NCBI GenBank assembly: GCA_002238825.1
Contig: MPNC01000006.1
Span: 1 to 64,000, forward strand
Source: SAR202 cluster bacterium bin87
GTDB taxonomy: Bacteria > Chloroflexota > Dehalococcoidia > Lucifugimonadales > UBA3495
Direction: 5' to 3'
Length of the DNA stretch: 64,000 nucleotides
The position numbers were made by a program, and so were the translations under genes. Shown here in pieces: positions 1 to 64,000 of the stretch; within the stretch, counting starts at the first letter, position 1; each line of letters begins with the position of its first letter. Under the pieces are notes generated by a model. The model made no database searches. It had not been told where the DNA came from and worked only from the letters and a program-made list of their open reading frames with translations.

Positions 1-24
1 AGTCGGCGTCTTGATGCCATATTC

Positions 25-62
25 AAAAAAGGTGGGATGCAGACCTCTTGCTGCATCCCACC
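25..62 (-). terminator. Hairpin with T-run on the minus strand
   Basis: A perfect 12-bp inverted repeat (GGTGGGATGCAG at 31-42, CTGCATCCCACC at 51-62) has an 8-base loop. Six A's at 25-30 become a T-run on the minus strand, so it reads as a rho-independent terminator for leftward transcription. I see no convincing minus-strand gene just to its right, so it may serve a transcript I did not recognise. Confidence 0.5.
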
Positions 63-167
63 CAACTTGGAGTTCAGGAATTGCATCCAACTGTCGTGAA
101 ATAACGGCATCGGTTCCGGCTTGCCCGTCGGGCTCCGGAACGGCTGATTGCTGGCCATGGCGCAATA

Positions 168-199
168 GGGGCGATGCAGCTGGAAGGCTGCACCGCCCC
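168..199 (+). promoter_or_regulatory. Hairpin just upstream of the first gene
   Basis: GGGGCG-A-TGCAGC (168-180) pairs with GCTGCA-C-CGCCCC (187-199) around a 6-base loop, 20 bases before the ATG at 220. There is no strong T-run, so a terminator is less likely than a leader structure or operator. No function can be assigned from sequence. Confidence 0.3.
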
Positions 200-219
200 T
201 TCAGCATCAGGAGTTCAGA

Positions 220-894
220 ATGCTCTCAGCAGTGGAAGAAACGGGGACTGACCAATACGACCCGCAACAGGGGTCAGCGCCGGACCACCGCGTCCGGGTA
301 GCCCTGCTGATGGCCACGGCGACCCATTTCAGTACCTTACCCGAACACAGGGGGATGAAAACAAAAATGCAGACACAACCGCTGCCGCTGGACGGTCTGA
401 TGCACTGCGCCAAGTGCGGCGAAAGCATGCGGACATCACCGCCGCCAAACCACAGCTACCGCTGCTCCAACGGGTGCGACACCTACATCGACGCCGCGAG
501 CGCCAACCGCATCCTGATCCGGCAGATCATGCAAGACGCCGTGTCGAATGAGGCCGCGGCGGAACTCCAGGAACCCGTGGAAAGCCAACTGGCGGAGCAT
601 GTCCGGCAGGAGATGCCTGGCGTCAAGCCGCCCGCCGTCAGCGTGGAGTGCGTCCTCCGGTACGCCACCGACCCCGAGACCTATCTCGACGGCGACGCCG
701 AAACCGCAGCCGAACTCATGAACATCATCGTCGAGCGCATCGACGCCGACGACCAGAACGCCGTGATCACGTACCGACTCACGTCGCTGCTGGACCGACT
801 GGCGGCAGGACCCCGACGCCAGTCGGTCAATCTCCAACCCAACTCCCAGATGGCGCCGGATGCTCCGTTCCGGACCTTCGACGCGATACGCTAA
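220..894 (+). CDS. Stand-alone serine recombinase C-terminal (zinc ribbon) module
   Basis: This 224-residue protein resembles the C-terminal half of a large serine recombinase. A zinc ribbon (C63, C66, C82, C86; HCAKCG then RCSNGC) is followed by a short helical linker and an end segment with DPETYLDG and a strand ending VITYRL. The same order occurs at the end of the full recombinase at 22360-24165 and in the orphan at 20589-21272. No catalytic resolvase domain lies upstream. The ATG at 220 has AGGAG seven bases before it, so it is a gene with its own start and not just a broken tail. The coiled coil usual in the family is shortened. It could bind DNA, partner a recombinase, or be decaying. 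Confidence 0.6.
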   Translation: MLSAVEETGTDQYDPQQGSAPDHRVRVALLMATATHFSTLPEHRGMKTKMQTQPLPLDGLMHCAKCGESMRTSPPPNHSYRCSNGCDTYIDAASANRILIRQIMQDAVSNEAAAELQEPVESQLAEHVRQEMPGVKPPAVSVECVLRYATDPETYLDGDAETAAELMNIIVERIDADDQNAVITYRLTSLLDRLAAGPRRQSVNLQPNSQMAPDAPFRTFDAIR

Positions 895-912
895 CCACAC
901 AGGAGAAATCAC

Positions 913-1116
913 ATGGCGGACCACGTCCGAAGCCTCGGCGGCGTTTTCTATGGCGATGGTTGCGAGGTATTCCGCCATGCCACGCGCGCCCAGCGCAGCA
1001 ACAACTGCGGTTGCCGTCGCTACGACCAAGCCTGTATCCCGCGTCGACCGCTGGCTGTGCTGTCTCTGAGCGACGCCAGGGGCTCGCCCCGATGCTGCAA
1101 CGTCTGCGCGACCTGA
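913..1116 (+). CDS. Small Cys-rich hypothetical protein
   Basis: This 67-residue reading frame starts 18 bases after the previous stop, with AGGAG eight bases before its ATG. The position and ribosome site are the main support. It has seven cysteines, including the groups NNCGC and RCCNVC, which could bind metal. I do not recognise the family. It could still be a chance frame, since no homologue-like motif is visible. Confidence 0.45.
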   Translation: MADHVRSLGGVFYGDGCEVFRHATRAQRSNNCGCRRYDQACIPRRPLAVLSLSDARGSPRCCNVCAT

Positions 1117-1410
1117 CGGCGCAGTTCCGGCCGAGACCGTATCCGGAACACGCAATTTTCAGGTTGGAAACGTGCACAGAGTGTCCGAATTTCTGCACAG
1201 GAGTCACGGAGACGCGGTTTGCGGGCCTGCAGGCGTCTGAATAGGTCCAGGGACCGTTCAGGCCCTGAAATCGGCCCAGGGCGCCGAAACCGAAGCAACG
1301 AAAGGTACCAAGCCAAGGCGAGGGATAACCCTTTGCCAACGCGACCGCCGAAACGGTGGGGGTATGCCCGCCGTCGCACCACGTGTTCGCGAACGTAGAA
1401 GAGGTCAACG

Positions 1411-1554
1411 ATGGCGAGAAAGAACGCCCGAGACTCGGCACCCTTCCGAATGCCCATCCCTGGTCTGGAACCCCCACCGTCGGCCTTCTCCGCATCGCCT
1501 GAACTGGACCACCGCGACCACCAACGACGCCGTGCGAACAGCAACCGCATTTAG
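1411..1554 (+). CDS. Very small hypothetical protein before a strong terminator
   Basis: A 47-codon frame starts at ATG 1411 after a GAAGAGG-like ribosome site and ends 29 bases before a strong rightward terminator. The product begins MARKNARDSAPF and is rich in Pro, Arg and Ser. The terminator shows that a transcript ends here. Whether that transcript encodes this peptide, ends the operon that began at 220, or is a small RNA is open. The stretch 1117-1410 holds nothing I recognise. Confidence 0.3.
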   Translation: MARKNARDSAPFRMPIPGLEPPPSAFSASPELDHRDHQRRRANSNRI

Positions 1555-1582
1555 CTGACCAACATAGATCAAGCGCGTCCTC

Positions 1583-1617
1583 AAGAGGGCCGGCTCAATG
1601 AGCCGGCCCTCTTTTTC
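1583..1617 (+). terminator. Strong rho-independent terminator
   Basis: AAGAGGGCCGGCTC (1583-1596) pairs perfectly with GAGCCGGCCCTCTT (1600-1613) around a 3-base loop, and a T-run follows. It separates the small genes at 220-1554 from the methylase gene at 1805. Confidence 0.9.
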
Positions 1618-1804
1618 GTTCTCACCATCCCGGTTCTGCCGAGCGACAACGCGAGCCGCTCACTGAGCCGGCAACCCCGCCACACGCTACCCGGGACGGG
1701 CTGCTTGTTCACAACCGCCGGTATAACCCCGCACGCCGGAAAAAGACCAACGGTATCGCCGCCAGACGACGGACGATGCCAACTCAAAGACAGGAACTCC
1801 AACG

Positions 1805-3655
1805 ATGACCGACAACCCCCTGAACGCCGCCAACCGCGGCGTCTACATCAGCGACAACCTGCCGTTCCTCAAGAACCTGAACGACAGTTGCATTGACCTC
1901 GTCTGTATCGACCCGCCGTTCGCCAAGAACGAGACTTTTGGCCGCAAGAACGACCAAGCACCAGACCCGCTGAAGCCGGAGCTCACGCCGGAGGAACGGG
2001 CTACCGAGTTGGCGTTGCTGGGACGCTGGGGAATCAACAACCCCGACGAAGCAAACAAAGCAGGCATCGACTGGCCGGAGACACGCTACAAGGACTTCTG
2101 GTCTTGGGAAACCGATGTGCACGAGTCTTGGCTCAGCGACATCGAAGCCGACTACCCAGCCGTACATGCGTTGATCGAAGCCACCCGAATGGTGCACGGC
2201 GAGAGCACAGCGGCTTACCTGTGCTACATGGCGGTGCGCTTGTTCGAGATCCGTCGGGTACTGAAGGACACGGGCAGCCTGTACCTGCATTGCGACCACA
2301 CGGCGGGCGCATACCTCCGGCAACTGCTGGACGGGATTTTCGGGAGAGACAATTTTCAGAACAACATCGCCTGGAAAAGAACTTCGGGCAGATCCGACGC
2401 AACCCGATACGGACGGGTCCACGACACAATCCTGTTCTACTCCAAGTCCCCGAGATTCCACTGGGAAACACCGTACATCCCGCACGACCCAGAATACGTC
2501 GAGAGAGCTTACCGTAACGTTGACTCCATCGGAAGATGGAGGGCCGACCAACTCACCGCCGCAGGAACCAGAACCGGCCAATCAGGCGAACCCTGGAGAG
2601 GAGTCGACCCAGGAGCAAACTCCAACCACTGGCGTACACCCACAGCTGGAGGGATGAATGATTTCATCATTGAGAAACAACTCATCCCTGGATGGCCAGA
2701 AGGCTACCCAACTGTCCACGAACGCCTCGACGCCCTCGACAAAGCCGGTCTCATTTACTGGCCACCAAAAGGCAAGATACCCTGCCTCAAACGTTATCTC
2801 GAGTCCACCAAAGGTGTGGCCCTCGACGACATATTCACGGACATCAAACGCCTCGAAGCCAGTTCCGTAGAAAAAACCGGCTACCCCACCCAGAAGCCAG
2901 TGGCCCTCGCCGAGCGCATCATCAAGGCTTCCTGCCCCGAGGGTGGCGTCGTACTCGATTGCTTCGCCGGCTGCGCCTACGTGGCCGTTGCGGCGGAGCG
3001 CCTAGGCCGCGACTGGGTAGCCTGCGACATCAACGCACGTTCGTGGACGGTCTTCAAACGGCAGTTCAACAAGTCCCAGCTGATCTTGCTTCAATGCTTG
3101 GAGCCCATGGCAGTCAATAACCAGCAAATGAACCTGCTCGGCAACATCGTCACCGTCCACGGACCGAACCAACTGCCACAGGATACGATACGCACCGTCA
3201 CCACGCCAAACCCGTTGCCGCCGCCGAAACCACCAATCTGGAAGGAACCGGCCAGCGACATCCCGCGCGACGAAATGCTCCGCCACCTGCTGGAATTGTC
3301 CGGCTACCAAGCATGGTGCTGCGGCTTCGCTAACCGTATGCCAGACGGAACCATCATCAAGACAACCAGGAACTTCCACCTGGACCACATGGACCCGGTG
3401 TCCCGCGAGGGCAGCAGTCACCAGATCACGAACCGCGCGCCGCTCTGCATGGAGCACAACATCCGCAAAAGCAATCAGCGTCTGCACCTGGCCGAGTACC
3501 GCCAGCAGATCGCCAATGCAGGCGAACTCATGGTCCACGACCTCAGCAAACTAATCAACCTGTCCTACGCCCGCCACGAGGCGGAGAACCTATTGACCCA
3601 AGCCAGGATGGCGAAGGGTTTCCAATCGCGCCTGCCCTCGTCGAGGTCCAGCTAG
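1805..3655 (+). CDS. DNA methyltransferase fused to an HNH endonuclease domain
   Basis: This 616-residue protein joins two enzymes. The N-terminal about 420 residues are a SAM-dependent DNA amino-methyltransferase: DPPF catalytic motif near residue 35, HDTILFYSKS, PTQKPVALAERII, and the SAM-binding loop LDCFAGCAYVA near 385. The catalytic motif precedes the SAM motif, as in the beta class, and the usual GSGTT is replaced by GCAYV. After a Pro-rich linker, residues about 500-560 form an HNH nuclease (CCGF, LDHMDPVSR, NRAPLCMEHN). Methylation with a fused nuclease suggests restriction-modification or phage-type DNA handling. No separate restriction gene is adjacent. The start is supported by AGGA about ten bases upstream. 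Confidence 0.85.
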   Translation: MTDNPLNAANRGVYISDNLPFLKNLNDSCIDLVCIDPPFAKNETFGRKNDQAPDPLKPELTPEERATELALLGRWGINNPDEANKAGIDWPETRYKDFWSWETDVHESWLSDIEADYPAVHALIEATRMVHGESTAAYLCYMAVRLFEIRRVLKDTGSLYLHCDHTAGAYLRQLLDGIFGRDNFQNNIAWKRTSGRSDATRYGRVHDTILFYSKSPRFHWETPYIPHDPEYVERAYRNVDSIGRWRADQLTAAGTRTGQSGEPWRGVDPGANSNHWRTPTAGGMNDFIIEKQLIPGWPEGYPTVHERLDALDKAGLIYWPPKGKIPCLKRYLESTKGVALDDIFTDIKRLEASSVEKTGYPTQKPVALAERIIKASCPEGGVVLDCFAGCAYVAVAAERLGRDWVACDINARSWTVFKRQFNKSQLILLQCLEPMAVNNQQMNLLGNIVTVHGPNQLPQDTIRTVTTPNPLPPPKPPIWKEPASDIPRDEMLRHLLELSGYQAWCCGFANRMPDGTIIKTTRNFHLDHMDPVSREGSSHQITNRAPLCMEHNIRKSNQRLHLAEYRQQIANAGELMVHDLSKLINLSYARHEAENLLTQARMAKGFQSRLPSSRSS

Positions 3656-3689
3656 CAGGCGGAACATTTGACGCGGAACGGAACGCAGA

Positions 3690-4151
3690 ATGCCTGCTGA
3701 ACACACTGAGAAAATCGATGTCATGAGAAGATTGCGCTACTCGCACTTGAACATCGCCAAGGTCGATGCGATTTCGCTACTCCGATGCCTGCTCCGACCG
3801 GACGCGACAACGCCGCCAAAGCCGGCGCCAGACGACGAGCTCCAACGTCGGTACAACGCATCCGTGCTGCCGGCCCTCATCGGCTCGCACATCCCGCTGG
3901 GGCAACTGAAACGGCTGGCGGAAAAAGAACGGCCTGATGCCCGCCGGTTTTACCAACAGGCACAACGAGAAGCCGAGCAGTACCAGGAAACACTGAGTCG
4001 GGGGTACTTGAGCCGGGAAACGGCTTCGGACCGAGTACTCTGGGACCGGTCAGCCATCTTCGACTGCCGCACGGATCACGAAGCGGACCCGCCGGCGGGC
4101 CAGCCGCTCAAAGACCCGACGCCATTCCCCGAAGCAACCCCAACGCTGTAA
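3690..4151 (+). CDS. Hypothetical protein downstream of the methylase-HNH gene
   Basis: A 153-residue, mostly helical, charged protein starts 34 bases after the methylase-HNH gene on the same strand and is probably co-transcribed. It contains a long Gln/Glu-rich stretch (ARRFYQQAQREAEQYQ) and a disordered Pro-rich C-terminus. I do not recognise the family. Position suggests a specificity, inhibitor or accessory subunit of the methylase-HNH protein, but nothing in the sequence proves this. Confidence 0.55.
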   Translation: MPAEHTEKIDVMRRLRYSHLNIAKVDAISLLRCLLRPDATTPPKPAPDDELQRRYNASVLPALIGSHIPLGQLKRLAEKERPDARRFYQQAQREAEQYQETLSRGYLSRETASDRVLWDRSAIFDCRTDHEADPPAGQPLKDPTPFPEATPTL

Positions 4152-4292
4152 TGCGCTGCCTGTGGCACTACGTTCCCAGTCGCTGAAGCGTCCTGAGCCA
4201 GTCGGGCAGAAGACCGATGCGCAAGCCAAGACAACAGCCCAGCCAGCCCCGAATTCGGTGCACCACAGATTACGGATTTCGTACTGATGTCG

Positions 4293-4311
4293 CCTACTTG
4301 AACAATCCTAC
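4293..4311 (+). repeat. CCTACTTGAACAATCCTAC motif, copy 1
   Basis: First of four copies of a 19-base motif found in gaps of this island (others at 4527, 5575 on the minus strand, and 8179). The 440-base gap 4152-4592 that holds two copies shows no convincing gene. Confidence 0.6.
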
Positions 4312-4526
4312 CCATGCAGGCGGAAATTCCCCAAACGGCCATGGACCGGATGCTGCGTCTGCTGGCTGAACTACCCAAAAATGCGTAGCCGAACGTCATC
4401 GTCCAGATCTCGCAACCCCAAATGGGTAATCCGCAGCGCAGCACCATCACAGCAGACCCACGCAGAGGCAGCTACCGGATAAATCCACCAGATGAGCCCC
4501 ACGCGACGGATCCCGTCACCGAAGTC

Positions 4527-4545
4527 CCTACTTGAACAATCCTAC
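4527..4545 (+). repeat. CCTACTTGAACAATCCTAC motif, copy 2
   Basis: Identical to copy 1 over 19 bases. It is preceded by ACCGAAGTC, which also precedes the inverted copy at 5575-5593. The bases just after it form a small hairpin (CCTACTCAGTAGG). It lies 48 bases before the gene at 4593. Confidence 0.6.
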
Positions 4546-4592
4546 TCAGTAGGGAGGCAGGCCCAAGGCGTACCGGGAGAGCAAGCATCGCC

Positions 4593-5540
4593 ATGAACAC
4601 TGCAAGCAACGAAACAGCGCCAACGTCCAACCGCGGAAACATCCCCATGCCGAAGATACGTTACATCCCCCTACGCTTCACGCCGCAGCAGCCCAAGCCC
4701 GACGCCGGACTGGACGTGCTGGAGAGCGACCCCCGCATCTGGAACGTTACCTGGTTTCAAGAACCCAAGGACGAGAAGAGCACACTACGCCTGCTGAGCC
4801 TCGCCGAAACCGCTGTACTGCCCCACAGTGGCGAGTTCATCCGCTTCCACCTACCCGAGCACCTGTCCAACCTCATTGACGCAGTACCGACGTGGATGCG
4901 CAACGCCTACAGCCAGCTGCAACACGCCAACGACGGCGGCCAACGCTGGCAGATACAGCTCATGCTGCCCGCCGCCGACGGCCTCATCCACGACGACTGC
5001 GACAACCGCACACCCCTGAGCCGCATCACCTGCCCCACCTGCATCTACCGCATCGCCGAAGACCGCCGCCGCACACGCCAGCAGGAAGGGAACGCCGGCC
5101 CCCTGGGCATGCCCCAGCTCAGCCAGCGCGTCCCCGACGCCTACGCCCGCCTCGCGGAAGCTGAAATCGAGATAACCAAGCGCCCCATCAACAGAGCACC
5201 CAGCGAAAGGTACCGGGAGCCAGGGCCAGACCTGCGCCGGCGGTTCAATGAACTCGCCGACCAGTGGCAGGAAGAAACCGCGTTCATGTCTTCCACGCAC
5301 CAGGCACACCAGCATCCGGCCTACCAAGAAATCCTGGACTTGGGCTCTCCCGTCGTACGCCCCATGCTGGAAAGAATGCAGGAACAGCGTGGCCACTGGT
5401 TCAGTGCCCTGCAGCAGATCACTGGAGAATCGCTGGTGCGCGACGACGAACGCGGCCACATCCGTCAGATGGAACTGCGCTGGCTCGACTGGGGATGGCA
5501 AAACGGCCTCCTGCCGGTAAGCGAATCCAACGAAGCGTAA
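4593..5540 (+). CDS. Hypothetical protein with CxxC motif and conserved helical C-terminal domain
   Basis: This 315-residue protein has three parts. Residues about 25-150 are an unrecognised alpha/beta region. A CPTC motif near residue 150 may be half of a metal site. Residues about 220-310 (FNELADQWQEET, HPAYQEILDLG, HWFSALQQITGE, WLDWGWQNGLL) match a helical domain I have seen in many short hypothetical proteins of bacterial mobile regions, where it has no assigned function. It stands alone on the plus strand between two copies of the CCTACTTGAACAAYCC motif. Internal ATG at codon 19 (MPKIRYIPL) is an alternative start. Confidence 0.65.
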   Translation: MNTASNETAPTSNRGNIPMPKIRYIPLRFTPQQPKPDAGLDVLESDPRIWNVTWFQEPKDEKSTLRLLSLAETAVLPHSGEFIRFHLPEHLSNLIDAVPTWMRNAYSQLQHANDGGQRWQIQLMLPAADGLIHDDCDNRTPLSRITCPTCIYRIAEDRRRTRQQEGNAGPLGMPQLSQRVPDAYARLAEAEIEITKRPINRAPSERYREPGPDLRRRFNELADQWQEETAFMSSTHQAHQHPAYQEILDLGSPVVRPMLERMQEQRGHWFSALQQITGESLVRDDERGHIRQMELRWLDWGWQNGLLPVSESNEA

Positions 5541-5574
5541 GAACGCCGCAGCCGCATCGCTCACGCTAACCGAA

Positions 5575-5593
5575 GTCGGATTGTTCAAATAGG
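5575..5593 (-). repeat. CCTATTTGAACAATCCGAC motif, inverted copy
   Basis: Minus-strand copy of the 19-base motif, with two differences from copies 1 and 2. It lies just after the gene ending at 5540. The rest of the gap 5541-5905 holds nothing recognisable. Confidence 0.55.
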
Positions 5594-5905
5594 AGAGACC
5601 AAAGGCCGTGTCTGACAGATTCCGTCATCCTCGACGAGCGTAGTCCTATAAGCCTCCGCGGCTAAACGCCGCTACGTCGCCAGCGTGGCAACGCACGCGT
5701 GGGAACAGCTGATTCCGAGCCGTCCATTTCTCACGCCCGCAGCCGCATCAGGAACACCCGATGACGCCCTCAGACGCTCTCATTGCGCCGGGAACGCGGC
5801 AAGCCCACATTCGGGCCACCCGAAGGCCCCAACCCTCAATACAGGCTGTCTCAACGCGCGGCGCGGCAGACGAAACGAGCATCATCACCATTGCAAGGAT
5901 TCGAC

Positions 5906-7291
5906 ATGACCAACATCGCAAGACGCGCCGGCAAAGCGCGGTGCAACCTGTGCGGCGACGAGAAGAGCGCCACCCAGATGGGCAACCACATCGCCCAGGA
6001 ACTGAAGGCCGTCCAGCGCGCCGAACAATGGCGCCAGGAACCCATCGACATCAACAGCTTCCTCCACATCGAGATCCAACACCAGCGCGCCAAGCACTTC
6101 TGGATGCACCTGCTGGTGCCCCACGAAACCACACTCGGCCAGCTGGACGCCTTCCTGCGCACCGCCTGGCTGGAATGCTGCGGACACCTGTCCCGCTTCG
6201 ACTTCCACGGCCTCACGGCCAGCTCACCAGGCAGCCGGAAACCTGGTTTCCTCGCCTTCGATGACGACGCCTTCGATGAGGACGACGAAATCGACGATGA
6301 CGGCGAACTGCTCATCGACTGGAACACGCCCGCCATCAGGGCCATGCCGCCCGGCATGACCGGCATCCACGAGTACGACTTCGGCTCCACCACCACGCTG
6401 GACATCACCAGCCACCGCAGCCTGCGCCTCCGCCTGGAGGGCGACATCTTGCTCATCGCCCGTAACTCCCCCGTCGCCTGCGACGTATGCGAAAAGGAGC
6501 CGGCCCGAACACTCACACCGGTGCAAGGCGCTCTTGAAGACCCCGACGGTTGGCGACACCACGGCGCCATCTACGTGCCACTCTGCCAATCCTGCCCCCC
6601 GCCCCAACCCGATGACGACTCCGCCGATTGCACCGGAGAATGCGGGATCTGCGACGAGGCAGACGACGAAACGGCTGTGCCCATTCCCGTGGTGAACAGC
6701 CCGCGCCTCTACGACGCCGATTGCTTCCTAATTGACGAACTGCAAGAAGTCGCCCCAAGGAAGGGACGAACGACATGGCGAGAACACCACACCCGCAAAC
6801 ATGACGGATCAGGAGCAAATCATGGAACACGACCACTGCGAGAGCAACGACGACCTCCCCTCCTCCGCGGACGAAGAGACACATTCCTGCCCGGTCTGGA
6901 CCCCGTCCTCGACAACGTCGAACGGTGGCCCAACATCATGATCATGGACTCCCTGCTGGAATCCGCCGGCAGATCCACCGAAGACACACCGCCACCCGAG
7001 GCCATCATCAGAGCACTGGACGGCCTCGAAAAGCTCGCGCTGGCCAGAACACTGTGCGACAAGACCGGCGACCATCATAAGTACTTCGAAGGCGCCCCGG
7101 ACTGGACCTACACCCCCCGCGAAAGCGACGACGCGATGGCGGAACAGGGCGATGCCCGGCAGTTCACGGACGACACTGACGCGGTGGTTGCCGACGCCAC
7201 CCTGTCGTGGAACGACGGGAACGCGATTTTCATGATCGGCTACCTGCCCGGGAAGGGCACCCTGCTGGCCTACTTCGGGCCGAAACCGTAG
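5906..7291 (+). CDS. pRiA4b ORF-3-like protein with zinc motifs
   Basis: Starting at ATG 5906 (AAGGAT before it) this 461-residue protein opens with a CNLCG zinc motif. It then shows the plasmid pRiA4b ORF-3-like fold: FWMHLLVPHETTLGQLDAFL, then acidic stretches, then IHEYDFGSTTTLDI. More Cys pairs follow (CDVCEKE, CQSC, CTGECGIC). The C-terminal part (from about 6930) looks like an ordinary acidic protein. Between about 6775 and 6890 the frame becomes unusually Arg-rich, while a second frame starting at ATG 6822 with a perfect AGGAG site reads as an acidic protein (MEHDHCESNDDLPSS). The gene may therefore be two genes joined by frameshifts. Confidence 0.6.
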   Translation: MTNIARRAGKARCNLCGDEKSATQMGNHIAQELKAVQRAEQWRQEPIDINSFLHIEIQHQRAKHFWMHLLVPHETTLGQLDAFLRTAWLECCGHLSRFDFHGLTASSPGSRKPGFLAFDDDAFDEDDEIDDDGELLIDWNTPAIRAMPPGMTGIHEYDFGSTTTLDITSHRSLRLRLEGDILLIARNSPVACDVCEKEPARTLTPVQGALEDPDGWRHHGAIYVPLCQSCPPPQPDDDSADCTGECGICDEADDETAVPIPVVNSPRLYDADCFLIDELQEVAPRKGRTTWREHHTRKHDGSGANHGTRPLREQRRPPLLRGRRDTFLPGLDPVLDNVERWPNIMIMDSLLESAGRSTEDTPPPEAIIRALDGLEKLALARTLCDKTGDHHKYFEGAPDWTYTPRESDDAMAEQGDARQFTDDTDAVVADATLSWNDGNAIFMIGYLPGKGTLLAYFGPKP

Positions 7292-7322
7292 CCGGAGCCA
7301 GCAACAACAGCAAGGTAGGAAA

Positions 7323-7778
7323 ATGGTCACCAAAGAACGCCAACCCGCCACCCACGCCGACAGCCCAGAAGATCTGACTACCGAAACCACCAAACAGCGT
7401 CCGCCCATCGGGCAACTGCTCAAGACCCTCCGCGGAACCAAGACGCTCCGACAGGTGGAAGCCGACACCGGTATCACCAATGCCTATCTCAGCAACCTCG
7501 AAAGCGGCCTCAAGAAGCCGGGCATCCGGACACTGACCAAGCTCAGCCGCTACTACTCCGTACCCATTGACCACCTCATCCATGTCGCCGGACTGGAAGG
7601 AGATATTCCTCTACCAGCGGGCGAGGATTCCATCATGGACATCCAACGAGCCTTCGAATTCGTCGTCACCGACCCAAACGTGGCCCATTTTCACCACCCG
7701 GCCGACACCCTGCCGTTGGACATGCAGAAGTTCGTCGTCCAGATCTACCAGCACTACACCGGCAGGAAGCTCCTGTAA
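7323..7778 (+). CDS. XRE-family helix-turn-helix regulator
   Basis: This 151-residue protein has an XRE helix-turn-helix at residues about 29-85 (LRQVEADTGITNAYLSNLESG, then the LTKLSRYYSVP positioning helix) and a C-terminal helical domain (IQRAFEFVVTDP, MQKFVVQIYQHYTG). It is a paralogue of the regulator at 21872-22345: both end in the FVVQLYEHFTG-type segment, and both are followed within 20 bases by a serine recombinase gene. It probably controls that cassette. Here the recombinase is broken. Confidence 0.85.
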   Translation: MVTKERQPATHADSPEDLTTETTKQRPPIGQLLKTLRGTKTLRQVEADTGITNAYLSNLESGLKKPGIRTLTKLSRYYSVPIDHLIHVAGLEGDIPLPAGEDSIMDIQRAFEFVVTDPNVAHFHHPADTLPLDMQKFVVQIYQHYTGRKLL

Positions 7779-7795
7779 AGGCAGGCGAAGCGACC

Positions 7796-7996
7796 ATGAC
7801 GCCAACACCAACCAATACACGAAAAGCCGAGGAGTACATCCGCGTGTCCGGCCGTAGCCAGGCCGACAACTTCTCCCTCAGAAGCCAAGACCAGGACGTG
7901 CGAGACTACTGTGCCATTGAAGGTATCCCCTTCGACCGTATGTGGACTGACGTCGGCAGTGGGCTCTCCACCAAGACAGACACGCCAACCGAGTAG
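7796..7996 (+). pseudogene. Truncated serine recombinase (N-terminal fragment)
   Basis: Only the first about 60 residues of a serine recombinase survive. EEYIRVSGRSQ contains the nucleophilic serine, RSQDQDVRDYC is the usual second motif, and DVGSGLS the third; a TAG follows. The arginine motifs, the DNA-binding core, zinc ribbon and coiled coil are missing. It starts 17 bases after the XRE gene, the same layout as the intact cassette at 21872-24165. The 460 bases after it show no remaining recombinase segment. Confidence 0.8.
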
Positions 7997-8162
7997 TCAG
8001 CTTTGTATAGCACCTACCCACTACCTGTACTTTCCCTCAGACCATGAAAGAACGCCCGGAGAATCACCGTGTGCTATTGCTCGCCTGACGGCGACGTAGC
8101 CGGATATACCGGCTGAGGCTGATAAGACTGCTCGCATTGGGGGACTACGGAATCCGTCAGCG

Positions 8163-8504
8163 ATGGCTCCCGATTTCCCCTACTTGAACAACCCTACTTT
8201 GTTGACCCATTATCGGTTCTCCGCCGAGCCCAGTCAGTTGGAGAGTACTCCAACGCTCTCGTATGCGTCCGTGTGCGTCCTCCGAAATTGGAAACGACGG
8301 CACGAGATCGCCGTCGGGAGCTTTACGCACGCCTTGAAAAAAGAATCCGGACATCAATTGCCTCCGAACGCAGACACTACTTTAGCGGACTTGGTCGGCA
8401 TAAACACAAAGGATGAACGGGAAAGAGCCGCGTCGTTTTCGTCATTTTCTCTTGGTTTACTGGAAGCTCTTGATCACGGCGGCTATCTGGGTTTTGAGGT
8501 CTAG
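8163..8504 (+). CDS. Doubtful hypothetical protein
   Basis: A 113-codon frame that begins MAPDFPYLNNPT, where YLNNPT is encoded by the fourth copy of the 19-base repeat. It has no clear ribosome site, and its last 48 bases overlap the convergent gene ending at 8457. The composition is normal for a protein, but I see no domain. It may be spurious. Confidence 0.25.
   Translation: MAPDFPYLNNPTLLTHYRFSAEPSQLESTPTLSYASVCVLRNWKRRHEIAVGSFTHALKKESGHQLPPNADTTLADLVGINTKDERERAASFSSFSLGLLEALDHGGYLGFEV
8179..8197 (+). repeat. CCTACTTGAACAACCCTAC motif, copy 4
   Basis: Direct copy with one change from copies 1 and 2. It lies 183 bases after the broken recombinase gene. Confidence 0.55.
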
Positions 8505-16781: not shown

Positions 16782-18059
16782 TTACATGATCCCAAAACAA
16801 GCCTGCTCGACGCGATTCCGATTCTCAATCTGGAGTTGCACCACCCTTGGATCCACTACAAACCTACCGGCGATCTCCCCGATGTCGTAGCCTTCCTGTA
16901 CCATCGCCCGAACCGCTTCCACGGGTGCCAAAAACTCCGCCGCGAATGCACGGCCGGCCGCTTGCCGCTCCGCGCCATGCAACCGATTGACCACGGACGC
17001 CCCTTCCTCCGGAAAACAGACTGCATCCCCAATCGCCCGCGCCAGGTTGAAATTCTCGAACCATGGCGGGCCGTACTTCGGCTTCCGTAAATGGATGTGC
17101 ACCTCTGTTCCACGTGACACCACGCCGTCAACCCCAGATAATCCCTTCGACCACTCGAATGACGAGTTGCCCAGCTTCCCGGCTATGTTACACACCGAAT
17201 CGAACTCGTACCCTTCGCCGACCCCGATGCTCCGACGAATAGCCCGAGCCAGGCGGTACGCTGAACCCCAAACGCCTTCACCGGCACGGCGTTCACGAAG
17301 TACGGAGTCAACTGCCTCGGTAGCGGCCCGTAACTCAGGCAACCTCCAACGGGGCTCCACCTTTCCGGCAGCTTCCTCCACTGAAGCGAGTACCTTGTGG
17401 CGACCTTCTGGACGCGCCGGGGTAACGCCAGCCAGAAATTCTGTGAGCGGAGTGCCAGTCAGCACTCCTCCGGCCTGAAAAATGAAATCCGCATCGGCGT
17501 TGTCCATGGCGTAGGGATCCAATCCCAAAGCACCAGCAGCTTCGCAAAACGATGCCTGCTCGGGATCTTGGCGTGATTCACTTACCCGTTTCCACCGCAG
17601 CTGAACTTCGCTCCGTTCGATGCCCTCGCCCGACAAACGATCAACCACATCCCCGATGAATCCCGATAAATGGAACTCCGCCTCTTCGCGTGAAATGGTT
17701 TCAGTTTCGACCCGCCAGAAACGCACCCCGGGGTTCTCACAGCTCATCTGCTCGCCAGATACCTCAAACACCGAGCCATCGCAACCAAAGCTCAGACAAG
17801 GAAGGACGAAACCGGTCCCATAAGCCCAGATCGAGCGCTTGCAGTCTCTACCTCCAAAGATGGACCACCAATCCGTCGCTATGCCCTCGGCCAAATGTAC
17901 CGCTGGCACAACCACGGACTCATAAGACTCATGGGACGCATCATCCCAGTGCGAGCAAGCATTTGAATCCCCGACGACAATCCGCAGATCGCACATGGAG
18001 GCACGCTCTTCAGCAGAAGCGTTGGGCAAGCCGTCAATCCATTCGACCAAAAACTTCAT
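16782..18059 (-). CDS. ImmA/IrrE-like protein lacking the HExxH zinc motif
   Basis: The C-terminal about 110 residues of this 425-residue protein resemble the IrrE/ImmA metallopeptidase family: NFNLARAIGDAVCF, VNRLHGAERQAAGRAFAAEF, IGEIAGRFVVDPRVVQLQIEN. Where active members have HExxH, this one reads ARAIGDA, so zinc binding and proteolysis are unlikely. The N-terminal 300 residues are unrecognised; LGLDPYAMDNADADFIF is a motif I associate with this subfamily. The ATG at 18059 has AGGAG eight bases upstream and overlaps the preceding gene by 26 bases, so the two are co-translated. IrrE-like proteins often act with a regulator in stress or immunity switches. Confidence 0.7.
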   Translation of the reverse strand: MKFLVEWIDGLPNASAEERASMCDLRIVVGDSNACSHWDDASHESYESVVVPAVHLAEGIATDWWSIFGGRDCKRSIWAYGTGFVLPCLSFGCDGSVFEVSGEQMSCENPGVRFWRVETETISREEAEFHLSGFIGDVVDRLSGEGIERSEVQLRWKRVSESRQDPEQASFCEAAGALGLDPYAMDNADADFIFQAGGVLTGTPLTEFLAGVTPARPEGRHKVLASVEEAAGKVEPRWRLPELRAATEAVDSVLRERRAGEGVWGSAYRLARAIRRSIGVGEGYEFDSVCNIAGKLGNSSFEWSKGLSGVDGVVSRGTEVHIHLRKPKYGPPWFENFNLARAIGDAVCFPEEGASVVNRLHGAERQAAGRAFAAEFLAPVEAVRAMVQEGYDIGEIAGRFVVDPRVVQLQIENRNRVEQACFGIM

Positions 18060-18453
18060 CTCTGTACTCCTTGCTGATTGGCCAACCCTTGTACTCTCCG
18101 AGACGCGGGTTGACCACGAGACCCATCCAGAACTGTCCATCAGCTTCATACCAAACCTTCTTGGGAAAACTCTGATCAGACTCGTAGAAACGACATTGGT
18201 CAGCTCGAATCGCGGCTTTCACCCATTCGGTCGCCCTCACCTGGTCCGACCTTTTGGTCAACGGACAAATGGTCGTAGTTTCCTTCCCAGGCCGCCCCAC
18301 ACGACCGCCGGACAACTGACGCCCCATCGGCAACCCGCCCCACCACCTCACCAGCTTGTGCTCATCGCTACCGACATACACCGCACGCTCGGCTAAATCA
18401 GCCAATTCGGCCGACGTACGCGCCGGAATTCTGATCTGATTCGGACGACGCAA
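18034..18453 (-). CDS. Hypothetical partner of the IrrE-like protein
   Basis: This 139-residue basic protein starts at TTG 18453 after a GGAAG site. Its end overlaps the IrrE-like gene by 26 bases. It contains SDQVRATEWVKAAIRADQCR and a strand-rich C-terminus (PKKVWYEADGQFWMGLVV, YKGWPISKEYRDEVFG). I do not recognise a named family. Translational coupling suggests the two proteins act together. Confidence 0.6.
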   Translation of the reverse strand: MRRPNQIRIPARTSAELADLAERAVYVGSDEHKLVRWWGGLPMGRQLSGGRVGRPGKETTTICPLTKRSDQVRATEWVKAAIRADQCRFYESDQSFPKKVWYEADGQFWMGLVVNPRLGEYKGWPISKEYRDEVFGRMD

Positions 18454-18903
18454 AATGGCTTCCGCTTACTTGGCCTTGCGCCTGATTACATGAACCGTTC
18501 GCCTGATTCGCATCATCGGGCCACAGGCACCTTTCCATGCTTCACGCATGCAACGACGGATTGGCATCAGCCAGAATGTTCAGAAATAACCAACGCCGCC
18601 ATCGGAAGTTCTCGACACGGAACTTCAACCGACCCCCGCTCTCGTTCACGCAGCGGGCCGGACGGAAACCGGCGGTCATCGCAAGCGGCCGGCAACCCAT
18701 GTTTCTCCTTTCGAGTGCACGTCGTAATCAATGCGTCAGCACTCCGCCCCTCAGTTTCTCTCCGAGGGGCAATAATCGGCTCCGATGCCACGGAGCCTAC
18801 CGGACGGGCATTGCCGGGCACTCCGTCGAGCGATGACCCGGTCAGGACACAATTTTACCTTTCCAGACTCCGCGCGTAAAGAAAACAGCACTCAACGTCG
18901 ATC
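18454..18903. other. Gap of 450 bases with two adjacent hairpins
   Basis: No convincing gene. GCCCCTC (18746-18752) pairs with GAGGGGC (18764-18770), and seven bases later GGCTCCG (18778-18784) pairs with CGGAGCC (18791-18797). Neither is followed by a T-run. They could be part of a structured RNA or simply leftover mobile sequence. Confidence 0.4.
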
Positions 18904-19119
18904 ATCCACCCCTTCGCCGACGGCAACGCTAGGGCCACTCGGGCCATGGTCACCCGGCACCTGGTGCAGCACGACTACCTGCCCATCGTCGTCACCCGCG
19001 ACGACCGCAACGACTATATCGATGCTCTTGAAGCGGCCGACGACGGTGACCTGAACCCGCTGGTGAAGTTCGCCTCAAGGCTGCACCGACGTTCGACGTT
19101 GCAGGCCATATCAACGTAA
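18904..19119 (+). pseudogene. Second fic remnant (core to C-terminus)
   Basis: One open frame reads IHPFADGNARATRAMVTRHL, HDYLPIVVTRDDRNDYIDAL, ADDGDLNPLVKFASRL and ends in TAA. It corresponds to 16352-16570 of the first fic remnant and is very similar at the DNA level over about 150 bases. The catalytic GNGR is changed to GNAR. No N-terminal part lies upstream. The two remnants flank the IrrE-like gene pair. Confidence 0.7.
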
Positions 19120-19375
19120 CGTTTGCCCATCTTCTCCGATTTCAGAGAGTATCGAACGCTCTTTCCCACAACAGCCGGCGGAGAAGGCCGAGTCTCTCCG
19201 CCGCGTAACTCCGCCCGCATACCCGACGGCCCAGACGGCTCGCCCGACCGGGTGAATGAGCAACGGTAGTCGACACGTAACGCGGTCATCCAGCCGCGCA
19301 ATCAGTGCCCCCACACAGGGACAGGCGTGTACCTGTTCCTGTTCGTTTTTGCACCACCAACAAGCAGGAGTACTA

Positions 19376-19801
19376 ATGGCAACGTCCTATATCATGCCCC
19401 TCGGCTTCGTCGAACGGCCCACCGAGACCGGTGCCACCTTCATCCTGACTAACCCCGAAGATTCCCTCAACCTCACACTCGACACGCCAATCACCATCTG
19501 GCGCTACTCCCCCGAGCAACTCGCCATCGGGAGGCTGCGCGGCCGGGTCAACGCCGTCGGGTACACCACCGCCACCTTCACTACGGTCGAGTACAGCAAC
19601 GGACCGAGGTGGCCGGAAGACCTGTCTATCATCCGACCCGCCGCACCGGTATTCCTCGCGCTGGAAGAATCCTTCGAACCAGACCCAGAACGAAAGCTGA
19701 CACCAGACCAGGCTGAAGCCATGCGCCGGCTGGCACTGCGGTACGCCGAACTAGCGGGAACAACGGCCGTCAAAACGACTGAAGACAGGTCCCCCGTTTA
19801 G
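19376..19801 (+). CDS. Conserved hypothetical protein
   Basis: This 141-residue protein starts with a textbook ribosome site (GCAGGAG, six bases before ATG 19376). It reads MATSYIMPLGFVERPTETG, FILTNPEDSLNL, TITIWRYSPEQLAIGRLRGR, VGYTTATFTTVE, a beta-rich pattern with a Pro-rich acidic tail. I do not know a function; the pattern recalls small hypothetical proteins common in mobile regions. Its TAG lies within the terminal repeat of the IS1380 remnant that begins at 19796, so the element supplies the stop codon and the original C-terminus may have been different. Confidence 0.65.
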   Translation: MATSYIMPLGFVERPTETGATFILTNPEDSLNLTLDTPITIWRYSPEQLAIGRLRGRVNAVGYTTATFTTVEYSNGPRWPEDLSIIRPAAPVFLALEESFEPDPERKLTPDQAEAMRRLALRYAELAGTTAVKTTEDRSPV

Positions 19802-20471
19802 CCCCAATCCACCGAAGACGTAATTGTCGCGGGGTGCTGAAGGGGTAAGAAAGTGCTCCCGGCTTCGGGGATAATGGTTTTTGAAACAGAAAACCACCCT
19901 GAAACAAGGAGCACCCAACGGATGCTACCACGAACGACCCTGATCGCATCCAAATCGCCTTCGACGATCACCGCCTGGTGGCCAATGCTGGGCTGATCCT
20001 GCCAATCACTTTGGCCCATCATCTGGGACTGGGCGAACCGGTGGCAACCACCAAGACCCTGCGGCGGCGCTTCTTCTCCCTGGCCGGACGCATCACCCGC
20101 AAGGCACGCCGCCTCACCCTTCATCTTCCCCAGGGCTGGCCCTGGCAGAACCAGTTCAACTCCGCCCTCGCCAAACTGCGCGCTCTGCCACTCCCTTCCT
20201 GACCCCAACCGCGGCGTCTGACCCGTCCGCCAGACTATCAACAGGCTTGGCTGTCCCGCGTCAGGCCGGTCCCTGCGTGTCTCCTGCTGCAACCCGCCCG
20301 CTGATCTCGCCCCTCGCCGGGACTGCGGACCGTCAGAACCCCCTTCGCGTCGCTGACACACTCGGCACCCGTCCCAATCTATCGGCACCAGCGCCCCGCG
20401 GTCTCATTTCCACGCCTCTCATCCTGGGTCCAACCAGCCGGCCGCATCCCCTCGGTGGATTCGGGTTTAGG
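19796..20471 (+). mobile_element. IS1380-family element with large internal deletion
   Basis: The transposase frame (about 19921-20202) joins the family's N-terminus (RIQIAFDDHRLVANAGLILP, LAHHLGLGEPV) directly to its C-terminus (SLAGRITRKARRLTLHLP, WPWQNQFNSALAKLRALPLPS). The whole catalytic middle is missing. The ends are imperfect inverted repeats: TTTAGCCCCAATCCACCGA at the left and, reversed, CCTAAACCCGAATCCACCGA at the right (20452-20471), 14 of 20 bases alike. It is about 676 bases and could move only with a transposase supplied elsewhere. Positions 20203-20450 are its noncoding 3' part. Confidence 0.7.
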
Positions 20472-20588
20472 AACGTTACAATCCAGCGAACCGACGGACC
20501 TGAAAGTCCACCTACCCAGGCAGGCCCGTCGCTTGACGAACCTACCAAATTGGCACAACATTAACAACAGGCAACCCCAAGGATCATC

Positions 20589-21272
20589 ATGCTTGAACCA
20601 ACAGGCACCCGAGACCATGCGCGGGCCCTCTACGGCATCGCCCGCTGCTCCCAGTGCGGAACACCTTTGCTCAAAATCGGCACCAACTACTGCTGTCCCA
20701 ACTTCCCATACAGCCTTACGAACACCTGCGACACGCAGCACATCAACGCGGAGAAGCTGCTACACCTTGTGGTGGGGCAGCTCATAAACCGGGTCATCAA
20801 CGAACAGACCACGACCCAGCTGGTGGATGCCATCCAGAGCGAGTACGGGGAGAAGTCGCGTCGCGCCAAGGACAACCTTGACCGCACCGAAGCCGCCATC
20901 ATGGAACTCTACGAACTCAGAGAACAGGTGGCACATCCAGCGCGGCTAGGCGACGACACCTACTCGGAAGTAATCGACCGAGTGGAGGACATCGACCAGC
21001 AAACCGTCGGCCTGTCTTACGAGGCCCGCCTGTTCCGCAAGGAAATCGACGCCTACGACTTCGTCACGGACGAGGTTCGCATCAGAACCAATGCCGTTGA
21101 CCCGGCAACCTACCTCGACGGAGCGTCGCCGGACGACACCCGAGACCTGCTGAACCTGTTCGTCAAGAGCGTGGAAGTCGGTAACGACAGCATCGTCATC
21201 CACTACACAGCCCAGACCCCGCGCCCGCCTCAATTGAACGTGAACCCAGCCGACGAGCTGCCATTGCACTGA
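20589..21272 (+). CDS. Stand-alone serine recombinase C-terminal (zinc ribbon, coiled coil) module
   Basis: This 227-residue protein has the three parts that end a large serine recombinase, but no catalytic domain. They are a zinc ribbon (RCSQCGTPLL, NYCCPN, CDTQ), a coiled coil (RRAKDNLDRTEAAIMELYEL) and a terminal strand domain (DPATYLDGASPDDTRDLL, FVKSVEVGNDSIVIHY). AAGGATC precedes the ATG at 20589, so it is independently translated. It lies 600 bases before the intact XRE-recombinase cassette, on the same strand. The coiled coil of these enzymes mediates subunit contacts that control integration versus excision. A free module could modulate the full recombinase, or be a decayed copy. Confidence 0.7.
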   Translation: MLEPTGTRDHARALYGIARCSQCGTPLLKIGTNYCCPNFPYSLTNTCDTQHINAEKLLHLVVGQLINRVINEQTTTQLVDAIQSEYGEKSRRAKDNLDRTEAAIMELYELREQVAHPARLGDDTYSEVIDRVEDIDQQTVGLSYEARLFRKEIDAYDFVTDEVRIRTNAVDPATYLDGASPDDTRDLLNLFVKSVEVGNDSIVIHYTAQTPRPPQLNVNPADELPLH

Positions 21273-21346
21273 ACACCCGCGAAAGCTCCACACCGCCCTG
21301 CTGGAGCCTCATGTGTTCACGAGAAACCGCTGCCCGTCAGCTTCGG

Positions 21347-21724
21347 CTACCAGAAAGGAATGCCGTCGGGATCAACATCCGCACGGTCACCATCCCTGTC
21401 CTCAAAGGACAGCGCCGGATCAGCACTCCCGTCAGTCACCTTTACGTCCATGGTTTCGGAGTGAGCAACACTGACGCGGTCTCCGGCTACCTCTGACTGA
21501 TAGCCCTTGGCCACGTCGGGCATATCCTCAAAATCCCTGACAATTTCCACGTCAAACTCCGGCAGCTTCATCTTCTCCTGGAGATCTGCCAGCTGCTTGA
21601 ACCCGCGCTGGGACACAAGCCGCGTGATCATGCGCAGGCCTTCCTGCGTGAGGCGGTCTCGTCTGTTATTTTCGTCGCCGTCTTCGTTATAAAAAACGCG
21701 CGCGTCGGATTTTGGGTCACTCAT
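21347..21724 (-). CDS. Small acidic hypothetical protein divergent from the XRE gene
   Basis: This 125-residue acidic protein (FYNEDGDENNRRDRLTQEGL, then an Asp-rich end) faces away from the XRE regulator at 21872, with a 147-base shared promoter region. Divergent genes next to a repressor are often its targets. No domain is recognised, and the strong negative charge could suit a DNA mimic or an excision/regulatory factor. That is speculation. Confidence 0.55.
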   Translation of the reverse strand: MSDPKSDARVFYNEDGDENNRRDRLTQEGLRMITRLVSQRGFKQLADLQEKMKLPEFDVEIVRDFEDMPDVAKGYQSEVAGDRVSVAHSETMDVKVTDGSADPALSFEDRDGDRADVDPDGIPFW

Positions 21725-21750
21725 TGCTTCGTGTTACCATAGATACGCAA

Positions 21751-21766
21751 GGCCGTGTTCACGGCC
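21751..21766. promoter_or_regulatory. Inverted repeat in the divergent promoter region
   Basis: GGCCGTG-TT-CACGGCC is a perfect 7-bp inverted repeat between the divergent genes at 21724 (minus) and 21872 (plus). It is a candidate operator for the XRE regulator. A TATAAAT-like box at 21825-21831 could be the -10 of the XRE gene. Confidence 0.4.
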
Positions 21767-21871
21767 ATGAATTCTTACCTCTATCTCGGACCGCGCATCG
21801 GACAGCCTCACGGCTAAATGCCCGTTATAAATACGCACTTTGAATTGTAACATACTGCCCAAATCGTCGGG

Positions 21872-22345
21872 ATGGGGAACATGTCACTAAATCGTTGGGA
21901 AAACGTCCAAACGGGGACCGAAGGTGCGAAACAGCACCGCGACGCCCGTGACCACGGGCACGAGTTCACTTCAGTAGGCGATCTGCTGCGCTGGTTACGG
22001 GGAGAACGGTCGCTCCGACAGGTACAGGAAGACACAGGCATCACCTACACGTACCTTTCGAACATCGAACGCGGAAACAAACTCCCCGGCGAGAAAGTGC
22101 TGACGAAGCTCGCCGACTACCACAATATGCCTCGAGGCGAACTGCTCGACATGGCGGGAATCGACAAAAGCGCTGACGCCGACCTCCACTTCTCGAACGC
22201 GGACATCAGACGCAGCTTCCAGTTCGTGATGCAAGATCCCAGCCTGAACGGTTACCCGAAACCCTCAGAAGACGTGCCAATCGAAACACAACGATTCGTC
22301 GTGCAACTATATGAGCATTTCACTGGATTGCGGCTACTGGCGTAG
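21872..22345 (+). CDS. XRE-family helix-turn-helix regulator of the recombinase cassette
   Basis: A 157-residue regulator with an XRE helix-turn-helix at residues about 45-105 (LRQVQEDTGITYTYLSNIERG, KVLTKLADYHNMPRGELL) and a C-terminal helical domain (RRSFQFVMQDPSLNG, QRFVVQLYEHFTGLRLL). Its stop is 14 bases before the serine recombinase start, so the two form an operon. It is a paralogue of 7323-7778. Likely role: repressor of its own promoter and so of the recombinase. Confidence 0.85.
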   Translation: MGNMSLNRWENVQTGTEGAKQHRDARDHGHEFTSVGDLLRWLRGERSLRQVQEDTGITYTYLSNIERGNKLPGEKVLTKLADYHNMPRGELLDMAGIDKSADADLHFSNADIRRSFQFVMQDPSLNGYPKPSEDVPIETQRFVVQLYEHFTGLRLLA

Positions 22346-22359
22346 GAGGCAGTTGAACA

Positions 22360-24165
22360 ATGCCACCGGCAAGAACCAACACAATGATTCCGAACGGCGC
22401 ACTTCCGATGAGCACGCTTCCGGGCGACGCGCTTCCGGCCAGCGAACTGCTGCCGGCCTTCGCCTACGGACGGGTCTCCGACGAAGATCACCAAGACGAG
22501 GTCTTGACCATAGACACTCAACTGAGGCGAGCCGAGGAAGCCGCAGCAAGGTATGGCTTCTACATCGTCAAGTGGTTCCGAGAGACTGGGACCGCCACCA
22601 ATGACGACAGGTCGCAGTTCCAAGCCATGATCGTCGAGGCCATAGCTCCAGGCAGTGGCATTAAGGCAATATGGTTCTACGACCAATCCAGATTCGTGAG
22701 GAACGAGACGGACTTTTTCCATTACGCCAAAGTCCTGACCGACAGCGGCGTCCAGCTCGGCTCCGCGCGATTCGGTCTTTACGGAGAAGACGAATACTCC
22801 AGAATGAACTGGGGCATGACGGCGCTGATGGACGCAAGATTTTCCCGCGACGTCGCCCGCAGAACCCGTGATATGCAGTACGGCGCCACCCGGGAGGGTT
22901 ATTACCTCAGCGGCCACGCCCCCTTCGGCTACGAAAAGTACAAGGTTACCGTAGGGAGAAGGGAGCGCACCAAACTCAAACCGAATCTTGACCAATGGCA
23001 CCACGGCGTCAAGATCTATGAGATGGCACTGAACAAGACCACTCCCATGGTGATAGCACAATACATGGATAGCATGGGCGTTCTCACCAACCGGGGCAAA
23101 CGATGGACTCGCAGTTCGGTCTTGGCATTTCTCCGCAACCCGACCAACGCCGGGAAAACATACCGCGGCCTCCGGCAGCATAGTAGGGTAATCCCAAACA
23201 ACGACGACATAGTCTGGTGCGACAACGCGCACGAAGGCATGGTCACCCCGGAGCAGCACGACCAGGTACTGAAATACATAGCCGAGAGGAGGTCCCCAAG
23301 AAAGGGACCGCGTAGTTATTCAAGTCCCAACTTGCTCAGCAAGCGAATCATGTGCGCGCACTGCGGTTCCCCAATGATTGTTCAAACTTCACCCCAAGGG
23401 CCAAAGCTCCGATGCCGGAAAAAGAAGGACATGGGCGCTCACACTTGCCCTTCCAAGAACGTCCCGCTGGACCTTGTGATGTCAACCATAATCAGAAGGT
23501 TGCTCGACACGATCATCACCGAGGAAACCCTTGAACAGCAGATCAAGGCGGTCGCGCAAGCGAACCAGTTGCTGCTGATGGAGCAGCAGACGAAACGGGC
23601 AGAAATCAAGAAGAATACGACGCGCTTGGAGCGGCGGATCAAAAACTTGACGAATGCCATCGCGGATGACGGCCCAGATGAACAATACTACGCCGACAGG
23701 CGAGAATACCGTGCCCAATTGGATCAACTGAACGCAGAGATGCAGGAAATAGATTCCGTCATGGGCGACCACCTGGACTTCCTGAACCAGCCTGAGCGCA
23801 TCATATCCAATGCTCTCGACATCAGGACCTACCTGGAATCGGACGACCGGCAGACGGTTCGAAATCTCCTCCAGTCATTCATCCAAAAAGTGACCATTGA
23901 CAATGAGTGGCGGGGCACCATCTACTACACCGTCCCGTTGCCCAGCGATTCGGCGGCCGCCGTATCTGACGTTCAGGGAGTTAGCTTCGAAAAAAAAGGC
24001 CGCGAAAAAAATAAGTGTCTTTTAGAGATACTCACCACCATGATGTTCTGCCGCTTCTGGATGTCCGGTGAAAAAGTCATTGCGAGCGAAGCGTGGCAAT
24101 CTCGTTGGGGCAACGGCGCGTCTTCTGGCAACGAGATCGCCACGTCGCTGCACTCCTCGCGATGA
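22360..24165 (+). CDS. Large serine recombinase (site-specific integrase)
   Basis: This protein catalyses integration or excision through a serine-DNA intermediate. The resolvase domain includes AYGRVSDEDHQDE (nucleophile Ser), IKAIWFYDQSRFVRNETDFF and FSRDVARRTRDMQYGATREG. It is followed by the recombinase core (WTRSSVLAFLRNPTNAGKTY), a zinc ribbon (MCAHCGSPMIVQT, LRCRKKKDM, HTCPS), a coiled coil of about 60 residues, and the terminal DIRTYLESDDRQTVRNLL domain. AGGAGG precedes the ATG at 22360. The last about 55 residues, after FEKKGREKNKCLL, are encoded by a 36-bp sequence repeated in the capsid gene and by a palindromic element. The original stop seems to have been lost at the junction. 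Confidence 0.93.
   Translation: MPPARTNTMIPNGALPMSTLPGDALPASELLPAFAYGRVSDEDHQDEVLTIDTQLRRAEEAAARYGFYIVKWFRETGTATNDDRSQFQAMIVEAIAPGSGIKAIWFYDQSRFVRNETDFFHYAKVLTDSGVQLGSARFGLYGEDEYSRMNWGMTALMDARFSRDVARRTRDMQYGATREGYYLSGHAPFGYEKYKVTVGRRERTKLKPNLDQWHHGVKIYEMALNKTTPMVIAQYMDSMGVLTNRGKRWTRSSVLAFLRNPTNAGKTYRGLRQHSRVIPNNDDIVWCDNAHEGMVTPEQHDQVLKYIAERRSPRKGPRSYSSPNLLSKRIMCAHCGSPMIVQTSPQGPKLRCRKKKDMGAHTCPSKNVPLDLVMSTIIRRLLDTIITEETLEQQIKAVAQANQLLLMEQQTKRAEIKKNTTRLERRIKNLTNAIADDGPDEQYYADRREYRAQLDQLNAEMQEIDSVMGDHLDFLNQPERIISNALDIRTYLESDDRQTVRNLLQSFIQKVTIDNEWRGTIYYTVPLPSDSAAAVSDVQGVSFEKKGREKNKCLLEILTTMMFCRFWMSGEKVIASEAWQSRWGNGASSGNEIATSLHSSR
24031..24066. repeat. 36-bp direct repeat, copy 1 (candidate attachment site)
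   Basis: Exact match over 36 bases to 24279-24314 inside the capsid gene; flanks differ. Core: ACCATGATGTTCTGCCGC. It lies within the last codons of the recombinase frame. Confidence 0.75.
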
Positions 24166-24166
24166 C
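24076..24166 (+). repeat. Palindromic element family 1, copy A (no outer ends)
   Basis: Inner palindrome of family 1: GTCATTGCGAGCGAAGCG at the left and the inverted form ending CTCCTCGCGATGAC at the right. The outer CTCACGCGTACCC ends are absent. It separates the recombinase end from the capsid gene end and supplies the recombinase stop codon (24163-24165). Confidence 0.75.
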
Positions 24167-24196
24167 AGCGCGGCCATCGCAAGACGCCGACGGTCA

Positions 24197-25537
24197 TTAC
24201 ACCGTGATGTTGTACTGCAGCGCCGTATGCGTCGCCGTCGATCGCGCGCCGGTGCGTTCCATGAAGGCCAGGCGCATGCTCACCACCATGATGTTCTGCC
24301 GCTTCTGGATGTCCCGCGTCGTCTCGATCATCAGCTCGCGGCGGAACCCGAGCCGCCACTGCGTCCGGTTCACCGCCAGCAGTCGCCCCTTGGTGTTGCT
24401 GGCGCCTCCGTCGCTCACCTTGCCGTCGGCGTCCGACTGCGCCATCTGCTCCGACACGATCACGGGGATGCCGTCCACCTGGGCCAGTTGCCCGTTGAGC
24501 AGCGTCGCCTGCGGGCCCAGCTTGTCCAGCGTGCGGAACTCGCCGATGGCCAGCGACTTGATGTAGGTGCCCACGTCGGCGATGTAGGCCAGTTCCGATG
24601 GGCGGACGCCGTACTTGCCGAGGAGACCCCGCGCCTCGTTGAACATGTCGGCGCTGGGCGCCGCGGAGTGGTTGTTGCCCTGCGTCGTGTTGTCGACCAG
24701 CGGCAGGTGCAGGAGCCCGTCGAATCCGACCAGCCAGTGCGCCTTGCCTGCCGTGGACGCGGCAAGGGTCGCGCCGTCGGCGTTGATGTTGTTCTGCAGG
24801 GTCGTGTCCGCGTTCAGCAGCACGTCGTCGATGACCTCCACGGCGTTGCGCACCAGCGTGCTGCGCACCTCCGCCGCCATGGCGATCACCGCGTCCTCCT
24901 CCAGCGTCAGCGACCACGGAACCTCGGCAACCAGCTCGTGGGCCGTGAGCGTCTGCCGGCCGGTGGTGAGCGCGGTCTCGGTGGTGGCGGTGTTCTCCGT
25001 GCCGGGATACCAGGACACGTTGCCCAGCTGCAGCGGGATTTCGAAGGGGTTGGTCGGCATGTCCACGCGGGTGAACAGGCCGGCCACGTGGGTGTCCACG
25101 TTGATGCCCGCCCACAGGGCCGCCGCCTCGCCGGTGGCGACGAGCTCATCGCCCGTGCCGGCGGTGGTGCTGTCCATGGCCGCCTTCAAGTTGGCCTGCC
25201 AGTCCTCCAGCGCCCGCGGGTTCACATCGCCCGGCTCGCGCTGCTGGGCCGCCAGCACGCTGCGCACGCAGGCCAGGTCCAGCGCGTCCATCCCCTGGTA
25301 CTTGCCGAAGGGGACGCGCGGACGGTCGCCGACCGCTGCTCCGCCGGCATAGCGGGCCAGCATGGCCTGCTTCTCGCCCGACCGCTGCTTCTCGGTCAGC
25401 TCGCCCACGGCCCGGCTGAGCCGCTCCATTTCCTCGCGGAGCGGCGGCAGGTCCGCGTCCATCCGCTGCCGGTAGAACTCGCGCACCTCCGCGACCTCGT
25501 TCTTGATTGTTTCCAGTTCCCATGTTGAAAGCGTCAT
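24197..25537 (-). CDS. HK97-type phage major capsid protein
   Basis: This 446-residue protein builds phage or phage-like shells. It has the N-terminal helical scaffold-like delta region (ETIKNEVAEVREFYRQRM, LREEMERLSRAVGELTEK). The HK97 core follows: VDTHVAGLFTRVDMPTNPFE, TAHELVAEVPWSLTLEEDA, NAVEVIDDVLLNADTT, PSELAYIADVGTYIKSL, VDGIPVIVSEQMAQS, WRLGFRRELMIETTRDIQKR. ATG 25537 has AAGGAG about 12 bases upstream; an earlier in-frame start would only add residues encoded by a palindromic element. It follows the prohead protease on the same strand. No terminase, portal or tail genes are present in the window. The codons for DIQKRQNIMVVS are part of the 36-bp repeat. Confidence 0.9.
   Translation of the reverse strand: MTLSTWELETIKNEVAEVREFYRQRMDADLPPLREEMERLSRAVGELTEKQRSGEKQAMLARYAGGAAVGDRPRVPFGKYQGMDALDLACVRSVLAAQQREPGDVNPRALEDWQANLKAAMDSTTAGTGDELVATGEAAALWAGINVDTHVAGLFTRVDMPTNPFEIPLQLGNVSWYPGTENTATTETALTTGRQTLTAHELVAEVPWSLTLEEDAVIAMAAEVRSTLVRNAVEVIDDVLLNADTTLQNNINADGATLAASTAGKAHWLVGFDGLLHLPLVDNTTQGNNHSAAPSADMFNEARGLLGKYGVRPSELAYIADVGTYIKSLAIGEFRTLDKLGPQATLLNGQLAQVDGIPVIVSEQMAQSDADGKVSDGGASNTKGRLLAVNRTQWRLGFRRELMIETTRDIQKRQNIMVVSMRLAFMERTGARSTATHTALQYNITV
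24279..24314. repeat. 36-bp direct repeat, copy 2 (inside the capsid gene)
   Basis: Second copy of the 36-bp repeat, 248 bases from the first. Here it encodes DIQKRQNIMVVS near the C-terminus of the capsid protein, whose reading frame continues intact to its stop at 24197. Confidence 0.75.
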
Positions 25538-25591
25538 ACCTTTGCAAACTCCTTGTCCTGATGATTCATTGTCATTGCGAGATGATTCATT

Positions 25592-25695
25592 GTCATTGCG
25601 AGCGCAGCGTGGCAATCTCGTCGGTGGGGCGCAGGCTGTTGTTGGAACGAGATCGCCACGTCGCTACGCTCCTCGCGATGACAAAATGGGTAGGC
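25592..25695 (+). repeat. Palindromic element family 1, copy B
   Basis: Inner palindrome (GTCATTGCGAGCGCAGCG ... CTCCTCGCGATGAC) with a decayed right end (AAAATGGGTAGGCG). A short extra start of the unit (GTCATTGCGAGATG) precedes it at 25571. It lies between the protease and capsid genes. Confidence 0.75.
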
Positions 25696-25703
25696 GTCGG
25701 ACG

Positions 25704-26642
25704 TCACCCCCGCAGTCCCCGCAGCAGTCCCACCACCTCGTCCAGCGCGCGTCCCGTCTCCGCCGGCGCCGAGGCGGAACCCGGGGCGTCCTCCGCCAGC
25801 AGCGCCCCGCCGTTGGCGGGCACCGGCACCGCGCTGATCTCCAGCAGCTCCTGCTCCAGGAACCGGATGCCCAGGAACGCGCCGTTCACCGGGTCCCGCC
25901 GCTCCTCGAAGCGCAGGGGCCGGAAGCCGACGGACACGCCCTTCTGGTAGCCCTGGCGGTAGAGCCGTTCCACCTGGCCGGCAAACTCCGTGGGCGCGAA
26001 CTCCAGCCGCGCCCGCAGCGCCCGTCCGTCGCTCCACACCGCCTCCGCCCGCCCGATGGCCGGCTCGCCGTAGTCGTGGGCCCACAGCACCACCGGGTTG
26101 TCCCGGTAGGCGTCCAGCCGCCATCCTTCCGGCGCGACCGTGTCGCCGTGCCGGTCCACCTCCCCGGTGGACGCCACGAAAACCAGCGGGCCGCCCACGG
26201 CCTTGTCGCTGCCATCCGCGTTCCGAAACCGCGCATCGTTCCAAAACCGCTCATCCTGAGCCTGTCGAAGGATCCGCCCGGTGTCATTGCGAGCCCGTAC
26301 CCAGTACGGGGATGGCAAACCCGCTGCCCCAGGCATCCCCTCTGTCCGCTCATCCTGAGCCTGTCGAAGGACCCGCCCGGTGTCATCGCGAGCCCGTACC
26401 CAGTACGGGGATCGCAATCCCGTTGCCCCAGGCATCCCCTCTGTCCGCTCATCCTGAGCCCGTCGAAGGACCCGCCCCCGCTTGCACACCACCGGGGCCT
26501 CGGCCGCGCCGCGCCGGTAATCTGCCAGGGCAGCCAGCAGCGCCGCCCGTCCGTCGGGCAGACCCCGCGACGTGCGCCAGCCGGCCGGGCGACCCGACCG
26601 CCGCGCCCCCGCCTCCATCATGGTCCGCCTCATCATCGTCAT
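25704..26642 (-). CDS. HK97-type prohead protease with an in-frame tandem repeat insert
   Basis: The C-terminal about 200 residues are a phage prohead protease, which trims the capsid protein during maturation. They include GPLVFVASTGEVDRHGDTV, DNPVVLWAHDYGEPAIG (catalytic His), RQGYQKGVSVGFRPL (catalytic Ser), LEQELLEISAVPVPAN. Ahead of it, a 33-residue unit (GRVLRRAQDERTEGMPGATG and on) occurs twice plus a partial third time, encoded by a 99-bp tandem repeat that keeps the frame. The start at 26642 has GGGGAGG about five bases upstream. It is followed by the capsid gene, as in phage operons. Whether the inserted residues are tolerated is unknown. Confidence 0.85.
   Translation of the reverse strand: MTMMRRTMMEAGARRSGRPAGWRTSRGLPDGRAALLAALADYRRGAAEAPVVCKRGRVLRRAQDERTEGMPGATGLRSPYWVRARDDTGRVLRQAQDERTEGMPGAAGLPSPYWVRARNDTGRILRQAQDERFWNDARFRNADGSDKAVGGPLVFVASTGEVDRHGDTVAPEGWRLDAYRDNPVVLWAHDYGEPAIGRAEAVWSDGRALRARLEFAPTEFAGQVERLYRQGYQKGVSVGFRPLRFEERRDPVNGAFLGIRFLEQELLEISAVPVPANGGALLAEDAPGSASAPAETGRALDEVVGLLRGLRG
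26248..26480 (+). repeat. 99-bp tandem repeat inside the protease gene
   Basis: Units begin at 26248, 26347 and 26446 (third one partial). Each contains CTCATCCTGAGCCTGTCGAA and the small palindrome CCCGTACCCAGTACGGG. A period of 99 bases equals 33 codons. Confidence 0.9.
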
Positions 26643-26800
26643 CCAGACCTCCCCGCCGGCGATGCCCGATGCACGGGCCAGCCCGCCACCGACTCACGCA
26701 AAAAGCCGGTGGACCCGACCCGCCATCAGGTCAGTCCACCGGCTCTCGTCTCGCTTGATTTACTACAGGCTAACGGCCCATCGCCCTCACCGTCAACGCC
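26612..26800. repeat. Segmental repeat, left copy (terminator plus protease start)
   Basis: Similar to 28345-28690, which is interrupted by a palindromic element. It contains the first codons and ribosome site of the protease gene, a terminator hairpin, and the downstream sequence CTCGTCTCGCTTGATTT. The two copies flank the gene at 26807-28132. Confidence 0.75.
26700..26744 (-). terminator. Rho-independent terminator for the fibronectin III/Pro-Thr-rich gene
   Basis: On the minus strand AGCCGGTGGAC pairs with GTCCACCGGCT around a loop that can itself pair (GACC/GGTC), followed by TTTTT. It lies just after the stop of the gene ending at 26807. Confidence 0.8.
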
Positions 26801-26806
26801 ATGATG

Positions 26807-28132
26807 TCACCAATCGGAACGACTGCGCAATCGCCGGATGAGGAAAACGAGTACGAAGATGACCAGCACGGCCGCGATTGCCAGGGGGATGATCAGCGGA
26901 TTCAGCTGGCTCACCGCGCCGACCACGGTCGCCAGGCCGTCGCGGACTTGAGAGATTGCGCTGTCGATCATGAGTATGCCGGTGATGCCATCCGGACCTC
27001 CGGGTTCGCCTCCAGTTTCCACTGGTTCAGGCGCGGGCGTGGCGGTAGGATTCGGTGTGGGCGTAAACGCCGTAGCGGGGGTTGCTGTCGGCGCTGGGGT
27101 CGGGATGACTGCTGACCTTGCCATACTCGCGGCTGCGGGAACCGGCGTCGGTGTGGAAGTCGCCGTCGGCTCCGGCGTGAGCGTGGCGGTAGGCACGGGG
27201 GTGGGAGTAGGAGTGGGAGTCGCCGTGGGCTCCGGCGTCGGTGTAAACGTCGGGACGGGAGTGGATGTAGGCGTGGGAGTCGCTGTCGGCTCCAGTGTGG
27301 GTGTAAACGTCGGAATTGGCGTCGCCGTCGGCGTTGGGGGCGGGACGCTTGTTGACCTTCCCTGGATCCCGGTTGTGGGGACCGGCGTCGGTGTGGAAGT
27401 CGCCGCCGGTTCCGGCGTAGCCGTGGGCGTGGGTTTCGGCGCGGAGGTGGCGGTAGGCGATGGGTCGGAGTTGGGTACGGCAGACGGCTCGGGAGTTGCC
27501 GCCGGTTCCGGCGTCGCCGTGGCTGTGGGTGAGGGCGTAGGCGTGGAAGTTGCCGTGGGTTCCGGCGTGGGCGCAGGTGTCGGCTCCGACTGTCGTTGCG
27601 GTCCGGAACCTGATCCGCCCGGGTCAGGGTCGCCCCCGGCGCTATCGGGCATGGCCGCGACGCAAGCCCAGTCCGATGATTGGCCCCCGGTGTTGGCACG
27701 CACCGTCGCCACGTATTGCTTGCCGTTGGTCAGGCCGGTGATGATGTATGTGGTTCGCGTGGTTGTCCCGCTCCCCAGCCAGCCGTCGGTTGCTGCACAA
27801 GATGCCTGGTCTCCCTGGCGGTTTTCCCGGTAGTCCTCGTTCCGCGCCCGCCACCGCACGTTGTAGTTGTCGGCGGTGAGGTCCTCGTCGTAGTCCAATA
27901 TCCAGGTGAGGCGGATGGCGTGGTTGAGTCCCACATCCTCCACAACGATGGGTGTCGGCGGCCCGTCCGCGCCGGCGTCATCAGGCCGGGTCAATATGAA
28001 TGCCAGGCTGGCCAGCGCGATCCCTGCCATCAGCAGCGTCGCCAACCATGGAAGCCGGCGACGGGCCGGCCAAAGGCCGCGCACCGCACTCCGGATTGCC
28101 GGAACGAACTTGTCAAGCGTAGGTGCAGGCAT
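26807..28132 (-). CDS. Membrane-anchored surface protein with fibronectin III domain and Pro/Thr-rich stalk
   Basis: From ATG 28132 (GGAAGG upstream; an in-frame ATG at 28198 is the alternative) this 441-residue protein has four parts. They are an N-terminal membrane helix (residues about 28-48, WLATLLMAGIALASLAFIL), a fibronectin type III domain (about 60-165; LNHAIRLTWILDYDEDL, TTYIITGLTNGKQYVATVRA), a stalk of about 200 residues of imperfect TPTPEPTAT repeats, and a C-terminal membrane helix (IIPLAIAAVLVIFVLVFLI) with a basic end. It is probably displayed on the cell surface. The stalk repeats would vary in length by slippage. It lies between two copies of a terminator-bearing segment. Confidence 0.75.
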   Translation of the reverse strand: MPAPTLDKFVPAIRSAVRGLWPARRRLPWLATLLMAGIALASLAFILTRPDDAGADGPPTPIVVEDVGLNHAIRLTWILDYDEDLTADNYNVRWRARNEDYRENRQGDQASCAATDGWLGSGTTTRTTYIITGLTNGKQYVATVRANTGGQSSDWACVAAMPDSAGGDPDPGGSGSGPQRQSEPTPAPTPEPTATSTPTPSPTATATPEPAATPEPSAVPNSDPSPTATSAPKPTPTATPEPAATSTPTPVPTTGIQGRSTSVPPPTPTATPIPTFTPTLEPTATPTPTSTPVPTFTPTPEPTATPTPTPTPVPTATLTPEPTATSTPTPVPAAASMARSAVIPTPAPTATPATAFTPTPNPTATPAPEPVETGGEPGGPDGITGILMIDSAISQVRDGLATVVGAVSQLNPLIIPLAIAAVLVIFVLVFLIRRLRSRSDW

Positions 28133-28429
28133 CGTCGCGGACCTTCCTGGTGGCTTCTGCTGGCTCTTGGGACCCTGGAAACTTGGAAACCGTATCATCG
28201 GACCCTTGCGGTACGCTGCTACCGGCGCACGCCAATTTTGATAAAACGACCAAAATGCCAGGTTTTGCCCCAGGGTTCAGCCTGGTATGCAGGAATCCAC
28301 CGCGCCGCTGTGCCCGCCGCGCCCGCCCATCCCGCCACGCCCCGGCATCCATAGTCGTCCGCGCCATCGTCATCCAGACCTCCCCGCCGGCGCGCCTGAT
28401 GCACGGGCCAACCCGCCACCGACCCACGC

Positions 28430-28474
28430 AAAAAGCCGGCGGACCCGACCCGCCATCAGGTCAGTCCACCGGCT
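28430..28474 (-). terminator. Second copy of the leftward terminator
   Basis: Same hairpin as 26700-26744 with one mismatch in the stem (AGCCGGCGGA against TCCACCGGCT), with a T-run on the minus strand. Confidence 0.65.
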
Positions 28475-28481
28475 CTGGTCT

Positions 28482-28616
28482 CTCACGCGTACCCAGTCAC
28501 TCGAACCGTCATTGCGAGCGCAGCGCGGCAATCTCGTCAGGGGAACGGACGCTGCTGCAGTATCGAGATCGCCGCGTCGCTACGCTCCTCGCGATGACAA
28601 TCTGGGTATGAGTGAG
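28482..28616 (+). repeat. Palindromic element family 1, copy C, with 10-bp target duplication
   Basis: Full element with ends CTCACGCGTACCCAGT and TCTGGGTATGAGTGAG. It is flanked by GCTCTGGTCT (28472-28481) and GCTCTCGTCT (28617-28626). The other copy of the host segment has GCTCTCGTCT once (26742-26751) and no element, so it shows the empty site. Confidence 0.85.
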
Positions 28617-28726
28617 GCTCTCGTCTCGCTTGATTTGCTATGCGCTAACGGCCCGTTGCGTGCGCGGTCAACGGGATGGTGTCAGCAAAATCTCCGGTCA
28701 ATCTCCGTGTGCCGCGAATGGTTGAT

Positions 28727-28864
28727 CTCACGCGTACCTGGTTTGTCATCGCGAGGAGCGTAGCGATGTGGCGATCTCGTTGCTGAAACAGACCCCGACC
28801 GCCATCACGAGATTGCCACGCTTCGCTCGCAATGACAGTTCGAGTGAAACTGGGTACGGGTGAG
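28727..28864 (-). repeat. Palindromic element family 1, copy D
   Basis: Full-length copy with ends CTCACGCGTACCTGGTTT and AAACTGGGTACGGGTGAG and the inner palindrome in the opposite orientation. It lies in a gene-free stretch (28199-28946) that otherwise holds the segmental repeat and element C. Confidence 0.85.
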
Positions 28865-28946
28865 GGGGTTGACTCGTTGACATCTGCCGGGTTGACACGT
28901 TAGCATTACTGAGTAAGCGCGGAGTGGCCGGAGCACGCCGTCCTGC

Positions 28947-29156
28947 CTAAGGGACAGGCGCCGGACATAACCGCGCTTCTGCGTTTTTCGTATCCTCTGC
29001 GACGGCTACCAGTTGCCCAGACGAACCGTAAACCGCGAGGGTGCTTCCCAGATTGCGGGTGCGGCCTTCCTCGTCAACAGCCGTTCCTCCGAGGACAGGC
29101 CCAGCCGGCTCTAATTTTAGAGCCAACAGCCTTTCGAGTATCTCGGCGTTGGCCAA
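28947..29156 (-). pseudogene. Fragment of an MmeI-type gene 3' end
   Basis: The frame begins LANAEILERLLALKLEPAGP, very close to the last residues of the MmeI-type protein at 29990-32926 (DLADGEILERLLALNLERAG). It then continues about 45 residues further than that gene does. It follows directly after the stop of the NYN gene, in the same frame (PTDLANAEIL). It is therefore probably the orphaned 3' end of a second or rearranged copy, separated by the NYN gene. Confidence 0.55.
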
Positions 29157-29165
29157 ATCAGTTGG

Positions 29166-29876
29166 TCAGCTCCCGGGACTAATAATTACTGTTTTGCTCG
29201 TGGGTCGTGGCAATGGGCAATGCAGCTGGTCAATATGTTCAAACAGGTCAGAGCTCACTTGCTGCCAAAGGGGATCGAGGATAACACGCGTACCTTCGCG
29301 CCGGGCCAATTTGGCAGCAGGCACGAAATCGCTATCCCCTGTAACCAAGACGATGGTGTCAGCTTGCTTTTTCAAGGTAATGGAAGCAATGTCAAGCCCA
29401 ATGCGCATATCTACTGCTTTCTGGCGGAATCCCGGCACAAAATCTGCATCTGTTAAGTCTGCGACTAGACGACGACCGGCGAGTAGGTCTTTTTGTGCTG
29501 ACTCGGTGATAATCCATTCACGGTCACGGCGAACTTCACCTAGTCGTAGGGCAACGTTAGGGCGGTGGCGCAATCGCTCGAACAGCTCTAACCGGAAATT
29601 CGCTTGGTCCGATTTGGCATAATTGACTGCCCGTCTGCTCACTGGGAGGTGCCCCTGCCTGGTGTATGGAAGAGCATCGTAGAAAAAGCAGCGATATAGC
29701 AGCGAATAGTGGTTCGCGGAGCAAACGGTATGATTGACGTGCAGGAGATGACCGTTGATGAGCCTGCCCACAGCCGCATCAGCCCGCTCCGGGTCTGACA
29801 GGATACTCCGGTCGATGAGACTAGGCAGCCGTCTGAGGAAAAAGCCGCCGTCAATGAGTATCGCCACTTTTGCCAT
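29166..29876 (-). CDS. NYN-domain (PIN-like) ribonuclease
   Basis: This 236-residue protein carries the NYN/LabA-type nuclease fold: KVAILIDGGFFLRRL (Asp9), KAVDMRIGLDIASIT (second acidic motif), and IVLVTGDSDFVPAAKLAR (third Asp). Such proteins cut RNA with a divalent metal. It lies between the MmeI-type gene and a fragment of the same gene type, in the same orientation, which links it to a restriction locus. Start ATG 29876. Function in defence is inferred from context only. Confidence 0.85.
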   Translation of the reverse strand: MAKVAILIDGGFFLRRLPSLIDRSILSDPERADAAVGRLINGHLLHVNHTVCSANHYSLLYRCFFYDALPYTRQGHLPVSRRAVNYAKSDQANFRLELFERLRHRPNVALRLGEVRRDREWIITESAQKDLLAGRRLVADLTDADFVPGFRQKAVDMRIGLDIASITLKKQADTIVLVTGDSDFVPAAKLARREGTRVILDPLWQQVSSDLFEHIDQLHCPLPRPTSKTVIISPGS

Positions 29877-29989
29877 TACAACCGCTCAGCCACGAAATAT
29901 GCCCCAAGATTTCTGCCAGCTCAAGATAACGAGGAGCTTGACATACTCTCAAGGGGCGATGTGCCGTTAATGTTACGTTTTCACACCGG

Positions 29990-32926
29990 CTATGTCAACT
30001 CCCCCGCGCGCTCCAGGTTCAGCGCCAGCAGACGCTCGAGGATCTCCCCGTCCGCCAGGTCCGCCGGCCACCCGTAGGCGTCGGCCACCGCCGCGTCGAG
30101 ACGGGCGTGGATGTTGTCCAGCCACGTCGGCCGCTGGTTGTACAGGTTCGTCAGCGTCCGCCTCTTCAACTCCGCCGCGCTGACCCCCTCCGGATTCAGC
30201 CAGCCCTCGCGCAGCCGGTCCAACTCCGCCGCGATTGCGCCGATGGCCTCCCGCTGCTCCTCCGTGGGACGCGGAAACGGGAAGGTTTCAAAGCACGTCG
30301 TGGGCGTGTAGCGCGGTCGTGTCTCCAACTGAGTACCCATCGCCAGTGCCCAAAGCTCGTGGAAACGTGAGTGCAACACGCCGAACGTGTAATCGTCATC
30401 TCTGGAGAACACAATTAGGTTGTGGTCAGACAAGATATCTTTAGGCAACCATACGAATAAGCGGTGTTTGGAGACTGTAGGCGTAGCTATGTACCGGTCG
30501 AATCCTTGGAGGGCTTCCCGCATACCTGGTCGCGGCTCCATGTGCCACCACCATTTGTCAGCGTATAAAGCGCGTCTATTGCCTGCACGCATCGGCTTCA
30601 CATGAGAGTTAGCGTATTCGAACGGAGCTTCAAACAGGGCCGCCTGCTCGACGGTCATATTACCGAAGTCGATTATCCACATTCCCCTGGAACGACTGGT
30701 AATATCGCGTCCGTTAACCCAAGGCCTCAGTACTTCAACGTTACTTTGACCGTGCGGGTTCGGGCTAGTTAGCATTGCGTCCGCCAGTTCGCTCGGGATA
30801 TCGAAAGGCCCACCCTTCGTGTCGCCCATAAACGCTATGCCGAGATTCCCTTCCAGACGCTTGGCCGTCGTCAGGTCGACACCCACAGCCAGGCTAGCGT
30901 TTATCGCCGTAACCGGCTGACCGTCTAACTCCCGTGCCACCTCTGAACCGTCGTCAAACCCGACAATGGAGATATGCACGGCCGCGCCTTCCAGCACCCA
31001 CGGGTGATCCGACCACGCCATGAAAATGTCGCCGGTCTCTTGGATGCGCTGCAACACCTTGCGGTTCGCGCCGCCTCGTATCCCCTGCGTTGCCAGCAGG
31101 CCAGCACGTTTTGTGTTCCCGGCTTCAACCGCCCGCTGCCCCTTGTCAAACCAGTAGCACACCAAATCCGCTTCGGCGGGCACCTTGCCATCGTACTGTT
31201 TGAACAACGCATCCACGTACTCGTCGCTGAGGCCGGTACGGAGCAGTTTCCCACCCAAAAACGGCGGGTTGCCCACGATGAACTCCGCCGCCGGCCACTC
31301 CGGTTCCGCCGGGTTGTCGGGGTCGCTCAGATCCAGTATCGCGTCGGTCTGGCGGATGGTGTTCAGCGGCGTGAGGATGGGCCGCTGCGTGTACGCAAAC
31401 CCGTTGGCCTGGTGCCACTGGATGTAGCCGATCCACAGCGCCGTCCGCGCCAGTTCCGCCGCGTAGTGGTTGATCTCCAGCCCCAGCATCTGGTCCGGCT
31501 GCACCTGCGGCGTCAGCCCCAGCCACCCCTGCGCCGCCGCGTAGTCGATGACCTCCTTCTCCAAGTCCAGCAGCGACCGCAGCGCGATGTACAGGAAGTT
31601 GCCGCTGCCGCATGCCGGGTCCAGAACCTTCACCGACGCCAGCCGCTCCCGGAACGCCTCCAGGCGGGCACGCGCCGCGTTGGCCACATCCGAGCCACCT
31701 TGGCCCGTCATTGGGGCGCCACCTTCGCCCGTCATTGCGAGCGCAGCGTGGCAATCTCGTTGAGGCAAGGACCGCTGCTGTGCTGACGGGATTGCCACGT
31801 CGCTATCGTTCCTCGCAATGACAGAAGGGGGAATGTCATTGTGGGCGACGTAGTGATCGTCCTCGTCCAACAACTCTTCAATTTCACGCCGCGCCTCCTC
31901 CCACTCCCTGCGCAGCGGGGTCATCACCACCGGCTCCACCACCAGCTCGATGTCGTCCGCGCCGGTGTAATGCGCCCCCGTCTGCGCGCGCTTCGATGCG
32001 TCCAGCGCCCGCTCGAACAGCGTCCCGAATATCGACGGCTCGATGTCCCGCCAGTTGCGCTCGCACGCCTCGCCCAGCCGCTGCAACGCCGCGGCGCTCA
32101 GCTCCACCGTGTCGACAGGCCCCCCATCAATCGACTTGAACAGGTCGCCGTTGAAGTGGGCGATCTCGTCAGCTCCCGAGAACCCGCCGGTGGCCATCTG
32201 CGCGAACAGGCTGCGCACCGCCCGGTCAAAGGTCGCCGGATTCCGGTAGTGCTGCGCCACGATGCGCGTGAACAGCCCCTCCGGCAGCAGGCCCGCGTCC
32301 TCCGAGTACAGGCAGAACACCAGCTGGTTCAGGTAGCGCGCCAGCCGCTCGGGCCACGCATCGGCGTGCGGGATGACGTTGTCGCCACTGGCCCGTTCCA
32401 TGTCCACCACGATGGCCTGGAACACCGCCGCCGTCTCCCGCGTCACCGCGTCCACGGAGCGCAGCCGCTCGCGGAACCGGTGCGGCGCGAAGAACACGTC
32501 CCGCAGCAGCTCCAGCCGTTCCGGCCGCGTGAACTCGCCGATGTCGACGTCGTAGCGCGCCGTCTCCATCCCCGGGAAGTTGGTCTGGATCCGTATCGTG
32601 TCGAACGACGACACGATCAGCAGCGGCGGCGTCTTCAGGTGAACCTGGTAGCGCAGCAGCTGGACGAAGGCTCCGTCCAGTTGGGCGTCCTGGCCCTTGA
32701 ACTCCCAGCCGAAATGCTCCTCGAAATAGGCGTCGGCGGACCCGCCCGGCACGGCCTTCTCGAAGGTGAACGCCTCCGGATCGCCGTAGGCCGCCGGCGT
32801 CGCGTGGCCCACCAGCCCGCACAGGTCGTTGAAGAAGGACTGCGCCCCCTGCCGCTCGCCGAAGCCGGCATCCCGCCAGCGATCAACAAACTCCTGCGGC
32901 GATATGCTCGGCATCATGGGCGTCAT
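29990..32926 (-). CDS. MmeI-type (type IIG/IIL) restriction-modification enzyme with in-frame palindromic element
   Basis: This 978-residue protein combines cleavage, methylation and target recognition. The N-terminal domain resembles MmeI: FNDLCGLVGHATPAAYGDP, WEFKGQDAQLDGAFVQLLRY (nuclease E and K), PPLLIVSSFDTIRIQTNF. A helical spacer, the methylase domain (VLDPACGSGNFLYIALRSLL for SAM, FIVGNPPFLGGKLLR catalytic NPPF), a recognition region and a C-terminal helical part follow. The start at ATG 32926 has AGGATG upstream. Residues about 369-399 (VIARNDSDVAIPSAQQRSL and on) are encoded by a palindromic element that inserted without breaking the frame, just before the SAM motif. Confidence 0.85.
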   Translation of the reverse strand: MTPMMPSISPQEFVDRWRDAGFGERQGAQSFFNDLCGLVGHATPAAYGDPEAFTFEKAVPGGSADAYFEEHFGWEFKGQDAQLDGAFVQLLRYQVHLKTPPLLIVSSFDTIRIQTNFPGMETARYDVDIGEFTRPERLELLRDVFFAPHRFRERLRSVDAVTRETAAVFQAIVVDMERASGDNVIPHADAWPERLARYLNQLVFCLYSEDAGLLPEGLFTRIVAQHYRNPATFDRAVRSLFAQMATGGFSGADEIAHFNGDLFKSIDGGPVDTVELSAAALQRLGEACERNWRDIEPSIFGTLFERALDASKRAQTGAHYTGADDIELVVEPVVMTPLRREWEEARREIEELLDEDDHYVAHNDIPPSVIARNDSDVAIPSAQQRSLPQRDCHAALAMTGEGGAPMTGQGGSDVANAARARLEAFRERLASVKVLDPACGSGNFLYIALRSLLDLEKEVIDYAAAQGWLGLTPQVQPDQMLGLEINHYAAELARTALWIGYIQWHQANGFAYTQRPILTPLNTIRQTDAILDLSDPDNPAEPEWPAAEFIVGNPPFLGGKLLRTGLSDEYVDALFKQYDGKVPAEADLVCYWFDKGQRAVEAGNTKRAGLLATQGIRGGANRKVLQRIQETGDIFMAWSDHPWVLEGAAVHISIVGFDDGSEVARELDGQPVTAINASLAVGVDLTTAKRLEGNLGIAFMGDTKGGPFDIPSELADAMLTSPNPHGQSNVEVLRPWVNGRDITSRSRGMWIIDFGNMTVEQAALFEAPFEYANSHVKPMRAGNRRALYADKWWWHMEPRPGMREALQGFDRYIATPTVSKHRLFVWLPKDILSDHNLIVFSRDDDYTFGVLHSRFHELWALAMGTQLETRPRYTPTTCFETFPFPRPTEEQREAIGAIAAELDRLREGWLNPEGVSAAELKRRTLTNLYNQRPTWLDNIHARLDAAVADAYGWPADLADGEILERLLALNLERAGELT
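31731..31822 (+). repeat. Palindromic element family 1, copy E, inside the MmeI-type gene
   Basis: Inner palindrome only (GTCATTGCGAGCGCAGCG ... TTCCTCGCAATGAC), 92 bases. It is read through in frame by the host gene. A short partial unit (CCCGTCATTGGGG) precedes it. Confidence 0.85.
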
Positions 32927-32993
32927 GGCACACATCCTGCCGGGCAGGATAGCACGCGCGGTCGGCGGGCCGCCGCGTCTGTCGGGGAGGCAT

Positions 32994-33131
32994 GCTCTTG
33001 CGTACCCAGTTTCACCGGAACCGTCATTGCGAGCGAAGCGTGGCAATCTCGTTGGGGCAAGGAGCGCTGCTGGGGGAACGAGATCGCCACGTCGCTTCGC
33101 TCCTCGCGATGACAAAATGGGTACGCGTGAG
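32994..33131 (+). repeat. Palindromic element family 1, copy F
   Basis: Full-length copy between divergent genes. Right end AAAATGGGTACGCGTGAG; left end CTCTTGCGTACCCAGTTT; inner palindrome intact. Confidence 0.85.
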
Positions 33132-33180
33132 GGGAGGCATGACGGTGCAACCCTCGACAGTCGTGCGGTTTTCCCCGGCA

Positions 33181-33209
33181 TTGACTATCCAGATTTTGCC
33201 CCATAGCAT
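33181..33209 (+). promoter_or_regulatory. Likely sigma-70 promoter
   Basis: TTGACT (33181-33186), 17 bases, TAGCAT (33204-33209). It lies 35 bases before the ATG at 33244. Confidence 0.55.
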
Positions 33210-33243
33210 CAAAACCAAGACCATCACGTCGCGAGGCCCCAAA

Positions 33244-33576
33244 ATGCCCATCACCCAACAGGAAATAGACACCATCAGGAGAATAATTCTCGACGGAGCG
33301 AAAACCCACTTCCCGCCTTCCGTCCAATTCCACGACACCAACGTGACCGTCCATCTGGACGCTGACGACGAAGAATTCTTTCACGTGCGACTCCTGTACA
33401 CTGCCCCAAACCCCGTGCTCGACGGCTATCTGATGGGGACTTTGTTCCGGGTTACCGACGAGCCTATACGTGCCGCCGGCATCACCGCGCGCGCCCTGGT
33501 CACCTACACCGATATCAACGACCCCACTTGGCCACAATACCGCAAGTCGCCAACTCCGCCATCGCCTGCGTCATGA
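33244..33576 (+). CDS. Hypothetical partner of a HEPN-like protein
   Basis: This 110-residue acidic protein has a beta-rich middle (NVTVHLDADDEEFFHVRLLY, GYLMGTLFRVTD) and a Pro-rich end. GAGG precedes the ATG. Its TGA overlaps the next ATG (ATGA), so it is coupled to a HEPN-like protein, a layout typical of toxin-antitoxin pairs. Family unknown. Confidence 0.65.
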   Translation: MPITQQEIDTIRRIILDGAKTHFPPSVQFHDTNVTVHLDADDEEFFHVRLLYTAPNPVLDGYLMGTLFRVTDEPIRAAGITARALVTYTDINDPTWPQYRKSPTPPSPAS

Positions 33577-34040
33577 TCGACCCACAGGAGCTCATCGACA
33601 CCTGCCACAAACTCGTGCCGCAGGCGGCAACATCACCACCCTCCCAGGCTGATCTACGCCGCGCAATCAGCACCGCCTACTACGCCGTATTCCACACCCT
33701 GGCGGCGTCCAATGCCGAACTGATCGCCGGTCAACCGCAATCCAGCATGTCTGGTTATGCGTGGGAACGGGTCTACCGCCGCCTCGACCACGGCAGGGCC
33801 CGGAACAACCTGCGCGCCGTCCTCAACCTGCTATCCCCAAGCGGAGAATTCTTCGCCAGTACTTTCATCGAATTGCAGGACCTTCGCCAGGAAGCCGACT
33901 ATGACCCCAACTTCTCGATCTCCTATTCAGATGCTGTCAACATCATTGCCCAGGCCGAAACCGCCATCAGGAACTTCGCGCAGCTGACCCAGGAGGAGCG
34001 AAGGCTTCTGGTGGCACAATCAATGTTCGACCGGCGCTGA
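33573..34040 (+). CDS. HEPN-like helical protein
   Basis: This 155-residue all-helical protein contains ADLRRAISTAYYAVFHTLAA, the signature helix of HEPN-type proteins, and DLRQEADYDPNFSISY. HEPN proteins are often RNA-cutting toxins or nucleotide-transfer partners. The catalytic RxxxxH motif is not clearly present, so activity is uncertain. It starts within the stop of the upstream gene (ATGA at 33573-33576). Confidence 0.7.
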   Translation: MIDPQELIDTCHKLVPQAATSPPSQADLRRAISTAYYAVFHTLAASNAELIAGQPQSSMSGYAWERVYRRLDHGRARNNLRAVLNLLSPSGEFFASTFIELQDLRQEADYDPNFSISYSDAVNIIAQAETAIRNFAQLTQEERRLLVAQSMFDRR

Positions 34041-34079
34041 CCCACGCCGCGGCGGCAATGCCCCTCCCGCCCCGTGCAT

Positions 34080-34085
34080 TACAAT
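34080..34085 (+). promoter_or_regulatory. -10 box (TACAAT) for the MetE-like gene
   Basis: TACAAT lies 42 bases before the ATG at 34128, directly followed by TGCG. No good -35 is seen. Similar boxes lie at comparable distances before several other genes here. Confidence 0.35.
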
Positions 34086-34127
34086 TGCGCCCGCCACGCC
34101 CATCATCACCGCGTTTACGGAGGGACC

Positions 34128-35273
34128 ATGAAACGCAGCGAGACGAGGATACTCACCACCCACACCGGCAGCCTGCCCCGTTCGCCCGACCTCCAGGACC
34201 TGCTCCGCCGGCGCGAGGACCAGCAGAGCTTCGACGAGGCCGCGTTCCAGTCCAGCATCCGCGACGCCGTGGGCGACATCCTCGACCGCCAGCAGAACGC
34301 TGGCATCGACGTGGTCAACGACGGCGAGCAGGGTCGTTCCCAGTACGCCACCTACGTCAAGGAGCGGCTCACCGGCTTCGAGGGCGAGCGCATGGTTCGT
34401 TCCCACACCCGCCTGGACGACGCCGACTTCCCCGACTTTGCCGCAACGCAGACCCACATGTCCTCGCGGAACATGCCCCAGCCGGCCTGCACCGGCCCCA
34501 TCGCCTGGAAGGACTGGCCGGCCGTGGAGCGCGACATCGCCAACCTGCGGGAGACCGCCGCCGGCCGGGACGTGGAGGAGGTCTTCATGACCGCGGCCTC
34601 GCCGGGCGTGATCGCCAACTTCCTGCCCAACGAGTACTACGCCACCGAGGAGGAGTACCTCTACGCGCTGGCCGAGGTGATGAAGGACGAGTACAACGCC
34701 ATCGCCGCCTCCGGCCTGATTCTGCAGCTCGATTGTCCCGACCTGGCCATGACGCGGGTCTCCCAGTTTTCTCATCTCTCCGTGGATGAGTTCAAGAAGA
34801 TCGTCGAGCTGCACGTCGAGGTCATCAACTACGCGTTGCAGGACATCGACCCCGAGCGCATGCGGCTGCACGTCTGCTGGGGCAACACCGAGGGGCCCCA
34901 CCACCATGACGTGCCGCTGCGGGAGATCGTCGAAATCGTCCTGCGGGCCCGCCCCCTCGGCCTCTCCATCGAGGGCGCCAACCCCCGCCACGGCCATGAG
35001 TGGAAGGTCTGGCAGGAGGTCACCCTCCCCGAGGGCAAAACGCTGATCCCCGGCGTCCTGGACACCACCACCAACTTCATCGAGCACCCCGAGCTCATCG
35101 CCCAGCGCATCCTGAACTACGCCAACGCGGTGGGCCGGGAGAACGTCATCGCCGGCAGCGACTGCGGGTTCGGCACGTCCGCGTGGGGGCGCAAGGTCGA
35201 GGCCAGCATCGCCTGGGCCAAGCTGGCCTCCATGGCGGAGGGAGCGCGCCTGGCTACGCGGGAGTTGTGGTAG
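34128..35273 (+). CDS. Cobalamin-independent methionine synthase (MetE) C-terminal-like protein
   Basis: This 381-residue protein matches the C-terminal catalytic barrel of MetE: ILTTHTGSLPRSPDLQDLL at the start, the zinc ligands in LHVCWGNTEGPHHHD (His and Cys near 246-248), SIEGANPRHGHEW (Glu), and AGSDCGFGTS (Cys near 345). Full MetE is about 750 residues; this short, single-barrel form belongs to a broader group whose members may transfer methyl groups from other donors. GGAGGG precedes the ATG at 34128. It is a stand-alone gene. Confidence 0.85.
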   Translation: MKRSETRILTTHTGSLPRSPDLQDLLRRREDQQSFDEAAFQSSIRDAVGDILDRQQNAGIDVVNDGEQGRSQYATYVKERLTGFEGERMVRSHTRLDDADFPDFAATQTHMSSRNMPQPACTGPIAWKDWPAVERDIANLRETAAGRDVEEVFMTAASPGVIANFLPNEYYATEEEYLYALAEVMKDEYNAIAASGLILQLDCPDLAMTRVSQFSHLSVDEFKKIVELHVEVINYALQDIDPERMRLHVCWGNTEGPHHHDVPLREIVEIVLRARPLGLSIEGANPRHGHEWKVWQEVTLPEGKTLIPGVLDTTTNFIEHPELIAQRILNYANAVGRENVIAGSDCGFGTSAWGRKVEASIAWAKLASMAEGARLATRELW

Positions 35274-35332
35274 GCCTGGGTGCGTAGCGCGACCGGGTCC
35301 GGGAGGCGCTGCTCACTTGGTGGTCACCTGGA

Positions 35333-35752
35333 TCAATGCAGCATCGCAGCGAAACCGGCCTGTTCGAAGTGGTGATCGCTGGTCAACGCTTCCCAGATGC
35401 CGAACCGCTCCATCACCAGGAAGCTGGCGCAATCAGTGATGCTCCATTCCTTGTCCAGGGCCCTAGCGCGGAGCAGTCGTAAAGCATCCCCAAACTGCTC
35501 CGGCAACTGTGGGACAACGTGGACGTCCGGGTCGCGCAGTATCCGGTCGACTAGGTGGACCGTGTCCTGGCGTCGCTCGGGCGTTGTCCCACTCCGGGGC
35601 GCGAGGACCTCGTTGAGCACCAGTTGGGTGGTTACGATGCGAGCGTTTTCCAAGTCCAGGATCGCAGAATACTGGGTGGCAATGTCGTGATACTGGTCGT
35701 TTTCGTCGACCAAAGCCAGCCAATAGCTGGCGTCGCCGAAATAGTCGCTCAT
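35333..35752 (-). CDS. PIN-domain toxin (VapC-like)
   Basis: From ATG 35752 this 139-residue protein has the PIN nuclease motifs: YFGDASYWLALVD (first Asp), QLVLNEVLAP (Glu), EWSITDCASFLVMERFG and ALTSDHHFEQAGF (Asp residues). Such proteins cut RNA. The start overlaps the stop of the gene upstream (ATGA), so the pair is a likely toxin-antitoxin module. Confidence 0.85.
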   Translation of the reverse strand: MSDYFGDASYWLALVDENDQYHDIATQYSAILDLENARIVTTQLVLNEVLAPRSGTTPERRQDTVHLVDRILRDPDVHVVPQLPEQFGDALRLLRARALDKEWSITDCASFLVMERFGIWEALTSDHHFEQAGFAAMLH

Positions 35753-36084
35753 GTATCCGATCGCAGCTTGGCCCGACGCTGGAAAGCCGGCTGCCAGTCG
35801 TCCGCCCAAGCCACGCTGAAAGATTCTATCTCTCTTATGCGTTGGAGTTTGCCATCAGGCGAGTACTCGCCGATGCCGGAGACCACGGCGCGGCGAACGT
35901 CGTTGGCCTGAAACGCTGCTCCGACCTCGAGGTGCCATTCCTCCGGATACGGGCTTACTATCACGTCCCCGTTTTCCAGCAACAACTGGAAGGTACCGCC
36001 CCCACCGTTGCCCGGCGGGTTCATCTGCACCCCGCGAACCTGCCCCATCACCTCCACGGTTTGGCCGTTATCGAAAGATCCCAT
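35749..36084 (-). CDS. Probable antitoxin partner of the PIN protein
   Basis: This 111-residue protein is beta-rich (GQTVEVMGQVRGVQMN, TFQLLLENGDVIVSPY, GEYSPDGKLQRIREIESF), a pattern I have seen in proteins encoded directly before PIN toxins. AGGAG lies seven bases before ATG 36084. Its last bases overlap the PIN start. Confidence 0.65.
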   Translation of the reverse strand: MGSFDNGQTVEVMGQVRGVQMNPPGNGGGGTFQLLLENGDVIVSPYPEEWHLEVGAAFQANDVRRAVVSGIGEYSPDGKLQRIREIESFSVAWADDWQPAFQRRAKLRSDT

Positions 36085-36259
36085 ACCATGGCTCCTGATT
36101 TCCGGGAACTCCTGTTGGTGAACTCCTGTTGGTTAGGGTGAATGCTTTCATACCCAACAGCACCATCATATCAGTATAGGTTGACAGGTACTTGGTGTCC
36201 AAAACCGAGATGAAACTGCTGGTCGATGTATCCGTGTTTGGTTGGGCCGGCTCCTCGCT

Positions 36260-37873
36260 CTACCCTCTCAGCACAATGTGCCGCCGCCATTCCTCCGACG
36301 TCTCCGCAAAGTCCTCCCGGTAGTGTGCGCCCCGGCTTTCCCGCCGTTGCAGGGCAGCCTCGACGATGAGGCGCGCCACCACCAGCATGTTCCGCAGTTC
36401 GAAGTCCGCGGCAGTCTCCGGTAGGGGCATCGTCCGCTGCCACAGGTTCAAGATCCGCGCCGACAGCAGCAGCCGCGTGCCGTTGCGGGCGATGCCCACG
36501 TTGCGCCACATCAGGTCCTGCAGGTTTTCCTTGCCGCGTTCCGGCACGGTGGCGCACACCATGGCGCGGTTCGACAGCCCGACCCGCAGGTTGCCGTCTT
36601 CATCGTCCGGCGCCTCGTATTCCGGCGCGTTGCCCAGCGTCGCCTCCACCAACCGGCGGGAGAACACCAGGGTGTCTAGCAGCGAGTTGCTGGCCAGCCG
36701 GTTGGCGCCGTGCACCGCCGCGCACGCCGCCTCGCCGCAGGCGTACAGACCGGCGATGTTGGTGCGGCCCCAGGTGTCGATGCGCACGCCGCCCATCATG
36801 TAGTGGGCCGCCGGCGCGACCGGTATGGGCTCGCGGGTGATGTCCAGCCCGTACCGCCGGCACTCGGCGTAGATGGTCGGGAATCGGCTGGACACCGTGG
36901 CCGGCGGCAGGTGCGATATGTCCAGCATCGCCGGTCGGCCGCCGGCCCGCTCCATCTCGGCGGCGATGGCCCGCGACACCACGTCCCGGGGCGCCAGGTC
37001 CGCCATGGGATGGTAGCCGGACATGAACGGCTCCCCGCCCGCGTTCCGCAGGATCGCACCCTCGCCGCGCATGGCCTCCGACAGCAGGAACGTGGGCGCG
37101 TCTTCCAGACACAAAGCCGTGGGATGGAACTGGTAGAACTCCATGTCCATCACGTCAGCGCCGGCCAGGTACGCCAGCGCCACACCGTCACCGGTCGCCA
37201 CCTCGGGGTTCGTCGTGTAGCGATACAGCTGCCCCGCCCCACCGGTGCTCACCACCACCACGCTGCCAGGGATCACCCGCCGGTCTCCGTTCCGGCCACT
37301 GTCATGGCGATGCGCGTGCGCCGTGGCAATCTCGCCGCCATCGCCCATCACCTCCACGCCCGACACCGCCCCTTCCTCCGCGCAGACGCGGATGGCGTGG
37401 GTGTACTCGAGCACGGTGATTTGCTCGGAGGCGCGCACCCGGTTGGCCAGCGTGTCCTCGATGTGCATGCCGGTGGCGTCGCCGCCGGCGTGCAGGATGC
37501 GCGGCATGCTGTGCGCTCCCTCCCGCCCCAGCGCGATCTGCCCGTGAATGGTGTCGAAGGGCACCCCCCACTGGATCAGGCCGGCGATGCTGTCCGGACC
37601 CTGCCCGGTGAGCACGCCTACGGCCTCGGGATCGCACAGGCCGGCGCCGGCGTCCAGCGTGTCCCGCTCGTGCAGCGTCGCCGAATCGCCCGGCCCGATT
37701 GCCGCCGCGATGCCGCCCTGGGCGTAACGGCTGTTGCAGTCGTCAATGCGTCCCTTGGTCACCACCAGCACGCTGCCGTGCTCTGCCGCCAGCAGCGCGG
37801 TGTTCAGCCCGGCGATCCCGCTGCCGATGATGATGTAATCGTATCGCGTTGTGTCCATATCAGCAGTTGTCAC
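36260..37873 (-). CDS. nadB: L-aspartate oxidase
   Basis: This 537-residue flavoprotein oxidises L-aspartate to iminoaspartate, the first step of NAD synthesis. It has the FAD dinucleotide motif YIIIGSGIAGLNTALLA, then NSRYAQGGIAAAIGPGDS, HTLDAGAG-type RDTLDAGAGLCD, GREGAHSMPRILHAGGDATG, MDMEFYQFHPTAL, LLSEAMRGEGAILRN, and the C-terminal HGANRLASNSLLDTLVFSRR followed by the helical domain. Length is normal. Start is GTG 37873 or ATG 37858. It begins four bases after the TPR gene and is likely co-transcribed with it. No nadA or nadC lies in the window. Confidence 0.95.
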   Translation of the reverse strand: MTTADMDTTRYDYIIIGSGIAGLNTALLAAEHGSVLVVTKGRIDDCNSRYAQGGIAAAIGPGDSATLHERDTLDAGAGLCDPEAVGVLTGQGPDSIAGLIQWGVPFDTIHGQIALGREGAHSMPRILHAGGDATGMHIEDTLANRVRASEQITVLEYTHAIRVCAEEGAVSGVEVMGDGGEIATAHAHRHDSGRNGDRRVIPGSVVVVSTGGAGQLYRYTTNPEVATGDGVALAYLAGADVMDMEFYQFHPTALCLEDAPTFLLSEAMRGEGAILRNAGGEPFMSGYHPMADLAPRDVVSRAIAAEMERAGGRPAMLDISHLPPATVSSRFPTIYAECRRYGLDITREPIPVAPAAHYMMGGVRIDTWGRTNIAGLYACGEAACAAVHGANRLASNSLLDTLVFSRRLVEATLGNAPEYEAPDDEDGNLRVGLSNRAMVCATVPERGKENLQDLMWRNVGIARNGTRLLLSARILNLWQRTMPLPETAADFELRNMLVVARLIVEAALQRRESRGAHYREDFAETSEEWRRHIVLRG

Positions 37874-37876
37874 CGC

Positions 37877-38791
37877 TCACCGTTTGCAGTCGTGTCCCAG
37901 CGCCACGGCCGCGCTGCGGTCCTCCTCCGCCCGGCGTTCATCGCCTGATGCCGAGAATGCACGACTCCGATAGCAGTAGATCTCGGCGTCTCCAGGATCG
38001 AGGATTATGGCGACGCTGTAGTCGGAAATGGCCTGGTCGTACGCGCCCTGGTCGTGGTGGACGTTGCCCCGGTTGTAAAACGGCGCCGCCCACGCCGGGT
38101 CCAGCCGCATCGCCGCCTCGTAGTCTTCTATGGCCCGGTCAACCTCGCCCCGTTCGGTATGACTGGCGCCCCGGTTGTTGTAGGCCGCCGCCGACTCCGG
38201 GTTGAGTCGAATGGCCTGGCTGAAGTCCTCGATGGCCTGGTCGTGCTCCCCCAGGCGGGCGCGGGCGTTGCCCCGGTTGCTGTAGGCCTGGGGGAAATCC
38301 GGATCCAGCCCGATGGCCGTGTCATAGTCCTCGATGGCCCGCTGGTATTCCCCTTTGCGGGCGTAGGCCCAACCCCGGTTGCTGTAGACCTGGGCCCACT
38401 GCGGATCCAGCCGGACGGCTTCGTGATAGTCCCACAACGCCCGGTCGTACTCGCCCTGGCCGGCAAAGGCGTTGCCCCGGTTGTTGTGCGCCGCCGCCGA
38501 TTCCGGATCGAACCGGATGGCCAGGTCGTAACTTTCAATCGCCAGGGCAAACTCCCCCTTGTGGGCGTAGGCGAGGCCCCGGTTGTTGTGGGCTTCCGAC
38601 AGCTCGGGGTCGCGCTCAATTGCGCCGTCGTAGGCCGCGATGGCCTCGTCAAGCTCGCCCGCCATCAGGTGGGTATTCCCCTCCCTGGCGCGCCCCACCG
38701 CCCCGTCCCACAGGCAGCCGGCGCCGAGCGCCAGGATGGTAGCGAACAACGCCAGCGCGCCGGCCTGGAACAACCGTCGCCTGATACCCAT
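37877..38791 (-). CDS. TPR-repeat lipoprotein
   Basis: Starting at ATG 38791, the N-terminus is a lipoprotein signal (MGIRRRLFQAGALALF, then LALGAGCLWDG with the lipobox Cys). About seven to eight TPR units of 34 residues follow (for example AIAAYDGAIERDPELSEAHN and AIESYDLAIRFDPESAAAHN). The protein would be anchored outside the membrane and act as a binding scaffold. It lies directly before nadB; the reason is not obvious. An upstream in-frame start would place the signal internally and is less likely. Confidence 0.85.
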   Translation of the reverse strand: MGIRRRLFQAGALALFATILALGAGCLWDGAVGRAREGNTHLMAGELDEAIAAYDGAIERDPELSEAHNNRGLAYAHKGEFALAIESYDLAIRFDPESAAAHNNRGNAFAGQGEYDRALWDYHEAVRLDPQWAQVYSNRGWAYARKGEYQRAIEDYDTAIGLDPDFPQAYSNRGNARARLGEHDQAIEDFSQAIRLNPESAAAYNNRGASHTERGEVDRAIEDYEAAMRLDPAWAAPFYNRGNVHHDQGAYDQAISDYSVAIILDPGDAEIYCYRSRAFSASGDERRAEEDRSAAVALGHDCKR

Positions 38792-38858
38792 GCCGGGGCG
38801 GCCAGTCACGGAAAATGCCAGAGCAGGGAAGGCCCCGTTCAAGGACCAGATACGCTTG

Positions 38859-38886
38859 TAGGGGCGACGGATCCGTCGCCCCTACG
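38859..38886. repeat. Perfect 28-bp palindrome
   Basis: GTAGGGGCGACGGA followed directly by its reverse complement TCCGTCGCCCCTAC. It lies between the VOC gene (ending 38914) and the TPR gene and has no T-run. It resembles short palindromic repeats scattered in many genomes. Confidence 0.8.
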
Positions 38887-38913
38887 ATGGTTGGCGAGGT
38901 GTGCGACTGTCGT

Positions 38914-39408
38914 CTAGTCGTCGTCGCCCACTGCCGCCGGCTCCGGCTCCTCGATGGGATCGAGCTGCCAGGGGAAGTTGCCCTCGAACAGAAAACCTTC
39001 CTTGTTGCCCCACTCGGCCTCGGGAGCCTCGTAGTAGATCTCGATCTCGTTGTCGTCGGGATCGAAGATGTACACGCCCATGGAGATGCCGTGGTCACCC
39101 AGCCTCTTGAACTTCACGCCGTGTTCCTTGCAGCGCTGGTACAGTTCCTTCAGGTCGCGGAAGGAGTTCATCTGCCACGCCATGTGGGCCATGCCGACCC
39201 GCCGGTCCTCGGGGCCGGGCGCGTCCATTCCCAGCGGAATCAGCGCCAGCTCGTGGGACATCGTGGTGTCGGCCGACAGGAACGTCATCCCGCCCGGGCG
39301 CCCCGTCATCACCGTGAGGCCAAGTACGTTCGTGTAAAAGTCAACGCTGCGCTCGATGTCACGGACTTTGATGACCAGGTGACCAAGCTGCTTCGGGGTG
39401 TGGGCCAT
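38914..39408 (-). CDS. VOC-family dioxygenase or glyoxalase-like enzyme
   Basis: This 164-residue single-domain VOC protein has the paired beta-alpha-beta units and plausible metal ligands: QLGHLVIKVRD (His), VGMAHMAWQM (His), NEIEIYYEAPE (Glu). The ligand set and the FYTNVLGL motif match extradiol dioxygenase-like and glyoxalase-like enzymes. GGAGG lies six bases before ATG 39408. The acidic C-terminal tail (EEPEPAAVGDDD) is unusual. Substrate unknown. Confidence 0.85.
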   Translation of the reverse strand: MAHTPKQLGHLVIKVRDIERSVDFYTNVLGLTVMTGRPGGMTFLSADTTMSHELALIPLGMDAPGPEDRRVGMAHMAWQMNSFRDLKELYQRCKEHGVKFKRLGDHGISMGVYIFDPDDNEIEIYYEAPEAEWGNKEGFLFEGNFPWQLDPIEEPEPAAVGDDD

Positions 39409-39453
39409 ATCGTTACCTCCAAGGATGGCGAATGGAGTTTCACCTTTTGCCGC

Positions 39454-39459
39454 ATTATA
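39454..39459 (-). promoter_or_regulatory. -10 box (TATAAT) for the VOC gene
   Basis: Perfect TATAAT on the minus strand, 45 bases before ATG 39408. No clear -35. Confidence 0.4.
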
Positions 39460-39475
39460 TCCCACCCGGACGATC

Positions 39476-39609
39476 ATGCGTAGCCAGGTTCACTGGAACC
39501 GTCATTGCGAGCGAAGCGCGGCAATCTCGTTGAGGTAAAGGACGCTGCGCCGAGAACGAGATCGCCACGTCGCTTTGCTCCTCGCGATGACAAAATGGGT
39601 GCGCGTGAG
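39476..39609 (+). repeat. Palindromic element family 1, copy G
   Basis: Full-length copy; right end AAAATGGGTGCGCGTGAG, left end decayed (CATGCGTAGCCAGG). It forms a tandem with copy H; both are followed by CACCC. Confidence 0.85.
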
Positions 39610-39637
39610 CACCCAGGGCCTTGTCAAAGTAGCTTTT

Positions 39638-39747
39638 GTCATTGCGAGCGAAGCGCGGCAATCTCGTTGAGGCAAAGGACGCTGCGCCGAGAACGGGATA
39701 GCCACGTCGCTTTGCTCCTCGCGATGACAAAACGGGTACGCGTGAGC
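39638..39747 (+). repeat. Palindromic element family 1, copy H
   Basis: Copy lacking the left end; its inside is nearly identical to copy G, including AAAGGACGCTGCGCCGAGAA. Tandem duplication of G is likely. The gap 39460-39874 holds only these elements and the promoter at 39830. Confidence 0.85.
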
Positions 39748-39829
39748 ACCCTGACGATAGTGTGCATTGCGGGCATTTGTGGTAAAACGGCCCTTGATAT
39801 CCTCTCAATAACTGATTGCATGTCCCTAG

Positions 39830-39835
39830 TATAAT
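39830..39835 (+). promoter_or_regulatory. -10 box (TATAAT) for the GNAT-aminotransferase gene
   Basis: Perfect TATAAT 39 bases before ATG 39875; no consensus -35 at the proper distance. Confidence 0.45.
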
Positions 39836-39874
39836 GTCACGCTGCCAGCCAGGTTCCCGGCCCACCCGCCTGTG

Positions 39875-41611
39875 ATGGATATGACGCAACGCAACATCGC
39901 GGAATCGGGGTCGCTGCCCGTGGACGACGTTTCCACGAACGGCAGCAACGACAATGCTCACCGGTTGACGTTCAAGCAGGCCGATGAGCCCTGGGAGTTT
40001 GAAGAGATCTCCCAGTTGAATTATGCCTCCTTCGTCGAGGAGGTCCCCCAGCACCCGTCCAACGACGCCGGCGTGCTGGTGGACCGCTTCCACGACCAGA
40101 ACACCTACTTCATCTGCCGCCGCGACCAGAACCTCGTCGGCATGATCTGCGTGCGCGACCGCCGGCCTTTCTCGCTGGACGAGAAGCTGGGCAGCCTCGA
40201 GGAGTACCTGCCCCAGGCGGAGGGCGCCCGCGTCTGCGAGGTGCGTCTGCTGGCCGTGCGCCCCGACATGCGCCGCAGCCGGGTCCTCACCGGCCTCCTT
40301 ACCATGATGGCCCGCTACTGCCTGGAGGGCGGATACGACTACGTGGTGATGTCCGGCCGCGTGTCCCAGCAGGCCCTCTACCGACACATCGGCTTCATCC
40401 CCTTTGGTCCGGTCGTGGGCGATGACGACGCCCCCTACCAGCCGATGTACCGGCCCGTGGGCAACGTGGGCGCCGAGTTCGCCGGCCTCTTCCACGATGG
40501 CGTCGATGCCCCTCCGGGCGAGCCCGTGATCCTGACGCCAGGCCCCGTGGCAATGCCGGAGGCGGTGGTACGGGCCTTCCATCGTCCGCCGCTCTCCCAT
40601 CGCTCTCCGGAATTCGCCGCCCTGATGCAGAATGTTCGCCGCCGGTTGCGCGACCTCGCCAACGCCGCCCATTGCGCCGTGATGGTCGGCTCCGGCACGA
40701 TGGCCAACGACGTGGTCGCCGCCCAGATATCTCGCCTACACGCGCCGGGCGTGGTCGTCACGGCCGGCGAATTTGGCGAGCGACTGCTGGATCACGCCAA
40801 CCGCATGGGCCTGCGTTACTCGCACGTGAAGCACGAGTGGGGCGCTCCCCTGGACTACGACCGCATCGACGAGGCGTTGTCAGACGCCGTGGATGGGCAG
40901 TCCGCCGGTTGGCTGTGGATGCCCCACTGCGAGACCTCCACGGGAGCCCTGGCCGACTTGCCCTGCCTGAAGGCGATGTGCCGGCAGCACGACGCCCGCC
41001 TCGCCCTGGACTGCATCAGCAGCATCGGCGCCACGCCGGTGGACCTGAGCGACGTGTGGCTGGCCAGCGGCGCCAGCGGCAAGGCCCTCGCCGCCTACCC
41101 CGGCCTTGGCCTCGTCTTCTCCAGCTACCGGCCCGAACCCGATGAAACCCTGCCGCGATATCTGGACCTGGGGCTTCACTGCGCCGGAGAGGACAGCGGC
41201 GCGGTGCCCTTCACCCTGTCATCCAATCTGCTCGCCGCGCTGGACGCCGGCCTGGCCCGCCAGTCCGAAGCCCTGCTGTCCGGCATCGACCAGGAGGGCC
41301 GCTGGCTCCGGCAGCAACTGCGCGACCTGGGGTTCACCCTGGTGGCCGCCGAATCCGAGAGCGCCGGCGCGGTAACCACCATCGCCCTTCCTGCGCGCGC
41401 TGCAACCGGACGTGGCCTCGAGGCCCAGGATATGGGACGCAACCTGGAAGCTCACGGCTTCTACACCTCCTACGCCAGCGGTTACCTGCGCCGGCGCAAC
41501 TGGCTGCAGATCTGCCTCATGGGCGAAACGGATCACGAGCAGCTGGAAAGGCTGCTCCCGGTCCTGGCCGCCCAGTTGGACGCCATGACGCGGGTCGCTT
41601 CGACCGCCTAG
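39875..41611 (+). CDS. GNAT acetyltransferase fused to a class V aminotransferase
   Basis: This 578-residue protein has two enzymes. Residues about 30-195 are a GNAT-like domain (NTYFICRRDQNLVGMICVRD, ARVCEVRLLAVRPDMRRSRV with the acetyl-CoA loop, and ALYRHIGFIPFG). Residues about 215-570 are a fold-type I PLP enzyme of the serine-pyruvate/phosphonate aminotransferase type (ILTPGPVAMPEAVVRAFH, LALDCISSIGATPVDLSDVW, ASGASGKALAAYPGLGLVF with the PLP lysine near 403). Substrates are unknown; a transaminated product acetylated on the same chain is one idea. GTG three bases earlier is an alternative start. Confidence 0.8.
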   Translation: MDMTQRNIAESGSLPVDDVSTNGSNDNAHRLTFKQADEPWEFEEISQLNYASFVEEVPQHPSNDAGVLVDRFHDQNTYFICRRDQNLVGMICVRDRRPFSLDEKLGSLEEYLPQAEGARVCEVRLLAVRPDMRRSRVLTGLLTMMARYCLEGGYDYVVMSGRVSQQALYRHIGFIPFGPVVGDDDAPYQPMYRPVGNVGAEFAGLFHDGVDAPPGEPVILTPGPVAMPEAVVRAFHRPPLSHRSPEFAALMQNVRRRLRDLANAAHCAVMVGSGTMANDVVAAQISRLHAPGVVVTAGEFGERLLDHANRMGLRYSHVKHEWGAPLDYDRIDEALSDAVDGQSAGWLWMPHCETSTGALADLPCLKAMCRQHDARLALDCISSIGATPVDLSDVWLASGASGKALAAYPGLGLVFSSYRPEPDETLPRYLDLGLHCAGEDSGAVPFTLSSNLLAALDAGLARQSEALLSGIDQEGRWLRQQLRDLGFTLVAAESESAGAVTTIALPARAATGRGLEAQDMGRNLEAHGFYTSYASGYLRRRNWLQICLMGETDHEQLERLLPVLAAQLDAMTRVASTA

Positions 41612-41794
41612 CGCAAAGCGCCGCCTGCAACCGGGGGCAACCCTCGCACGTACCGATTTCCGATCGAGCTGTCATGGCGACCCCGTGCTTGATACGGGGC
41701 GGCGATGCCGTCGCACGAGGATTCGCCACCCATCTAGCTGGACCGCCGCGTCGTTCCCCTCTGGCGATTGACCAACCCGGCAGGCCTTGAGGGG

Positions 41795-42577
41795 TTAACC
41801 GTTCCGCAGTCTTTGGAGTTCCTCCTCCAGTTCGCGGACCCGGGCCTCGGCCTGGAGGCGAGCTTCACGCTCCTGAAGTCGGGCATCCTGTTCCTGTAAT
41901 CGAGCCTCCCGTTCCTGTAATCGGGCCTCCAGTTCGCCGTCGGCGCGGGCGCGCTGGTCGTCGTAGGTCAGAATATGCCGCCCTGTGGCCGGGTCGTACC
42001 ACCCCAATCGTCCCCGCTCCCAGCGGATGTTCAGGTTCAGGACGCGGCTGTACCCCTGGAGAATATCGTCCGCCAACTGCTCCAGGGGAATAGGCACATA
42101 CCGGTCGTGCTCCAGCCGATCCCCGGCCAGGCGCGCGCCGTGGTACTGGCCCGTTTCGTCGAAGCGCCAATACTCGGGTATGCCCAGCGTGGCGTAGTCC
42201 TGCGGCTTGTCCCTGGTATCAACTTCCCCGGTGCGCGGCGACGCTATTTCCAGCACGAAGTCCGGCGGCTTCCCCTGGTCGGCGATAATGTAGCCGTTGC
42301 TGGCATCGTACAGTGCCGGATCCACGCCAAAGGCTACCAACAGGTCGGGATACCGGCTCCCGGCGAGGCTCCTCGTGGGACGTACCACCAGGTAGCGGTC
42401 GCCGGTCACCAGGGTGGTTTGGGGATTGCCGAAGTGCATGGCAAGGTGATGGGCGTTGCCGTTGGCGGCCAGGTGGTCGAAGCTGGTCATCTTGTCTTCC
42501 GGCTCTTCCGGCGGGTCGGGCAGCCGGAAAGGTTCCGCGGGTTTTGGATCCTTCGCGAAGGTATCGGCGGTGGTCAT
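41795..42577 (-). CDS. Uma2-family putative endonuclease (DUF820) with coiled-coil tail
   Basis: From ATG 42577 (GGAGG eight bases upstream) this 260-residue protein carries the Uma2/DUF820 restriction-like core: RYPDLLVAFGVDPALYD, GKPPDFVLEIASPRTGEVDT (acidic and polar catalytic residues), DKPQDYATLGIPEYWRFD. The C-terminus is a regular coiled coil built of LQEREAR repeats, probably for oligomerisation. A longer in-frame reading upstream is only the antisense of the nitroreductase gene. Biological role is unknown. Confidence 0.85.
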   Translation of the reverse strand: MTTADTFAKDPKPAEPFRLPDPPEEPEDKMTSFDHLAANGNAHHLAMHFGNPQTTLVTGDRYLVVRPTRSLAGSRYPDLLVAFGVDPALYDASNGYIIADQGKPPDFVLEIASPRTGEVDTRDKPQDYATLGIPEYWRFDETGQYHGARLAGDRLEHDRYVPIPLEQLADDILQGYSRVLNLNIRWERGRLGWYDPATGRHILTYDDQRARADGELEARLQEREARLQEQDARLQEREARLQAEARVRELEEELQRLRNG

Positions 42578-42666
42578 GCTGGACCCTCCGGGGCTCGGCG
42601 GATTATCTGCTTGCCATGCGAGTCGAGTGTCTCGAATTATACCCGTATCCAGTTTCGGCCGGGTGA

Positions 42667-42672
42667 TATGAT
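42667..42672 (+). promoter_or_regulatory. -10 box (TATGAT) for the nitroreductase gene
   Basis: TATGAT, 34 bases before the ATG at 42707. A minus-strand TATAAT at 42636-42641 could serve the divergent Uma2 gene. Confidence 0.35.
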
Positions 42673-42706
42673 CGTCGGCTGAGAAAGACCACCAAGGAGT
42701 CCACCC

Positions 42707-43363
42707 ATGCCAGTCATTCACGACCTCTCCCCCGACGACCTGCTGACCACCACCCGCGCCGTGCGCAAGCGCCTCGACTTCGACCGCCCCATACCCGATG
42801 ACATCGTCCGCGAATGCCTGGCCGTGGCCCAGCAGGCCCCCACCGCCAGCAACCGGCAGAACTGGCACTTCCTGGTGGTCACCGACGCGGACAAGCGCCG
42901 CGCCATTGCCGATCTCTACCGCCAGGAGTGGAACCGGTACACCCAGTCGCCCACGGCCGCCAGCAACCTGACCTACGATGACCCGGTGCGCGCCGCGGTG
43001 CAAGAGCGGGTGGGCGACTCCGCCCAGTACCTCGCCGACAACTTGCACCGCGCTCCCGTCATGGTCATACCCTGCATCGCCGGCCGCACCGACAGCGCGC
43101 CGGCCCTGGTGCAGAGCGCCCAGTGGGGCACCATCATGCCCGCCGCCTGGAGCATGATGCTGGCCGCCCGCGCTCGCGGAATCGGCTCCGTGTTCACCTG
43201 CATCCACCTGATGCACGAGGAGGCAGCGGCCGCCGTGCTGGACATTCCCTACGACCGCATCATGCAGGCCGGCCTCATCCCCCTGGCCTACACCATCGGC
43301 GACCGCTTCCGGCCGGCCCACCGCGAGTCGCTGGACGACATCGTCCACTGGAACCAATGGTAG
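42707..43363 (+). CDS. Nitroreductase-family FMN enzyme
   Basis: This 218-residue protein has the nitroreductase pattern: RAVRKRLDFDRPIPDDIVRE (FMN phosphate contact), AQQAPTASNRQNWHFLVVTD, a central helix region, and WSMMLAARARGIGSVFTC near the flavin, ending with PLAYTIGDRFRPAHRESLDD. It would reduce a nitro or similar compound using NAD(P)H and bound FMN. AAGGAG precedes the ATG. Stand-alone gene. Confidence 0.88.
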   Translation: MPVIHDLSPDDLLTTTRAVRKRLDFDRPIPDDIVRECLAVAQQAPTASNRQNWHFLVVTDADKRRAIADLYRQEWNRYTQSPTAASNLTYDDPVRAAVQERVGDSAQYLADNLHRAPVMVIPCIAGRTDSAPALVQSAQWGTIMPAAWSMMLAARARGIGSVFTCIHLMHEEAAAAVLDIPYDRIMQAGLIPLAYTIGDRFRPAHRESLDDIVHWNQW

Positions 43364-43402
43364 GCGCGTTCAGGATTGCTGGTAGAATGATCTCGGCTGA
43401 CG

Positions 43403-43535
43403 CTCACGTGTACCCGGCTGCCGTGTGTCATTGCGAGCGCAGCGCGGCAATCGCGCTCTGGTAGCAGTCGGCCCTCGGTGAGCGGGGCCGCCACGCCGCT
43501 GTGCCCCTCGTCATCGTAAATCCGGATGCGCGTGA
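43403..43535 (+). repeat. Palindromic element family 1, copy I (degenerate)
   Basis: Ends CTCACGTGTACCC and GGATGCGCGTGAA are recognisable, as is GTCATTGCGAGCGCAGCG. The right half of the inner palindrome has many changes. It fills most of the gap 43364-43573. Confidence 0.7.
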
Positions 43536-43573
43536 ACCCGCTGGCGGCAGCGCAATGGAGATCAGGACTGCGC

Positions 43574-44263
43574 ATGATCAGCATTTTCCGGCGGCTCCGT
43601 CGCGACCCGGGTGACTCTGCGGATGGCCGCAACGGCAAAATCCGCGCCCCCCAGGTCTTCAATCCGATACCCTGCCTCGATGGACTGGTGTGGATCGAAG
43701 ACGGTTGCCTGCACAAGTCGGGCATGGATACCAACCAGTCCTTCCGCCTGCCCCTGACCGACGTGTCCGACATCGTCGCCGATTGGGATTTATTCAAGGA
43801 GAACCCTTCCCGCGCCGAAACCCGGATAATGGTGCAAGGCCCCACCGGCCTTGTCCGCGCCAGCTTTGGCCCGCTGCAATACTGGGGCATGATCGGCCTC
43901 ACCGCGCACCTGCACCACGTCTATACCGAAGAGCAGACCACTGAACTCGGCGAATCCTCTGACGAAGTACCCGAGATGGTCGGGCCCTTCGAATGTCGCC
44001 GCGGGATGATGTGGGCCGACCGCGATTTTGTCTATCTGGGCAAGTCCGTTTCCGCCGATTCCGCCCGGGTCCCCATGTCCACCATCGACAGCGTGACGGC
44101 CCACTGGGACCGGTCAGTCGTCAGCAACGGACGGCGCATCCGCCTGGACGTATTCAGCCGGCTGGGCGGCCTGATGGGCTCGGAGTTTCTGGTCAAGCAG
44201 GCCTCCGGCGTCTTCGCCCTGGTGAACTACGTGAACCAGTTGCGCACCGAGCCGCCGGAATGA
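43574..44263 (+). CDS. Hypothetical protein with two related PH/GRAM-like repeats
   Basis: This 229-residue protein has an internal duplication. GLVWIEDGCLHKSG...PLTDVSDIVADWD in the first half corresponds to GMMWADRDFVYLGKSV...PMSTIDSVTAHWD in the second. Each half ends in a helix (LTAHLHHVY, LVNYVNQL). The strand pattern with a final helix suggests two PH/GRAM-like domains, an inference from shape only. Start ATG 43574; an upstream in-frame codon would add residues from the degenerate element. Confidence 0.6.
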   Translation: MISIFRRLRRDPGDSADGRNGKIRAPQVFNPIPCLDGLVWIEDGCLHKSGMDTNQSFRLPLTDVSDIVADWDLFKENPSRAETRIMVQGPTGLVRASFGPLQYWGMIGLTAHLHHVYTEEQTTELGESSDEVPEMVGPFECRRGMMWADRDFVYLGKSVSADSARVPMSTIDSVTAHWDRSVVSNGRRIRLDVFSRLGGLMGSEFLVKQASGVFALVNYVNQLRTEPPE

Positions 44264-44532
44264 TCAGACGTAAGCGCGTCGCCTGAGATCAACCGCCTTC
44301 CCGCCGCATACGAGACTGCGACCAAAGTTCTCATCCAATGACGGAAGAACTCAACGAAGGCCATTTCGACTGGCCTGATGCCCACCTATAGGCCCACCAC
44401 CACCAGAATTAAGGGCGCCCGCAGCAACGAGTACCTCCGCGAACGGCTGGAGCAGGTGGCGTGAGATTGAGCCGCGAACCCTGTGTGCTATTCTGTTTTG
44501 ACTGCCCTACAGCGGCTTCGGAGGCAACAGCC

Positions 44533-44817
44533 ATGACTACGCCCAGCGGAATGTCCTATGAGGAGCGGGAACGCCGAGCGCAGGCGATTTATGATTCCAG
44601 CATCCGCCACCTGATCGGCCCGGGCGATACGCATAAGTACGTCAAGATCGACGTGCTGAGCGGCGACTACGAAATCGGCGAGAATTCGATTGAAACCGGC
44701 CACCAGCTCCGCACGCGGCGGCCCGATAGTGTCATCAGCACCTTCCAGAACCACTGCCCTCGAGTCATAAAGATACGCAGCCCTCGCATTACTCGAGTGA
44801 GCAAGACGCAGCAATGA
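44533..44817 (+). CDS. Small partner protein of the retropepsin-like gene
   Basis: A 94-residue protein with GGAGG eight bases before its ATG. It contains DTHKYVKIDVLSGDYEIGEN, a short strand pattern like that of 12145-12396, which also precedes a retropepsin-like gene. Its stop overlaps the next start (ATGA). The gap before it (44264-44532) holds only short unassignable frames. Confidence 0.65.
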   Translation: MTTPSGMSYEERERRAQAIYDSSIRHLIGPGDTHKYVKIDVLSGDYEIGENSIETGHQLRTRRPDSVISTFQNHCPRVIKIRSPRITRVSKTQQ

Positions 44818-45206
44818 TGCACTACGGCTCGGTCAACGACGACGGCGAAGAATGCAGCGTCAGGCTCACCATTCAAGGTAGCGACCAGCACACTGAGAGC
44901 ATCTCTTTTATCATCGATACCGGCGCCACTGGTTCGATGGTTTTGCCTCTGGAAATCGTTGACCGGCTCAACCTCTCACAGTCCATTGACGAATACGTTC
45001 GAGTTACCCAGGCTGACGGATCATCTGACCGGTATGGTCTCTACGTTGCTCACGTGATGTGGCATGGCAGTCTGAAACAGGTCGAAGTCGTTGCTTTCGG
45101 GCCGGCCCCACTGATAGGCATGGGCCTCCTCCAGGGCAGCAACCTCAGCGTTGACGCCATCCCCGGCGGCCTGGTAACCATCACCGAGTTGCGCAACTTA
45201 ACGTGA
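44814..45206 (+). CDS. Retropepsin-like aspartic protease
   Basis: This 130-residue single-domain protein has the retropepsin motif ISFIIDTGATGSMVLPLEIV (catalytic Asp in DTG), then a second lobe-like strand set (RVTQADGSSDRYGLYVAHV, PLIGMGLLQGSNLSVD). Such proteins act as dimers. It is coupled to the small gene before it, as at 12145-12828, where the relative has lost the catalytic Asp and the frame. Confidence 0.8.
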   Translation: MMHYGSVNDDGEECSVRLTIQGSDQHTESISFIIDTGATGSMVLPLEIVDRLNLSQSIDEYVRVTQADGSSDRYGLYVAHVMWHGSLKQVEVVAFGPAPLIGMGLLQGSNLSVDAIPGGLVTITELRNLT

Positions 45207-45240
45207 GCGCAATTGCATCGACGCCCGCCGGCATTAGATC

Positions 45241-45687
45241 ATGACCGCCGCCATCACATTTTCAGACCTCTTCCTGCCATTCACCGCGCGGCGCATGATC
45301 GGAAAGATTGCCGACGTCACACAAACCCGGCGCCCGCGTTGGCTGGAAGATTACAAAATTATTGATATCGCCGATGACGCGGACACCAGCAACATGTCGG
45401 CTAACGCGTTGGAGAACTTCCGCGCCATCGACTTGGTAATGCGCGGAATGGACAAGACTAGCACTACCGACGATACGCAGTACGTCATCATCGAATGTTC
45501 CTCTGTCGTAACCGTGGCTGACGTGACCCGGGCTCGCCGTAACGCCGACTACTTGGCTCAGTTCACCGGCGTTGCCTCCCAGGCCGTGGTCATCGGAATC
45601 GAAATTCCCCCGGCCATCGCCAACCTGGCTGAGCAAGGGTCGGTACACTGCATCGTCTCTACCAACAAAGGCGCCGGCTCCGGATAA
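45241..45687 (+). CDS. Hypothetical protein with a restriction-like fold pattern
   Basis: This 148-residue protein has TQYVIIECSSVVTVADVTRA, then a helix (RRNADYLAQFTG) and a strand (QAVVIGIEIP). The same order (VVEISITVQETDRVRAARRA) occurs in the protein at 51632-52384. I read it as a small PD-(D/E)XK-like domain with the Glu in the ECS strand; this is an inference. A partial duplicate of its C-terminus follows at 45797-45934. Confidence 0.55.
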   Translation: MTAAITFSDLFLPFTARRMIGKIADVTQTRRPRWLEDYKIIDIADDADTSNMSANALENFRAIDLVMRGMDKTSTTDDTQYVIIECSSVVTVADVTRARRNADYLAQFTGVASQAVVIGIEIPPAIANLAEQGSVHCIVSTNKGAGSG

Positions 45688-45796
45688 GACCGGCGGCACA
45701 CTGACCACCGGCATAAAGCCGGCGCCGGCCTCCGATGCTTTATAATTGCGTGGAACCTGTTCGGGAACGCACAACCGTGTATACCACCGGAATGCG

Positions 45797-45934
45797 TTCA
45801 TGACGCAGTTCACCCGCCTGCCGGCCAAAGCCGTAGTCATCGGAACCGAAATACCCTTGGCCATCGCCGACATCGCCGAGCGGGAAGCAGTGCATTGCAT
45901 CGCCATCACCAACAAGGGCGCCCGCCCCAGGTAA
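45797..45934 (+). pseudogene. Partial duplicate of the previous gene's 3' end
   Basis: FMTQFTRLPAKAVVIGTEIP and REAVHCIAITNKGARPR repeat the last 45 residues of 45241-45687 (AQFTGVASQAVVIGIEIP, GSVHCIVSTNKGAGSG) with about 60 percent identity. An open frame extends back to 45746 but the sequence before 45797 has no counterpart. Confidence 0.6.
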
Positions 45935-45996
45935 CCGTCAACCTCACGTTGATGCCCGCCGCCACGTCCGGTCAATAATAGGAGCATATCCCGCCA

Positions 45997-47187
45997 ATGC
46001 CCAGCAAGAAAATTGTCCTCGCCTACTCCGGCGGCCTCGATACCTCGGTCGCCGTTCCCTGGCTCAAGGAGAACTACGACGCCGAAGTCATCACCTGCAC
46101 CATCGACCTGGGCATGGTGGACCTGGAGACCATCCGTCAGCGTGCCTACGCCGTGGGCGCGTCCGAGGCCATCACCGTGGACGGCCGGGAGACGCTGGTG
46201 GAGGAGTTCCTCTGGCCTGCCCTCCGCGCCGGCGCCATCTATGAGGGACAGTATCCCCTGGCCACCGCGCTGGGCCGCCCGCTCATCGCCCGATACCTGG
46301 CCGACGTGGCCCGTGAGCACGACGCCGACGCCGTGGCCCACGGCTGCACCGGCAAGGGCAACGACCAGGTGCGCATCGAGGTCGGCGTGTCCGCCCTGGC
46401 CCCCGGCGTGGAGCTCATCGCCCCCATCCGCGAGTGGGGTATGAACCGCGAGGACGAGGTGCTCTACGCCCGCGACCGCAACCTGCCCATCGCGCCGTCC
46501 AACAACAAGTACAGTACCGACGAGAACCTGTGGGGCCGCAGCGCCGAGGCCGGCGAGCTTGAGGACCCTTGGGTCGAGCCCCCCGAGGACGCCTTCGAGT
46601 GGACGGTCAGCCCCGCCGCCGCGCCGGACGCACCGGCCTACGTGGAGATCCGCTTCGAGGAAGGGGTTCCCACCGCCGTCGATGGCGAGAGCATGGCCGG
46701 CGTCGCCATGATCAGCCACCTCAACACCCTGGCCGGCGCTCACGGCATCGGGCGTATCGACCACGTCGAGAATCGCCTGGTCGGCATCAAGAGCCGCGAG
46801 GTCTACGAGTCGCCGGCAGCCGTCCTGCTGCACGCCGCCCACCGCGCCCTGGAGACCATGACCCTGTCCCGTGAGCAGAGCCGTTTCAAGGAGCGCATCG
46901 CCCAGGAATATTCCGAGCTGGTCTACAACGGCCTGTGGTACACCGCCCATCGCCGCGATCTCGACGCCTACGTGGACAGCACCCAGCGTCACGTCACCGG
47001 CGACGTGCGCGTCCGCCTGCACAAGGGTTCCTGCGTGGTCGTCGGTCGCACCGCCGACCGCCCGCTCTACAACTACGTCCTGGCCACCTACGACCGTGCC
47101 GACGAGTTCGACCACACCGCCGCCAAGGGCTTCATAGATATCTACGGCCTGCCGGTCCGCACCCAGCGCCGCCAGCAGGGAGACTAG
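45997..47187 (+). CDS. argG: Argininosuccinate synthase
   Basis: This 396-residue enzyme condenses citrulline and aspartate using ATP in arginine synthesis. It shows the ATP-pyrophosphatase loop VLAYSGGLDTSVAVPWL (residues 6-22), AHGCTGKGNDQVRIEVGV, IAPIREWGMNREDEVLYA, KYSTDENLWGRSAEAGELED, and IKSREVYESPAAVLLHAAH. Length is normal. AGGAG lies about 12 bases before the ATG. argD is about 2.5 kb away on the other strand; argH is not in the window. Confidence 0.97.
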   Translation: MPSKKIVLAYSGGLDTSVAVPWLKENYDAEVITCTIDLGMVDLETIRQRAYAVGASEAITVDGRETLVEEFLWPALRAGAIYEGQYPLATALGRPLIARYLADVAREHDADAVAHGCTGKGNDQVRIEVGVSALAPGVELIAPIREWGMNREDEVLYARDRNLPIAPSNNKYSTDENLWGRSAEAGELEDPWVEPPEDAFEWTVSPAAAPDAPAYVEIRFEEGVPTAVDGESMAGVAMISHLNTLAGAHGIGRIDHVENRLVGIKSREVYESPAAVLLHAAHRALETMTLSREQSRFKERIAQEYSELVYNGLWYTAHRRDLDAYVDSTQRHVTGDVRVRLHKGSCVVVGRTADRPLYNYVLATYDRADEFDHTAAKGFIDIYGLPVRTQRRQQGD

Positions 47188-47229
47188 GTAAGAGGCGAAC
47201 GCATCCTGTCATAGCGCGTGCGCATGGTC

Positions 47230-47445
47230 TCGTGTCATTGCGAGCGAAGCGCGGCAATCTCGTTGCCGAAGAAGGCATCTTGGGTACAGGAGGCGAACGC
47301 ATTCCGTGATAGCGCGTGCGCATGGTCTCGTGTCATTGCGAGCGGAGCGCGGCAATCGCGTTGCTGGAGAAGGCCGCCCTTCGGACAGCGAGATGGCCAC
47401 GACGCTACGCTCCTCGCGATGCCGAAGCGGGCACGCTCGGAGCGG
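47230..47445 (+). repeat. Palindromic element family 1, copies J1 (half) and J2
   Basis: GCGCGTGCGCATGGTCTCGT followed by GTCATTGCGAGCG occurs twice, about 102 bases apart. J1 (47232-47280) is only the left half, J2 (47332-47424) contains both halves with a decayed right end. They fill the gap between argG and the SDR gene. Confidence 0.75.
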
Positions 47446-47485
47446 TAATCCTGTTCCACGGGACGCGGTCGTCTGCTGACAGGCC

Positions 47486-48319
47486 CTACTCCAGCCCCAC
47501 CCGCCGCAGCGTGTAAGCGTCCCCGGCCATAATCTCCTCAATCCTCGGCGGCAGGCCGCGAAAGTCATCGGTCGCCGCCGAGATCAGCCGGCCGGTCAGC
47601 GCGCCGCTGTCCTCTGAGGCCAGCCACACCGCAAGCTCGGCGCACTCGTCGATGGACGCGCCGCCGCCGGAGGTGACCCGCAGCCCCAGCTGGTGGATGA
47701 AGTCCGCGCCGGCCTCGGCGGCCTGCTCGGTCATCTTGTCCCACATGCTGGTGTGAACCGAGCCCGGACCCAGCGCGTTCACCGTAACTCCCTGGCCGTC
47801 CAGTTCCTGCGCCAGCACCTCGGTGAGGCGCACCACCGCCGCCTTGCTGGAGCAGTAGGCCGACATGTTGCTCCACGCGTTGGTCGCCCCTGCGCCCGAC
47901 AGGTTGATGATCTTGCCGCCGGCCTGCTCCAGCATCACGGGGATGATGGCCCGGCACACCAGGAAGGTGCCGGTGAGGTTGACGCTGACGGTGTCCACCC
48001 AGTCGGCGATGTCGTTGCCCTGCAACGGGCCCACCGGCCCGGACATGCCGGCGTTGTTGACCACCACATCGATGCGCCCGAAACGCTCCACCACCTGGTT
48101 GGCCAGCCGCTCCGTGTCTTCCTGGCTGGTGACGTCGGTGGGAACGGCAATGGCCTCAGCGCCCAGCTCGGAGACGACGCCGACAGCATCCGCCAGCTCC
48201 GCTTCGCTGCGCGCGGCCAGCGCCAGCTTCGCCCCTTCCCGCGCATATGCCAACGCGATGGCCCGCCCGATGCCGCGCCCCGCGCCCGTAACGACTGCGA
48301 CCCGACCATCCAGTTTCAT
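47486..48319 (-). CDS. Short-chain dehydrogenase/reductase
   Basis: A 277-residue classical SDR: VAVVTGAGRGIGRAIALAY (NAD(P) site), VVVNNAGMSGP, catalytic Ser in INLSGAGATN, and YCSSKAAVVRLTEVLAQEL (YxxxK). It reduces a carbonyl or oxidises an alcohol; the substrate is unknown. GAGG lies eight bases before ATG 48319. An upstream in-frame extension to 48463 covers a small inverted repeat (GTTCCTGC/GCAGGAAC) and is not likely coding. Confidence 0.92.
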   Translation of the reverse strand: MKLDGRVAVVTGAGRGIGRAIALAYAREGAKLALAARSEAELADAVGVVSELGAEAIAVPTDVTSQEDTERLANQVVERFGRIDVVVNNAGMSGPVGPLQGNDIADWVDTVSVNLTGTFLVCRAIIPVMLEQAGGKIINLSGAGATNAWSNMSAYCSSKAAVVRLTEVLAQELDGQGVTVNALGPGSVHTSMWDKMTEQAAEAGADFIHQLGLRVTSGGGASIDECAELAVWLASEDSGALTGRLISAATDDFRGLPPRIEEIMAGDAYTLRRVGLE

Positions 48320-48497
48320 GTCATAACCTCTTGGGAGTCCCGGCAAACGTGTGTCGGTAGTTAGAAAACTATCTCGTTGTTCCTGCGTAAGCAGGAACTC
48401 AGAAAAGCCACTGCGACCAAAATGCTGATCCGGCCTTGCACCTGCCGACCAGTTCGATGACATTGCTGCCGGCAGGGCGAGTATCTAGTCGATCCGA

Positions 48498-48710
48498 TCA
48501 TCCCCGAAACGCCACGCACTGGCTAATATCGGCAGCTGTCAACTCGGGGTAGTCGCTCACGATCTCATCGACGGCACACCCATTTCGCAAAAGTTTGAGT
48601 ACAAACTCAACCGTGATTCTGGTACCGCGCACTCGAGGCTTCCCCAGGCATATAGCCGGGTCGGTTGCGATGCGGTCGAACGTCATATCTTCGTGTTCCG
48701 TTTTTGCCAT
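48498..48710 (-). CDS. DUF433 protein (VapB-like)
   Basis: A 70-residue DUF433 protein: FDRIATDPAICLGKPRVRGT and RITVEFVLKLLRNG, then DEIVSDYPELTAADISQCVA, a small winged helix common in antitoxins. Its ATG lies in the stop of the PIN gene (TGATG). It is the last gene of a three-gene operon that already has a likely antitoxin in front of the PIN gene. Confidence 0.8.
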   Translation of the reverse strand: MAKTEHEDMTFDRIATDPAICLGKPRVRGTRITVEFVLKLLRNGCAVDEIVSDYPELTAADISQCVAFRG

Positions 48711-49099
48711 CACACCGCCGGCGTAAGGTCCGTCTGTGCAAAGTCATTACCCTTGAACAGCAGCGGCAGATTGCGAACCGATGCAAGTGCGTAAGCAAAC
48801 GTGTCGCCAAAGTTCAGCCCGGCGGGATGGCGGCCTTTGCCGTATAGCCGGTTGGCTTCGCCGGCGGCCCACATCTGTTCTCGATCCAGTTGCACCACCA
48901 TGATGAAAGGTTCTTGCAGGAACCTGACGGCACGCTGGTATATCTCGTCGCTCCTGCCGGCGGCTACAATCAAAATCTCGACGGCGGTGGCGGTCGATAC
49001 GAGTACCGCACCGTCTTCGACCATGACATCGGAGAACGTTTGCCGGTCTGATTCACCGGTAAGTACCGCGATTATCGCGGAAGTGTCAGCTGCGATCAT
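48710..49099 (-). CDS. PIN-domain toxin (VapC-like)
   Basis: This 129-residue PIN protein has MIAADTSAIIAVLTGE (first Asp), ATAVEILIVAAGR (Glu), and GLNFGDTFAYALASVRNLPLL followed by LLFKGNDFAQTDL (Asp residues), a complete VapC catalytic set. The start overlaps the stop of the gene before it (ATGA) and its stop overlaps the DUF433 start. Confidence 0.9.
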   Translation of the reverse strand: MIAADTSAIIAVLTGESDRQTFSDVMVEDGAVLVSTATAVEILIVAAGRSDEIYQRAVRFLQEPFIMVVQLDREQMWAAGEANRLYGKGRHPAGLNFGDTFAYALASVRNLPLLFKGNDFAQTDLTPAV

Positions 49100-49563
49100 T
49101 TGGGCAGCCCATTCTCATCGTAAAGCTCGTCTTGCCATATCTTGGAAGGCGGGTTGTCGTCATCGTATGGATGTTGTTTACGATATGCGGCCCCGAAATC
49201 AACGTAGTGTTGCATTCGTTCCGCCCTTTCCGCCTTTGTGAGGTTCTCCCGAGATGCGGGCAATCCGTCTGCGCCGTAGAGTTCTTCCTGCCAAACTCTG
49301 GATTCTGGGTATGCAGGGTCGTAAGGATGTTCCTCGCGATACTGACGGCCCCGCTCGAGGATCGCCTCCCACCGCGCCTCCGACTCCGCTCGTTCCTCCG
49401 GGGCCATTTGGGCCGGGGGAAGAACGTTAATCAAGGTTTGTAGGGCCTTCAGCACCGCCCGGTTGCGTGCCTGCGGGCCTTTGTAGCCCAATCGCTTGGC
49501 GACCTCTACGGCATACTCTTCGATGAGGGCTTCCGGTTCGGATGTCGTTGGAAAGAAGGCCAT
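49096..49563 (-). CDS. Probable antitoxin with a duplicated C-terminal motif
   Basis: The first half of this 155-residue protein is a helical region (LIEEYAVEVAKRLGYKG, RNRAVLKALQTLINVLP), possibly for DNA binding or dimerisation. The second half repeats a unit of about 36 residues twice: QYREEHPYDPAYPESRVWQE then ELYGADGLP, and YRKQHPYDDDNPPSKIWQDE then LYDENGLP. Its last codon overlaps the PIN gene, so it is the likely antitoxin, and the repeated unit may be the toxin-binding part. ATG 49563 has GGAG upstream. Confidence 0.65.
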   Translation of the reverse strand: MAFFPTTSEPEALIEEYAVEVAKRLGYKGPQARNRAVLKALQTLINVLPPAQMAPEERAESEARWEAILERGRQYREEHPYDPAYPESRVWQEELYGADGLPASRENLTKAERAERMQHYVDFGAAYRKQHPYDDDNPPSKIWQDELYDENGLPK

Positions 49564-49674
49564 GATGAAGCGTTCTCCATGTTGAGGGCGTTCTATGCAC
49601 ACGCCGGCGGCGTCCCCGCAGGAATGCCGCCGGCGTCTACCCTATCCCCGGTGCCTGGCTACATGTTGACTGGG

Positions 49675-50865
49675 CTACACGTTGCCCAGAGCCTCGCTCA
49701 GCCGGTTCACTCCCTCGTCGATCTCGTCCTCGGTGATGTTCAGGGCGGGCATGATCCGCACCGCGTTGGGACGCACGCCGTTGAGCAGCACGCCGGCCGC
49801 CTCCGCCGCGTCCATCACCGCCGGCATGATGTCGCTGTCGAACTGGACGGCGGCCAGCAGGCCCTTGCACCGGATCTCCTCGACGAAACCGTACCGCGCC
49901 TTCAGCCCGTTGAGCTTGTCGCTGAGCACGACCTCCATGCGCTTCACGTTGCCCAGGACGTCGTTCTCCAGCATGTAGCGCGTGCCGGCCGCGGCCGCCG
50001 CGGTGGTTAGCGGGTTGCCGCCGAAGGTGCTCCCGTGGTCGCCGTAGGTCAGCGCCATGGCGTTCTCCTTGGACAGGAACGCCCCGATGGGCACGCCGTA
50101 GCCGAGGCCCTTGGCCAGGATCATCACGTCGGGCTCAACGTCGTACTCCTGGTGGCCGAACAGGCTGCCCAGCCGGCCCATGCCGGTCTGCACCTCGTCC
50201 AGGATCAGCAGGATGTCGTTCTCGTCGCACCAGGCCCGCAGCCGCTGGAAGTAATCCGCGTCGGGGATGTTCACGCCGCCTTCGCCCTGCACCGGCTCGA
50301 CCATCACGGCCACGGTGTTCTCGGTGGTGGCGTTCATCACCGCCTCCACATCGTTGAAGTCCACGTAGGTGAACCCCTCGGGGATGGGCTCGAAGAGCTC
50401 GTGGTAGTGCGGCTGCCCGGTGGCGGCCACGGCGTTCATGGTGCGGCCGTGGAAGGAGTTGAAGGCGGTGATGACCTCGAAGGCGCCGTTCTTGTGCAGC
50501 TTGCCGTAGCGGCGGGCCAGCTTCAGCGCGCCCTCCACGGCCTCGGCGCCGCTGTTGCAGAAGAAGACCCGGTCCATGCACGAGTTCTCGATGAGCATCT
50601 CGGCGATGTCCAACTGCGGCAGGGTGTAGAACTGGTTGGACGTCTGGATCAGCGTGGCCGCCTGCTGGGCGATGGCGTCGACCACCACCGGCGGGCAGTG
50701 CCCCAGGTTGTCGACGGCCCAGCCGGCCACGAAGTCGATGTACTCCTTGCCGTCGGCGTCCCACACTCGAGAGCCCTCGCCCCGCACGATGACCACGGGC
50801 CGCCGGCGCACGGTCTGGGCATAGTACTTCTGCTCGATGGCAATGTATTCAGCGTTGCTGGGCAT
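49675..50865 (-). CDS. argD: Acetylornithine aminotransferase (class III)
   Basis: This 396-residue PLP enzyme converts N-acetylglutamate semialdehyde to acetylornithine. Motifs: VIVRGEGSRVWDADGKEYID, VFFCNSGAEAVEGALKLARR, AFNSFHGRTMNAVAATGQ, LLILDEVQTGMGRLG, MILAKGLGYGVPIGAF (PLP Lys near 250), HGSTFGGNPLTTAAA. Related 4-aminobutyrate enzymes look similar, but argG nearby favours the arginine role. ATG 50865 follows a GGGAG site. Confidence 0.88.
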   Translation of the reverse strand: MPSNAEYIAIEQKYYAQTVRRRPVVIVRGEGSRVWDADGKEYIDFVAGWAVDNLGHCPPVVVDAIAQQAATLIQTSNQFYTLPQLDIAEMLIENSCMDRVFFCNSGAEAVEGALKLARRYGKLHKNGAFEVITAFNSFHGRTMNAVAATGQPHYHELFEPIPEGFTYVDFNDVEAVMNATTENTVAVMVEPVQGEGGVNIPDADYFQRLRAWCDENDILLILDEVQTGMGRLGSLFGHQEYDVEPDVMILAKGLGYGVPIGAFLSKENAMALTYGDHGSTFGGNPLTTAAAAAGTRYMLENDVLGNVKRMEVVLSDKLNGLKARYGFVEEIRCKGLLAAVQFDSDIMPAVMDAAEAAGVLLNGVRPNAVRIMPALNITEDEIDEGVNRLSEALGNV

Positions 50866-50926
50866 GACAAATCCGCTCCCTGTGAGTGTGTTGTTGGGCG
50901 CCGCCATACACGCCGGCGCACGAGCC

Positions 50927-50932
50927 ATTATA
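50927..50932 (-). promoter_or_regulatory. -10 box (TATAAT) for argD
   Basis: Perfect TATAAT on the minus strand, 61 bases before ATG 50865; no clear -35. Confidence 0.4.
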
Positions 50933-50971
50933 CAGCGATGGACGCGGGGGATGGGTTACGCCCCCCGAACC

Positions 50972-51000
50972 GTCATTGCGAGCGCAGCGTGGCAATCTCC
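50972..51000 (+). repeat. Half copy of palindromic element family 1
   Basis: GTCATTGCGAGCGCAGCG with TGGCAATCTC only; the right half is missing. Confidence 0.65.
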
Positions 51001-51026
51001 TCTCCGCCTCAATCCATAGCCCGGCC

Positions 51027-51236
51027 CTATGCCCGGTCAAACTCCTGTCTGCTGATGCCCAGGTCCCTTCGGATGCCGTGAATGGTTCCCGTGGCAAGAT
51101 CCCGATTGCCGTGTCTTGGAACCGTGGTTTCCCGGTCGTTGGCCGGGTTGATCCAGATTTCGTGCGCTCCGCCAGCCTGACGGTGAAAGGAGCATCCCAA
51201 GTTTCTGAGTTTCCTGGTCAGTTCCCGGTAGGTCAT
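51027..51236 (-). CDS. hicA: HicA-type toxin
   Basis: A 69-residue HicA mRNA interferase: MTYRELTRKLRNLGCSFHRQ, then GGAHEIWINP (catalytic His), TTVPRHGNRDLATGTIHGI and RRDLGISRQEF. Its start overlaps the hicB stop (ATGA). Complete pair. Confidence 0.9.
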   Translation of the reverse strand: MTYRELTRKLRNLGCSFHRQAGGAHEIWINPANDRETTVPRHGNRDLATGTIHGIRRDLGISRQEFDRA

Positions 51237-51478
51237 ACGGCTATTGAAATGCGTCCCTTGCCGGATTGGGACCGGACTATCCCCTCGGGCAATGGTTTGC
51301 CCCTCTCCTTGTAGGAAAGGACGAATTGCTCAGCCACTGTGGCGAGTTCAGACAGGGCGCTGGCGGCGGTTTCTCCCCATGCCCGGCATCCGGGCAGGTC
51401 CGGTGTCTCAGCCATGTAGAGCCACCCCTGGTCTGCGCAGGGTTCGTGCATGATGCAATCCAACTGGTACAGTTCCAT
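51233..51478 (-). CDS. hicB: HicB-type antitoxin
   Basis: An 81-residue HicB fold: CADQGWLYMAETPDLPGCRA and WGETAASALSELATVAEQFV. It neutralises HicA. It lacks the usual C-terminal DNA-binding domain, so autoregulation may be weak. Start ATG 51478; the sequence upstream is a family 2 element. Confidence 0.88.
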   Translation of the reverse strand: MELYQLDCIMHEPCADQGWLYMAETPDLPGCRAWGETAASALSELATVAEQFVLSYKERGKPLPEGIVRSQSGKGRISIAV

Positions 51479-51509
51479 TTCGATCTCCCACTGCGGTGGC
51501 CGCGAGGCG

Positions 51510-51620
51510 CTCACGCGCACCCGTGTTGCGGTTGGGAAACGTCAGCAGCAGGATTTGTGAAGTCGCCATCTCGGAACAGCCCAAATCCGGATAATCCGTA
51601 AATCCTGATCCTGACGATTA
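51510..51620 (+). repeat. Palindromic element family 2, copy a
   Basis: Left end CTCACGCGCACCC; inside GTCAGCAGCAGGATTTGTGA and AATCCTGATCCTGACGATTA. Shares its left end with family 1 but not the interior. It lies upstream of hicB. Confidence 0.7.
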
Positions 51621-51631
51621 CGGCCGAACCG

Positions 51632-52384
51632 TTACAGCTCAGCCGGGTATTCGGGCGGATATTCAACGAAGGTCACCCGGGAGATGGCGTCGCCCGAGGG
51701 TTCCTCCTGCTCTCCCACCACGTAGGCCCGCGCCTCAACCTCCACGGCTCGACTGAATACCTCGGCGCGGCGGGCGGCCCTCACCCGGTCGGTTTCCTGG
51801 ACTGTGATCGAAATCTCGACCACGGCGTATATGGTCTCTTTTTCAGGGTCATCCAAACGCAGGATGCAGTCCGCGTCTTCCAGATCATCGGCTTCATCGC
51901 GGGTTATCCGCCCGCTTCGGATTGCCGGGATCAGGATTTCAGCATCAAAGGTTGGCGACGGCGGGCTGCCGGAGTGGACTACCGTGCCCATTTCCATGCC
52001 ATGGAGCCGTCGGATCAGTCGCCGCGAACGTTCTATGGCCCTGGCTTCGTAGTCATTGCCACTGAGTCTGCCGATGTGGCCGGACACCTGGGCCTGCCCT
52101 TGCCTGAGATCCATCACGTACTGTTCCAGCCGCGCTTGCCCGTCCTTCAAGGCCGACACGTCTTCCTTCAGAACCCCCATGTCCTGCTCCATCCGGGTGA
52201 AGCGGACGGGGAGCTGCAGCAGCTCGTCGGTGAGGATCTCCCGGCGCAGGTCCTCGCGCAGGTCGTCGCTGCCGCGGATGAGCTGGATCACCCATTGACG
52301 CAGTTCCTGCTGCAAATCAGGGCTCTGCTCCACGGCGTTCATCATATTCCGCAAGCTGCTGACGCTGGGCTGGGTCATCATCAT
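51632..52384 (-). CDS. Coiled-coil protein with a PD-(D/E)XK-like C-terminal domain
   Basis: From ATG 52384 this 250-residue protein has an N-terminal helical region, a coiled coil (VLKEDVSALKDGQARLEQYV), and a C-terminal domain: NDYEARAIERSRRLIRRLHG, FDAEILIPAIRSGRI, TIYAVVEISITVQETDRVRA. This layout is familiar from proteins in which a PD-(D/E)XK-like domain follows a coiled coil. The Glu of VVEIS matches that of 45241-45687. The cellular role is unknown. A minus-strand TATAAT at 52396-52401 is so close that the mRNA would have almost no leader. Confidence 0.65.
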   Translation of the reverse strand: MMMTQPSVSSLRNMMNAVEQSPDLQQELRQWVIQLIRGSDDLREDLRREILTDELLQLPVRFTRMEQDMGVLKEDVSALKDGQARLEQYVMDLRQGQAQVSGHIGRLSGNDYEARAIERSRRLIRRLHGMEMGTVVHSGSPPSPTFDAEILIPAIRSGRITRDEADDLEDADCILRLDDPEKETIYAVVEISITVQETDRVRAARRAEVFSRAVEVEARAYVVGEQEEPSGDAISRVTFVEYPPEYPAEL

Positions 52385-52437
52385 CACCTGCCGACCATTA
52401 TACGGGACGCGCGCCGCCGCCGCGCCGGCGCAAAGGT

Positions 52438-52587
52438 GCTCGTACGCACCCGTGTTGCGGTTGGGAAGCGTCAGAATCACGATTTTCAAGATTTCGGGAT
52501 TATCCGGATTGCAACCGTTTCATGATGCAGATCTCCCAATCCTGTCAAATCCTGAAATCCCGTAAATCCTGTTTCTGACGATCCACG
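52438..52587 (+). repeat. Palindromic element family 2, copy b
   Basis: CGTACGCACCCGTGTTGCGG at the left, then GTCAGAATCACGATTTTCAA and the inverted AATCCTGTTTCTGACGATCC at the right. The true right end is decayed. Confidence 0.75.
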
Positions 52588-52646
52588 AAACCACGCCTGC
52601 TATCCGCGACGTCAACCCAAAGTTGCATCCCCCATCCTCCGCGCCC

Positions 52647-52652
52647 TATAAT
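52647..52652 (+). promoter_or_regulatory. -10 box (TATAAT) for the PHP gene
   Basis: Perfect TATAAT, 57 bases before the TTG at 52710; no clear -35. Confidence 0.4.
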
Positions 52653-52709
52653 CGCCTGTTGGCGGTCTTGGAGGGGTTATCCATTGCATCGGGCCGCTGG
52701 AGGCTTTCC

Positions 52710-53372
52710 TTGACCTATCTCGACCTGCATTGCCACTCCGTGGCGTCCGACGACTCCCGCGCCACCGTCGAGCAGTACCTCAAGTTCATCCAGGTGCACC
52801 GCAAGAAGGGCTACACCATCGACGGCATCGTCCTCACCGAGCACCGCAAGTTCGACTTCGATATCGATTACTCCCAGTTGGCCGACCAGTACGGCGTCCT
52901 GGTGCTCAAGGGCGCCGAACTGGACACCTGCTTCGGGCACATGCTGGTCTACAACATCACCCCCGCCATGGCGAAGGACGTCGACTTCGGCGACGTCAAG
53001 ATGGACGGTCGGGAGCTCATCAAGGCCGCCCGCCACCACGGCGGCTTCGTCGTGCCCGCCCACCCGGGCCGCTTCGGCATCGGCCTGGTGGAGTACATGG
53101 AGCAAGGCGAGGTCTTCGAGGACGTGACCATCGTGGAGCGGGTCAACGCCGGCAGCAAGCCCGAGGAGAACGAGCGGGCCGAGGATCTCTGCCAGCGCAC
53201 CGGCTACCTGGGCACCGCCGGCAGCGACGCCCACCTGGCCAGCCACATCGCCCGCGCCGTCACCGAGTTCAAGGCCGACATCCGCACCGAGCCCGAGCTG
53301 GTCGACGCCCTCATCTCCGGCGAGTTCCGCCCCGTCTACATCCAGGAAACCGCCGCCGCCCCCGTGGCCTGA
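52710..53372 (+). CDS. PHP-domain phosphoesterase
   Basis: This 220-residue protein has all PHP metal-site motifs: YLDLHCHSVASDDSRATVEQ (HxH), IVLTEHRKFDFD, VLKGAELDTCFGHMLVY, GGFVVPAHPGRFG and LGTAGSDAHLASHIARAV. Such enzymes hydrolyse phosphomono- or diesters. TTG 52710 is chosen because GGAGG lies six bases upstream and the domain starts at once. Substrate unknown. Confidence 0.88.
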   Translation: MTYLDLHCHSVASDDSRATVEQYLKFIQVHRKKGYTIDGIVLTEHRKFDFDIDYSQLADQYGVLVLKGAELDTCFGHMLVYNITPAMAKDVDFGDVKMDGRELIKAARHHGGFVVPAHPGRFGIGLVEYMEQGEVFEDVTIVERVNAGSKPEENERAEDLCQRTGYLGTAGSDAHLASHIARAVTEFKADIRTEPELVDALISGEFRPVYIQETAAAPVA

Positions 53373-53399
53373 CCGGCCCACGGGACGTCGGATAATGGT

Positions 53400-53430
53400 C
53401 ATTGCGCGCGCAGCGTGGCGATCTCGTTGA
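53400..53430 (+). repeat. Half copy of palindromic element family 1
   Basis: TCATTGCGCGCGCAGCGTGG followed by CGATCTCGTTG; the right half is missing. Confidence 0.6.
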
Positions 53431-53440
53431 GATAACCGTC

Positions 53441-53550
53441 ATTCCCGCTTCACCCCGTCATTCCTGCGCAAGCAGGAATCCTTGCATCCAAAAAATCCCG
53501 TCCATCCTGTACATCCATGCAAAGAAACCGCCTGGAACAGAACGTTACCC
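53441..53550 (+). repeat. Palindromic element family 3, copy a (left part lost)
   Basis: ATTCCTGCGCAAGCAGGAAT hairpin, then ATCCCGTCCATCCTGTACAT and CATGCAAAGAAACCGCC ... AACGTTACCC, matching the right part of 61344-61469. Confidence 0.7.
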
Positions 53551-53577
53551 AGGGAGCAGCTATCAGGAGCGCACAGC

Positions 53578-54030
53578 ATGCCCACCCAGATCGACTACGA
53601 ATACGACCACTCCCTGTACGGGGTCGAGCACGAGTCCGGCCCCTTCGACGTGACCCGGGAGATTGTTGACGTCTACACCCGCAGCATCGGCGATGATAAC
53701 CCCATCTTCACCGACGGCGAGGCGGCCCGCGCCGCCGGCTACGCCGACCAGGTCGCGCCGCCCACCCTGTGTGCCCTCTTCGAGCGCGGCGAGCTGCCCG
53801 ACATTAAGCTGCAGTTCGGCCGCCGCCAGTTCCACGGCGGGCAGCGGGTCGAGCCCCGCGCGCCCATCGTCGTCGGCGACCGGCTCACCGCCTCGTCCCA
53901 CCTCAAGGACGTCTACACCAAGACCGGCCGCTCCGGAACCATGGTCCACGTCGTCTGGGAGACCACCTTCAGCAACCAGGATGGCGTGGTCGTCGCCGAT
54001 GTGCAGCGCTCCCAGGTCGTTCGGGAGTGA
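53578..54030 (+). CDS. MaoC-like dehydratase, N-terminal-type subunit
   Basis: A 150-residue hot-dog-fold protein of the FAS1-like dehydratase type: FDVTREIVDVYTRSIGDDNP, AGYADQVAPPTLCALF, RRQFHGGQRVEPRAPIVVGD. The MaoC active site of such two-part enzymes is on the partner, here the next gene. AGGAG lies nine bases before ATG 53578. Likely a hydratase of enoyl-CoA-type substrates. Confidence 0.85.
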   Translation: MPTQIDYEYDHSLYGVEHESGPFDVTREIVDVYTRSIGDDNPIFTDGEAARAAGYADQVAPPTLCALFERGELPDIKLQFGRRQFHGGQRVEPRAPIVVGDRLTASSHLKDVYTKTGRSGTMVHVVWETTFSNQDGVVVADVQRSQVVRE

Positions 54031-54037
54031 TGTTAAG

Positions 54038-54478
54038 ATGAGCCAGGCAACCAAGCTTTACTTCGAGGACGTCGAGCTCGGCGACGAGATCGGCCCCGCC
54101 ATCATCTCCGTCGCCCTCGACCAGGTGGTCGACTTCTGCTCCCTGTGGGGCAATCCCGCGCCCAACCGTTTTACCGACCAGGCCGAGGCCGAGAAGATTG
54201 GCCTGGACGGTCCCATCGTCCCCGGCATCATGACCATGGCCCTGGTGTCCCGCGTGGTCACCGACTGGGCCGGCGCCGGCACCGTCGCCGACCTGGACCT
54301 GGTCTTCCGCGGCACCGTCCCGCACAATCAGCCCCTGCACGTGGGCATCCAGGTCAGCGACACCGAGCAGGACGACGACGGTAACCACGTCCAGTGCGAC
54401 ATCACCATGACCGGCCCCGTGCCGGACCGCCCCTACGTCATAGGCACCGCCCGACTGAACCTGCCGTCCCGCGACTGA
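54038..54478 (+). CDS. MaoC-like dehydratase, catalytic-type subunit
   Basis: A 146-residue MaoC domain: LYFEDVELGDEIGPAIISVA, DQVVDFCSLWGNPAPNRFTD (position of the Asp/His dyad; here the His is Arg-flanked and not obvious), GPIVPGIMTMALVSRVVTDW. It follows the N-type subunit after seven bases, so the two should form a heteromeric hydratase. Exact active residues differ from textbook members, so activity is not certain. Confidence 0.82.
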   Translation: MSQATKLYFEDVELGDEIGPAIISVALDQVVDFCSLWGNPAPNRFTDQAEAEKIGLDGPIVPGIMTMALVSRVVTDWAGAGTVADLDLVFRGTVPHNQPLHVGIQVSDTEQDDDGNHVQCDITMTGPVPDRPYVIGTARLNLPSRD

Positions 54479-54491
54479 CCGGGTCCTGCGG

Positions 54492-54974
54492 ATGGCTGCG
54501 GCTCCGGTAACGTCGCGGAACAGCGACACATCGTCTGCCGGGAACGGTCGCGCATCGCTCCTCCTGGAGCATTTCGGCGCCATCCTGATGGCGTTGACCG
54601 ACTTCGTTCTGTTCCAGACCGTAGCCGTCCTGCTCTGCGTCGCCATCTACTTTACAATTCCCGCGCTGGATGCCAGCATAAGGCAGGGCGGCGATGACTG
54701 GAACTGGATCGACATCTTTCGCATCGTCAGCCCCACCTTCACCGTCTCGGGAGGCGCAGTAACCGTGCTCACCAGCTACTTCTTCGCCCGCAAGTCCCAG
54801 GAAGAAGCCCGCCTCCGCCAGGAAGAGGCCAAGCTTCGTCAGGAGGCCGAGACGCGGGCCGCCACTGCCGAAGCCCAGTTGGAAGCCCTCAAATCGCAGA
54901 TGGGACAGCCAGTCACTTCACGCCGCCGCAACCGCCGCCGCCTGCGCAATGGCCCGTCGCAGAGGGAGCGGTAA
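54492..54974 (+). CDS. Membrane protein with coiled-coil tail
   Basis: A 160-residue protein with two hydrophobic helices (FVLFQTVAVLLCVAIYF and the region FTVSGGAVTVLTSYFF), a coiled-coil segment (EARLRQEEAKLRQEAETRAA) and a very basic end. It starts 14 bases after the MaoC gene. The next gene is another basic coiled-coil protein, two bases downstream; the two may form a complex. Family unknown. Confidence 0.65.
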   Translation: MAAAPVTSRNSDTSSAGNGRASLLLEHFGAILMALTDFVLFQTVAVLLCVAIYFTIPALDASIRQGGDDWNWIDIFRIVSPTFTVSGGAVTVLTSYFFARKSQEEARLRQEEAKLRQEAETRAATAEAQLEALKSQMGQPVTSRRRNRRRLRNGPSQRER

Positions 54975-54976
54975 CT

Positions 54977-55234
54977 ATGTTCTCGGGCTATTTCTTCCAC
55001 AAGCGGGCGCTGGAAGTGGAGCAGCAGACCCGGGAAATCCAGCGGGAGACCCGGGAAATCCAGCAGCAGCTACGGGAAACCCAGTGCAGACTCGAGGAAC
55101 TCACCATCCAGAGGCTCGTAGCTGAACGCCAGTTGCACGACGCCAAGCGGTCACGTTATGAGGCCGAATACAAACTGCTGGCTCTGAAAGACCAACGCCG
55201 TCACAACCGCAACCGCCGCCGCTCCCTCCGCTAA
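54977..55234 (+). CDS. Small basic coiled-coil protein
   Basis: An 85-residue protein made of REIQ heptad-like repeats (TREIQRETREIQQQLRETQ) with a basic Arg/Asn tail similar to that of the preceding protein (RRRNRRRLR, RRHNRNRRRS). It starts two bases after that gene. No enzymatic motif. Confidence 0.55.
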   Translation: MFSGYFFHKRALEVEQQTREIQRETREIQQQLRETQCRLEELTIQRLVAERQLHDAKRSRYEAEYKLLALKDQRRHNRNRRRSLR

Positions 55235-55249
55235 CGGACACATACCACC

Positions 55250-56179
55250 ATGCTCACCAAGCTCCGCCAGATCGCCATGATGGTCAACGACCTGCCTGAG
55301 GGGATCGACCTCTACGGCCGCATCCTCGGCATGCAGCCCTCCCGCACCGGCGTCCTGCCCCAGTTCGGCCTGGACAACGCGGTGCTGCCCGCCGGCAACG
55401 GCACCTTCGTGGAACTGCTGGCTCCCAGCGACGACAACTCCGCCGGCGCGCGCTTCCTCCAGCGGCGCGGTGAGGCCCCCTACCTGATGATCTTCGAGAC
55501 CGACCAGTACGACCGGCTCATCCCCCACCTGCGCGACCTCGGCGTCCGCATCACCGGCGAGACGGAGCATGCCGAGCCCCATAACAATGGAAGCCGGTCC
55601 GCGTTCGTGCACCCCGCGTCCTGCAACGGCGCATTCATCGAGATCATCGAGGTCACCGACCCAAACAACCCCTGGCCCGCCGCCGGCCCCGACTGGCAGT
55701 CGTCCACCCACGAGCCCGGCACCTCGCAGCTTCGCCAGATGGCCGTCATCGTCAACGATCTCGACGCCGCCATCGCGCACTGGAGCCGCATGTTCGGACT
55801 GCAGCCCACGCGCCGGTTCGAGATCAGCTTCACCGACCTGGAGATCGCCGTACTCCCCCTCACCGGCGGCGACACCTTCATCGAGCTGGCCCAGCCCACC
55901 AGCGCCGACTCCCCATCCGGCCGCTTCCTCGCCCGTTACGGCGAGGGCCTCTACCTCACCATCTACGAGATCGCCGACTCCCTGGCCACCGACGCCTACC
56001 TGCAGACCCAGGACATCCGGTTCACCACGTCCCGCCGCACCGACAACTACGTCAACCTGGGCTTCAACAGCATCTGGCTGCACCCCGCCACCTTCAAGGG
56101 CGCGTTCACCCAACTGTCCCAGGTGCTCGACGCCGAGAACCCCTGGCCCCCCGCCGGCGACGACTGGTTCCGCGCCTAG
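55250..56179 (+). CDS. Protein of two tandem VOC domains (methylmalonyl-CoA epimerase-like)
   Basis: This 309-residue protein repeats a VOC unit: LRQIAMMVNDLPEGIDLYGR...LGMQP and LRQMAVIVNDLDAAIAHWSR...FGLQP, each followed by GDTFIEL or GTFVEL and an ending WPPAGDDWF or WPAAGPDW. Typical metal ligands are partly replaced, for example by Gln in LRQIA, so metal binding may differ from true epimerases. Position four bases before the ABC gene suggests shared transcription. Confidence 0.75.
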   Translation: MLTKLRQIAMMVNDLPEGIDLYGRILGMQPSRTGVLPQFGLDNAVLPAGNGTFVELLAPSDDNSAGARFLQRRGEAPYLMIFETDQYDRLIPHLRDLGVRITGETEHAEPHNNGSRSAFVHPASCNGAFIEIIEVTDPNNPWPAAGPDWQSSTHEPGTSQLRQMAVIVNDLDAAIAHWSRMFGLQPTRRFEISFTDLEIAVLPLTGGDTFIELAQPTSADSPSGRFLARYGEGLYLTIYEIADSLATDAYLQTQDIRFTTSRRTDNYVNLGFNSIWLHPATFKGAFTQLSQVLDAENPWPPAGDDWFRA

Positions 56180-56183
56180 CCTC

Positions 56184-57116
56184 ATGCAGCAGAGATCCGC
56201 ACGCGATCACGCCGGTCACGCCCACGCCGAGCACGACCATCTCCATGCGCCGGACGGGGAGACCCACAGCCACGCCGAGCACAGCCATACCCATTCCCGG
56301 GACGGGCAGACTCACACCCACGCCGGCGCGACGCCGCAGGTCGTCTGCTTCGAGGAGGTCAGCGTCAGCTACGGGACGATCCGTGCCCTGGATGACGTGT
56401 CCTTCTCCGTGGAATGCGGGAGCCTGTCAGGCGTGGTGGGGCCCAACGGCGGCGGCAAATCGTCCCTGCTCAAGGCCGTGGTCGGCCTCGTCCAACTCGA
56501 CACCGGCCGCGTGCTAGTCCAGGGCCGGCCCAGTTCCGATATGCGCAAGCACATCGGTTTCGTGCCCCAACTGGAGCAGGTCGACTGGAATTTTCCCGTG
56601 ACCGTCTGGGACGTGGCCATGATGGGCCTCACGCCCCAGCGCGGCCTGTTCCGCGGACACAGTCGGGCCAATCGCGATGCAGCCGCCGAGGCATTGTCAA
56701 TCGCGGGCCTGATCGACCTGCGAAAGCGCGGCATCGGCGAGTTGTCCGCAGGCCAGCGCCGTCGCGCGCTGCTGGCCCGGGCCATAGCCGCCAGACCGTC
56801 CGTGCTCCTGCTCGACGAGCCCATGAACGGACTGGATCCCACCTCCCAGCATCGGTTCCTGGACATCATCGACCGGCTCCGCGAGCAGGATGTCACCGTG
56901 ATCATGAGCACCCACGACCTTACCTGCGTGTCCGCTCGCGCCAGCGACGTGGCCCTGGTCAACGGTCGCCTGATCGCCTACGGCCCTCCCGAAGAGGTGC
57001 TCATGGAGTCAGTCCTGGCCGAAGCCTTCGGCCACCAGCTGGTCGTGCACTCCACCGGCGGCGCCTACGCCCTCCACCATCACGACCACCCGGTCAACTG
57101 GCCCGGCCGGGAATAA
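56184..57116 (+). CDS. Zinc/manganese-type ABC transporter ATPase with His-rich N-terminus
   Basis: This 310-residue ATPase has Walker A GPNGGGKSSLLKAVVGLV near residue 87, the signature ELSAGQRRRALLARAIAARP near 187, Walker B VLLLDEPMNGLDP near 209, and an H-loop (STHDLT). The closest pattern is the ZnuC/MntB group. Its first 50 residues are packed with His (DHAGHAHAEHDH, HSHAEHSHTHS), as in zinc-binding sensors or chaperones. The matching permease and binding protein are not adjacent; the next gene is SulP on the other strand. Confidence 0.88.
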   Translation: MQQRSARDHAGHAHAEHDHLHAPDGETHSHAEHSHTHSRDGQTHTHAGATPQVVCFEEVSVSYGTIRALDDVSFSVECGSLSGVVGPNGGGKSSLLKAVVGLVQLDTGRVLVQGRPSSDMRKHIGFVPQLEQVDWNFPVTVWDVAMMGLTPQRGLFRGHSRANRDAAAEALSIAGLIDLRKRGIGELSAGQRRRALLARAIAARPSVLLLDEPMNGLDPTSQHRFLDIIDRLREQDVTVIMSTHDLTCVSARASDVALVNGRLIAYGPPEEVLMESVLAEAFGHQLVVHSTGGAYALHHHDHPVNWPGRE

Positions 57117-57198
57117 CCGCCTTTTCCCGGAGAGCCTGCCGTCTGGTCCCGCTCCACCACCGGCAGCTCACGCGGTTATTGCGCCGCTGCGGCCGTGG

Positions 57199-58731
57199 TC
57201 AGATCGCCCCGGTCCTTATCGCCGCTTTGGCCTCGTCCACGTCGGATACCAGGCGTCCTGCTGCCACATTCCCGAAGGCGAGCATGGTCTCCCTTGCCGG
57301 CCCCTGCAGGCCGGCCAGCGCGACCCGTCGGCCGGCAATGACTTGTCCGGTTAGCGACGCCGCGGTGTCGTCCATGTACGCCACCCGGCGAAAGTCGAAG
57401 ATCGTGACCTGGTTCTCCCTGATGTCGCCGGTGACCACCCGCGCCATCTCCCGCGCGCTGGCCACCGATACCCAGTCCGGCATCACCACCAGGCCCACAT
57501 GCGATTCCAGGGGGTCGCCGTCCGCCCACACGGCCGAGTCGGGCAGCGGTACCGAAACCAGCCGTTGCAGCTCCGACTGTTCGCTGCGCCGTGCTCCCAC
57601 CAATGACGCCGCCACCAGGCCGATTATCACCGCCACGTTGAAGTCCACCGCAATCGCCACGACTGCGGTTATCAGCATCACCGCGGCGTACCCACGCGGC
57701 ACCTTCGCGATCCGCTTCACGTACTGCCAGTCAACGACCAGGCATCCGTTGACGATTATGATGCCGGCCAGCGCCGCGATTGGAATGCGCTCTATGGGCA
57801 GCGCGACCAGCGCCAGAAGCATGATCAACGAGGATGTGATCGGCGCAATGACTGTCCGTCCCCCGGCCTGGATGTTCAGGAAGGTGGTGACGCTGGCCCC
57901 ACCCGCGTTGCCCCCCATGAGGCCTCCCAGCAGGTTGCCCGCCCCGAACGCGGCCAGCAGTTGGTTCGGCCGGTGGCTGCTGCCGGTCAGCGAGTCGGCT
58001 TGCAGGGCGGTGAGCAGCCCGTTGGCGGCGCACAGCAACGCGATGGTGAATGCCGGCAGCACGAACGCCGGGTTGAATATCGGTGTGGTCGGGGTGGGCA
58101 GGCCACGCGGAATGTCACCGACCACCGGCGCGTCTTGGAACAGTAACAACCCGATGGCGGTGCCGGCGACCAGCGCCACGAACGGCCCGGGAGCGTACCT
58201 GGCCAATTTTCGCGGCCACAGCAGCCCGATGGCCACGGTCGCCCCCGCCACCGCCAGCGCATCCAGGTTGATGGCAGCGGTCGTCCAGGCGGTCACGTTG
58301 CCGATAACGCCGCCCTTCGCGGTGGACAGGCCGATGGCCGGCATCACGTGCGTGATCACCAGGACTATGCCGGCGGCCGTGAAAAATCCCGCCAGCAGCG
58401 AATACGGAATGTATGCCACCAGCCGCCCCCATCGGGCCGCCGCAAAAGCCAGCAGAATGATCCCCGCGAGCATCGTGGTCGTGAACGCGCCGGCCAATCC
58501 GTATTCGAACACCACGGGCCCAAGCACCAGGGCCACGAACACGTTCGGGCCGGCCACGAGGACCCGACTGCTTCCGGCCACCGCCGCCACCAGTCCCACG
58601 GCAATCGCGCCGTAGAGGCCGGCGGCCGGCCCTATTCCGGCGATCAGACCGTAGGCCATCGCCACCGGCACCAGCACGATGCCCACGACGATGCCGGCCT
58701 GCAGGTCAGTGATTATCCTGCGTACGTTCAC
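57199..58731 (-). CDS. SulP-family anion transporter with STAS domain
   Basis: This 510-residue protein has about ten to twelve membrane helices with the SulP pattern (GIVVGIVLVPVAMAYGLIAG, AGLYGAIAVGLVAAVAGSSR, LTGSSHRPNQLLAAFGAGN, GGNAGGASVTTFLNIQAGG) and a C-terminal STAS domain (residues about 410-505; WVSVASAREMARVVTGDI, QVTIFDFRRVAYMDDTAA). It moves sulfate, bicarbonate or a similar anion. It is encoded alone. Confidence 0.9.
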   Translation of the reverse strand: MNVRRIITDLQAGIVVGIVLVPVAMAYGLIAGIGPAAGLYGAIAVGLVAAVAGSSRVLVAGPNVFVALVLGPVVFEYGLAGAFTTTMLAGIILLAFAAARWGRLVAYIPYSLLAGFFTAAGIVLVITHVMPAIGLSTAKGGVIGNVTAWTTAAINLDALAVAGATVAIGLLWPRKLARYAPGPFVALVAGTAIGLLLFQDAPVVGDIPRGLPTPTTPIFNPAFVLPAFTIALLCAANGLLTALQADSLTGSSHRPNQLLAAFGAGNLLGGLMGGNAGGASVTTFLNIQAGGRTVIAPITSSLIMLLALVALPIERIPIAALAGIIIVNGCLVVDWQYVKRIAKVPRGYAAVMLITAVVAIAVDFNVAVIIGLVAASLVGARRSEQSELQRLVSVPLPDSAVWADGDPLESHVGLVVMPDWVSVASAREMARVVTGDIRENQVTIFDFRRVAYMDDTAASLTGQVIAGRRVALAGLQGPARETMLAFGNVAAGRLVSDVDEAKAAIRTGAI

Positions 58732-59131
58732 GCGTGCTTCCGTCAGCGCGCCGGTGCGGCGACCAAACTCCCCCGCTCAGCTCACCGGTCCCGGGGGACG
58801 AAGGTTGTCACTGTCGTTCGACCCGCGAAATCAGCCCTGACGGCCCGCCTCGCCTGTCCAACTCAATTCGTGCGATGGTGGGTGCGTTGGATCTGCCGCC
58901 CCGCGTTCCCATGCGCCACTCCCCTGAGGCAATGAAAAACCCCATGTCGCAACTCGGACACGGAGGCTTTCGTCTGGAGCCTTGACTGGTGTTTGTTCCG
59001 GCGCCTCAGCCCTCGCGGGTTTGGCGCGCCGCGGAGTTTCAGCGCGCCCGGCCGTCCGCGCGGCAGCAAATTCGTTCTGGGCTGCGAAATCCTACCAGCC
59101 CAATATCAATGTTCGCAACCCGATAAAGATT
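58732..59131. other. Gap of 400 bases without a recognised gene
   Basis: No convincing frame, terminator or repeat. It ends at the left end of family 2 element c (59132). Confidence 0.45.
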
Positions 59132-59298
59132 CTCGTGCGGACCCAGTTTGGCGGCGGGAAACGTCAGAATCAGGATTTTCAAGATTTAGGGATTATCAGG
59201 ATTGGAACCGTCGTGTGACGGACATCTCTCAATCCTGCCCAATCATAAAATCCCGCAAATCCTGATTCTGACGATTTACCAAACTGGGTACGCGTGAA
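59132..59298 (+). repeat. Palindromic element family 2, copy c (full length)
   Basis: Ends CTCGTGCGGACCCAGTTTGG and CCAAACTGGGTACGCGTGAA are inverted repeats nearly identical to those of family 1. Interior: GTCAGAATCAGGATTTTCAA and the inverse AATCCTGATTC TGAC. Confidence 0.85.
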
Positions 59299-59440
59299 AA
59301 TAGCGGTCCGGCCTGCAATACCCGCAAAAGAACGTCGCCTGCCTCACGCGTGCTCACTCCATCAATGTAAAATGACCCGCAAACGGCGCTTGTGTTTTCC
59401 AACGCAAACCAGCCGCTTGCGGAAAAGGAGTTGCCAAAAC

Positions 59441-61129
59441 ATGAGCATATTGAGCGGCGGCGAAACCCTGGCCAAATCGTTGGCCCGGGAAGGAGTCGAG
59501 GTTGTTTTCGGGCTCCCGGGCATTCAGATTTACGGCATAGTCGCGGGGCTCAGGGACGAGCCCGGTATCCGTATGATAACCCCTCGACACGAGCAGGCCG
59601 CCACCTACATGGCCGACGGCTATGCGCGCGCTTCGGGCAAACCCGGCGTGGCGCTGGTGGTTCCGGGGGTGGGTATCTACAACGCCGCTTCCGGTCTGGC
59701 CAACGCCTATGCTCGTTCATCCCCGGTATTGCTCATCGCCGGCCAGGTGCCTCGTGCCCAGATAGGCCGGGGCCTCGGCGCCGTCCATGAGGTACTTGAT
59801 CAGATGGACGTTGTGCGCTCCGTGACCAAGTGGCAGCAGCGCGCCGTCAGGCCCCGGGAAATCCCCTACGCCGTATCCGAAGCCTTCCGGCGGATGCGCA
59901 CCGGTCGCCCGCGCCCCGTCATCATAGAGATCCCGCCCGACGCCGGCGTCGAACGCGAGGAGGTCGTGCTGCGCAATCCGGCTCCCGTTTCGCGGATCGT
60001 GCCGGACTCGGAGCAACTCCGGGAGGCCGCCGCCGTCATCGCCCAATCCCGGCTGCCGCTGATATACGCCGGTGGAGGCGTCGCCCGCTCCGACGCCGAG
60101 TCTGCGCTGGTCAACCTGGCCGAGACCACCAACATTCCCGTCGTGACCTCCACCGGTGGCAAGGGCACAATCCCCGACGGGCATCCTCTGTGCTACGGCT
60201 CCTGCTTCAGCCCGCGCGGCGAGCGCCAGGAAATGAACCAGCTATACGACGTCATGGCCTCCGCCGATCTCGTGATCGGCATCGGCGCCCGTTTCTCGCT
60301 GGGGAATCCCGCCGGCGAGGCGTCTACCCTCGTCAATATCAACATCGACGACACCGAGTTGACCCGGGTCCAGGCCAACACCATCCCTTTGCATGGCGAC
60401 GCCAGGGCCACCATAGAGGCCCTTCTGCCCCGCCTCAGGGATGCCGGCGCTGGCGATCGATCTTCCCCGGCGATGGCCGTAGATGCCGCGCGTCGATTGA
60501 TCGCACACTACGACGTCCAGCTTCAGGAACCGCTCTACCCGTTCGTGGAAGCGCTGCGGGAGGCCATACCCGAGGATGCTTTTGTAACCTGGGATGTAAC
60601 GCAGCTGGGATTTTACGCTCGTACCCACTGGCAGGTTCATCATCCCAAGACATACATCGATTCCGGATACCAGTTCAACCTGGGCTACGCTTTCCCCACT
60701 GCCCTGGGCGCCAAGGTCGCGCAGCCCGACCGGCCCGTGGTGTGCATCGCCGGCGACGGCGGGTTCATGTTCAACGCGTCGGAACTGGCCACCGCCGTCA
60801 AATACGGCATAAACGTTGTCACCTTGGTGTTGCGCAACGACTCATTCGGCAACGTCGCCCGTGACCTGGACGACGTATTTTCCGGTACTTACGAGACGGA
60901 CCTGCACAATCCCGATTTCGTCAAGTTTGCGGAGTCCTTCGGCGCCGTGGGAATGCGGGCCGCGTCACCGATGGACATCGCCACCCTGCTTCCTGCCGCA
61001 TTGGAACTGCAAAAGCCGGTTATTATTGATGTGCCATTCAGCGACATGCCGATTCCCGTGGCGCCTCAGGTCGCTCCGCTTTACGCATTGCCCTGGACCC
61101 AACCGCAGGAAGGGCTGATTGCCACCTGA
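59441..61129 (+). CDS. Thiamine diphosphate enzyme (acetolactate synthase-like)
   Basis: This 562-residue ThDP enzyme has the three-domain layout. The PYR domain contains VEVVFGLPGIQIYGIVAGL and ITPRHEQAATYMADGYARA (cofactor-activating Glu). The middle domain contains LPLIYAGGGVARSDAE. The PP domain contains RPVVCIAGDGGFMFNASELA near residue 435 and VTLVLRNDSFGNVARDLDD (GDG...N cofactor motif). It resembles acetolactate synthase but could also act on other 2-oxo acids, since no regulatory small subunit is adjacent. AAAGGAG precedes the ATG. Confidence 0.9.
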   Translation: MSILSGGETLAKSLAREGVEVVFGLPGIQIYGIVAGLRDEPGIRMITPRHEQAATYMADGYARASGKPGVALVVPGVGIYNAASGLANAYARSSPVLLIAGQVPRAQIGRGLGAVHEVLDQMDVVRSVTKWQQRAVRPREIPYAVSEAFRRMRTGRPRPVIIEIPPDAGVEREEVVLRNPAPVSRIVPDSEQLREAAAVIAQSRLPLIYAGGGVARSDAESALVNLAETTNIPVVTSTGGKGTIPDGHPLCYGSCFSPRGERQEMNQLYDVMASADLVIGIGARFSLGNPAGEASTLVNINIDDTELTRVQANTIPLHGDARATIEALLPRLRDAGAGDRSSPAMAVDAARRLIAHYDVQLQEPLYPFVEALREAIPEDAFVTWDVTQLGFYARTHWQVHHPKTYIDSGYQFNLGYAFPTALGAKVAQPDRPVVCIAGDGGFMFNASELATAVKYGINVVTLVLRNDSFGNVARDLDDVFSGTYETDLHNPDFVKFAESFGAVGMRAASPMDIATLLPAALELQKPVIIDVPFSDMPIPVAPQVAPLYALPWTQPQEGLIAT

Positions 61130-61156
61130 CCAACGCGCCGCCAGCGCCACCCGTTC

Positions 61157-61292
61157 CTCACGCGTACCCAGTTTCATTGGAACGGTCATTGCGAGCGAAG
61201 CGCGGCAATCCCGTTGGGGCAAAGAACGCTACGCGGGAACGAGATCGCCACGTCGCTTCGCTCCTCGCGATGACAAACTGGGTACGCGTGAG
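61157..61292 (+). repeat. Palindromic element family 1, copy M (best preserved)
   Basis: 136 bases with perfect 18-bp inverted ends CTCACGCGTACCCAGTTT and AAACTGGGTACGCGTGAG, and an inner palindrome starting GTCATTGCGAGCGAAGCG. Flanked by intergenic sequence after the ThDP gene. Confidence 0.9.
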
Positions 61293-61343
61293 CCCCCCGT
61301 TCAACTGGCCCAGCTTTCGAACTGCGACCTTGCCTGACCGTGC

Positions 61344-61469
61344 GGTAGCGTTGCAATTCAGGTGGTTTAGATTCCTGCCATTCCGGCGAAAGCCGGAATC
61401 CCTCATATCCAAAAATCCTGTCCATCCTGTGCATCCATGCAAATGAACCACCTGAAACGGAACGCTACC
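61344..61469 (+). repeat. Palindromic element family 3, copy b (full length)
   Basis: Ends GGTAGCGTT-GCAA-TTCAGG and, reversed, GGTAGCGTT-CCGT-TTCAGG continue into TGGTT on both sides. A central hairpin TTCCGGCGAAAGCCGGAA lies between them. A third element type, with ends unrelated to families 1 and 2. Confidence 0.8.
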
Positions 61470-61525
61470 CACCCGTGCGGAAGCGATAGCCGCGCGTAGC
61501 GCCTCACCTCTCACCAAGGCTGATA

Positions 61526-62107
61526 ATGTCCCTTGCAGTCTTCTACGCCAGCGCGCTGATCTGGGCGTTCTTGTGCGTCCTGGTGGCCGTCGTCGCCGGC
61601 GCTGCGGCCGGCGGCCGGCCGCGCCACTGGAAGACTGCGCTGGTCGGGCTGCTCGTCGGAGCGGCGTTCGGCCTCGTCACCGGCGTCCTGTTCAGCTTTG
61701 TCGCCGCGATGACTGTCTTCCCGATCTCCCTGTTGCCGGCTTTGCTCCACAGCCTCGCCATATACTTCACCCCTATCGCACTGAGCGTCGCGGCGGCAGG
61801 CGTTGCCGGGTTGGCGGTGGGCCTGCTGGAGAGGCGATCCGCCGCCATTGTTCGCAGGTGCCTCATCGTCGGGGTCGCATTTGGACTGGTATTGGGCATT
61901 GCCAACGCGGCGTTGGCGCCTGTCTGGATGAACGCCCTGATCCCCGTGTTGGAGGCTGTGGGCATCGGTCGCTGGTCCGCGCCGTCGATCGGAGTGGCGA
62001 TCATGGTCAGCGGAGTGATAATGGACCTCGCGCTCGCCGTCATCGCCTTCCGGTTCGTCCGCCGCAGATGGGGCGCCGCGTCACCCGCGACCGCCACCGT
62101 GACCTGA
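61526..62107 (+). CDS. Multi-helix membrane protein, paralogue of 62565-63143
   Basis: This 193-residue protein has five to six hydrophobic helices (LIWAFLCVLVAVVAGAAAGG, LVGLLVGAAFGLVTGVLFSF, VGVAFGLVLGIANAALAPVW). It is homologous to 62565-63143 (GIANAAVAMVV in the same place). Family and function unknown. It starts the first of two tandem units, each a membrane gene followed by an SDR start. Confidence 0.7.
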   Translation: MSLAVFYASALIWAFLCVLVAVVAGAAAGGRPRHWKTALVGLLVGAAFGLVTGVLFSFVAAMTVFPISLLPALLHSLAIYFTPIALSVAAAGVAGLAVGLLERRSAAIVRRCLIVGVAFGLVLGIANAALAPVWMNALIPVLEAVGIGRWSAPSIGVAIMVSGVIMDLALAVIAFRFVRRRWGAASPATATVT

Positions 62108-62170
62108 TAGGATGTTGCGGTCACCCTGCGCAAACCAGTCTTGGTAGCGAAGGCGCAGGAGCCGGCTGAA

Positions 62171-62251
62171 ATGTACGACCTCAATGGTGCAACACCCTCG
62201 GTCACCGGTGTCGGCGAAGGCGCTCCCTGGATCAGTTTGACCGTCCGATGA
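62171..62251 (+). pseudogene. Decayed copy of the SDR gene start
   Basis: ATG TAC GAC CTC AA begins a 26-codon frame, MYDLNGATPSVTGVGEG, that copies the first codons of the SDR at 63213 (MYDLNGKTALVTGAGG) and then loses it. It lies 64 bases after the membrane gene, as the real SDR lies 70 bases after its paralogue. Confidence 0.6.
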
Positions 62252-62297
62252 ACTGACCGAGCCGCGAATGGGCCCAATCCGGCAAGGAGGCGAAACC

Positions 62298-62561
62298 ATG
62301 TGTATGGGCGGCGACTGCTTTAACACGTCCGGTCTCGCAGAAGCTCTCATCATTGGGCTGCTTCTCTTGGCTTGCGCCGGCGCCGGCCTCGGGGCTTTCA
62401 TCGGAGTAGTCTTCTCCGATTCTGGAAGAAAACTGCGCGGCGCCCTTACCGGCGGCATTATAGGCGCCGTTGTCGGCCCAATTGCGGGCCCCGTTGCCCT
62501 GATACTTATCTGGTTTATGTTGATTGAATTCGGGACAAGACCCAGATGGTCAGGGATGTGA
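62298..62561 (+). CDS. Small membrane protein
   Basis: An 87-residue protein with two hydrophobic stretches (EALIIGLLLLACAGAGLGAF, GGIIGAVVGPIAGPVALIL) and a Cys pair near the start (MCMGGDCFN). AAGGAGG lies eight bases before ATG 62298, a strong site. It is three bases before the next membrane gene, so the two are coupled. Confidence 0.65.
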   Translation: MCMGGDCFNTSGLAEALIIGLLLLACAGAGLGAFIGVVFSDSGRKLRGALTGGIIGAVVGPIAGPVALILIWFMLIEFGTRPRWSGM

Positions 62562-62564
62562 GCC

Positions 62565-63143
62565 ATGCCTCTGGCCATATACTTGACTGCTATCTCTGCC
62601 AGCGTGCTGCCCATGATGGCCGTTTGCGCCCTCGCCGCCGTGGTCGCCGCCGCAGCGTTCGACGGTCCGCGCAGGTATGGACGCCGTGTCCTCATCGGCT
62701 CCCTGATCGGTTTGCCGTTTGGGATCATCGGACACTATCCGGTGAGAATACTGGTCTTGTTGTTGACTTCAACCTGGTCAGACCCAATGGAACGACTCCT
62801 CGCCGTGTCCATTGGTGCGATCGTCACGGCCCTTGCCGCCGCAGTAGCCGGCGCCGCGACGGCAAAACTATCCAGCGTGGCCTCACGATCCGTGCGTAAA
62901 TGTGCCGCCATTGGGGGTGGGTTCGGCATGGTGGCGGGTATCGCAAATGCGGCAGTTGCCATGGTCGTGCCGGGCGTTGGCGTCGAGCCCACGACGGATA
63001 TCATCGTTGTACTGGCCCTGGTGTCTGCTGCAGCAGGTTTATCGGTCGCCGCGCAAATCGCCGTCGATGCCGTGTTGGCCATAATCGCTTCCCGGCTTGT
63101 CCGCAGTCGGACGACCTCAGGGTCATCTGCGACCAAAACGTGA
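62565..63143 (+). CDS. Multi-helix membrane protein, paralogue of 61526-62107
   Basis: A 192-residue protein with five to six hydrophobic helices (VLPMMAVCALAAVVAAAAF, LIGSLIGLPFGIIGHYPV, GGGFGMVAGIANAAVAMVV) and a basic end (RLVRSRTTSG). It is related over its length to 61526-62107, so the pair arose by duplication. Function unknown. Confidence 0.7.
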   Translation: MPLAIYLTAISASVLPMMAVCALAAVVAAAAFDGPRRYGRRVLIGSLIGLPFGIIGHYPVRILVLLLTSTWSDPMERLLAVSIGAIVTALAAAVAGAATAKLSSVASRSVRKCAAIGGGFGMVAGIANAAVAMVVPGVGVEPTTDIIVVLALVSAAAGLSVAAQIAVDAVLAIIASRLVRSRTTSGSSATKT

Positions 63144-63212
63144 ACCTGATACGATGTTATGCGTCTCATGCCTCGGCATACTCTCTGAACGTCAATCAAG
63201 CAGGAGCAACAC

Positions 63213-64000
63213 CATGTACGACCTCAACGGCAAAACAGCCCTCGTCACCGGCGCTGGCGGACGCCACGGCATCGGCCGCGCCATCGCCACCCGCCTCGCC
63301 TCCGAAGGCGCTGACGTCGTGGTAACCGATGTCGAGGCATCCCTGGACGCCATCCGCACCGAGGACCGCCTCGACGGCTGGGAGGGCCTTCCCAGCGTCG
63401 TCGACGAGATTCAGGCCATGGGCCGCCGCAGCCTCGGCCTCTATTACGACGTTGCCGACAGTACCCAGGTCGACGGTATGGTGTCCGATACCCTCAACGA
63501 GTTCGGCAAGATCGACATCCTCGTCAACAACGCCGGCTCCCGCCCCGGCCGCGACCGCGTTCTCGTCGTGGAGCTTGAAGAGGACGCCTTCGACGAGGTC
63601 ATGCGGGTCAACGTCCGTGGCACCTACCTGGTCAGCCGCGCCGTCTGCCGCCACATGGTCGGCCGGGGCGGCCCCGGCAAGATCATCAACATCTCCTCCG
63701 GCGCCGGCAAGCGCGGCATCGCCCGCTACGGGGCCTACTGCGCCAGCAAATTCGCCGTCATCGGGTTCACCCAGTCCCTGGCCCAGGAGATGGCCCCCTA
63801 CCACGTCAACGTCAACGCCATCTGCCCCGGCCTGGTAGACACCGAGCGCGTCGACTTCATCGCCGCGGCCCTGGCTCCCGAGGGAACCTCCGGCGAGGAG
63901 CACCGCGCCCTCATGGTGCGCGAGCGCGAGATCCGCGTGCCCCTGGGCCGCATCGCGCAGGGCGACGACATCGCCCGCATGGCCGCCTTCCTCTCCTCCG
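63213..64000 (+). CDS. Short-chain dehydrogenase/reductase (cut by the window end)
   Basis: The first 262 codons of an SDR are present: TALVTGAGGRHGIGRAIATR (NAD(P) site), IDILVNNAGSRPG, IINISSGAGKRGI (Ser), YGAYCASKFAVIGFTQSL (YxxxK), NAICPGLVDTERV. AGGAG lies eight bases before ATG 63213. The gene runs off the window at GRIAQGDDIARMAAFLSS, near the expected end of the family. Substrate unknown. Confidence 0.93.

Follow-up and report, generated by a model that had tools for sequence, protein, structure and literature searches.

A large serine recombinase (LSR) encoded in the window, by which we mean the whole stretch of 64,000 nucleotides analyzed, has very probably inserted an island into the 3′ end of a capsid gene by means of an attP that lies inside the LSR gene itself, an integration that splits the integrase into an N-terminal part (intN) and a C-terminal part (intC). 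The window comprises the first 64 kb, from base 1, of contig C45 (242,634 bp) in a draft genome of 4.96 Mb, which consists of 67 contigs with 4.8% estimated contamination.

The LSR frame, from 22360 to 24165, contains the resolvase (PF00239), recombinase (PF07508), and zinc-ribbon (PF13408) domains, all above cutoff, and the positions Y7, R9, S11, R82, and R85 of the catalytic region are conserved in an alignment of 12 sequences. Judged by these domains, by both junctions, and by the empty site described below, the predicted protein is a large serine recombinase. In the integrated state, intN is fused to 45 host-encoded codons:

22360 to 24030, plus strand: intN, the N-terminal 557 LSR codons, with the resolvase, recombinase, and zinc-ribbon domains and a coiled-coil region
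24031 to 24165, plus strand: chimeric host-encoded tail of the integrated LSR frame, made up of core, antisense capsid gene, and REP element, with the stop codon at 24163-24165

A sequence-only reading of the window had described a recombinase frame that passes through the first copy of a 36-bp repeat and stops inside a palindromic element, and the stop codon does lie in a REP-like element (24076-24167). The coordinates given there for the repeat were also right: 24031-24066, at the recombinase 3′ end, and 24279-24314, in the capsid gene, are identical across 36 bp, where no such match was expected by chance (100 dinucleotide shuffles), and the 36-mer occurs only in these two copies in the whole 4.96-Mb genome, with up to three mismatches allowed. 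Its proposal that the 36 bp form the core of an attachment site held in part, as an attachment site is present, but the 36-mer was rejected as the att core; attL and attR have only 11 bp in common, and the other 25 bp are capsid flank. Similarly, of the two copies taken together as an element's end beside the recombinase, copy 1 is attR, consisting of the 11-bp core and 25 bp of the capsid gene, whereas copy 2 is an uninterrupted attB and not the other end. The parts of this region are as follows:

24042 to 24066, plus strand: host half of attR, 25 bp of antisense capsid gene, identical to 24290-24314
24067 to 24196: joint between attR and the intact capsid gene, made up of 9 bp, the REP-like element, and 29 bp
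24197 to 25537, minus strand: intact HK97-type major capsid gene, 446 aa (PF05065; PHROG major head protein), whose 3′ end is the target
24267 to 24314, minus strand: uninterrupted attB within the capsid gene (copy 2 of the 36-mer with both flanks)

Dozens of copies of the REP-like element of the joint are found genome-wide, and the 29 bp that follow it had no other occurrence in 14 genus genomes.

The opposite junction was located with the capsid protein, which was searched in 40 relatives and in the own genome. The latter contains one extra capsid piece, at C12:89193-89282, which encodes the last 30 residues only and is 100% identical in protein sequence. The order on contig C12 is the next conserved gene, a spacer, the capsid 3′ end, CTCACCACCAT, and then the non-capsid sequence ACGTATCCCTAAAAGACATG; the attL core occupies C12:89272-89282 and is followed by the other half of a palindromic attP. 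The gene adjoining the capsid 3′ end encodes a head-tail adaptor of 284 aa (PHROGs), and the same gene directly follows the capsid gene in the same-genus loci read. In the empty site, capsid and next gene are adjacent in 11/11 same-genus and neighboring loci with both genes, locus L044 apart. Since the capsid 3′ end on C12 stands beside the next gene of the relatives, the island was inserted within the capsid gene, with C12 carrying attL and the window attR. In relative G012 the corresponding spacer is similar to the one on C12, which indicates that the C12 side retains the ancestral arrangement. A copy of the repeat at the left end had been set as a decisive test, and the left end on C12 has the core together with the capsid 3′ end; a third 36-mer is absent there (genome search, up to three mismatches) because only the 11-bp core is common to both ends. 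The suggested comparison with island-free relatives likewise revealed a single, uninterrupted capsid gene without a recombinase.

Serine integrases use symmetric attP arms around a short core, and in genes of the phiC31, Bxb1, and A118 type the integrase has its own stop codon next to attP, whereas here attP is within the coding sequence. Rejoining the island ends in silico yielded TGTCTTTTAGAGATACTCACCACCATACGTATCCCTAAAAGACA, an imperfect palindrome centered on AC (24037-24038), in which 17/24 positions are mirrored; this symmetry was matched by 3/200,000 permutations, and by 1/5,000 in a separate test. Its parts in the window are:

24013 to 24036, plus strand: left arm of attP, TAAGTGTCTTTTAGAGATACTCACC region, with 17/24 positions mirroring the arm on C12
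24031 to 24041, plus strand: att core CTCACCACCAT, the 11 bp common to attL and attR, with the symmetry center AC at 24037-24038

Across the rejoined attP, the LSR frame remains open for 190 further codons, to C12:89844, giving a total of 747 aa; an equally long open frame was obtained in 32/20,000 shuffles. The earlier view that the core lies inside the recombinase gene, so that integration alters the C-terminus, is thus borne out by the other 3′ part that the frame gains across attP. This 3′ part, the intC of island 1, has six CxxC motifs arranged in three GLCxxC...CxxC (zinc-knuckle) repeats. Its best Pfam matches were below cutoff (E values of 0.0057 and 0.048), and no match was found in the PDB or among plasmids and phages. 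The first in-frame ATG, GTG, or TTG of this intC does not occur before codon 138, and together with the long open frame this means that a separate gene is not easily possible. Read from the sequences on both sides, attP thus lies inside the LSR gene, and integration splits the integrase into intN and intC.

Two other LSRs in the own genome, on contigs C12 and C17, have the same neighbors (zinc-ribbon protein, HTH protein, LSR), and both could be rejoined with an in-frame intC:

Island 2: intN at C12:20921-22548, intC at C9:59287-58433; fused protein of 827 aa, intC of 284 codons, in frame
Island 3: intN on C17, intC on C26; fused protein of 754 aa, intC of 194 codons, in frame

The other flank of island 2, on C9, was located via the gene order in relative G010. 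The target of this island is a dispersed repeat, and its attP is AAATTCTTTTGGACAACCGTATC-CC-GATACGGTATTCCAAAAGAATTT, with 21/24 positions mirrored (0/100,000 permutations). In island 3, a CRISPR array directly adjoins the LSR end on C17, and on C26 the intC lies against an array of the same repeat, beside the Cas1 and Cas5 genes. In both halves the cut follows base 18 of the CRISPR repeat GGTTCCCCCGCACGCGCGGGGATAGACC and is in phase with the array spacing of 61 bp, which identifies one CRISPR repeat as attB; the symmetry of attP is weak in this island (13/24, reached by 1,254/100,000 permutations). A fourth intC of the own genome is found on C18, with no intN partner among the fetched sequences, and a fifth, the only find outside the own genome, comes from the Chloroflexota MAG RHO3_bin_54, where it is located at a REP element. 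Homology is evident among the four intC proteins of the own genome, which have K6 and F10 in common, right after the junction and upstream of any start codon.

These additional islands bear on the other explanations of the junctions. It is improbable that intC is an independent small gene abutting attL, next to an LSR that merely has no stop codon and gains random tails. Zinc-knuckle proteins do exist separately elsewhere (L221), integration of island 1 leaves intC preceded by host ATG codons in its frame, and distant LSRs of the class also overrun the att site into host tRNA genes. However, the LSR and intC frames match in 3/3 islands, with no stop codon between them (about 1 in 27 by chance), the residues just past the junction are conserved among the four intC proteins, and island 1 has no early in-frame start codon, as described above. 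We consider an assembly artefact, in which chimeric contigs produce apparent junctions, to be very improbable, even in a draft with this number of contigs and this estimated contamination. Chance chimeras would not give three independent islands with mirrored attP arms and in-frame fusions, and the host flanks either adjoin each other in relatives or together make up one CRISPR repeat.

The least probable explanation treats the two copies of the 36-mer as a local duplication, or as the two ends of a tiny element of 248 bp, without relation to integration. It takes support from the distance of 248 bp between the copies and from the 130-bp joint with a REP element that separates them, but the attP arm at copy 1 has its mirror image on C12, where it adjoins the remaining half of the capsid target, and in relatives that lack the recombinase the capsid gene is uninterrupted and present in a single copy. 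As an account of the whole, local duplication was rejected once attL had been found on C12. Integration of the island through an attP inside the LSR gene remains by far the preferred reading.

An intact capsid gene in the window had been raised as a puzzle for simple insertion, and the puzzle is real: the capsid 3′ end is present twice, in two slightly different versions. The next gene to the window capsid encodes the prohead protease. One capsid locus, 84-95% identical, was found in 12/13 same-genus genomes, split over two pieces in one of them, and within the genus the capsid cluster is a conserved feature of the chromosome. What remains of the interrupted capsid gene is the 36-bp stub at attR. 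Comparison of the attL-side and intact 3′ ends showed differences in the stop codon and at three of 92 aligned bases, with the protein unchanged, and unrelated spacers downstream. Since only synonymous and stop-codon differences were observed, the intact gene would derive from a second functional allele, through replacement or rescue, rather than from a recent local duplication; the most likely origin suggested by these alignments is a slightly different functional allele that was acquired or retained. A less likely alternative, which concerns the intact capsid gene only, is that a partial duplicate of the capsid 3′ end already existed downstream and that the island chose this decoy as attB. 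Tandem capsid 3′ ends do occur at the same locus in genome G028, and under this alternative the order of the pieces requires no repair event. However, four differences in about 90 nt, all synonymous or in the stop codon, are unlike what a recent duplicate or a fragment free of selection would show, the spacers downstream of the two 3′ ends are unrelated, and the G028 case is a plain 523-bp tandem repeat that includes the start of the next gene. Repeated integration was also considered for the repeated capsid ends in G028 and was rejected in favor of this plain tandem duplication.

The island measures at least 65 kb and is distributed over two contigs, with no overlap found between the end of C12 and the start of C45 on comparing contig ends. 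Its extent and the other genes of its integration module are:

1 to 24030: right-hand part of the island in the window, from the attL/attR analysis
C12:89283-130759: left part of the island
20589 to 21272, plus strand: free-standing zinc-ribbon/coiled-coil protein, which resembles the C-terminal half of the recombinase and is conserved in the module
21347 to 21724, minus strand: small divergent ORF of the module (gene call), with no Pfam match
21872 to 22345, plus strand: HTH regulator of the module (PF01381/PF13560), present in all three split-integrase islands

The module thus consists of an ORF, the zinc-ribbon protein, the small ORF, the HTH protein, and the LSR, and the free-standing zinc-ribbon/coiled-coil protein is a candidate partner or directionality factor. 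Defense-type cargo includes a type IIG restriction enzyme-methyltransferase, a PtuA-like ATPase, a DNA methyltransferase, a MazF-like toxin, and a Dsr1-like fragment, and the island looks like a mobile defense island. No conjugation or virion genes were recognized in the island parts tested, and the window has no tRNA or tmRNA.

By its sequence, the LSR gene is whole on the circular form and encodes a protein of 747 aa, made up of 557 aa of an ordinary LSR and, after them, about 190 aa with three zinc knuckles at the end. This full-length protein would perform the attP x attB integration. Recombination at the 11-bp core leaves intN in the window and intC on C12 without its own start codon, and the integrated intN keeps all standard LSR domains and loses the basic zinc-knuckle tail. 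As intN lacks the tail, the reaction would not be readily reversed; reversal would need either a directionality factor, for which the free-standing zinc-ribbon/coiled-coil protein and the HTH protein are candidates, or full-length enzyme from an incoming circle. An effect of the tail on directionality is plausible by analogy, since fusing a directionality factor to the C-terminus of a serine integrase can alter its directionality (PMC5737554).

Among known systems, the closest in gene organization are the SSV-type suicidal tyrosine integrases, in which attP lies in the gene and integration produces intN and intC, and which are exclusively archaeal according to a 2021 review (PMC8371274). The likeness consists in an attP within the integrase gene and a split into intN and intC, observed here in three islands. 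However, the SSV-type enzymes are archaeal tyrosine recombinases, whereas a serine recombinase of a Chloroflexota bacterium is involved here, and the SSV-type catalytic domain is on intC, whereas here it is on intN and intC is an added zinc-knuckle domain. The integrase is therefore SSV-like in organization, yet it is not a member of the SSV-type class. With the phiC31, Bxb1, and A118 integrases it shares the domain order of intN and an attP with inverted-repeat arms and a short core (PMC3783163, PMC3556126). Helper-embedded satellites also place a mobile island in a phage-type late (structural) gene, but they use one integrase clade and lambda-like late genes (PMC10111431), whereas a conserved chromosomal cluster with an intact capsid copy is found here.

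Another comparable case is DsiB, the integrase of the Dehalococcoides ssrA elements, whose gene overlaps the att site at its 3′ end and which, its authors suggested, might need the circular element to be fully functional (PMC3146451). In both cases the integrase stop codon lies beyond the att site, in host DNA (here at 24163-24165). However, the DsiB target is ssrA with a 20-bp repeat and not a capsid gene, and its six-gene module, with DsiA, RecF-like, ParB, Mom, and a large RNA-polymerase-domain protein, differs from the module described here; the 3′ end of the circular form, left open for DsiB (PMC3146451), was read here by rejoining the ends in three islands. No close homologue of the LSR was found in 50 genomes of the family, among viral contigs, or among genome contigs. 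LSRs with about 26% identity were detected in 32/393 genomes of the class searched, and in these class relatives the LSR frame enters a complete tRNA gene antisense and stops inside or beyond it at 22/29 loci. A search for their circular-form 3′ end gave no clear attL in three complete genomes (G078, G114, and G254). The literature searched, which was an incomplete selection, contained no account of a serine integrase that splits itself, other than the hint for DsiB.

Tentatively, and with slightly less than even confidence, these observations could point to a bacterial class of self-splitting serine integrases, in which the zinc-knuckle tail would exist only on the circle and the state of the DNA would switch the enzyme between an integrating form that has the tail and a form without it, locked or competent for excision. 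Such a class would take in many Dehalococcoidia-type LSRs whose frames read into tRNA or ssrA genes, among them DsiB. The self-splitting gene organization, previously described as a peculiarity of archaeal tyrosine recombinases, occurs in unrelated serine recombinases of bacteria three times in one genome, with three kinds of target, which suggests that an integration switch written in DNA topology evolved convergently. Serine integrases are widely used in genome engineering, and for tests of what controls integration versus excision the islands provide three attP/attB pairs of natural origin and a C-terminal domain that can be removed. For these relatives, the finding also answers the question, dating from 2011, of where such Chloroflexota integrase genes end.

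The island shared between contigs C17 and C26 of the bin87 genome (G000), one of three bounded by a split large serine recombinase (LSR) gene, sits precisely within a single repeat of a CRISPR array (C17:9478 and C26:1660; L034, L072), with seven full repeats on each side of the insertion and genes for Cas1 and Cas5 near the interrupted array. The attB of this serine-integrase island is therefore a CRISPR repeat. Further genes of the islands in the window and on C12 and C17 are listed here with the cluster flanking the window island:

Window 20589-21272; C12:19104-19793; C17:12206-12904; window 220-894: free-standing zinc-ribbon/coiled-coil protein, resembling the C-terminal half of the recombinase
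Window 7323-7996 with 220-894: vestigial second integration module within the island, an HTH gene followed by a truncated LSR start
Window 24197-26642 and C12:87801-89083: protease, capsid, head-tail adaptor and tail genes, a chromosomal cluster

Each split LSR has the gene for the zinc-ribbon/coiled-coil protein upstream of it, at a distance of two or three genes; the protein shows 28-29% identity between islands and is a candidate directionality factor. In the vestigial module, the LSR start breaks off after 67 codons. An orphan intC, the C-terminal integrase half, was detected at C18:24068-23310 (L071), adjoining another dispersed repeat, and no intN partner was found among the sequences fetched.

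A repeat with 91-96% identity (window 1-400, C17:29205-29605, and C20:14189-14501) occupies the ends of C17 and of C45, the window's contig, which is probably why the assembly breaks inside islands. C12:95465-107004 (L032, L045) contains a tandem array of at least seven related genes, each of about 505-523 codons and 45-90% alike in places, for which PADLOC returned no match. Separately, an MmeI-type restriction-methyltransferase gene (window 29990-33181) apparently carries an in-frame REP-like element (31729-31830).

The capsid cluster is single-copy on the chromosome and kept across the genus; no portal or terminase was seen beside it, and it is possibly a domesticated prophage or a gene-transfer-agent-like cluster. 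In the relative G028, a 523-bp tandem triplication (L042:4599-6170) takes in the 3' end of the capsid gene together with the beginning of the gene after it.

Among related LSR frames from class loci (L077-L105), 22 of 29 meet their stop codon only in an intact tRNA gene, entered antisense, which suggests that a reading frame crossing attP is common in this LSR clade.
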